From Bdellovibrionales bacterium (GTDB lineage: Bacteria > Bdellovibrionota_C > UBA2361 > SZUA-149 > JAGRAN01), in the NCBI GenBank assembly GCA_020434585.1, contig JAGRAN010000017.1, positions 1-34,811 of the forward strand: a DNA stretch of 34,811 nucleotides. The letters run 5' to 3'. The translations under genes were made by a program, and so were the position numbers. The notes under the pieces were generated by a model. The model searched no databases. It saw only the letters and a list, made by a program, of their open reading frames with translations, and had not been told where the DNA came from. Positions 1 through 34,811 of this stretch are shown piece after piece (within the stretch, counting starts at the first letter, position 1; the number at the start of each line of letters is the position of its first letter).

Positions 1-77
1 GGACAAATACGCCGCCAAATGTTCCAAGTTTTCGTGTTGCTGAAATTTTATCCGAGCTCTGCATCTGCGGTATCGAA

Positions 78-110
78 ACCGGCTATGAATCAGTGTTATT
101 TATAGCCGGT
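78..110. terminator. Hairpin without T-tract
   Basis: A perfect 9-bp inverted repeat (ACCGGCTAT and ATAGCCGGT) surrounds a 15-nt loop. No run of T follows on either strand. It could end transcription arriving from a gene left of the window, but that is inference. No coding region is recognisable in the first 140 bases. Confidence 0.35.
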
Positions 111-139
111 CTGCCTCCGACTGTCAGAGAAAAAGGTAC

Positions 140-164
140 AAAAAAAAGGGGCGCGGGCCCCTTT
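140..164 (-). terminator. Rho-independent terminator of the dodecin-like gene
   Basis: On the minus strand a perfect 8-bp GC-rich stem (AAAGGGGC and GCCCCTTT, 4-nt loop) is followed by a run of eight T. It lies just past the stop codon of the minus-strand dodecin-like gene, which is the classical intrinsic terminator arrangement. Confidence 0.75.
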
Positions 165-200
165 GTCTCCATATTTAATGGAAACGACAGACAGCTGTGA

Positions 201-425
201 TTACGAATTCCTTTCGCCGAACGCAAATTTAATCTTTACGTTAGGTTCAGCGATAGGCTGGTTTTCCATAGTGTCAGCACACTTCTGGATTTCAATGTCT
301 TGAATCAACCTGGATTTGGAAGACGCATTTTTCACAGCGCTTTCAACTGCATCGTCCAAAGTCTTTTGGGATACATCTGTAAGTTCGACTATGTCGCTAA
401 GCCCTTGTTTGAGCGCATTCGTCAT
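201..425 (-). CDS. Dodecin-like small protein
   Basis: This 74-residue protein fits the dodecin fold by pattern. A first strand ending in IVELTDVS is followed by a helix with AVESAVKNAS and two further strands, the last reading VKIKFAFGE. Dodecins form hollow dodecamers that bind flavins or related ligands in the cytoplasm. The reading frame runs 35 codons further upstream, but the internal ATG is preferred: it has GAGGG about 9 nt upstream, and the upstream extension (with several Cys and Arg) has no dodecin counterpart. Flavin-binding dodecins have a Trp in the second strand that stacks on the ring; here that stretch reads DIEIQKCAD, with no Trp anywhere. The ligand may therefore not be a flavin. 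The gene stands alone, with its own terminator. Confidence 0.68.
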   Translation of the reverse strand: MTNALKQGLSDIVELTDVSQKTLDDAVESAVKNASSKSRLIQDIEIQKCADTMENQPIAEPNVKIKFAFGERNS

Positions 426-613
426 AGGAGTGCCCTCGCAATTATGTATACGCATAAGTTCACATCGTTTTGGTGAATCAACGCCGCAGAACGCCGAGTA
501 TAGACGATTTAAAGCTGAAAAATCCAGCATACTGCTGTGAGGAATTACCCGTATTTATTCGGTGGCGGGAAATAAATATTCAAGCATGCTGAACAGCAGT
601 TCGGCTAAGGGCC

Positions 614-1633
614 CTAATTTTCTTTGCTTTTTAAAATATAAGGCTTGAGTTCTGCGGCGAGCAGCCTGCCGTAAATCCCGTGCCTTCGTGCATTAGGATG
701 CGGGTCAGAGGGCAGGGTTAATTGCTCGCGGCTTAGACCTTTCTCAGTGATGTAAGCCTTGTAAGCCTCTTTAATAGGATGGTAGTGCAAGTTCGCGTGA
801 TGTCGCAGAATCGGCAGCCTCTTCTCATCAAGCGCGGAACTGCGCCGTGGATTGATCGATAAGACGAGCGGAATCCGTTTTTGTTCCAATGCGTCAGCGA
901 GCTTTCGCAAGTGGTCGTTGGCATTGATCGAGCCTAGAAAATCGCTGGTTTTTTTTCTTTCGACGCGATCGGTTTGAGCTTCTCTCATTTTTCTAAACTG
1001 AGCAGAAGGAGCAAGGATCGCCGGACTGCCTAGCTTCTTGATAAAAAACGGCAGACCAAAGTCATTGTCGATAAAAAATACGAGCACTAGATCGGGATCG
1101 AAGGCGGCCCCTTTGCTGAAAAACTGCGTTACTTCCTGAAATGTCGAATAGCCAGGGACTCCGAAATTCAAGACTTCAATTTTCTGCGAAACTTCAGAAT
1201 CTTCATTGAGTATACGTTCGATTTCGGCAGCGAAGATCTTGTCCTGCTCGACTCCCCACCCGAACGCATAAGAGTCACCGAGAAGCGCTATGCGATATGT
1301 TCCAGCAGGTTTAGCCTGAGGTCTTTCTGGGCTGCGCATGCCGAACGAATTCGTCGTGACCCGCACCCCCTGAAACTTTACGTCCAGATTCGGTGCGAGT
1401 TCGTAGATAACGTAATCAGATTCGTTTGGAACAATTATCGAGCGCAGACTTACAGAACGATCTGACTTTACATCGCGCTCGTCGCGCTCTGTGATCTTTT
1501 GACGCAGTTCGCCGATCGATTCGAATGTCGAGCCTTCCGGACCTTCTCGCCAAATCATGTCTCGGGCAAGATACAGCCCTAGCATCACACTAAATGTGGT
1601 CGAAAACAAAAGCAGAAATAAATTGGCTCGCAT
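614..1633 (-). CDS. Membrane-anchored SGNH/GDSL-hydrolase-like protein
   Basis: This 339-residue protein has one N-terminal membrane segment (about 4-24), so the rest should face the periplasm. The SGNH blocks are visible in order: LLGDSY with candidate nucleophile Ser121, FGVPGYS (157-163), FFIDND (186-191, in place of the usual GxND) and DPHPN (310-314) with the Asp and His of the catalytic pair. Relatives include esterases, acyltransferase-associated proteins such as AlgX/AlgJ, and polysaccharide O-acetyl-modifying enzymes. A role in tailoring an envelope glycan is a guess from the family and from the glycan locus downstream. The gene lies 71 nt after an unknown membrane protein on the same strand and is probably co-transcribed with it. 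Confidence 0.7.
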   Translation of the reverse strand: MRANLFLLLFSTTFSVMLGLYLARDMIWREGPEGSTFESIGELRQKITERDERDVKSDRSVSLRSIIVPNESDYVIYELAPNLDVKFQGVRVTTNSFGMRSPERPQAKPAGTYRIALLGDSYAFGWGVEQDKIFAAEIERILNEDSEVSQKIEVLNFGVPGYSTFQEVTQFFSKGAAFDPDLVLVFFIDNDFGLPFFIKKLGSPAILAPSAQFRKMREAQTDRVERKKTSDFLGSINANDHLRKLADALEQKRIPLVLSINPRRSSALDEKRLPILRHHANLHYHPIKEAYKAYITEKGLSREQLTLPSDPHPNARRHGIYGRLLAAELKPYILKSKEN

Positions 1634-1704
1634 ATCACAACTCCAACCGATTCGGTCTATTCGCTAACACATCTTGGCCGAAAAGGGGAGGGACTGCGTT
1701 AATG

Positions 1705-2865
1705 TTAGAACAAGCCGCTCAACCAAGTGTTGTCGGTCGGAGGGGAGACATCGCGTTGTTCAGCCGGGTGAGTGAATGACCAAAGCGCAGCTCGACGGCG
1801 GGAGGGAAGTTCCTTGTGGTAAAAGTCCCAAATATCCACCATCTGTCGGCTAACTTCGCACTGCTTAACTAGAAGATCCGCCATCGCGTCGCGGTAAGTC
1901 CTGTATTCAGACTCCTCGATCGGACCAGAGGCTTGCATGCAAAACAATGCGTCCTGAGCATAGGAAAGATCGGAGCGAATCTCCGTTAGGTAGGCAGATA
2001 GCTTGAAGCGCAGAGTTTGCGCTCTAAGCTCAGCAAGTTTGAACGTTTTAATATCCTGCGCGTTAACTTTTACCTGATGCATCAAGTTTTCAATTTCATA
2101 CTCCTGCACATTATCGATATCTTCCAACGCTTCGCGAAATGCATTGCCCCTGCGCTCCATGCTTGCAGCAATTGCTGTTGTTTGAAGCTGGCGCCATACG
2201 CCAGTCGCGGCAAGTCCCTGAGTGAGGCGGCGGCGAAGCGATCTAGCGGCTCGGACATGAAACGCGAGGCGAACGATACGTTGGTAACGCTCCTGAGAAG
2301 TCTCCGAAACAGGCAAGGCGTTGACTGCGGACAGCATTGCACAGCGAACGAGTTTAATATAAGTGTCCTGCCCGATGCTCGCCGCGGTTAAGGCATTAGG
2401 CCAATAGTAAAGGGTATCAAACACAGCCTTTCCGTTCTTGAGGTTTCGATCCTTAACGAAGTCGACAACGGGACTGATGCGGGCTGTGATATATGAATCA
2501 TAGCAAATGTCTTTTAGCTGTTCCGCAAAGCCCACAAATCTAGACATTGCGGTCGGACATTCTTCGTATGATTGAAGTGGGATTTTCCAACCTACCTCAG
2601 CAACCCAAGGATTTTCGTCGTACTCTCGACATTGCGCTATCATCGCCCGGTCGACGGTCGGCTTTTTTTCTTCCTCAGGATCTACGAAGCTCGTGGTGAA
2701 GGTGAAGCCGATGGAGAGGAGAATTAGGTAAAAGCATCCCGATACAAACAACTGGAAGGGAGTGTTGATATCTTCGTCCTGCTCCGCCCTGATCATGCGG
2801 GCGTACTCGCGAACATGCTCCGGAAAGGGCGAATTCGGCGAATTAATAAACCGTCTAAACGACAC
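1705..2865 (-). CDS. Unknown single-pass membrane protein
   Basis: I do not recognise this 386-residue protein. A GTG start is used, with GGGGTAGG shortly upstream. One hydrophobic segment (about 43-62) follows a short charged cytoplasmic N-terminus. The long remainder is rich in Arg, Glu, Ala and Leu, looks largely helical, and contains scattered Cys residues. A helical stretch around 225-310 may form a coiled coil or helical bundle. It precedes the SGNH-like gene on the same strand, so the two may form a membrane-associated pair. The frame is open over its full length with no competing ORF of similar quality. Confidence 0.55.
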   Translation of the reverse strand: MSFRRFINSPNSPFPEHVREYARMIRAEQDEDINTPFQLFVSGCFYLILLSIGFTFTTSFVDPEEEKKPTVDRAMIAQCREYDENPWVAEVGWKIPLQSYEECPTAMSRFVGFAEQLKDICYDSYITARISPVVDFVKDRNLKNGKAVFDTLYYWPNALTAASIGQDTYIKLVRCAMLSAVNALPVSETSQERYQRIVRLAFHVRAARSLRRRLTQGLAATGVWRQLQTTAIAASMERRGNAFREALEDIDNVQEYEIENLMHQVKVNAQDIKTFKLAELRAQTLRFKLSAYLTEIRSDLSYAQDALFCMQASGPIEESEYRTYRDAMADLLVKQCEVSRQMVDIWDFYHKELPSRRRAALWSFTHPAEQRDVSPPTDNTWLSGLF

Positions 2866-3024
2866 TTGGCCTACCCCTGCCGCGCGCTCAAAGCGGCAAG
2901 CTCCTGAAGGAGCGAAAAGTGCTATAACCCGAGTGATATGCTCGATTATAAAGTGCGTAGATCGCCTATTCCACCGAAGGGATCTAATAAAGCGCTGTGA
3001 TTACGTAGTGTTTTAGTGTATAAA

Positions 3025-3030
3025 TATAAT
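3025..3030 (+). promoter_or_regulatory. Candidate -10 box upstream of the response regulator
   Basis: A perfect TATAAT lies in a very AT-rich stretch about 43 nt before the response-regulator ATG, in the 207-bp divergent gap. No good -35 box lies 16-18 nt upstream, so this is suggestive only. Confidence 0.3.
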
Positions 3031-3072
3031 GTATCCCTTTAATATTCTGCACTTCGTTGAGAATATTGTTTG

Positions 3073-3468
3073 ATGAGAATTTTAATAGCGGAGGATCAGC
3101 CTGCGACGGCTTCTATCCTGGAGACCATCCTTTCCGGGTACGGAACCTGTGATGTCGTCGACAACGGCAAGAAGGCGGTTCGTGCGGTAGAGCGAGCGTT
3201 TAAGGAGCGCAAGCCCTACGACTTGATTTGCCTTGATTTAATGATGCCTGAAATGGGCGGTAGGGAAGCTCTGCTAACAATTCGTCAGGTAGAAAAAGAC
3301 AATTCGCGCCACAGCCTTTCGCATTACTCGAAAATCATGATTGTAACAGCCGTATCGGACACTCATAACCGTGCCGGCGCACTTTCTGATGGTGCGGCCG
3401 TTTATATCACTAAGCCTTTCAGAAAGGATGAACTGATCAGGCAGCTCAAAGCGATGGGATTTATTTAG
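3073..3468 (+). CDS. Single-domain response regulator (CheY-like receiver)
   Basis: This 131-residue protein is a receiver domain alone. It has the acidic pair Glu7-Asp8, the phosphoacceptor Asp55 in CLDLMMPEMGG, the switch Thr92 in IVTA, and the invariant Lys114 in TKPF. Such proteins receive a phosphoryl group from a histidine kinase and act by protein contact rather than by binding DNA. No kinase is in the window, so the partner is elsewhere. The frame opens one codon earlier with TTG, but the ATG is the natural start. A weak GAGAA precedes it. Its last bases overlap, tail to tail, a small minus-strand gene. Confidence 0.9.
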   Translation: MRILIAEDQPATASILETILSGYGTCDVVDNGKKAVRAVERAFKERKPYDLICLDLMMPEMGGREALLTIRQVEKDNSRHSLSHYSKIMIVTAVSDTHNRAGALSDGAAVYITKPFRKDELIRQLKAMGFI

Positions 3469-3617
3469 ATTGAATGGTTCGGACTTGATTTGCGCTTCTC
3501 GTCTTCGATGCTGCGCCGGGCGTCCGATTTTTTGCGAATAAGCGAAAGCGCTGCTTTGGCTCTGCGTTCCAAGTATGAGTCTTTTGATTCGTCTTGCTGA
3601 TCTTTGGCGAAATCCAT
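3465..3617 (-). CDS. Small basic protein of unknown function
   Basis: This 50-residue protein is highly charged: acidic and Gln-rich at the start, then Arg/Lys-rich (KKSDARRS, DEKRK). It looks like a single long helix, and I recognise no family. The best argument that it is real is the start site: GGAGGT lies 5 nt before the ATG, among the strongest SD sites in the window. The frame stays open 34 codons upstream, but no comparable start exists there. It converges on the response regulator with a 4-bp overlap of the stop codons. Confidence 0.5.
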   Translation of the reverse strand: MDFAKDQQDESKDSYLERRAKAALSLIRKKSDARRSIEDEKRKSSPNHSI

Positions 3618-3720
3618 CGTACACCTCCACCACGAAATCCCAAACACTCGCCCGTCCACTACTGTTATGAGGGCAAGCGCTGATTTGTTTACTTTAAGCT
3701 GATTGGCGGCAATGTCCATT

Positions 3721-3801
3721 GATAACAGCTACTTAGCTTATTTTTTCGCTGCTAAACAAGGGAATCAGCCCGGCGGCTAAGGTCATCTAAAGATAACAGC
3801 T
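3721..3801. repeat. Pair of 10-bp direct repeats in the leader of the glycosyltransferase gene
   Basis: GATAACAGCT occurs at 3721-3730 and again at 3792-3801, seven helical turns apart. The second copy is part of AACAGCTGTT, a perfect palindrome followed by a T-run. The spacing suits a regulator site upstream of the glycan locus, but no known operator is recognised. Confidence 0.3.
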
Positions 3802-3840
3802 GTTTTTTTACGCAAACCTTTGAATCGACGGAATTGAATC

Positions 3841-6108
3841 TTGGCAGCTGAGCTCGCACCAATCGTAATCTTTCACAAAGACCATGAGCTTGATCCGGCC
3901 GGGGTAAACGGTGGGGCGGAGACTGCAGTCAAAGAGCTGGCTCAGGCGCTGGTCCGTCGCGGCCACCTAGTTTATGTCGCTGCTCAGCTTCCGATGGGTT
4001 TTGTTACAGGGCTGCCTTCGGATGGTCTGTTTTCGGACGGAGTTCATTACATCGACGTTGGTCCGGCTTACAACACAGCTCGTGCGTTCGAAGTTCTCGA
4101 GCGCAAACACAATCTGCAAAACTATCACTTAATTGTGGCCAGCAAAGCACAAGCCTTAGTTGAATCTCAGTCAAACTCTAGAGTCCTAACGAGATTGTTT
4201 ATCACTCATGAACCGTCTACCGAAGCGCTTGGAATTGAACCTGCAGAACTTGGAACATATTGTGACAAGATTATTTGTGTTTCGCAGCAGCAAGAGGAGG
4301 CGGTAATCGCTGCGGGCGTAGACAAAGCCAAGACAACTGTCATTCACAATGGCGCAGATCTCAGTCGCTTCACACCCGGAGATCCAGAACTCCGCGACTA
4401 CAAGCGTATAATCTTCGTTGGCGCGCTCGTGATTGATAAAGGCGTTCATTTACTAATCCAAGCAGTCGTTGAACTTCTGCTAAAACATCCGGGTCTTTCA
4501 CTGGATATTTACGGAAGTGCAGAAATGTGGGGGCGTGAAAACTATTTTGACGTAGACTCGATCGATAAAGCTGTGCCGGAAATTCGCTTTCACGGCGCGG
4601 TTGATCAAGATGTTCTTGCAGAAGCTTACCGCACAGCGGGACTACTAGTTCAGCCGTCAATTTTCTTCGATTCCTTTGGATTATCTGTAGCCGAAGCTCA
4701 GGTCTGCGGACTGCCTGCCGTTGGCAGCATGAATACAGGAATGCGTGAAATCATCGACGACGGGCAAACGGGAGTGTTGCTTAACGAAGTCACGACAGAG
4801 TCGGTTAAAGAGATTATCGAATATTTGATCAGCCATCCCCAGCGGCTGCGTGAAATGAGCCGCAAGTGTCTTGAAGTTAAGCGTGGTCAGTTTAGTTGGG
4901 AGACAACCGCGGATCGAGTCTGTTCGTTATTAGAGGCGAAGACTGAGAAACCGCAGACAATAGTTCAAGCGCTGAACGAATTTAATCGACCGCGAGTAAC
5001 GGTAGGAATTCCCACCTTTAATCGCAAAAACTATCTAGCTGCTGCTCTTGATAGCTTGCTGCCCCAGAGAGACTTGATTCACGAAATTCTTATTGTCGAT
5101 GACGGATCGACGGACGAGACCTTGGATTATCTCAAATCCTTAGCAGATCCAAAGATTCGTTCGATTAGCTTTCCGGAAAATCGCGGCCGTCCTGCAGCTC
5201 GAAGTCGAATCGTAGAGGAAATGGACGGCGACTACCTAATGTGGCTCGACGACGACGACGCTCTGACTGATGACGCGCTGCAAACGATCCATGACTGTTT
5301 GAAGCGTGAACCAGCTGCGGACATTGTTTTTGGCGACTATTTGGAATGCGACGCAGATCTGAACTTTGTAAAACGCAGACAATATCATGCGATTGAGCCG
5401 CGAATGTTGATCGGCCACTTGGTTTACGAAGATGTGATACCAAACGGCGGTACAGTAATCGCTCGTTCAGTATTTAAAGAAATCGGCTCTTATGACAGTG
5501 GATTCCCCCGCTGCCAAGATTATGAGTTCTGGTCTCGTGCTGCAATGGCGGGGAAAAACTTCGTCCATCACGGGAAGGGCGTTTATAAGGTGCGAATGCA
5601 CGGAGCCAATCTGGCCAATCCCGAAATTGTGCGCGACCAAAGCAGATTACAGTGCGAGATTGTAAAACGAATTCTTGCCAATACGCCGATTGAGAATATT
5701 TTTCCACAATTCGATTGGGCGGAAGACAATGCTGTAAAGTCCGCCGCAGAGTCTCTTTTGATGATTGCGAAAGTATTCTTTGATCATGGTGATGACCAAA
5801 GCGCATTAGACTGTGCCGCACAGGCTAACGAGTTCCATTCAAGCAGCGTAGGCCGGTTTATGCAGGCTTATATGTTGCGGTCGCTAGGGAGATCGGGGGA
5901 GTCAGCAGATCTTTTTGCAGCGACTCTCGCTGAGCTCCAGCCAAATCTTGCCTATCTAAACACTGAAATCGGCAGCCTGCGCGGCAGTGCAAAAGTTGCT
6001 GATGAAGCTCGCAAACAGCGTCTTGAGTCCGAATCACCGAACGGTTCGGCTCGAACTGCATCAAGCGAGCTGACCCCAGTGTCAGCGGAGTTGATGTCCG
6101 ATTCCTGA
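3841..6108 (+). CDS. Bifunctional GT4-GT2 glycosyltransferase
   Basis: This 755-residue protein joins two glycosyltransferases. Residues 1-375 are a GT-B, GT4-type unit: VNGGAET near the N-terminus, the acceptor-side ITHEPS, VIHNGAD before the second Rossmann half, FVGALVIDKG, and the donor-binding DSFGLSVAEAQVCGLPAV. Residues from about 385 to 640 are a GT-A, GT2-type unit with VGIPTFNR, VDDGSTDE, the metal-binding LDDDD, and CQDYEFW. The last 100 residues are helical and TPR-like. It should transfer two sugars in succession during surface-glycan synthesis at the cytoplasmic membrane face. A TTG start is used: an in-frame stop lies two codons upstream and GGAA about 10 nt upstream. It heads a plus-strand run with the AsnB-like and GT2 genes. 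Confidence 0.88.
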   Translation: MAAELAPIVIFHKDHELDPAGVNGGAETAVKELAQALVRRGHLVYVAAQLPMGFVTGLPSDGLFSDGVHYIDVGPAYNTARAFEVLERKHNLQNYHLIVASKAQALVESQSNSRVLTRLFITHEPSTEALGIEPAELGTYCDKIICVSQQQEEAVIAAGVDKAKTTVIHNGADLSRFTPGDPELRDYKRIIFVGALVIDKGVHLLIQAVVELLLKHPGLSLDIYGSAEMWGRENYFDVDSIDKAVPEIRFHGAVDQDVLAEAYRTAGLLVQPSIFFDSFGLSVAEAQVCGLPAVGSMNTGMREIIDDGQTGVLLNEVTTESVKEIIEYLISHPQRLREMSRKCLEVKRGQFSWETTADRVCSLLEAKTEKPQTIVQALNEFNRPRVTVGIPTFNRKNYLAAALDSLLPQRDLIHEILIVDDGSTDETLDYLKSLADPKIRSISFPENRGRPAARSRIVEEMDGDYLMWLDDDDALTDDALQTIHDCLKREPAADIVFGDYLECDADLNFVKRRQYHAIEPRMLIGHLVYEDVIPNGGTVIARSVFKEIGSYDSGFPRCQDYEFWSRAAMAGKNFVHHGKGVYKVRMHGANLANPEIVRDQSRLQCEIVKRILANTPIENIFPQFDWAEDNAVKSAAESLLMIAKVFFDHGDDQSALDCAAQANEFHSSSVGRFMQAYMLRSLGRSGESADLFAATLAELQPNLAYLNTEIGSLRGSAKVADEARKQRLESESPNGSARTASSELTPVSAELMSDS

Positions 6109-6144
6109 TGGACGGGCAGTCCAGACAGCGTGTACCTTTAAACT

Positions 6145-8049
6145 ATGTGCGGAATAGCCGGAATACTTTCTAATGCTGAGCCTCCGAGTGAGGCTGAATT
6201 GCGTGCGATGGCCGAGTCGCTGCGGCATCGGGGACCAGACGCAATGGCTGTCAGTTTGCTCGGTCATACGGGACTCGCACATACCCGCCTTTCAATCATT
6301 GATACACGTGAAATAGGCCGACAGCCCCTGAAGGACACCACGGGCAATTACGTAATTGTTTACAATGGGGAGGTTTACAATTTCTCGGAACTTCGACGGC
6401 AGTTGGAGCAAGACGGTGCAAGGTTCAGGACAAACACCGATACGGAAGTTGTTTTAGAGGCATATAAGCGCTGGGGTCAAGAATGCGTTAAGCGATTCAT
6501 TGGAATGTTTGCTTTCGCGATTTGGGATCAAACGAAACATCAGCTGTTCCTTGCTCGTGATCGGATGGGTCAAAAACCGCTATTTTACGCCGAACTTCGC
6601 GGCGGAGGTATTATCTTTGCGTCTGAGTTAAAAGCGATTCTTGCATCGGGTAGGATCGAACGTAGATTAAATCTTCGTACTTTGAACTCATTCTTAGCGA
6701 CCAACTACGGCCTGGGCGAAGAAAGCTTCATTGATAGAGTTAAGAAGCTTCCGCCCGCGTCGACTTTGCTTGTTGAGTATGATGGTTCCTTCAAATTGAG
6801 TCAGTACTGGAGCCTTGAAGATTTTTTTCAAAACAAACGATCATTTCCCAGCACGGCGCACGCAGTAGAAGAGTTCGATTCGCTGCTGCTGCAAAGCGTG
6901 CAGGCTAGACTAATTAGCGATGTTCCACTCGGAGCTTTTTTGAGCGGTGGAATAGATTCCTCGGCAATTTCGGCAGCGATGACCCGCCTTCGAGAACCCG
7001 CTCAGAACAAAACTTTTAGCATTGGATTTAAAGAGCGGACATACAGCGAACTGCCTGAAGCGAGAAAGATTGCTGACTTTCTTGGAGTACAGCATCGAGA
7101 TGAAATCGTGGATGCTGATATGGCTGCCATACTGCAGGACTTGGTTTACTACTCAGACGAACCTTTTGCCGACACATCGATAATACCCGTTTACTACCTA
7201 TGCAAGTTCGCTAGGGAGTCAGTAACGGTCTGTTTGTCTGGCGACGGCGGAGACGAAATTCTTGGCGGCTACACTACGTACATTGCAGATAAACTAAACC
7301 ATTTTCTGCGCTGGGTGCCTCGTGGACTATTCAGCTCCGCGCACGGCGCTGTAAGAAGGCTAATTAAGCCGAGCTTTGGAAAAGTAAGCTTTGATTACAA
7401 GCTGCGTCATTTTCTGCGAGGAGCAAACGCCGACTCGATTAAAGCGCATTTTGCTTGGCGAGAGATCTGCGGCAAGAGTGAGCGAAGAAGCCTGCTCAAT
7501 CCTGATGTTTGGAGCAGTATAAAGGACCATGACCCACTCGATGTTTTCTATCATTATGCTGAGCAGGTGCGAGGCTGCAGCTATCTTGATCAATCTATGT
7601 ATGTGGATATCAAAACATGGCTGGTCGATGACATCCTTGTGAAAATCGATCGCGGCTCCATGGCTCATTCTCTTGAGGCGCGTGCTCCATTTCTTGATCA
7701 TCGTCTGGTTGAGTTCGCTGCCTCCCTTCCGGTTGACTTGAAGATTAACGGCTTAAACAAAAAATATATTTTGCGTAAAAGCCAGGAAGCTCACCTTCCG
7801 CCAAGTACGATTAATAGGAAAAAGGAGGGCTTCAATGCGCCTATTTCCCACTGGCTGCTGAAATCTTCGCTTAAATCTTACTACGACGAGTTGCGCGAGA
7901 CTCCGTCATCCGGTGCAGGGTTACTGCAGTCTAAGGTGGTAGATGGATTGTGGCGGGCTCACGCTGAGTGCCGTGAAGACAATAGCCTCAAGCTGTTTGC
8001 CTTGATAGTCTTTGATCAGTGGTGTAAGCGTTTTGAGATTGCTGTTTAG
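6145..8049 (+). CDS. asnB: Glutamine-hydrolysing asparagine synthase / amidotransferase (AsnB family)
   Basis: This 634-residue protein has the two AsnB domains. The N-terminal Ntn glutaminase begins MCGIAG, so Cys2 is the nucleophile once Met1 is removed. The C-terminal synthetase has the ATP-pyrophosphatase loop LSGGIDSS and the SGDGGDE motif. The housekeeping reaction makes asparagine from aspartate, glutamine and ATP. AsnB relatives inside polysaccharide loci often amidate sugar carboxylates or play undefined roles in exopolysaccharide synthesis. Its position between glycosyltransferases supports that reading. It follows the GT4-GT2 gene by 36 nt and precedes a GT2 gene by 24 nt. Confidence 0.92.
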   Translation: MCGIAGILSNAEPPSEAELRAMAESLRHRGPDAMAVSLLGHTGLAHTRLSIIDTREIGRQPLKDTTGNYVIVYNGEVYNFSELRRQLEQDGARFRTNTDTEVVLEAYKRWGQECVKRFIGMFAFAIWDQTKHQLFLARDRMGQKPLFYAELRGGGIIFASELKAILASGRIERRLNLRTLNSFLATNYGLGEESFIDRVKKLPPASTLLVEYDGSFKLSQYWSLEDFFQNKRSFPSTAHAVEEFDSLLLQSVQARLISDVPLGAFLSGGIDSSAISAAMTRLREPAQNKTFSIGFKERTYSELPEARKIADFLGVQHRDEIVDADMAAILQDLVYYSDEPFADTSIIPVYYLCKFARESVTVCLSGDGGDEILGGYTTYIADKLNHFLRWVPRGLFSSAHGAVRRLIKPSFGKVSFDYKLRHFLRGANADSIKAHFAWREICGKSERRSLLNPDVWSSIKDHDPLDVFYHYAEQVRGCSYLDQSMYVDIKTWLVDDILVKIDRGSMAHSLEARAPFLDHRLVEFAASLPVDLKINGLNKKYILRKSQEAHLPPSTINRKKEGFNAPISHWLLKSSLKSYYDELRETPSSGAGLLQSKVVDGLWRAHAECREDNSLKLFALIVFDQWCKRFEIAV

Positions 8050-8073
8050 CCGGCGAGTTGCAGGAAATTAGCT

Positions 8074-8934
8074 ATGTTTACTGTCGTCATTCCAGCGTTG
8101 AACGAGGAGCAGGGGATTGCTGAGACAATTCTTGAGCTGCAAACTGTCTTCGCGGAGCAGGGATATGAGTCCCCTGAAATAGTTGTCGTTGATGACGGCT
8201 CCTCGGACGGTACTGGAGCAGAAGCCCGCCGCCTAGGGGCAAAAGTAGTGAGGCATTTAAGCAATCTCGGCTACGGTAAGTCGCTAAAAGACGGAATCTT
8301 GGAAGCCAGTTTCGATACGATCGTGACAACCGATGCAGACGGAACCTACCCAGCTGCTGAACTTCCGAAGCTGCTCAACAAGTATAACGAAGGTTTCGAC
8401 ATGGTTGTCGGTGAACGCACAGGAGACCACTATCGTGAGTCGTGGTTCAAAATGCCGCTGCGTAGACTGCTCAAATTTCTAGTAGAGTTCTCGTCAGGTA
8501 CTAAAGTGCCGGACGTAAATTCCGGCATGCGAATTTTTTCGCGCAAAATTTCCCGCAAGTATTTTAAGCAGCTAAGTACGTCGTTTAGCTTTAGTACATC
8601 GATTACACTTGCTTATCTGATGACGAGTAAGTGCATCGCGTTTGTTCCGATTGAGTACCGAGAGCGAGTCGGAAGTTCTAAGGTAAGGCTTTTTCGCGAT
8701 TCGCTGCGCACACTGCAGTTCATTACTCAGGCGATTTTGTACTACAATCCGATAAAGCTGTTTATTCTCTTTTGTTCATTTATTTTAGCCATAGCTATTG
8801 GAGCCTTCCTTTTCGGACTCTTGTGGAGCAGTGTAACTTTGATGCTGCTAGGGGTGGGCTGTGTGCTAATGGCGATATTAGTCTTTTCGCTGGGCCTTCT
8901 CGCCGATTTACTTAGACAGATAATGTTTCGCTAA
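8074..8934 (+). CDS. GT2 glycosyltransferase, dolichyl/undecaprenyl-phosphate type
   Basis: This 286-residue protein starts MFTVVIPALNEEQGI and has VVVDDGSSDGTG (Asp40-Asp41) and TTDADGTYP (metal-binding DAD). These are the marks of the DPM1/ArnC-like GT2 group, which moves a sugar from a nucleotide donor to a polyprenyl phosphate. Two hydrophobic segments near the C-terminus (about 228-250 and 252-275) should anchor it in the inner membrane. It could supply the polyprenyl-linked sugar used by the GT39-like enzyme further along. Its stop overlaps by 4 bp the stop of the convergent minus-strand gene. Confidence 0.85.
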   Translation: MFTVVIPALNEEQGIAETILELQTVFAEQGYESPEIVVVDDGSSDGTGAEARRLGAKVVRHLSNLGYGKSLKDGILEASFDTIVTTDADGTYPAAELPKLLNKYNEGFDMVVGERTGDHYRESWFKMPLRRLLKFLVEFSSGTKVPDVNSGMRIFSRKISRKYFKQLSTSFSFSTSITLAYLMTSKCIAFVPIEYRERVGSSKVRLFRDSLRTLQFITQAILYYNPIKLFILFCSFILAIAIGAFLFGLLWSSVTLMLLGVGCVLMAILVFSLGLLADLLRQIMFR

Positions 8935-10565
8935 TCTTGCGACTGCTCCAAGGTGTGTGACATGTCGATCGACATCACATCTTCTTGTTTGACATTGATA
9001 ATTTCTGATTTCAGGTAGAGCGTCTCAATATAGCGCACGACTACCGACTGCACCTTTTGCGAACCGTCAAACGCAGGTCCGCGGGGCGAAGAGTAAATAT
9101 GATACGGTGGGCGAAGAAAACTTAGGTTTTGCCACCACTGCGGTTCACTTCCGCCTTCGTAAATGAAGTTTGTCATGTAGCGATTTACGAATTCGCCAAG
9201 CGCGGCCTTTCGATTTTCGTCGATGGGGCGGGCCGTACGACCAGCTTTCATTGTTTCTACTGCGGCGGCGCTATCCAAAGTTTCCAGTTGTTTTACAAAA
9301 TCGTAACTTCTTACTCCGCCGTATGTACCAACCAGTGGGTTGCCTCCTAAGTAGTAAAACTTGCTCTGCTGAAAGAAGATATCGTAAGGGGCAAAGAAAG
9401 TGTTGGGTATCTCAAATTCTTTGCCGTCAGGGCTGACTGCGTAAAACTTGTAATAATTGGAGAGAGGACTGTCGAACCAGCCGAGGCGAACAGGGTTGAA
9501 ATAATGTGGAGAAAAATAAACTACAGCACCGAACGCAACAAAATGCAGCGGTGAGAACAGCTTGTCCTCCCGAGTGGCTATCTCTACAGTGATCATTAAA
9601 ATAATATTGATCAGCGCCCACTTCCAAAAAATTACACCGCTAAAAACTGCAATTCCTGTATGAAGGGCGATGTGCAGCAGGCCTCCAACAACAAAAAGGC
9701 GTCGACTAGTCCACCATGCGATTGAGCCGATTTCGATTAACAGGGTGCCAAGCGTCAGAACGAAATTCCAGTCAGACACTCGAGACAACAGTGAGAGCAC
9801 TGTTTGCTCATCCATCCACGAAAACCAGCCATTGGCGTAGGCGGCGGCAGCGAGATTTGCAAGTTGGTTTTCGTAGAGCCATTCGTGTTGATTCGGGCTT
9901 AGCTCGGCTTTGAGTAGGCCGGGATAGTAATAGTTTGCAGCGGTCATTGCAGAGAGAAGAAACAGCAAGGTTCTGCTTCTAACAGGCGTGAATATTTTAA
10001 CCAACAGGCAAGTGTTTGTCAGGATCAACAACTGAAACAGCAGGCGTTTGTCAGCTGTTTCGGCAACACCGAGCGGATAGTCTGCTTGGTGGACCATCAG
10101 CAATGTCCATAAGATAAGCGTCGGTAGAAACACAGGGTGCACGAAGACCAGGACGGCCATACCAAGCAAAGCGAGTCGGTCCACTGAATGAGCGAAATTG
10201 TAGTAGTAGTTGTAGTCGGCCAAGGCAAAAGACCATGCGGCAAGCAGGGCTAGCAGGCCGACGGCTAGGCGAGCCGCGCCGAAGGAATCAAATTCAGACC
10301 AGTTGAGCCTGCGGCGAAACAGCAGCAGTGGAGCAAGCATTGCGAGCAGGCAGATGGGAAATTCGGGATCAGAGAATGCAGACAGAGACACGATATCAGT
10401 CAAGTAAATATGTTCTCTTACGCTTGCCCCAGACGCATACACCGCGTGGATGACGGGATAGAGCGCAAGGGCGGCAGGAATTTGAATCCACTCCGATTGG
10501 AACAGCCAAACAAAGGACTTTTTGTAGCTCTCCGCAACAGCGCTAGTTTTTGACTGCTGATCCAT
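8931..10565 (-). CDS. Large polytopic membrane protein, possibly HTTM-like
   Basis: I take the start at an internal ATG (giving 544 residues beginning MDQQSK). The frame stays open upstream, but that part lies wholly inside the methyltransferase gene. The chosen start has GGAA about 10 nt upstream and overlaps the methyltransferase by 23 nt. The first 380 residues contain roughly ten hydrophobic segments. The last 170 residues look soluble and extracytoplasmic, with many Tyr, Phe and Trp. The layout recalls HTTM/vitamin K gamma-carboxylase-like proteins, such as the one at 23671-24570, but I see no diagnostic motif. It is the last gene of a three-gene minus-strand unit behind two methyltransferases. 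Confidence 0.55.
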   Translation of the reverse strand: MDQQSKTSAVAESYKKSFVWLFQSEWIQIPAALALYPVIHAVYASGASVREHIYLTDIVSLSAFSDPEFPICLLAMLAPLLLFRRRLNWSEFDSFGAARLAVGLLALLAAWSFALADYNYYYNFAHSVDRLALLGMAVLVFVHPVFLPTLILWTLLMVHQADYPLGVAETADKRLLFQLLILTNTCLLVKIFTPVRSRTLLFLLSAMTAANYYYPGLLKAELSPNQHEWLYENQLANLAAAAYANGWFSWMDEQTVLSLLSRVSDWNFVLTLGTLLIEIGSIAWWTSRRLFVVGGLLHIALHTGIAVFSGVIFWKWALINIILMITVEIATREDKLFSPLHFVAFGAVVYFSPHYFNPVRLGWFDSPLSNYYKFYAVSPDGKEFEIPNTFFAPYDIFFQQSKFYYLGGNPLVGTYGGVRSYDFVKQLETLDSAAAVETMKAGRTARPIDENRKAALGEFVNRYMTNFIYEGGSEPQWWQNLSFLRPPYHIYSSPRGPAFDGSQKVQSVVVRYIETLYLKSEIINVKQEDVMSIDMSHTLEQSQD

Positions 10566-11265
10566 CTTTGTGAATTTCCGTGATAAGCGAGAGTCCAAAC
10601 GGAATCCACTTGCCCTCAAGGCAGCGCTGCGCTGGAACAATCCAGGAATCAAAGAACGAAATTTCTCCTGGAGTTTCAGCGGACGGTTCCTTGCGCAAGA
10701 TTCCGTAAACAGCAAAGTATCCCAGTGCGCCAACTGAATTAAAATAATACATCTGATGAGTAAAAGTCGATTCCGTCGGCAACTCAGCGAGTAGTGTGCG
10801 CATCATCGCCTTGTTGTAGCGTCGGTAGTGTCCGGCTGCGTGGTCAAACTTGGTGTAGAGCGATTGGTGGGCAGGAACTAAAAGGAAGAGCGCACCCCCC
10901 GGGTTCAGTAGGTCGATCATATGAGACAAGGCTGTGCGATGGTCTTCGATGTGCTCCAAGACATTCATACAGACAATGAAATCATAGCCGCCCGATACTT
11001 CACAGATATCAATGCATTCAAAGCTTACTCGTGAATCTTCAATGCTGGCGCGGCAGGAGTCTACCGCAGCCTGAGAAATGTCGATGCTGTACAGCGATCT
11101 AAGCGCCTTGTTCGCTAAGAGCATTTTAGTGAAATTGCCAACTCCGCAACCGACTTCAAGGACTGCGTCTTTAACTAGCCAGGCGAATTTATCGTAAGTC
11201 CAGCGGTTGTAATTTACAGCCGCAGCCATTTGAGTAGACGAAACAAAAAGATCATCTGAACTCAT
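10543..11265 (-). CDS. Class I SAM-dependent methyltransferase
   Basis: This 240-residue protein has the SAM-binding motif I, VLEVGCGVGNF (35-45), an acidic end of strand 2 (SIDIS), and motif IV-like CMNVLEHIED. The C-terminal third has hydrophobic stretches and aromatic residues, as in methyltransferases acting on lipid- or glycan-linked substrates. The ATG overlaps the stop of the upstream methyltransferase in the arrangement ATGA, so the two are translationally coupled. The substrate is unknown; the setting suggests a glycan or lipid-linked sugar. Confidence 0.85.
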   Translation of the reverse strand: MSSDDLFVSSTQMAAAVNYNRWTYDKFAWLVKDAVLEVGCGVGNFTKMLLANKALRSLYSIDISQAAVDSCRASIEDSRVSFECIDICEVSGGYDFIVCMNVLEHIEDHRTALSHMIDLLNPGGALFLLVPAHQSLYTKFDHAAGHYRRYNKAMMRTLLAELPTESTFTHQMYYFNSVGALGYFAVYGILRKEPSAETPGEISFFDSWIVPAQRCLEGKWIPFGLSLITEIHKDGSAVKN

Positions 11266-11999
11266 CGGACCGCCGATTTATCTTTTTGTAAAACTGCGAA
11301 AAGCTGTTCGCCTCCGAAGTTGGCATTAAAGTAAAACAGCACGAAGACGAAGCTCCCGACAAGCTTTTGCCAAGAGGAATACTGAGTCTCAGCGAACGCG
11401 GCGTTCATAGCTTCTGGCCGGAGATTAATTGCCCACTTGTACAAGTTGAAGAAAGGGAAGCCCCAGCGATACTGCTTTCTGATTTTCAAGTCTGCGCAGC
11501 AAAATGGCGAAGCGTTTCGAAAATGCTGGACATGTCCCATCATTTTATCGATCGGCCTGACAGGTCCGCTGGGTACACTCAAAATCAAAATACCTCCGGG
11601 CCGCAGCATGGCGGAAATATTGTTCATGGCCAGATGAAGATTCGGCACATGCTCGAGGACTTCCATGCAAGTTATGATGTCATATTGCGGCAAGACTTCG
11701 TGCTCGACGCAGAGATCGAGTGTTGAGAACTCCATGTCGGGAAAATGGTCAGCATTCTGCTGGATAACATTGTCAGAAATGTCGCTGCCGTGAAGTTTTA
11801 GGGCAGGAAAGACCTGCCTGACCTGGTTGAGAAACAGTCCGTTGCCACAGCCGATGTCGTGCATGGCTCCGCTAGGAGGAGAATAAGCACGCATAAGCCT
11901 CAACGCAATTCTGCGCCGATGCCTGGGTGCAGGAGAGTATCGGATCATATCTCCCCATTTGTCCCAGCTCTTGTTGTAGTCGTGCTCAGTAATATCCAT
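11262..11999 (-). CDS. Class I SAM-dependent methyltransferase
   Basis: This 245-residue protein has motif I HDIGCGNGLF (47-56), the strand-2 acid in HGSDIS, and CMEVLEHVPN, as in the Methyltransf_11/UbiE-like group. A C-terminal hydrophobic stretch (about 217-230) may touch the membrane. It is the first gene of a three-gene minus-strand unit and is divergent from the GT39-like gene across a 122-bp gap that must hold both promoters. It resembles the next gene in fold but not closely in sequence, so this is not a recent duplication. Confidence 0.85.
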   Translation of the reverse strand: MDITEHDYNKSWDKWGDMIRYSPAPRHRRRIALRLMRAYSPPSGAMHDIGCGNGLFLNQVRQVFPALKLHGSDISDNVIQQNADHFPDMEFSTLDLCVEHEVLPQYDIITCMEVLEHVPNLHLAMNNISAMLRPGGILILSVPSGPVRPIDKMMGHVQHFRNASPFCCADLKIRKQYRWGFPFFNLYKWAINLRPEAMNAAFAETQYSSWQKLVGSFVFVLFYFNANFGGEQLFAVLQKDKSAVR

Positions 12000-12121
12000 T
12001 GTTGCGGTGCAGGAAATTTAAAAGTACTGATAAGGCTCGATGAGCGCATTGTAGCGGGAGCACGGGCAGACTGACAAACCGTTGTTTTTCCTAGGCCCCG
12101 ATAGACGATAGAATCTAATCG

Positions 12122-13963
12122 ATGACACTGCGAAGAAGAAATTTGCGCGCCCTTGGCGTCATTCTGGCTGCGGCGCTTGTCGTGCGGCTACTCTACTTCT
12201 GGACGATTAAGGACTACCGCATCGATAGGATTCCGCAGGCATTCACTGCATCCGACATGAACGCAAATTTGAACTGGGCCCAGGAGATAGCAGCTGGGGA
12301 CTGGCTCGGAGTTCACCCCTACCACCCCTACAACGATTGGATGCAGAAAATTGCCCCTAAAGAGAAGTGGTACGAGTGGTGGGGTGGCGAGCAGGTGTTC
12401 CAGCAGGCACCACTGTACCCGTATTTTCTGGCTTCGATCTTTTCACTGCTGGGTCCACAAGTCGACTTCGCGATCTTTCTCCAGCTGCTGCTGGGGGTAG
12501 CTCAGTGTGGTTTGATTTATGGAATTGCCCGACGCTTGTTCGGATCTAAAGTAGCAGCAGCAAGCGGCCTGATTGCTGCGGTATATGCACCGTTTATCTT
12601 CTTTCAGGGAGTTCTCTTAAGAGACAGCCTGCTGACAACACTCGAGCTTGCTGCCTTCTACGGCTTTGTCAGAGTGCGTAGAACTCGGCGAAGCACCGAT
12701 GCCATTTTTACCGGGCTCTCAGTCGGTCTGGCTGTCTTGTGCAAACCTACGGCGGCGCTGCTCGCGCTCGGATTTGCAATATGGATGTTTTTGGAGAAGC
12801 GCGAGCGTCTGGAATTCCGGTCTGCGCTGGGGATTACGATTCTTGGCGCTACCTGCTTCGTAATACTTCCGCTCGTTTCGAGAAATCTTTCGTTGGGACT
12901 CGGACCGTTGAGCATTTCAAACCGCGCGGCCGAGGCGATGATAATTGCGAACGCAAAAGGCGGACACACGATGGTGCTAAAAGTCCCTGATTCGCTCGGT
13001 GCAATCATGGAAAAGACTGGCGGCCGACCGCTTGCTGTAGCATCTGAGACGCTTAAAACGTGGGACGGTGACTGGGGCAATTTCATTTTGTTTCAGCTCG
13101 GCAAAATTAAGGCGCTCTTTGCGTCGCAGGAGGTCGATAACAACGCAAATTTCTATTTCGGACTCGATGTTTCTCCAGTGCTTGCCGCCTGTATTCCGTT
13201 TTCGTTTATTTTTCCGTTCGCGATAATTGGCTTCTTTGCAAGGCGCGGGACCGGCGCGGCGCATGCAATTCTTTTGTACTTTGTCTTACTTCTGCTACCC
13301 GGGCTGCTGCTTTCGACGCCGCTGGCAAGGTATCGCTTGAGTTTTGTGGGCCTTTGCATCATTGCGGCGGTGCTTGGTGTGAAAGAGTTTTACCTCGCGC
13401 TCCGTCAGCATGAATTTGGCAGGGTGACACTTATGGTTGCTGCTCTAGCAGGACTTATTGTGCTGCATCAAACATATTTATCACCTGATTCGGACCCACT
13501 GGTCAAAGCGCAGCTAGTGCGCCCACAGGAATATTTATTCGTTAGCGCCGCTTTCGAGGAAGAACAGGATTTCGCCCGTGCAATTGAAATGATGCATCTA
13601 ATTGAGCGGCGGGCGCACGAGCGTCCCGACTTTGAGAAGCTGCGCAGATTTGTTCGCAAGAAGCGAGGGGAGCTTTCGCTGGCCTGGGCGCTTAAGTCGG
13701 CAACCGAAGAACAAGGCGCGATTGTTCGGGTAAAGCTCGCCGATGCGGAACAAGATCTGCTGCTGGCTGAAGAAACGGGCAGTGCTCTGTATCAGGTTGG
13801 AGCAATGTTTATCGCATTAGGAGAGAAGGACCGCGGCAAAGAGCTTATCGATGCTCATCTTGCTGCGCACCCGGACTCTCCCCATCGGGAACAAGCAGCG
13901 CAGATCCTTGAGAAGTACTTTCCGAATGAGGGGTCTGAGAGCGCAGCCGAAGCTTCGCAATAA
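12122..13963 (+). CDS. GT39/ArnT-like membrane glycosyltransferase with helical C-terminus
   Basis: This 613-residue protein has the PMT_2/ArnT layout. A first membrane segment is followed by a periplasmic loop with an acidic residue in TASDMNAN (Asp45, probable catalytic base). APLYPYFLA follows at about 99-107, then some ten more hydrophobic segments up to about residue 450. The remaining 160 residues are soluble and helical, TPR-like, ending HLAAHPDSPH. Such enzymes use a polyprenyl-phosphate sugar to glycosylate a lipid or protein on the outer face of the inner membrane. The nearby DPM-like GT2 could make that donor. The 3' end overlaps the convergent TMTC-like gene by 119 bp. Confidence 0.75.
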   Translation: MTLRRRNLRALGVILAAALVVRLLYFWTIKDYRIDRIPQAFTASDMNANLNWAQEIAAGDWLGVHPYHPYNDWMQKIAPKEKWYEWWGGEQVFQQAPLYPYFLASIFSLLGPQVDFAIFLQLLLGVAQCGLIYGIARRLFGSKVAAASGLIAAVYAPFIFFQGVLLRDSLLTTLELAAFYGFVRVRRTRRSTDAIFTGLSVGLAVLCKPTAALLALGFAIWMFLEKRERLEFRSALGITILGATCFVILPLVSRNLSLGLGPLSISNRAAEAMIIANAKGGHTMVLKVPDSLGAIMEKTGGRPLAVASETLKTWDGDWGNFILFQLGKIKALFASQEVDNNANFYFGLDVSPVLAACIPFSFIFPFAIIGFFARRGTGAAHAILLYFVLLLLPGLLLSTPLARYRLSFVGLCIIAAVLGVKEFYLALRQHEFGRVTLMVAALAGLIVLHQTYLSPDSDPLVKAQLVRPQEYLFVSAAFEEEQDFARAIEMMHLIERRAHERPDFEKLRRFVRKKRGELSLAWALKSATEEQGAIVRVKLADAEQDLLLAEETGSALYQVGAMFIALGEKDRGKELIDAHLAAHPDSPHREQAAQILEKYFPNEGSESAAEASQ

Positions 13964-15617
13964 ATACTTTGCGCCACAACTGGTAGGCCTTGTCGTTGGG
14001 TTTATTTTGATACAGCCAGTTATTGTAGGAAGCAGCGACATCCATGTCGTCCTTTGCAACCGCAATCGCATACAGTCCTAATTTGGCGCGGAAGTTTTCG
14101 GGATCGATTCTCGTGACTTCGTCGAACAAGGGTTTCGCTTCATTGAAGTTCTGCTGCTTAATCAACCTCCAACCAAGTGCATTTCGCGATGCAGTATGCT
14201 GCGGCTGGATTTCCTGTGCACGATAAAACCACTCTTGTGCGCTGTCCTGCTGCTGCATTGCTTCGTAGCAAAGTCCGATGCGAAACGCTGCGTCCCCGTA
14301 ATTTGGGTAAATTGCCAAAGCCTTCTTGAGCTGGGAAATTGCTTCAGGAAATTTTCCATTGTTCATCAGCACGATTGCATAGTTCTGCTGAGCTTTAGCG
14401 CTGGCGGGCGAGAGTACGATTCCTTGAGTATGCAGCGTAGTGTTGCTGCGCCAATAACTGGACTGCACAAGGGTCTTCCCAGAAAGAATTGCAGTGACCA
14501 AACAAGTTAAGGTGAGCTGTAAGGTTCGATTCGACAAGCTCGCTGCCGAAATTCCAGCTAGCGCGCACACTGCCAGCGACGGAGTAAACGCGAGCCTTTC
14601 GGCGAAAACGGTACCAATTGGAAAGAATAGATTCGACTGAATCGCGATTGAAATAAAAAACCATGCAGGCCAAAACCAAATTGGATTTTTTTTGAACAGT
14701 CCGTACGCACCCAGTAAAGCCATGGTCGCAAGTAGGGTCAAGTACATTATCACATTCGGATCAAGAAAGTTAGAGATTGGGACAGTTTTCGCAAAGGAAT
14801 AGTCGTGAGTAAGCGATGCGGGGAAAATCATTAGATAGATATAGTGTCCTAGCAAAATAAGCGCATTCTCAATGCGCGCTGAAGCGGGCAGGCTCGCCAG
14901 CGGATTGACTACAAAAAACACTTCCGTGCCAGGAACGATAATTGAGCCAAGAGCGTTTATTCGAAGAATTAAATATACAATTAGTGCCGCTGTCGCTGCT
15001 GCTACGGGCAATTTAATTGTTTGCCTTTGCTTAACAACGGTCAGGGCGCAGAGCAAAAGCGGGACGAAAGCCAGCGCCGACTCTTTTGAAAGAAGGCTGA
15101 GCAACATTGCTGCGAATGATACTATCGCATCAAACAAACTAGCTCGCATGGCCGCACGCATCGCAAAATGCAACGCTGAGAGTCCGAATAGAAAAGCCAG
15201 CAATTCAGTGCGGTGCGAAACGTTCGCAACGGCTTCTACATGAATCGGATGCACTGCAAACAGAAGAGCCGAAATGAAGGCTGTCCTAAGGCTTAGGAGA
15301 TCAGCGAGCAGCAGAAACGCAAAGACAACACAAAGTGCATAGATCGCCGCATTTGTAAGGTGATACGGAATCGGGTTGGCACCGAAAGCGGCGTAGGTCA
15401 AAGCTAGTGAAGAACTGAGGAGTGGTCGATACAAATTGCCAGGCCACGTTGGTTCGGAAAAAGCCTCAATCGAGTAGGACGCGAGTTTTACTTCGTCGTT
15501 GCCGAGTAAGTGATAATTGTCATCAAGAGAGAAATCGTAACTTGTCGTATTCGCATAGAGCGCTAGTGCGATTATCAGCAGGGCGGTGGCTGGTTTGAAA
15601 AGTTTCGTGCGGTTCAT
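13845..15617 (-). CDS. TMTC-like polytopic membrane protein with TPR domain
   Basis: This 590-residue protein starts with a membrane segment and a short loop holding SLDDNYHL (Asp32, Asp33). About ten hydrophobic segments reach residue 385, then at least three TPR units, with signatures NNGKFPEAISQLKKAL, YRAQEIQPQH and FDEVTRIDPEN. The order resembles TMTC proteins and bacterial GT-C enzymes with C-terminal TPRs, which transfer sugars such as mannose to proteins. The double Asp in the first loop is where GT-C enzymes place their catalytic acid. The last 40 residues are low-complexity (SQTPHSESTSQGS) and are encoded opposite the end of the GT39-like gene. No gene follows on its strand. Confidence 0.75.
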   Translation of the reverse strand: MNRTKLFKPATALLIIALALYANTTSYDFSLDDNYHLLGNDEVKLASYSIEAFSEPTWPGNLYRPLLSSSLALTYAAFGANPIPYHLTNAAIYALCVVFAFLLLADLLSLRTAFISALLFAVHPIHVEAVANVSHRTELLAFLFGLSALHFAMRAAMRASLFDAIVSFAAMLLSLLSKESALAFVPLLLCALTVVKQRQTIKLPVAAATAALIVYLILRINALGSIIVPGTEVFFVVNPLASLPASARIENALILLGHYIYLMIFPASLTHDYSFAKTVPISNFLDPNVIMYLTLLATMALLGAYGLFKKNPIWFWPAWFFISIAIQSNLFFPIGTVFAERLAFTPSLAVCALAGISAASLSNRTLQLTLTCLVTAILSGKTLVQSSYWRSNTTLHTQGIVLSPASAKAQQNYAIVLMNNGKFPEAISQLKKALAIYPNYGDAAFRIGLCYEAMQQQDSAQEWFYRAQEIQPQHTASRNALGWRLIKQQNFNEAKPLFDEVTRIDPENFRAKLGLYAIAVAKDDMDVAASYNNWLYQNKPNDKAYQLWRKVFIAKLRLRSQTPHSESTSQGSALLVPDGESPGAQQDEHR

Positions 15618-15885
15618 TGGTTATTAGGTTGCGTCATGCTGGCTAGACTCTTCAAGTAATATTAGCACTATCAATGACATGTCTAATCTTGAGTCCTCGC
15701 GTCGGTTTTGATATATCCTTTGAAGCAATGTGCCTTTACTACTCTGCGTTGTGAAAAGGGCTATGCTGTCTTTGTATGTTCGGGACTAAGGGCCTCGATT
15801 ATTGAGAGACAGTAATCCAGAGGGTGTTGCGCTCAGGTTTTTGCTGACTCTATTCCCTGCCTGCTCCTCCTTTAGTGTTTGGCGA

Positions 15886-15923
15886 GGAAGTTTCAAGCTG
15901 CCTCCGGGCTCCTTGAAACTTCC
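15886..15923 (+). other. Perfect 12-bp-stem hairpin
   Basis: GGAAGTTTCAAG and CTTGAAACTTCC pair perfectly around a 14-nt loop. There is no T-run, so it is not a classical terminator. It sits 53 nt before the start codon of the island gene and would be part of its leader. Confidence 0.55.
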
Positions 15924-15931
15924 ACGTCAGG

Positions 15932-15967
15932 CCAATCAATGAAAGCAACAAGTTCTAGATTGATTGG
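15932..15967 (+). promoter_or_regulatory. Stem overlapping the Shine-Dalgarno site of the island gene
   Basis: CCAATCAAT (15932-15940) pairs with ATTGATTGG (15959-15967). The final GG of the right arm is the start of the GGAGGT SD (15966-15971), four bases before the ATG. Folding would block part of the ribosome site, so this could be a translational switch. That is inference from sequence only. Confidence 0.4.
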
Positions 15968-15975
15968 AGGTCTCC

Positions 15976-16482
15976 ATGCGCAATGTCTGCTCGTTGGGGT
16001 TCGCTGCTTCTGCGGCGGCAATTCTGCAGTTTCAGTTCGTCCATGGCTACGGTTCCGCGGCCATGTGGGTGTTCGCGCTGGCGTGCTTCGCTTGTGCAGC
16101 ACTCAGCGCTCTGTTCGTCCTCGAGGTCAACGAAGTCAGGCGCGGTCCTGCTGCGGCGGTTCTCGGGAGCGTCGGTGAGTCGCTCAACCCGTTCGCCGTT
16201 CGCGTCGGGCGCTGGATCGGATTCGAGCAGGTGGGTTCGCGGATCGTGAGCTGTCTGCTCATGCGATCCAACCCTGTTCCTGCCGCAATCTTCGGTCTCT
16301 GCTGCTTCGGTCTGCTCGCGATGTTCATGGGAATCACTGGCAAACTGTCAGGCAATTCCCAGCTGTCGCCACTGACCGGGCTAGCGATCGTCGTTCTCTT
16401 CGTCTCGGCTCTCGCCTGTCTGTGCATGCGCTCAGAGCACGAGTGCATCTCGGATCGGCATCACGGGTGGTGCGGGGAGTAA
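15976..16482 (+). CDS. Small polytopic membrane protein of unknown function (island gene)
   Basis: This 168-residue protein has about four hydrophobic segments (about 5-24, 28-51, 103-123, 133-153). A loop of about 50 residues sits between the second and third, and the short C-terminal tail is rich in Cys and His (CMRSEHECISDRHHGWC), possibly metal-binding. I recognise no family. The ATG is set by a perfect GGAGGT 4 nt upstream; the frame also opens 4 codons earlier, without support. Phe and Ile codons are almost all TTC and ATC, unlike neighbouring genes, pointing to transfer. The gene stands alone and is followed by a strong hairpin. Confidence 0.6.
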   Translation: MRNVCSLGFAASAAAILQFQFVHGYGSAAMWVFALACFACAALSALFVLEVNEVRRGPAAAVLGSVGESLNPFAVRVGRWIGFEQVGSRIVSCLLMRSNPVPAAIFGLCCFGLLAMFMGITGKLSGNSQLSPLTGLAIVVLFVSALACLCMRSEHECISDRHHGWCGE

Positions 16483-16519
16483 GTAGTTCAAGGGCTTGAT
16501 GTGGAAGTCAGCCTCGGTA

Positions 16520-16555
16520 GCCCGGATCTGCGCCAATCTGTGCGCAGATCCGGGC
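16520..16555 (+). terminator. Perfect 14-bp GC-rich hairpin after the island gene
   Basis: GCCCGGATCTGCGC and GCGCAGATCCGGGC pair perfectly around an 8-nt loop, 37 nt past the stop. There is no T-run on either side, so it may terminate by another route, protect the 3' end, or separate the island gene from the convergent PQ-loop gene. Confidence 0.5.
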
Positions 16556-16571
16556 CCGACGGATAGTGGGG

Positions 16572-17264
16572 TTAGCTGTCTCTCAATACTTCACGCCGGG
16601 CTAGGGCGATCGGGCTGCGCTTTACCCATTCAAATTGCCACAAAATAATCACCTTAGTTGATATGCTGACGCTGCACATGATTATCATTGGCCATCCTGC
16701 GGACAGCCCCATCGCAACCGCAAAGGCAATCGTCGATACATCTTTAACCATTGTTAGGAAGTGCATCCACCAGGATACGGCACCGGTTTCCCCCGCTTTT
16801 CTGATTCGATTGATTTGATGCGCGTAGCCCTGCGCAAGCAGTACAGCAACGCAAACAATTAATGCCTGAGAAAGGCCTTTTCCCTGTATGGTGATCTCCG
16901 GACCCAGCGCGAGAAATACCAATGCGGCGAGCAGCGATAAGGCGAGCACTAAAAACGTTCCGATCGCAGCTGTAGTCCTTCTGTCCTTTGCGATTTCATA
17001 AACGATTTCCAGCGCAAGCACGCAGGCAATTAAGCGCGTCCATACCAAATAATGGTTAAAGCGCTCCAGACAAAAGCCATAAATGAAGAACGAGAAGAAT
17101 GCCAGGTACGAAACGCTGAACTGATTCAAGGAGAGCACGGCCGTCGCAGGCTGCTCCGGAACATTAATCTTACGACGCCAAATGAGGCGAATTTGAGTAA
17201 GGTAGCCAGCGATTGATAAAAAGAAGAAAATCGAACTGATTATGCCGGTAAGATGATAACCCAT
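16572..17264 (-). CDS. PQ-loop-type membrane protein
   Basis: This 230-residue protein has about seven hydrophobic segments arranged as two halves. Each half has a PQ-loop-like start: YLTQIRLIWRRK near residue 22 and YAHQINRIRKAGETGAVSWW near 147. The Gln is kept but the Pro is not. PQ-loop proteins (cystinosin, SWEET, MtN3 families) carry sugars or amino acids, or act as receptors. The gene begins 18 nt after the D-cysteine desulfhydrase-like gene on the same strand, so the pair is probably one operon and a small amino acid is the natural substrate guess. Its last codons carry the right inverted repeat of the neighbouring island. Confidence 0.6.
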   Translation of the reverse strand: MGYHLTGIISSIFFFLSIAGYLTQIRLIWRRKINVPEQPATAVLSLNQFSVSYLAFFSFFIYGFCLERFNHYLVWTRLIACVLALEIVYEIAKDRRTTAAIGTFLVLALSLLAALVFLALGPEITIQGKGLSQALIVCVAVLLAQGYAHQINRIRKAGETGAVSWWMHFLTMVKDVSTIAFAVAMGLSAGWPMIIMCSVSISTKVIILWQFEWVKRSPIALARREVLRDS

Positions 17265-17282
17265 TTAGAACCGCACTAATCT

Positions 17283-18284
17283 TTAATCAACCAAGTCCTG
17301 GGCGTACGCAAACAGCGCCGAACTGCCGCCGGTGTGCCAAAAGAGAATATTCTCATCCCGTCCGATTTCGCCTTTGGCAATCAAATCTAACATTCCTCCG
17401 AAGGCTCGGCCGGCATACACAGGGTCGAGTAAAATACCTTCGGTTTTGGCCAGCAGGTTAATTGCGTTGCGCTCAAGGTCTCCGACAACACCGTAGCCCG
17501 CTCCAAGATATTCGTAGTTAATGTCGAAATCTTCGATGCTGAAAGAATTCTCGACGCCGATGCATGCAGCAGCCTCGCCAGTAATCTGCACGAGTTCCTG
17601 CTGATACGGCCGACCGTCTAACTTTTCCTGATCGACGCTGATTCCAAGAATCTGACTGCTGCAGCCGCTAAGCTTGGCACCCAGCGCAAGCCCGGCCTGA
17701 GTTCCGCCGGAACTTGTGGCAAAAAGGATTCGATCAATTTTCTGGTTCATCGAATCGAGCTGAGCGCAAGTTTCTATCAGAGCATCGATATAACCAAGAG
17801 CTCCAATTCCGTTTGAGCCGCCAACGGGAATGATATAGGGATTTTCCCCCTTGCGCCTTAGCTCGTCGGCGACTTCCCGCATCACTTGATTGCGTCTAGC
17901 TTTTTCGGTGAAGTTTAGCGATGCACCGAAGAATATGTCGAGCAGCAGATTGCCGTTGGGGACTTCGGGTTTTGGTCCGCCGAGTACTAATTCGCAGTTA
18001 AGTCCATAGCGTGCTGCGGCAGCCGCAGTTTGCCTGCAATGGTTCGATTGCGGCGCACCGGCAGTGATTACGGTATCGGCGCCAAGTTTGATTGCATCTG
18101 CGATAAGAAACTCAAGCTTCCTGGTTTTATTGCCGCCAGTAGCAAGTCCTGTTTGATCGTCTCGCTTAATAAAGAGGCGCGGTCCTCCGATGGCGTCGGC
18201 CAAAGCAGGAAGCTCGTGCAGCGGAGTTGGGAGAAAGGCCAATTCTACGCGATCTTTTGCAGCTAATTCTTGCTCAAACGACAT
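17283..18284 (-). CDS. PLP-dependent D-cysteine desulfhydrase / ACC deaminase family enzyme
   Basis: This 333-residue protein belongs to the fold-type II PLP group. GLATGGNKTRKLEF holds the PLP lysine (Lys53), QSNHCRQTA follows, and a phosphate-binding SSGGTQAG loop comes later. D-cysteine desulfhydrase splits D-cysteine to pyruvate, sulfide and ammonia; ACC deaminase splits 1-aminocyclopropane-1-carboxylate to 2-oxobutanoate and ammonia. I cannot separate the two by eye. The frame is open 19 codons upstream, but the ATG used here has GGAGAAG 4 nt before it. It is the first gene of a unit with the PQ-loop protein and is divergent from the Cys-rich lipoprotein. Confidence 0.85.
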   Translation of the reverse strand: MSFEQELAAKDRVELAFLPTPLHELPALADAIGGPRLFIKRDDQTGLATGGNKTRKLEFLIADAIKLGADTVITAGAPQSNHCRQTAAAAARYGLNCELVLGGPKPEVPNGNLLLDIFFGASLNFTEKARRNQVMREVADELRRKGENPYIIPVGGSNGIGALGYIDALIETCAQLDSMNQKIDRILFATSSGGTQAGLALGAKLSGCSSQILGISVDQEKLDGRPYQQELVQITGEAAACIGVENSFSIEDFDINYEYLGAGYGVVGDLERNAINLLAKTEGILLDPVYAGRAFGGMLDLIAKGEIGRDENILFWHTGGSSALFAYAQDLVD

Positions 18285-18441
18285 TATCTTCTCCGGGCTT
18301 TGAAGGGCTTGATAGGGAGGTGAAATCTTAACACGAAACAAGGTTTCTGTAAGCCAACACCATCTCTGTAATATCGATAGTTTTATATCGGTTTGATGAG
18401 CGCTATACTCTAAGACGGAATAATTTTAGGAGATTTAACAA

Positions 18442-18789
18442 ATGAGACTATTCAGGACGATTTTCTTCGCGCTTATTTTGGCTTCCGCTGCTTCTTGCTC
18501 CAAGAGCACGTATCATCACGGGGAGGGGGGAGATCCGGCTAAGTGCCCGTACATGAAGAAACATGCCTGTGAACACTGCGAGAAGTGTAACAAATGCTCA
18601 AAATGCTCGAAGTGCAAGAAAGGTGAGTGCACTAAGTGCGATAAGTGCATGAAAGGCGAGTGCCCGATGAAAAAATCTGGCGACGCCTGCCCCATGAAAA
18701 AATCGGGCGAAGCGTGCCCCATGATGGAGAAAGGCGAATGTGGCGCCGGTTCGGACAAGTGCTCCAGCGGGCATTCGAAAATGGAATAA
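18442..18789 (+). CDS. Cysteine-rich, metallothionein-like lipoprotein
   Basis: This 115-residue protein has a signal peptide ending ASAASC, so Cys19 should carry lipid and the mature protein sits in the envelope. The rest is packed with 15 Cys: CEHCEKC, then KCSKCSKCKK (43-60), and three 8-9-residue repeats of the type CPMKKSGDA (74-99). It looks like a metal-binding or redox polymer, possibly for copper or zinc given the Met and His (YHHGEGG), but the metal is not shown. Tandem CxxC spacing is clear; the protein has no known fold that I can name. AGGAG lies 10 nt before the ATG. The next gene starts one base after the stop. Confidence 0.75.
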   Translation: MRLFRTIFFALILASAASCSKSTYHHGEGGDPAKCPYMKKHACEHCEKCNKCSKCSKCKKGECTKCDKCMKGECPMKKSGDACPMKKSGEACPMMEKGECGAGSDKCSSGHSKME

Positions 18790-18790
18790 A

Positions 18791-19579
18791 TTGAAGCGAC
18801 TGAATCGATTATTTTCGGCTGCAGCGGCCGCACTATGCGGTCTGCTGCTGCCCGCCGCTCAGCCTAGCGCCGCTCAAGATAGCAATGCTGCTAGACCCTT
18901 TGTTGTGCTGGAGCTATTTACGTCTCAAGGTTGTTCAAGCTGTCCGCCGGCAGATAAGCTGCTTAGAGAAGTCGCCGAGAAAGCGCGTAGAGAGAAATCT
19001 AGAATTTATCCCCTGTCGTTTCACATCGATTATTGGAACTACATCGGCTGGACAGATCCGTACAGCGGCGCTAACGCAAGTGCGCGCCAGAGAGCGTATG
19101 CCGCCGCGATGAACGAGAGCGGCGTTTATACCCCCCAGCTTGTTGTTAATGGGGCGCAGCATTTTCCAGGGACGAGAGCTCGCCAGTTACAGGCTGCTAT
19201 TACGAGTTCCTTAAGTCATACCCCAAAGGCAGACGTAAGCTTATCTGGAGTTGAAAAGGTTTCTGCAAAAGAACTTAAGGTTCGTTACAGCTATAGCGGT
19301 GCAGCAAAGAACTCTCTGCTGCGGCTTGCGCTGGTAAACAGCCCAGACCCGAACTATGTCTCTCGTGGAGAGAATGCCGGAAGCACTCTTAGCCACACGA
19401 ATGTTGTCAGAGTCTTCAAGACTGTTGAGCTGGTGCAGGGCAGCGGAAGCGGCGAAGTTAGTTTGGAGCTGCCTGATGGGTTTACGCATAGCAACGCTCA
19501 AATTATTTCTCTGGTGCAAAATAAGGCCAACATGCACATTGATGGTGCTTCATCAATTGACCTAAGCGAAGTGTTGTAA
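18791..19579 (+). CDS. Secreted DUF1223 thioredoxin-like protein
   Basis: This 262-residue protein has a signal peptide (LKRLNRLF then an Ala/Leu-rich core, cleavage probably after PSAAQ). FVVLELFTSQGCSSCPPAD follows, the DUF1223 signature with a CxxC pair (Cys48, Cys51) in a thioredoxin-like fold. The C-terminal 130 residues are beta-rich. I use TTG right after the lipoprotein stop; the frame continues upstream, but only inside the lipoprotein gene, so the coupled TTG is the better start. DUF1223 proteins have no settled role. A dithiol site beside a Cys-packed lipoprotein suggests that it loads, reduces or guards those cysteines in the periplasm. Confidence 0.85.
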   Translation: MKRLNRLFSAAAAALCGLLLPAAQPSAAQDSNAARPFVVLELFTSQGCSSCPPADKLLREVAEKARREKSRIYPLSFHIDYWNYIGWTDPYSGANASARQRAYAAAMNESGVYTPQLVVNGAQHFPGTRARQLQAAITSSLSHTPKADVSLSGVEKVSAKELKVRYSYSGAAKNSLLRLALVNSPDPNYVSRGENAGSTLSHTNVVRVFKTVELVQGSGSGEVSLELPDGFTHSNAQIISLVQNKANMHIDGASSIDLSEVL

Positions 19580-19673
19580 GCTCTCTTACCCCCCATAGTT
19601 AAAAATTGGCAGACAGGCCGCCCAAGTCTGCTAAGCTGCCGGTGTCAATTTTATTCTCTGAGACTGAGGCCGG

Positions 19674-21278
19674 ATGGCTCTATCTGCAGCTAAGCGTCGT
19701 GTGATCGGCTACGGTACAGCGCTGCTCGTTATAGCAGCATTGCTGGCAGTCTACGTTGTTGTTGGAGCGGAGCAGCGGCGGCGCAAGGATTGCTGGCAAA
19801 GGATTGTCGCGAAAGTTAATCGAGGCGCTGATCTAAGCACCGGCGTCGACTTTGAGATTGGCAAATTTCAGGAGCTCGCTGAAGAAAGCCTAGTCGCCCG
19901 TTCAATTATGCTTTCGTTGTTTAAGGAATTATCGGAGCGAAAACACCAACCACTAACTGGAAGAGACCTCGAACAGCTGAAGTCTGGAACGGACGGGTAC
20001 CTAGATTTGCGTGACAGGCTGTACAAGACTGCCTTTTCGTACGAATGCGCAGTTGAAGTCACTGATGAGTTTGTCGTCAATAACTTAATAGATCCGATTG
20101 TCAGAATGAAAGCCGTCATGATGTCGCTGGCGGCGGCGCTGATGCTTAATGACAATTACATCCTCGCGATTTCGCTGTTCGAGCAGGATGATCGTTTGAG
20201 AAGGGTATTAAACGATCCTGATTCCGGGTTTGAAATAGGTCCGAATAGTCTGCGCGAAATCCGAAGAAAAGCCTCATCCCCGGTAGTCCGCTATCGTGTG
20301 CGCAGGGTGCTTAAGTTCTACGAAAAACATCGCGAAAAAATCCGCGCTGCCTCGGGGACAGAAGCAGCGTATCTGAAGGACAAGAATTTCGCGTATCTCG
20401 ACGCATTGATTCAGGGAAGCCCGTCGTTTCAGTTTATTCGAGATATACAAACCAACTCAATCATTCGACGAAACGTTTTAATGCTCGGCGACCTAGCAGA
20501 AGATTTTATCGAGGAAATCGGAAGGGAGGGGCTGGACAGTTTAAGTAAGTTCTTTGGAAATACTGTCGGTATGTACGAAGCACGAAAGGGCAAGCTTTAT
20601 CATGACGAGGAGGCGTTTAGTCAGTTGGCTGCACAGCTAAGGCCGCTCGACATATTGCTCGAGAAGACACCATTTCGCCTGACTGACAAATTCATTCCAG
20701 GACATTTTGGACATGTTGCGATTTGGCTTGGCTCGGAAAGCCAGCTGCGTGAGCTGGGAGTATGGGACGATCCGGTAGTGTCAAAGTTTCATGGCGAACT
20801 TGGTGGAGACGACCCACATGCGAAGCGAATTGTGGAAGCATTGAGAAGCGGTGTGCAGTTAAGTTCTCTCGATGAATTTCTGAACGTGGATGATTTAGCT
20901 GTGCTGCGGCCGACCGCGTTGTGGGAATATCCTGCTGAAGACAAGCGCCCGGACCAGCTTCGCGAGGCAGTGACGCTTGCACTGCGCCAAGTTGGAAAGA
21001 CGTACGATTTCAATTTCGACGTCAACACAACAGACAAAATTGTGTGCTCTGAACTAGCGTATGTTTCGTTTCCGACAATCCGTTGGGCGACCGACTCGCA
21101 AATGGGCCGGGATACAATTAGTCCCGATCGGGTAGCTGAGAAGTCGTTTAACGATACACCGCTGAGACTGATCACATTCTACCACGATGGCAAATTAGTT
21201 CCGAAAGGCGGCAACGGACGGAGCGACTTAGCGCTGATGCGGCGTTTGATGGAAAAGGATGTTGTATCAACTAAGTAA
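19674..21278 (+). CDS. YiiX/YebB-type permuted papain-like protein, membrane-anchored
   Basis: This 534-residue protein begins with a membrane segment (about 10-30), then a helical region of about 290 residues. The C-terminal third carries the permuted NlpC/P60 (YiiX/YebB, PF05708-type) marks: PLDILL, PGHFGHVAIWLG with catalytic His344 or His347, and DKIVCSELAY with candidate nucleophile Cys458 and Glu460. This clan includes peptidases, amidases and LRAT-like acyl-handling enzymes. Family members are usually much shorter (about 200 residues), so the helical region is an addition. The last 20 nt overlap the PlsC-type gene, so the two are translationally linked, which favours a lipid-related substrate. 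Confidence 0.75.
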   Translation: MALSAAKRRVIGYGTALLVIAALLAVYVVVGAEQRRRKDCWQRIVAKVNRGADLSTGVDFEIGKFQELAEESLVARSIMLSLFKELSERKHQPLTGRDLEQLKSGTDGYLDLRDRLYKTAFSYECAVEVTDEFVVNNLIDPIVRMKAVMMSLAAALMLNDNYILAISLFEQDDRLRRVLNDPDSGFEIGPNSLREIRRKASSPVVRYRVRRVLKFYEKHREKIRAASGTEAAYLKDKNFAYLDALIQGSPSFQFIRDIQTNSIIRRNVLMLGDLAEDFIEEIGREGLDSLSKFFGNTVGMYEARKGKLYHDEEAFSQLAAQLRPLDILLEKTPFRLTDKFIPGHFGHVAIWLGSESQLRELGVWDDPVVSKFHGELGGDDPHAKRIVEALRSGVQLSSLDEFLNVDDLAVLRPTALWEYPAEDKRPDQLREAVTLALRQVGKTYDFNFDVNTTDKIVCSELAYVSFPTIRWATDSQMGRDTISPDRVAEKSFNDTPLRLITFYHDGKLVPKGGNGRSDLALMRRLMEKDVVSTK

Positions 21279-22524
21279 GAGGGTCGCGCGCTTTGTCGTT
21301 GGACAATTCTTCCGACGCATTACAATTGGCGGAGAGCCAGCGCTGGAGTCTGGACCGCTGCTGATAGTCTGCAACCATCAAAACAGTATTGTTGATCCGC
21401 TGCTCGTTATTCGATGTTTTGAGCGGGAACTATGGTTTATCGCAAAATCTACGTACTTTAACGGAAGTTTTATTTCGGCTCTGCTGCGCTCAATCAACAT
21501 GGTGCCGGTAAAGCGCAGGCAGGATTTTCCGAACGGTGAAGTTGACAATCAAAAAATGTTTCAGTTTACGACGGATGCTTTGGCTAAGGGCAAGGCGATT
21601 TTGATCTTTCCTGAAGGCTTGAGCCTGGGGGTCCGCAAACTTCAACCGATAAAAACTGGTGCAGCACGAATTTCGCTGCAGGCCGAGGCAGACAATAAGT
21701 TCTCGCTGGGTCTCAAAGTTCAGGCGGTCGGAATAACATATACAGACGTTCAGCGATTCAGAAGTTCTGCCCACGTTGTGTTGGGCAAGCCGTTCAGCGT
21801 CCGCGAGCTTTATCAAGATGCCAGCGAGGGTGACCGCGATATAACTGCAGTTTTAACAGAACGAATCGAGACTGAGCTGCGAGGTCTTACAGTTGATGTA
21901 GCTGAAGTCGAACAGAATAGACTGGTAGAGCAGATCGCGAAGCTCTATGCCTCGGCTGACCGTGCGGCGGATGATTTTAATCGTCTACATCAGGTGGCCG
22001 AACGCGTGGCGCAACTCTCTGCCGCTCGTCCAGGTGCACGTGATACCATCGCCCGCAGGCTTTCGGCCTACGAAGAGGCGGCGTCGCTTTGGAACATTGA
22101 TATCGATCGGCCACTAAAGCAGCAAATGAACCCAATAGCCGTAAGGCTGCTAACGCCTGCAGTTGTGTTCGGCTATATTAGCCATTACCTGCCTTATAAG
22201 TTGATTGGTCCCCTAGGCCGAGCAATCATCGATCACCCGGCCTCAATAGCTTCAATGAAAATCTTACTTGGAATCGTCGTTTACCCGATTTGGTACCTGT
22301 GCTTGTTCTTTTTGGGATTGGCCTGCGGTATTAGTTCCGGCTTGGCGTCTCTGTTGGTGCTTGCAGTAATCCTAGCTGGCCTGCTGGCCAACAAATACTA
22401 CGACGGCGTTCACCTGTATCTGGTTAATGGTAAGGGCAGCCCGCTGGACGCCCTTTTGTCCGTTCGCAATGAGCTTATTTACGAATTAGACAGGCTTAAC
22501 CGGGAGTCTTCGCAGCAGGGTTAG
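21259..22524 (+). CDS. PlsC-type glycerolipid acyltransferase
   Basis: This 421-residue protein has acyltransferase block I as NHQNSIVDPLL (His40, Asp46), a spacing like the GPAT/DHAPAT-type group. INMVPVKR follows, then the block III motif FPEG (117-120). The family moves an acyl chain from CoA or ACP to glycerol-phosphate or lysophospholipid. The C-terminal part is long: a helical region at about 215-280 and two hydrophobic segments (about 333-375), giving membrane attachment. The ATG lies inside the preceding gene (20-nt overlap) with AAAAGG just before it. No other gene follows on the strand until the second island. Confidence 0.82.
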   Translation: MLYQLSKRVARFVVGQFFRRITIGGEPALESGPLLIVCNHQNSIVDPLLVIRCFERELWFIAKSTYFNGSFISALLRSINMVPVKRRQDFPNGEVDNQKMFQFTTDALAKGKAILIFPEGLSLGVRKLQPIKTGAARISLQAEADNKFSLGLKVQAVGITYTDVQRFRSSAHVVLGKPFSVRELYQDASEGDRDITAVLTERIETELRGLTVDVAEVEQNRLVEQIAKLYASADRAADDFNRLHQVAERVAQLSAARPGARDTIARRLSAYEEAASLWNIDIDRPLKQQMNPIAVRLLTPAVVFGYISHYLPYKLIGPLGRAIIDHPASIASMKILLGIVVYPIWYLCLFFLGLACGISSGLASLLVLAVILAGLLANKYYDGVHLYLVNGKGSPLDALLSVRNELIYELDRLNRESSQQG

Positions 22525-22752
22525 CCCTAGCTTGATTTCCCATAGAACTCCTCGTATTCTTCGACACCTTCAATTCCCATCCGAGTAGATGACACGAGCA
22601 CCGTGAGCCCGGACGCGGCATAGAGCCCGTGCGCGCTCGCGGTTTGGCTTCACGTACCCTCATTGGTTCACCAAGAAGGTTGCCAAACTTTTCCCGATCA
22701 GTCGTATCTCCCTGAATTCCCACACAGTTTCCTCACGGAAGGAGGTCCAATA
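22525..22752 (+). other. Structured leader upstream of the cupin-like gene
   Basis: The 228 bases differ in style from the flanks. An imperfect stem, ACCGTGAGC (22600-22608) with GCTCGCGGT (22635-22643, one G-U pair), is followed by GTTTGGC (22642-22648) with GCCAAAC (22682-22688). The two stems share bases, so they could be alternatives. A small TTCC-TCAC-GGAA hairpin sits directly before the SD. This could be a control leader; no known riboswitch is recognised. Confidence 0.3.
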
Positions 22753-23550
22753 GTGCATACCAGGGTGTTTCCGATCGTCAACTTGGCCCAGCTGCTGCAT
22801 CCGCTGCAACTGCGGTCCGGCTGCACAGAGTCGCTTGACTGGGCACCGCTCGAAGGTGGAGCACGTCTCCATCAGTTGGGCACGTTGACCACAGCTCGCG
22901 CTTCTCGCGGCCAGGTGGCGAAGCCGATTGCCGGCCTGCTAGCCAGCGCCGCGCAGCCCGCCCGCATTCCGGTCGCCCTCGATGGTTCGCCATGGCGCCG
23001 CGGTTGGTCGATCGTGATACCGATCGTCGGAGCTGCCGCCATCGGAGACCGTCGCATCGAGGAGCAGCATCTCGCCGCGATCCCTCCGGGAAGCGACGAG
23101 GAACTACTGACGCTAGATGCAGACTCGGTGGTGATGATGTTTCACCCGGGACAGCATGCCTGCCAGCGCGAAGCGTTCGTTCGCGGTTCGCTGGACGGGC
23201 TCCTCAGAACGACGGCTGTCAACCAGCGCTTCCTTCGCGATGCGTATCGTGAAGGTTGGGAAGGTGGTGTTGTCGCGTATCGCTTCGATGGATCGGACGG
23301 CGACAGCGGAGTGAACATCTCGCTCCTTGAGCTGCCTGCATTGCGGCGTCAGGAGACTCACCGTCACGGAAATCGAGGCGAGTTCTCGATGCTCATCGGC
23401 GGCGGCGGGCGAATCGAAGTCGGAAGTGAGACGCTGACCGGCGGCTGCTTCGATCTCGAAGGTCCTCGTACGATGCACCAGCTGCGTGTTCTCGAACCGT
23501 GCTGGGCGCTCCAGGTGAGTCTCGATGGAGTCGAGCTGGAGACGGACTGA
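22753..23550 (+). CDS. Cupin-domain protein of unknown function (second island)
   Basis: This 265-residue protein starts at GTG, with a perfect GGAGGT 6 nt upstream. The frame is open 30 codons earlier, but without an SD. The C-terminal 70 residues show a cupin pattern: HRHGNRGEF (His203, His205, Glu210), a Gly-rich turn IGGGG, then GPRTMHQLR with His242. Together these would hold one metal ion. Residues 110-175 (MMFHPGQHACQRE) may be a degenerate first cupin, as in bicupin proteins. The substrate is unknown. GC-rich codons with many C-ending Phe and Ile codons set it apart from both neighbours, suggesting transfer. No neighbour shares its function. Confidence 0.6.
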   Translation: MHTRVFPIVNLAQLLHPLQLRSGCTESLDWAPLEGGARLHQLGTLTTARASRGQVAKPIAGLLASAAQPARIPVALDGSPWRRGWSIVIPIVGAAAIGDRRIEEQHLAAIPPGSDEELLTLDADSVVMMFHPGQHACQREAFVRGSLDGLLRTTAVNQRFLRDAYREGWEGGVVAYRFDGSDGDSGVNISLLELPALRRQETHRHGNRGEFSMLIGGGGRIEVGSETLTGGCFDLEGPRTMHQLRVLEPCWALQVSLDGVELETD

Positions 23551-23670
23551 TCGTCAGTATGCCTAAGTCACAGAGAATGTGATTGCGGACTGATACTGAC
23601 TGCGGGCTGACTGATAATGTTGAAAAGGGCACGTCAAGCCATCCCGCAGTCTATTTCAAAGGCTGGTCGA

Positions 23671-24570
23671 CTAGCCGTTAGAGCTCGAAAATAATTGGCG
23701 GACCGTTCGTCGAACGAAATTGTTGTCGACGAATACCAAGATTGCGACCAGCATGGCTACGTTGAAATAAAAAACGGCTGGAGACAGGAGGGCAGCAACC
23801 GTCGTATGAAACGCAGCCATTAAGACCAGCATTGGTGTGCGAAACAACGGAAACCAAACTGCAATTGGGAAAGTAGTTTCAAGAATTATCGTTGCATAAC
23901 TTCCAACAATCGAGAACGCAGGGGCATGAAACAGGTCAACAGTAGGGTACCTGAACCACTGGTAGCTGAAGCTGGTGTAATACAAAGCATCTCCGTTCTG
24001 CCAGTAAGCTAGTTTTGTTGGGCCGCAGGATAAATAAATGATTGCGATTGAACATTGCAGCAGCCGTAAAGCCCAGACTGAGCGAAGCTGGTTGGTCTGC
24101 GATTTCCCCAGGCGCTTGTTGTCTAACGAATAGGAAGCTCCGAGCGGCGCAAAACAGCTGATAAACAGCAGAAGTACCGCAACCTGGTCCTGTCCGTTCA
24201 CCATCCAAGTATTCCTGGTAACCATCGATGCGTAGCACAGAAATAGAATAATGTTTGCAAGGCGCGTAAATAAGCCGGCGGTAAAACACAAACCGGCGGC
24301 AAACATTATGCCGAAGACTGACCAAACAAATTCCGGTGAGCCGCCGTAACCAAAGATTGACCAGCCGGCGTGTCCCTGCTCGCGAAGCAACCAAAGTGGG
24401 ACAGTCGCATTTTCGCCGTAAAAGCGCTCCCAGTTGGGGATGCTAATCAGCAGGATATGAAGGACGAACAAGCCCAACGCAATTCTGAAAACACCTAAGG
24501 CCTCAGTTGTGCTCTGGCCAAACCAGAACTCGTCGAAGGCGGAAACTAATTTATTGCTTTTTCGCGGCAT
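23671..24570 (-). CDS. HTTM-domain membrane protein (vitamin K carboxylase-like)
   Basis: This 299-residue protein matches the HTTM type (the membrane domain related to vitamin K-dependent gamma-carboxylase). It begins with LGVFRIALGLFVLH, has a periplasmic loop with WERFYGENATVPLW, and later LRLLQCSIAIIYLSCGPTKL followed by a W-rich loop ending SYQWFRYP. About eight membrane segments fit. Gamma-carboxylase has a long luminal domain; this protein stops after the membrane part. Its ATG lies within the end of the upstream gene (25-nt overlap) with GGAA 7 nt before it, so the pair is coupled. The stop codon lies in a near-palindrome (23661-23676). Function unknown; a lipid- or glycan-related enzyme is plausible. 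Confidence 0.75.
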   Translation of the reverse strand: MPRKSNKLVSAFDEFWFGQSTTEALGVFRIALGLFVLHILLISIPNWERFYGENATVPLWLLREQGHAGWSIFGYGGSPEFVWSVFGIMFAAGLCFTAGLFTRLANIILFLCYASMVTRNTWMVNGQDQVAVLLLFISCFAPLGASYSLDNKRLGKSQTNQLRSVWALRLLQCSIAIIYLSCGPTKLAYWQNGDALYYTSFSYQWFRYPTVDLFHAPAFSIVGSYATIILETTFPIAVWFPLFRTPMLVLMAAFHTTVAALLSPAVFYFNVAMLVAILVFVDNNFVRRTVRQLFSSSNG

Positions 24571-25211
24571 TGATAGGTTCCAAAATCAGTGACTGTTTCA
24601 GGTCCGTAATATTTCCCCTGTCTAAACGCTTCACGCGGCGAGAGAACCGGACGGCTGATCATGGCAATTCGAACAGACCTCAGCTTCCAACCTTTGTTGG
24701 TTTGTTTGCGGCAAAGGTGCTGCGCAAACGCATTCAGTGGTTCTTCTCTATTGTAAATATTTAAGTGGAACTTTACTTCTCTGAAATCGAAAAATTGGCG
24801 CTGCGGCCAGCTGCGCTCGCCTTGATTCTCAAGTTGAATCCACTTCTGGCTGCCGTCCTCCATGACTGCCCATACGGAGTAATACCAGTGACTCTTCGGC
24901 GGCGGAGCAAACATTCTCCAATGAGTGGCCAACCCAAGGAACCACGAGAGCCGGTCAAGTTGCCACACGACATAACGCCATCTAGCGTCAAACGCTGATG
25001 TAGGATTCGCCGTTCGTGGGGTTGCGGCAGAGCCGGATGTAACAACGGCTGATGCGTTTACGAGCGGCGGCAGGACATTGGCACGAACCTGCATCCCTAA
25101 AACAAACACTATAAACAGGGAGATTAATCCTTTGCGCAGCTTGCTTGTCCGCAGCTTCTTGTGCGTCTTTGTGTTTATCAGTGTTTTGTCAGCGTCGTCC
25201 TCTTTGGTCAT
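24546..25211 (-). CDS. Single-pass partner of the HTTM protein
   Basis: This 221-residue protein has a charged start, one membrane segment (about 26-43), and an extracytoplasmic domain with WQLDRLSWFLGLATHWRMFAPPP. A beta-rich region with WAVMEDGSQKWIQL follows. The WRMFAPPP-type stretch is typical of the soluble domain found with HTTM proteins, either fused or as a neighbour. It overlaps the HTTM gene and comes first in the unit, so the two probably form one complex, with the soluble part supplied in trans. Confidence 0.65.
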   Translation of the reverse strand: MTKEDDADKTLINTKTHKKLRTSKLRKGLISLFIVFVLGMQVRANVLPPLVNASAVVTSGSAATPRTANPTSAFDARWRYVVWQLDRLSWFLGLATHWRMFAPPPKSHWYYSVWAVMEDGSQKWIQLENQGERSWPQRQFFDFREVKFHLNIYNREEPLNAFAQHLCRKQTNKGWKLRSVRIAMISRPVLSPREAFRQGKYYGPETVTDFGTYQCREKAIN

Positions 25212-25494
25212 TGTTTTGATAAAGTATTGGAAGAGTTATTTGTCCCAGGGCAATGTTAACCACGTAGCTTTGGGAGCTTCAAGCGCCAAGCCAGAATGTT
25301 GCGACCGTTGGTAATGCCGAGGAAATAGGTGCCGAGATGTGAGATTACTTGCGAACTTCAGTGGCGCTGCATCTGAAATTGCCGAGTGGCTTTTAACGCT
25401 GAGCTGCGATATTGTCTCCTGGCTTGAATGGGTTGGGATGCTTGTATTCTGCCCCTTTTCGGCGAGCACGTTACACAACAGGAGGCAACAGATT
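25212..25494 (+). promoter_or_regulatory. Upstream region and possible long leader of the cold-shock gene
   Basis: This 283-bp gap separates the divergent HTTM unit from the cold-shock gene. The cold-shock frame stays open upstream to 25339, but no family member extends that way, so it is not coding. Cold-shock genes often have long 5' leaders that fold differently at low temperature, and the spacing would allow that. I cannot place a promoter with confidence. Confidence 0.3.
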
Positions 25495-25686
25495 ATGCCA
25501 CAAGGTAAAGTTAAATGGTTTGATGATCAAAAAGGTTATGGCTTTATTCAGCAGGAGAGCGGTGACGATATTTTCGTTCATCACTCCGAAGTAGAAGGCG
25601 GAGTCCTTAAAGAAGGACAAGATGTAAGTTTTGAAGTTGGTGAAGGCCGAAAAGGCCCATGCGCAGTGAAGGTAAATCCTCGCTAG
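25495..25686 (+). CDS. CspA-family cold-shock protein
   Basis: This 63-residue protein is a single cold-shock domain with both RNA-binding motifs: RNP1 as KGYGFI and RNP2 as DIFVHHS. It starts MPQGKVKWFDDQ, with the usual aromatic surface. Such proteins bind single-stranded RNA or DNA and loosen RNA structure at low temperature or in stationary phase. GGAGG lies 9 nt upstream of the ATG. It is slightly shorter than E. coli CspA (70 residues), which is normal for the family. It stands alone. Confidence 0.95.
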   Translation: MPQGKVKWFDDQKGYGFIQQESGDDIFVHHSEVEGGVLKEGQDVSFEVGEGRKGPCAVKVNPR

Positions 25687-25837
25687 CGGTTCTATTTCTA
25701 TAGCCTGCTGTCTTGGGGTGAGGATCATACTTCGCCCTGGGTCAGAGCAGTTTCGGCGCTGATTCTTCGATTAAAAGTTTGCGCTCATCGCTCCATCTTG
25801 AGCGCTACGCCGGTCTGTTGAGTCTTTGGAGAGTCAG

Positions 25838-27124
25838 ATGACACGCAGGCAGCTCTGTCTGTTTACGCTTGGCCAGGTCGGAATGATGAGCCTGGCCCGC
25901 TATTTTTTTCAGTGGATCATAAAATACTCTACTACGTCGACTGCTGACGGCACCTTGTTTGCAGCCGGAGCGGTTGGAGCGGTACTGCTTGGATTCCGTT
26001 TGTTCGACGGAGTAACGGATCCCTTTGCCGGTGCTTTAAGTGACTACTGGGTCAGTAAAGGAAAAAGGCGCAAGCAGCTGCTGCTTTTCACCCTGCTTCT
26101 TCCGGGCATCGGATTGGCGCTCTGCTTTTTGCCAACTGAGGCAATGAATGCCGCGGGGCGCTGGGGACTTATGGTTCTTGGCATGTTTTTATTTTTTGTG
26201 GGCTACACCTTTTACGCGATTCCGTATTGGAGCCTCATTGACGACTACTCTCGGGGGGATGCGAACCTGCGCCGGCATTTGTCTAATCTGCTTGGAGCGG
26301 GGCTGCTTATAGCCACAGGGATTGGATTTGTGCTCTCGCCAGTTCTTGTTGAGCAAGTCGGTTACTTTTACGGTGCGTGTATTTTTGCAGTTCTGGCTTC
26401 GATCGGAATGATTGGACCGGTAATGGCTGATCCGCAAAACGAGCAAGATGCGCCGCCGATAGATCACAGTGCTGACTTTGCCCCCGCATCAGCGTTCCTT
26501 CAAGCTTTTCGACAGCCGCGATTCTTAGGTTTAGTGTTGTTGCTTGGCGGATCGCAAATGTCGCTTACAATAATGACTTCGGCCGCTCCATTTATTGCGG
26601 TAGATCTGCTGAAAGGTACAGAGCAAGACGTCAGTCTGCTGCTTGGACCACTGCTTGGAGCTGCGCTGCCCTGCTTTCTATTTGCACCGCGATTGTCGAG
26701 TCGGTTCGGCTGGGAAAAAGTCCTTGTAATTTCTTCAATCTTGTTAGGCGTAGTGTACTGCACGGCGACGCTAGTTGGCTCAAGTATCATCGGTTCACCT
26801 TTCACTACAGCGATGTTGATTTTTGTCTGCGGCGGCCCAATGGTCGCTTTTTTGCTGGCACTTGAGGGTGAGGCGATTACTGACTGTGCTAAGGCTGCGG
26901 GCGGCGATTCGGTAAGCATGTTTTTCGGAGTCTACAACTTGGTGGTAAAGGCGATGAACGGCATCGCGATTTTTATTGCCGGAGTTTTTGCGGAAATGTC
27001 GCGCGGAGCGTACGGCGACCAGGCGATTCGCTGGATGATACTTGCCGCGGGCGCCAGCTTGTTTGTCGGGATGGCGGCCTATGTAGTGATTGTCCGTCGG
27101 AGACTTCAGCCGCACCCGTCTTGA
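25838..27124 (+). CDS. MFS transporter, GPH/MelB-like
   Basis: This 428-residue protein has twelve predicted membrane segments and the MelB-type marks of the glycoside-pentoside-hexuronide group: FRLFDGVTDPFAGALSD with its paired Asp residues in the second helix region, then KGKRRKQLL, and a YTFYAIPYWSL stretch. These carriers move sugars or other small molecules with Na+ or H+ across the inner membrane. The frame opens 4 codons earlier at TTG, but GGAGAG lies 5 nt before the ATG used. The substrate cannot be read from the sequence. It has no operon partner on either side. Confidence 0.85.
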   Translation: MTRRQLCLFTLGQVGMMSLARYFFQWIIKYSTTSTADGTLFAAGAVGAVLLGFRLFDGVTDPFAGALSDYWVSKGKRRKQLLLFTLLLPGIGLALCFLPTEAMNAAGRWGLMVLGMFLFFVGYTFYAIPYWSLIDDYSRGDANLRRHLSNLLGAGLLIATGIGFVLSPVLVEQVGYFYGACIFAVLASIGMIGPVMADPQNEQDAPPIDHSADFAPASAFLQAFRQPRFLGLVLLLGGSQMSLTIMTSAAPFIAVDLLKGTEQDVSLLLGPLLGAALPCFLFAPRLSSRFGWEKVLVISSILLGVVYCTATLVGSSIIGSPFTTAMLIFVCGGPMVAFLLALEGEAITDCAKAAGGDSVSMFFGVYNLVVKAMNGIAIFIAGVFAEMSRGAYGDQAIRWMILAAGASLFVGMAAYVVIVRRRLQPHPS

Positions 27125-27234
27125 GGAAAAGTCTTAAATTACAGACCGTTACGGCGTTTACCAGAGACTTTGCTTAGAATCTGTCATCCTAAGTACACTA
27201 TATTATCGGGGTGGGTTTGCGCCCCAAGGTTTTT

Positions 27235-28185
27235 ATGACGCTGAACCAAATAAATTATCTAAACATCGTGCTGATGTTTATCTCATGTGCTTTCGCGTTC
27301 TACATGCCTTATGAGGCGTTTTTATTCTCCTATGCCGTGCTTGGCCCCCTTCACTACCTGACTGAAATCTCGTGGCTTCATGACCGTAATTATTTTACCT
27401 CGGGAAAGTACGACTACCTGTTTCTGATCGTCCCTGCATTCCCCGTCGCCCTGGGCCTGGATTATCAACTGCTTCCCGGTGTTTTCAGCAATACACTGTT
27501 GGTTTGGATCGCATTTGCGAGCGCCCTGGGAATGGTGCTGTTTAAGCGACCGCTGCAAAAAATATTGTTGGGAGTTGCTGTCTTTTTCTGTGGGATGGTG
27601 CTTTCTGGTGTGCCGGGCTTCAGCATGATTATTTCTCTGATGCTGCCGACCATCATTCATGTCTATGTTTTTACCGGTTTGTTTATTCTTTATGGTGCGT
27701 TGAAGAGTGACAGCTTCTCAGGCTATCTTTCGTTCGCCGTTTTCCTGTTTTGTGGGTTGATATTTTTTATATTCACCCCGCCCGCGGAACATTACATTCT
27801 CGGCAGCTATGTGAAGAATGCAATTGAACCGTTTAAGCCGGTGCAGGCAGAGTTGGTGCGTATGTTCGGACTCGAAGGGTCCTGGGACGTGCTCGTTGCG
27901 GTAATGCGCTTTATTGCGTTTGCCTATACCTATCACTATCTAAATTGGTTTTCGAAAACCAAAGTCATTGGTTGGCACGAGATTTCCCGTGATCGCTTGA
28001 TACTAATTGTGACTGGTTGGATATTTGCGGTTACCCTGTACGCCTTCAATTACACGGTAGGACTGGTCGCGTTGCTCCTCCTAAGTTTCCTACATGTTTT
28101 ACTGGAGTTTCCCCTTAACCACGTTTCGATTGTGGGAATAGGCCGCGAGCTCAATAAAAGATTCGCCTCTTCCGCCAATTCCTAA
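27235..28185 (+). CDS. Histidine-rich polytopic membrane protein
   Basis: This 316-residue protein has about nine hydrophobic segments. Histidines sit in or near the membrane in a regular set: GPLHYLTEISWLHD (His40, His49), TIIHVYVF (142), TYHYLNWF (234), GWHEI (248) and FLHVLLEFPLNH (287, 296). Such a pattern suits a membrane di-iron or other metal enzyme. The Brp/Blh carotenoid-cleaving family is the nearest in style, but I cannot claim membership. AAGG lies 6 nt before the ATG; a GTG eight codons upstream is possible but has no SD. It precedes the stator-like operon by 99 nt on the same strand, so co-transcription is possible. Confidence 0.55.
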   Translation: MTLNQINYLNIVLMFISCAFAFYMPYEAFLFSYAVLGPLHYLTEISWLHDRNYFTSGKYDYLFLIVPAFPVALGLDYQLLPGVFSNTLLVWIAFASALGMVLFKRPLQKILLGVAVFFCGMVLSGVPGFSMIISLMLPTIIHVYVFTGLFILYGALKSDSFSGYLSFAVFLFCGLIFFIFTPPAEHYILGSYVKNAIEPFKPVQAELVRMFGLEGSWDVLVAVMRFIAFAYTYHYLNWFSKTKVIGWHEISRDRLILIVTGWIFAVTLYAFNYTVGLVALLLLSFLHVLLEFPLNHVSIVGIGRELNKRFASSANS

Positions 28186-28284
28186 GGGCTAGCCCGGGCT
28201 GTCCTCATATGAATTTAATGTAGCATCTGCTATTAGGTTCGACTTAGGTCGAAGCGGTAGTCGCATATTGAGGAGTATCGAGCT

Positions 28285-29106
28285 ATGGCAGAATCTTCCC
28301 TCGTCTCGGGTTTCTTTAAAGTTCCGGCGGTTGCCCGTCTGACAAAGCTTCCACGAGGTCGCGTTCTAGGTTTATCTGTCGGGGCATCTTGCTTCGTTAT
28401 CGCCTTTCTTACTCTGGTTCTTCCGAAAGACAGCCAGATGGCGGTGTTTCTGCTCGACTACACAAAATTTTCTTCATTCCCTTATCCGTTTACCATTCAG
28501 AACTTGATGTATCTCTTATTCGCAGTTTGTATCGGCGAATTATTTATTCGTTCGTGGGCTGCTAAGCAGGAACTGAAGTTTCTGGGCCAACACTTTCTGC
28601 CAGAAGATGATCACTCCGTACTGCGGGCGAAAGACCTCGGTGAAATACGTCAGAGAGTGGCGCATCAGTTTACCGCTGATACGGGAATTCTGCCGTACTT
28701 AATTAATCTTTGTATTCTTCAGTTTCAAGCCAGCCGTTCGGTCGATCAAGCTGTGAGCGTAATGAACAGCAGTCTCGACTTAATAAGCCACAAAGTAGAT
28801 TTGAACTACTCGTTGACGCGCTACATCGTCTGGGCGATTCCGACTGTCGGGTTTATCGGAACAGTTGTCGGAATTGCTAACGCGTTGGGTTTTGTTAACC
28901 CCGATCATATGGATCTTGGTCAGGTGACGGGGAGTTTGAGCGTTGCCTTCAACACTACAATTATTGCCCTGGTGTTAAGCGCAATTCTTGTTTTGTTGCA
29001 GCACATCGTGCAGACCAGTGAAGAATTGGCGATGAACCGGGCAGGCGACTATTGCCTAAGAAATCTAATTAACCGTTTGTACGTCGAAAAGCAGGCGGCG
29101 GCCTAA
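28285..29106 (+). CDS. MotA/TolQ/ExbB-like channel subunit
   Basis: This 273-residue protein has four membrane segments (about 28-46, 71-90, 180-201, 217-240) around a helical cytoplasmic part. The MotA/TolQ/ExbB core is clear: YIVWAIPTVGFIGTVVGI (180-197) for the third segment, and SVAFNTTIIALVLSAILVL (219-237), with the polar Asn-Thr-Thr that lines the channel in the fourth. The family forms a ring of five around two partner helices and turns ion flow into force. The extra N-terminal 60 residues and an additional hairpin recall TolQ and ZorA. GAGGAG lies 9 nt upstream of the ATG. It is the first of a four-gene unit. Confidence 0.8.
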   Translation: MAESSLVSGFFKVPAVARLTKLPRGRVLGLSVGASCFVIAFLTLVLPKDSQMAVFLLDYTKFSSFPYPFTIQNLMYLLFAVCIGELFIRSWAAKQELKFLGQHFLPEDDHSVLRAKDLGEIRQRVAHQFTADTGILPYLINLCILQFQASRSVDQAVSVMNSSLDLISHKVDLNYSLTRYIVWAIPTVGFIGTVVGIANALGFVNPDHMDLGQVTGSLSVAFNTTIIALVLSAILVLLQHIVQTSEELAMNRAGDYCLRNLINRLYVEKQAAA

Positions 29107-29127
29107 ACAAACTCGGTTTGCTAATTT

Positions 29128-30165
29128 ATGCAGCGGCGCAACAGAGACATAAATATCTTCAGTCTATCGATGATGGATGTTATTTCCGGCGCGATGGGTG
29201 CTTTCCTGATTATTATGATTGTTCTCGCGCGCTACTACGAAGGTAATCCTGAAAACTCTGAGAGCGTAGACAAGCTGCAGCGTGAGCTTAAGAAAGCAAA
29301 AGAAAAAATCGAACAAGTCGAGAAGATGTTTCGCCAGAACGGTCGTGATATCGACGTCGACCGAATTCTGCGAGAGCTTGAAGAGGCGAGGCGCGCCATC
29401 GATGACGCTAATCGACGAATGGCAGATTTGCGTGATCGCCTTGATCAAGCAACTGCGATGAAGAATCGTCTCCAGAAGGATAACGACAAGCTGACGGAAC
29501 GCAACAACCGTCTAGAATGGCGTCTGCCGTTTATGGTAGATGCGTGGTTTGATGATTGCCGTGATGTCGACGTGAACCTGTATATATATACGAATGTTCA
29601 GGGGTCAGAAGGCAAGGTTCAACCTTACTTTGATCCAAACATCAAACAGACGACATTCTGGACTGGAGACCATTATATCGATGATCCCCTAGCGCCGGGT
29701 GCGGATATTTGGATGGTGCGCGATGTCCCGGGAGGCAACGATTACAAGCTTTACTACTATATTCCAGGCGCAAAGGCAGATGCCAAGGATTGCAAAGTCG
29801 GCGGCGGAATTTTTGGTTCAAAAATCAAAAATGATTCGCTTCCGTACATCACACTTAGCGGCAAGAAGCCTTGGGAGCTCGTTGGCTTTCTCCACTATCC
29901 TGAAGAGGGCGACTTCAATGTAGTCTTTACGGAAGCGACGGAAGAGCAGCGCGCTCAGGAGCGCGAGTTGGTAGCGGCAGCTCTTGTTAAGAAGAAGGAG
30001 GCCGAGGCCAGAAGAGCCAAGGAGAAGAAGGAAGGGAAGCCGGAAGACAATAGGCGGGTAGAGGAAAAGAAGACACCGGACGTAAAGCCTAATCCAGGAA
30101 ATCCTGTATCGATGGTTCCTGAACCGAAGCCGAATAAGAAGAGTTGGTGGAATCCATGGCGATGA
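29128..30165 (+). CDS. MotB/TolR-position partner with coiled coil and novel extracytoplasmic domain
   Basis: This 345-residue protein starts with a short basic tail and one membrane segment (17-35) reading SMMDVISGAMGAFLIIMIVL. Asp17 sits where MotB, TolR and ExbD keep the proton- or sodium-binding acid. A long coiled coil follows (about 45-131), then a compact domain rich in Tyr, Trp and Asp (about 135-270). A Lys/Glu/Arg/Ala helix (272-315) and a Pro-rich tail ending SWWNPWR come last. No OmpA/peptidoglycan-binding motif is seen, unlike MotB or ZorB. The gene starts 21 nt after the MotA-like gene and ends in an ATGA overlap with the next. Related FSLS-D membrane starts occur in uncharacterised proteins of several phyla. 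Confidence 0.7.
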   Translation: MQRRNRDINIFSLSMMDVISGAMGAFLIIMIVLARYYEGNPENSESVDKLQRELKKAKEKIEQVEKMFRQNGRDIDVDRILRELEEARRAIDDANRRMADLRDRLDQATAMKNRLQKDNDKLTERNNRLEWRLPFMVDAWFDDCRDVDVNLYIYTNVQGSEGKVQPYFDPNIKQTTFWTGDHYIDDPLAPGADIWMVRDVPGGNDYKLYYYIPGAKADAKDCKVGGGIFGSKIKNDSLPYITLSGKKPWELVGFLHYPEEGDFNVVFTEATEEQRAQERELVAAALVKKKEAEARRAKEKKEGKPEDNRRVEEKKTPDVKPNPGNPVSMVPEPKPNKKSWWNPWR

Positions 30166-30833
30166 CAAACGAAGCCTCAATGAAAATGCATCGCTGCGTC
30201 TGCGGCGAGGTTTATGATTTGCTCAAGCACAAAAAGTGCCCTGAGTGTGGGGCCGCAAAGGATTCCGGCTCGCCGGCGGCTGCACCGGAGCAGCAGTCAA
30301 CCCAGTCAGATTCCACGCTGCCCGTATCTGCCCAAGAGCGAGACTGGAAAAAAATCTGCATCGGGATTGGTGTCGCGTTAGTTCTGTACTTAATGCTTCG
30401 AGGCGGTTCCAGCAATTCTTCGAGCACCAACAAGTCCATTCACGGCGATGAAACACCTGTTGCAAACTTAGACATGTCCGACTCACCGCTCGGTAAACTT
30501 GGCGCACAGGCTTACAGCGGAGTGGATTACTCCGTCACTGACGGCGTTGTGGACCCCAAGTTAGTTGGAACATGGATTCAAACTGTTAAGACGATGAATG
30601 GCGACGAGTCTTGGCAGATCGAAATTGACTCAGACGGCAGCTATGCTTTTAAAACCTCAGGCACAATGGTGTCTGTTCAGCACAACGGTGAGTTTTCAGC
30701 TGAGAACGGCAAGTGGAAGCTTAGTTCGAGTAACACTGGCTGGAAGGACGGCGGAAGCTATTCAGTCCCGCGTCCCGACCTTTTTGTGATGATGGGAGCT
30801 CTCGGCACTGGCCAGTGGAGGAAGGCCGAGTGA
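30162..30833 (+). CDS. Zinc-ribbon, single-TM protein with extracytoplasmic beta domain (paralogue 1)
   Basis: This 223-residue protein begins with a zinc ribbon: Cys12, Cys14, Cys26, Cys29 (CxC-x11-CxxC, within HRCVCGEVYD and KCPECGAA). A low-complexity linker, one membrane segment (about 65-80) and a C-terminal domain (from about 130) follow. The last domain has GTW, a Tyr-x-Phe strand, NGKW and WKDGGSYSV, like small lipocalin-type folds. The ATG forms ATGA with the upstream stop; another ATG two codons earlier is possible. I know no named family. It shares its order of domains and the same key residues with the next gene, so both come from one duplication. Confidence 0.7.
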   Translation: MTNEASMKMHRCVCGEVYDLLKHKKCPECGAAKDSGSPAAAPEQQSTQSDSTLPVSAQERDWKKICIGIGVALVLYLMLRGGSSNSSSTNKSIHGDETPVANLDMSDSPLGKLGAQAYSGVDYSVTDGVVDPKLVGTWIQTVKTMNGDESWQIEIDSDGSYAFKTSGTMVSVQHNGEFSAENGKWKLSSSNTGWKDGGSYSVPRPDLFVMMGALGTGQWRKAE

Positions 30834-31702
30834 GTCCTAGTAAGCGCGGCATGCCTTATGGCGAGCCGCTTGATAGCGCCATTGAAACTAGTCGGCTTGT
30901 GCGCTGCTCATGTGCGGAAATTTATGACAGTCTGCATACTCCCAAGTGTCCCGCTTGCGGCGCGGTGCCTCCTACGCAGCCCTCCCTAGTTTCAGACGAT
31001 TCTCCCAGCGTGCCTACGGTGACTCAGGGAAGCAAGGCAGCTCTGCCGCCGGAGACCCCGGAATGGATCTGGAAAGCTGGCGCGGCGGCGGCAGCGCTGT
31101 TGATGTTAGTTATGGTGGTGAAGGACATACGAGCGTGCAATCCGCCTGTTGCGATGCACGAAACTGCGCAGCTCCCGGAGACAAAGTCAGCGAAGGGGCA
31201 GGAAGCCCAGCCCAAGCAGCAAGACGCTTTGCTGCCAGCGGTAGATCCAAAACCAATTCCCAACAAACTTCCGATGCGTATTCTCGATATTCAGATTATC
31301 GGAGAATGGGAGGCGCAGATTTCCACAAAGGAGGGGCTGCAACCTGCAAAGCTGAGTGTCAAGCACGACCAGCACTACTCGTTCGTTCTGCAGAGCCCGA
31401 CGCACTCCTGGACACATTCGGGAACAATTTACACCAGCAACGGTAAATATTTTATGGAAGAGCAGCAACCGCATGGCGGTCGGGGCGGAAATATGTGGAA
31501 AGATTCCGGCCCTTACACTATTCACAACATCAACTCGTTCTCTACCAACGGTTCCTTAAAGGTAACGTGGAACAGGGTGAACACTCAGCCGGCTCCACGC
31601 GCACAGAAGCAGTCCAAGAAAGGCTGGCCGTTAAAGAAGCTATGGGGAGGAGGGGATGACTACTGGAACAGTTCTGGAAGCAGCCGCGGCGTTCGGCGCT
31701 AG
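30830..31702 (+). CDS. Zinc-ribbon, single-TM protein with extracytoplasmic beta domain (paralogue 2)
   Basis: This 290-residue protein has the same plan as the preceding one: a zinc ribbon at Cys26, Cys28, Cys40, Cys43 with the same CxC-x11-CxxC spacing, a membrane segment (about 82-98), a Pro/Gln linker and a C-terminal domain. That domain has GEW, Tyr-x-Phe, NGKY and WKDSGPYTI at matching places. A basic, Trp-containing tail is added. The GTG start overlaps the preceding stop (GTGA), with GGAGGAAGG just upstream. It closes the four-gene unit; 123 nt separate it from the next gene. Function unknown. Confidence 0.7.
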   Translation: MSPSKRGMPYGEPLDSAIETSRLVRCSCAEIYDSLHTPKCPACGAVPPTQPSLVSDDSPSVPTVTQGSKAALPPETPEWIWKAGAAAAALLMLVMVVKDIRACNPPVAMHETAQLPETKSAKGQEAQPKQQDALLPAVDPKPIPNKLPMRILDIQIIGEWEAQISTKEGLQPAKLSVKHDQHYSFVLQSPTHSWTHSGTIYTSNGKYFMEEQQPHGGRGGNMWKDSGPYTIHNINSFSTNGSLKVTWNRVNTQPAPRAQKQSKKGWPLKKLWGGGDDYWNSSGSSRGVRR

Positions 31703-31825
31703 ACTGCTGCTGTGTCCAATTAAGCCCAAGAAAATACTCGGCGTTTGTTAACTTTCAAATCGAAACCACAGCGCCCGCTGCTGAGACTTTCTTTATTGGA
31801 ACGCTGCTAATATACTGCCGCGGAT

Positions 31826-33691
31826 ATGAACGCCCAGCCTGACAGAAAGCCGCAACCTGCTGAACGTGATTCGTCGGCCGCGCTGCCCCGTTTAACTATT
31901 GCTGAAACTCAGCTTCCCGGCTCGGCCCTTCAGCTCTTGCCTGGTGTTAAGCGCAAACTTGAACTTAACGAACGTGCTTGTCGCTGGCAGCACAGTTTTG
32001 CGGCGGCGGAACTGCAGCATGACACTGTTTCGCTGGTCGCATTTAGCGGCTCTGTTTCAGAGAAAAATATCGACCTTCTTCTGCAGTCAGCGGCATGCCA
32101 GAGTTTACAGCCGGAGCAATTGATTTTATTCGGACTAAATCAGGAGAAGCTGGCGGAGTTTGAATCTAAATATCCAATCTTAAATGGTCGGCTCGCCGCG
32201 GTACCTCGAGCTGACGATAACATTACCGAAGCCCTGTCGTCGCTCGTAGTCAATCTTCCCTCGCGTTACGTCGTTTTATTAGATCAAGGATTGATCTTGA
32301 ATCCACAGGCGTTGTTCATCGCCGTGAAGAATGCGGTTCTCAGTCAGTCCAGTATGCTGTTTAGCAATCACCTGTTGCTGCGCGATAGTCTTAAGCTCGC
32401 ATCTAAATACATCAGGCGCTCGCTACCGGGGCCGTATGACATGCTCTCGTTCGATCATACCGGCGGATTCTTATGTTTCGAACGCGATTTTTTGGAGCAG
32501 CTGCTGAATAGCGAGCGGCCGCATATCACCGAAGACAAAACTTTCTTTTGGGCGCTCTCTGCGGCTGCTCAGCGCTCGGCTTCACGCGTTGAGCTCGTTC
32601 CCCTATCCTTATCTTTCGAGGCGCTTGGCTCGTTTGAAAATAGAAAACCCTCGACTGAATCAGTGCTAAGCCTTTCATCCGAGTTGACCAAGGCTCAGGG
32701 GTTGGAGCTTCGAACTATGCACAGTGAGGAAATCGGACTGCTTAAAGCGCGGGGCGCCAGTCCAGTGCTGCAGCCAGCTGACGGAACTTTGAATATTGTA
32801 ATTCCGTTTCGCGATCAAGCTGACGATACAATTAAGTGTTTGAAGTCACTACTTCGACAAATTCTGCCGGGCAAAGCAATAGTTTCTCTCGTTAACAACA
32901 ACTCCTCTCCCGAAGAGCTGGCTAAAATTGAGAAATTTGTTGAGGCGAATTTTCCTGAGCCGTTCAAAGTCAATGTTGTCACGGACTCAGCGTATTTTAA
33001 CTTTGCCCGCCTGATTAATGTTGGGTCCCGCGCAGCGGAGTCGGATTTCATTCTTTGGCTGAATAATGACGTAGAATTAATCGACGAGAACTGTATCGCG
33101 GCCCTTTTGGGATGGATGCAGCCGCCGGATGTTGGAATAGTCGGCGGCAAACTGTTCTATCCTGATGGAAGCGTGCAAAGTGGCGGAATTATTTTCAGCT
33201 CACTCGGGCCCAAAAATGTTGATTCGCCGGGTGAGTATCAGGATGTTTGCCGCGAGATTGACGGCGTCTCTTTTGCAATGGCACTTGTTCGCCGCCAAAC
33301 ATTTGATGAGTTGGGCGGACTTGACGAATTTGTATGTCCTAACGGCTTTGGCGATGCGCTTTTCTGCGAAACTGCTCGAGATCAAGGGTGGCGCACTATG
33401 TACGTCCCTCGAGCAACAGCCTTTCATTACGAGTCTAAAAGCCGCAAAGAGCAAGTGGAAGATCAGGAGCGGTTTGAACTATCGCTCGCAGGAATTGAGA
33501 CGGCTGAGCGATACCGGGAGTTTCATTCTGAACGGCGAGCTGAAGAGTTCGATATTCTTGCCAGTGAGCCAATCGATCGTCTTGCAGCAATTCTGCTGAA
33601 CAACAAGCCAGCTCGGCGTTTCCTAAATATCTTTGCAACGCCGATTATCGAGCTGGGACGATTCGCTAAGAATTCATACTTTAGCCGCTGA
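31826..33691 (+). CDS. Glycosyltransferase with two GT2-type domains
   Basis: This 621-residue protein has a C-terminal GT2 domain: NIVIPFRDQADDT, NNNSS, the metal-binding LNNDVEL, and a late GFGDALFCETARDQGW acceptor region followed by HYESKSR. The set is typical of rhamnosyl- and exopolysaccharide transferases. The N-terminal 300 residues seem to be a second, worn GT-A domain: LVAFSG at the start of the fold, VVLLDQGLIL in place of the DxD, then GGFLCFERDFLEQL. That copy probably lacks activity. It probably adds sugars to a surface polymer. It stands alone, 123 nt after the stator-like operon and 94 nt before the phosphatase gene. Confidence 0.8.
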   Translation: MNAQPDRKPQPAERDSSAALPRLTIAETQLPGSALQLLPGVKRKLELNERACRWQHSFAAAELQHDTVSLVAFSGSVSEKNIDLLLQSAACQSLQPEQLILFGLNQEKLAEFESKYPILNGRLAAVPRADDNITEALSSLVVNLPSRYVVLLDQGLILNPQALFIAVKNAVLSQSSMLFSNHLLLRDSLKLASKYIRRSLPGPYDMLSFDHTGGFLCFERDFLEQLLNSERPHITEDKTFFWALSAAAQRSASRVELVPLSLSFEALGSFENRKPSTESVLSLSSELTKAQGLELRTMHSEEIGLLKARGASPVLQPADGTLNIVIPFRDQADDTIKCLKSLLRQILPGKAIVSLVNNNSSPEELAKIEKFVEANFPEPFKVNVVTDSAYFNFARLINVGSRAAESDFILWLNNDVELIDENCIAALLGWMQPPDVGIVGGKLFYPDGSVQSGGIIFSSLGPKNVDSPGEYQDVCREIDGVSFAMALVRRQTFDELGGLDEFVCPNGFGDALFCETARDQGWRTMYVPRATAFHYESKSRKEQVEDQERFELSLAGIETAERYREFHSERRAEEFDILASEPIDRLAAILLNNKPARRFLNIFATPIIELGRFAKNSYFSR

Positions 33692-33785
33692 CCACTTTGA
33701 GTTGACGGGATTTGACTGTTAGGTAAGTTTTTCTAGAGTTGCATAGCTTGAGCTTGCATGGGTATCGGGCTATCTTAGCTGGACC

Positions 33786-34715
33786 GTGAAGAATAATCGA
33801 CCAAATAACCTTGCGATCATCGACTGTGGGACCAACTCGGTTCGCTTTTACGTATTTGATATCGACAAGAACGGAAAGTTTGTTCCACGCTGCAAAGAAA
33901 AGATAATGATTCGTCTGGGTGACGGGCTGTTTGACGACAACAAGCTCACTCCCGAAGCCAAACAGCGAGGAGTCGCCGCATTTAAATACTTTCAAGTATT
34001 GATTTCTCAATTTAAACCCGAGACGGTTCGAGCAATTGCTACGAGCGCTTTGCGAGAGGCGAACGACTCGGCTGAATTTGTGGATGAGGTTAGGCGTGAA
34101 ACCGGCATCGAGATCGATGTGATTTCCGAAGAAGAGGAAGCGAGACTAATCGCAGTCGGAGTTACCTCAGGAGTGTACGAAGTCCACGGTGAGCCGCTGG
34201 TCTTGGTGGATATCGGCGGAGGTTCTACGGAAATCAGTCTTTGCCACGGAGCGGACATCGAGTTCTCTGCAAGTCTGCGTTTTGGAGCAGCGCGCTCTCA
34301 GCAAAACTATTTAAAGAACTCTCCACCAAAAAACGGGTCTCAACTTAAGCTGCGCCAAGCGCTAAACGATAAGCTCAAAGAATTTTCACCAAGGTTTCCG
34401 TTTGCATCGGCCCAAAGGCTAATTGGATCCAGCGGTTCGATTCGGGCACTTGGAAAGGTTTGCACCCATACAGCAGGTGAGAACGGCCCGTTTGACCGCG
34501 GCGATCTAGAGGCGTTTATTAAACGAATAGAGGTCTTAGACAAATCTCAGCTGGCGTTGATTCCCGAGCTGGAACCGCGGCGGGTGGACTTAATCCTTGC
34601 AGCGGCGGTAATCTTGGACGAAATCGCTGCCTACTTCGGCGCAGCAGAAATAATTCCTACCTCACGCTCACTTGTGGACGGAATCCTCCACGATTCATTC
34701 CTGCTCTCCGCCTAA
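33786..34715 (+). CDS. Ppx/GppA-family exopolyphosphatase / pppGpp phosphatase
   Basis: This 309-residue protein has the actin-like ATPase fold marks of Ppx/GppA: IIDCGTNSVRFYVFDI at the start, the P-loop-like ATSALREA, SEEEEARL, and the phosphate-binding VDIGGGSTEIS. These enzymes split phosphate from polyphosphate chains or pppGpp. At 309 residues it is the short form without a C-terminal HD domain, as in many Ppx1/Ppx2-type proteins. The start is GTG, without a clear SD. Substrate choice between polyphosphate and pppGpp cannot be told by eye. No polyphosphate kinase is in the window. Confidence 0.9.
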   Translation: MKNNRPNNLAIIDCGTNSVRFYVFDIDKNGKFVPRCKEKIMIRLGDGLFDDNKLTPEAKQRGVAAFKYFQVLISQFKPETVRAIATSALREANDSAEFVDEVRRETGIEIDVISEEEEARLIAVGVTSGVYEVHGEPLVLVDIGGGSTEISLCHGADIEFSASLRFGAARSQQNYLKNSPPKNGSQLKLRQALNDKLKEFSPRFPFASAQRLIGSSGSIRALGKVCTHTAGENGPFDRGDLEAFIKRIEVLDKSQLALIPELEPRRVDLILAAAVILDEIAAYFGAAEIIPTSRSLVDGILHDSFLLSA

Positions 34716-34769
34716 AGCCCGCAAAACAGCCGGCGGCAAGAGCCAAAGCAAAGAGGTATAGATTTTCCC

Positions 34770-34785
34770 ATTCTCGATCGAGAAT
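34770..34785. promoter_or_regulatory. Perfect 16-bp palindrome
   Basis: ATTCTCGATCGAGAAT is its own reverse complement and lies 55 bp past the phosphatase gene. A dimeric regulator site for a gene to the right of the window is possible. The last 20 bases also hold a weak AGGC/GCCT stem with a T-run that could be a terminator. Confidence 0.3.
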
Positions 34786-34811
34786 TCAACACAGGCGGCT
34801 GAGGCCTTTTT

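Follow-up and report, generated by a model that had tools for sequence, protein, structure and literature searches.

Flagella, gliding, type IX secretion, Zorya, and the Ton and Tol systems are driven by motors of the 5:2 type; for gliding and type IX secretion, the motor is GldLM. In the TPH-vWA motors, a TolQ-like subunit occurs without TolR or ExbD, and the Asp is borne by the transpore helix of its partner (PMC12204202, section 8, Mol Biol Evol 2025). This class is the nearest published relative of the motor described here. The window, i.e., the whole stretch of 34,811 nucleotides analysed here (genome G000), contains the following genes and feature.

A, 28285..29106, forward strand: TolQ/ExbB/MotA-superfamily pentamer-type subunit, 273 aa (by Pfam, AF2 model and invariant Thr residues)
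B, 29128..30165, forward strand: axle-type partner, 345 aa (by AF2 model, hhalign and Asp17 conservation)
Transmembrane (TM) stretch of B with Asp17, 29170..29226, forward strand: hydropathy peak at residues 15-33, Asp17 codon at 29176-29178
C, 30162..30833, forward strand: protein with zinc ribbon, TM and extracytoplasmic lipocalin-like domain, 223 aa (by sequence, motif, homology and a weak Pfam match)
D, 30830..31702, forward strand: paralogue of C with zinc ribbon, TM and extracytoplasmic domain, 290 aa (by sequence and domain homology to C)

The genes A and B are separated by 21 bp, and B/C and C/D overlap by ATGA and GTGA, respectively. Hence, the original prediction was correct in describing the last three of the four genes as joined. 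The sister species G001 has all four genes in the same order and chromosomal setting. Between the window and G001, dN is 0.09, 0.19, 0.27, and 0.42 for A, B, C, and D, while dS is above 3 or saturated. As dN is low against saturated dS, the four genes are real and selected, and by this comparison all are under purifying selection. Scans for promoters and terminators gave sites no more numerous than in shuffled sequence. An exopolyphosphatase-like gene lies 3' of the operon and is followed by a polyphosphate-kinase-like gene (window 33786-34715 and L056:5236-7404). Both are named from sequence only, and their order is kept in G001.

By Pfam and by predicted fold, A belongs to the MotA/TolQ/ExbB superfamily. 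MotA_ExbB (PF01618) is the only Pfam model that A matches above the curated cutoff (E 2.3e-12, 47.2 bits; cutoff 22.9). Comparison of the A profile with solved structures gave TolQ (E 1.5e-4), PomA, MotA, and ExbB. In Foldseek, the AF2 model of A (pLDDT 82) matches the TolQ, ExbB, MotA, and ZorA folds with a probability of 0.98-1.00, which is 1.00 for TolQ and ExbB. T193, T224, and T225 are invariant in the 10 aligned members and, read as a motif, likely correspond to the ring threonines of ExbB/TolQ. Elsewhere in its genome, G000 has five further MotA_ExbB matches.

B has a single TM helix, which bears Asp17 in the motif MMDVISGAMGAFLIIMIVL; we take this motif to resemble the Asp motif of MotB. 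The AF2 model of B (pLDDT 68, moderate confidence) consists of the TM helix (residues ~8-37), a coiled coil (~44-131), a beta-rich periplasmic domain that is beta-sandwich-like in the model (~132-270), and a charged tail. The Pfam matches of B are mostly coiled-coil, and a Foldseek search of the model against the PDB gave nothing significant. A likeness to DUF2135/YfaP is not backed by any Pfam match. The beta domains of B from the window and from the FHA-type loci described below form one family (hhalign probability 97.3, E 2.2e-11); real sequences scored 17-33 bits, and shuffled ones at most 10.2 bits in 10,000 shuffles. In B of G1007 (L124:1-423) and G1083 (L126:928-1551), a short Cys/Pro-rich linker replaces the coiled coil before the beta domain.

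The motif C-x-C-x(11)-C-x-x-C-G is present in both C and D, as are a single TM and an extracytoplasmic domain that is homologous between the two. The zinc ribbon and the TM are found at residues 12-30 and ~65-83 in C and at residues 26-44 and ~79-103 in D. The homology of the two extracytoplasmic domains amounts to 29-35 bits, against 10.8 bits for the best of 8000 shuffles, and by sequence C and D are paralogues. The original prediction of a four-gene stator-like operon is thus borne out at these positions by Pfam, fold, sequence, and the sister species, with a MotA/TolQ/ExbB-like subunit, a partner with the expected membrane Asp, a coiled coil leading to a periplasmic domain without PDB match, and two paralogous zinc-ribbon/TM/extracytoplasmic proteins. 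C also matches Pfam Lipocalin_4 weakly (E 0.039). Its domain weakly resembles the C-terminal domain of a kinase encoded beside A in G013 and G038 (14 bits; at most 10.8 in 8000 shuffles), which suggests a weak link between the two domains. A PADLOC search gave no match for C and D.

The known users of this motor core had been predicted to have partners that are absent here. Indeed, no OmpA, TonB, TolA, or ZorC/D/E-type gene lies beside the window operon, and the features tested set it apart from Mot, Tol-Pal, Ton, and Zorya. With TolQR-TolA and ExbBD-TonB, A has its fold in common and B the Asp-bearing helix. Unlike these systems, B has a long coiled coil and a different periplasmic domain, A scores 16.5 against a cutoff of 221 for the NCBIfam TolQ equivalog, and TolB and Pal genes are also missing beside the operon. 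With flagellar MotAB/PomAB, A has the superfamily fold in common, but it falls far below the cutoff of the NCBIfam MotA equivalog, B has no OmpA-like match in Pfam, and no flagellar genes lie beside the operon. ZorAB belongs to the same superfamily, and accessory proteins are swappable in both systems. However, A lacks the long cytoplasmic tail of ZorA, and B lacks the OmpA-like peptidoglycan domain of ZorB.

Like the TPH-vWA motors, the window combines a TolQ-like subunit without TolR or ExbD with an Asp-helix partner. The TPH-vWA partner contains VWA, whereas B has the coiled coil and beta domain and no VWA match in Pfam. TPH-vWA motors neighbour PEGA/FGE-sulfatase genes, whereas the family described here neighbours FHA/kinase/PP2C or zinc-ribbon genes. 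In the A tree, a sister clade is made up of loci whose partner bears VWA; because of its locus anatomy, we take this clade to be the TPH-vWA class. The loci of this clade (L047, L048, L049, L050, L057, L058) encode TolQ-like subunits and Asp-helix VWA partners. Several of them hold PEGA/FGE-sulfatase, TPR-like, and lipoprotein-like genes, and their partner genes go beyond those in section 8 of PMC12204202. In the open-access literature, preprints excluded, we found no paper on the A-B family or one that links MotA/TolQ/ExbB proteins with FHA, PP2C, or kinases. The family is apparently undescribed; a sister TolQ-like class was noted in 2025.

By scanning contigs and searching plasmids and genomes, we collected 17 genomes or records that have the A family. 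These are G000 (the window), G001, G013, G038, G297, G355, G1007, G1083, a Halioglobus MAG, a Desulfovibrio MAG, two Methyloceanibacter, three more genomes of the Methyloceanibacter family, one MAG titled Hyphomicrobiaceae, and a Rhizobium leguminosarum plasmid. B directly follows A in 17/17 members. Of the 13 loci with a readable gene after B, 12 (the window and 11 of 12 others) have a zinc-ribbon gene next to A-B or one gene away. The zinc-ribbon gene follows B immediately in ten loci and one gene later in G355; in the Hyphomicrobiaceae MAG, where A is split over two contigs, it is upstream of A. The Rhizobium locus has no zinc-ribbon gene at A-B, and the other four members, in which the contig or stretch ends after B, are outside this count.

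The domain fused to the ribbon varies. It is a TM and beta domain in the window and G001 (in Halioglobus, a TM protein), a TM with TPR or Sel1 repeats in Hyphomicrobiaceae and Methyloceanibacter, and FHA in the Desulfovibrio MAG, G355, G297, and G1083. The zinc ribbon would be a swappable adaptor in the wider family. FHA, kinase, PP2C, or VWA genes flank A-B in seven relatives (G013, G038, G297, G355, the Desulfovibrio MAG, G1083, and the Rhizobium plasmid). In G013, G038, G355, G297, G1083, and Rhizobium, the gene immediately before A encodes an FHA protein, which in most cases carries a zinc ribbon at its C-terminus. The FHA-type loci also contain differing combinations of genes for Ser/Thr kinase, PP2C, VWA-FHA, or trypsin-like proteins. 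The Rhizobium cluster encodes two kinases, PP2C, FHA, VWA-FHA, and a 1610-aa glycine-rich protein.

Beside the window operon, there is no kinase, phosphatase, FHA, PP2C, or VWA gene, and the nearest kinase, a TPR kinase, is ~15 kb away on the opposite strand. Across the G000 genome, there are 13 kinase and 11 FHA matches. We looked there for a dedicated kinase or FHA-zinc-ribbon partner, and none of the FHA stretches read had the operon-type C-terminal zinc ribbon. Given the varied ribbon fusions and the kinase/PP2C/VWA-FHA genes of the FHA-type loci, the window operon looks like a pared-down form of a motor that is linked with Ser/Thr-phosphorylation signalling. The original prediction was right about the fold, the coiled coil and its domain, and the missing known partners, and the co-occurrence that it proposed as a check holds for A, B, and zinc-ribbon genes in unrelated genomes. 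It missed the kinase/FHA/PP2C/VWA tie, the swappable ribbon, and the sister class. Because relatives in unrelated bacteria adjoin Ser/Thr-kinase signalling genes, the operon seems to be a genuine and rare envelope machine that is apparently undescribed.

Starting from the superfamily homology, the conserved gene neighbourhood, and the common B and zinc-ribbon domains, we infer its function, i.e., stoichiometry, ion flow, force output, docking, and phospho-control, as follows. Five A subunits probably surround two B helices, and Asp17 of B would carry the ion. By homology, ion flow between A and this Asp would rotate or displace A relative to B, and the coiled coil would relay the movement to the beta domain of B in the periplasm. 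As the zinc-ribbon proteins recur beside A-B with different fused domains, they are the best coupling candidates. C and D would be adaptors: in the cytoplasm, their ribbon would dock on the motor or on regulators of it, and their extracytoplasmic domain would sense the envelope side or put load on it. From gene linkage, Ser/Thr phosphorylation (FHA, kinase, PP2C, VWA) probably switches the motor on or off. The window operon would have kept motor and adaptors and would either have lost the linked kinase/FHA part or use kinases encoded elsewhere. Taken as a whole, this account of an ion-driven A-B motor with C/D adaptors, in a family built around Ser/Thr phosphorylation, is fairly probable. That the family is a rotary envelope motor class under eukaryote-like Ser/Thr phosphorylation, in which zinc-ribbon adaptors with swappable domains connect the ring with periplasmic sensors or with FHA/kinase signalling, is a tentative reading.

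The A family spans several phyla and is rare. It was found in 4/46 genomes of the window's phylum, in 3/297 of the phylum of the Desulfovibrio MAG, in 1/399 of the phylum sample around Methyloceanibacter (that Methyloceanibacter genome itself), and in 1/~337 of one further sample outside the window's phylum. After G001, the window's closest row in the A tree is that of Halioglobus rather than of a member of the window's order; other loci of the same order group with the Desulfovibrio MAG and G355, though several of the branches that place these loci are weakly supported. The position near Halioglobus suggests that the unit travels as a cassette. The Rhizobium relative lies on pRlBT01d (NZ_CP125637.1, L118), a 1.33 Mb plasmid typed as conjugative. 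The very patchy distribution, a tree at odds with taxonomy, and a plasmid-borne copy would also suit an anti-phage or other conflict system similar to Zorya, in which the motor detects damage to the envelope and sets off swappable accessory proteins. The accessory domains are indeed swappable, A weakly matches ZorA2 in PADLOC (E 2.9e-5), kinase/PP2C/vWA/zinc-ribbon themes are known in conflict systems (PMC7159879), and phage defence by a kinase-kinase-phosphatase module has been described (PMC11341870). However, no nuclease or helicase domain was matched in the operon proteins scanned, the differences from Zorya given above apply, and the operon has the same chromosomal setting in both species of the window's genus. 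We regard a conflict system as unlikely.

Even less probable is a motor that, like GldLM, powers the secretion or movement of surface proteins, with the VWA, trypsin-like, and glycine-rich partners as cargo. The VWA-FHA, trypsin-like, and large glycine-rich proteins of several relatives and the long coiled-coil axle of B would fit, but the operons as read have no conserved outer-membrane pore or adhesin, and the window operon encodes no extracytoplasmic protein other than B, C, and D. A non-motor role, as a mechanosensing scaffold or gated channel that reports the envelope state to cytoplasmic signalling proteins, is very doubtful. It would fit the five Hyphomicrobiaceae genomes that keep A, a B in which Asp17 is replaced by Ala, and, where readable, a zinc-ribbon gene, but Asp17 is kept in 12/17 members across phyla and the three threonines of A in 10/10 aligned members.

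These five members (B at L011:8808-10772, L012:4422-6356, L051:9597-10577, L163:3-1067, and L164:8064-9446) are the main ground for caution about the ion-driven motor that we prefer: not every member need be a motor, and ion-driven movement need not be universal among them. Their B has an Asp five residues upstream of the Ala and a Lys nearby (FDISLMAVVTKAMGAF). In G1111 (L162), which is of the same bacterial family, the B Asp is kept.

The A-B family offers a small gene set for testing the wiring of motors to phosphorylation, and relatives are carried by the named strains Rhizobium leguminosarum BT01 and Methyloceanibacter methanicus R-67174. One more motor branch that has a periplasmic head of its own and recurs with kinase/phosphatase/FHA genes would show that 5:2 motors can be wired to phosphorylation signalling.
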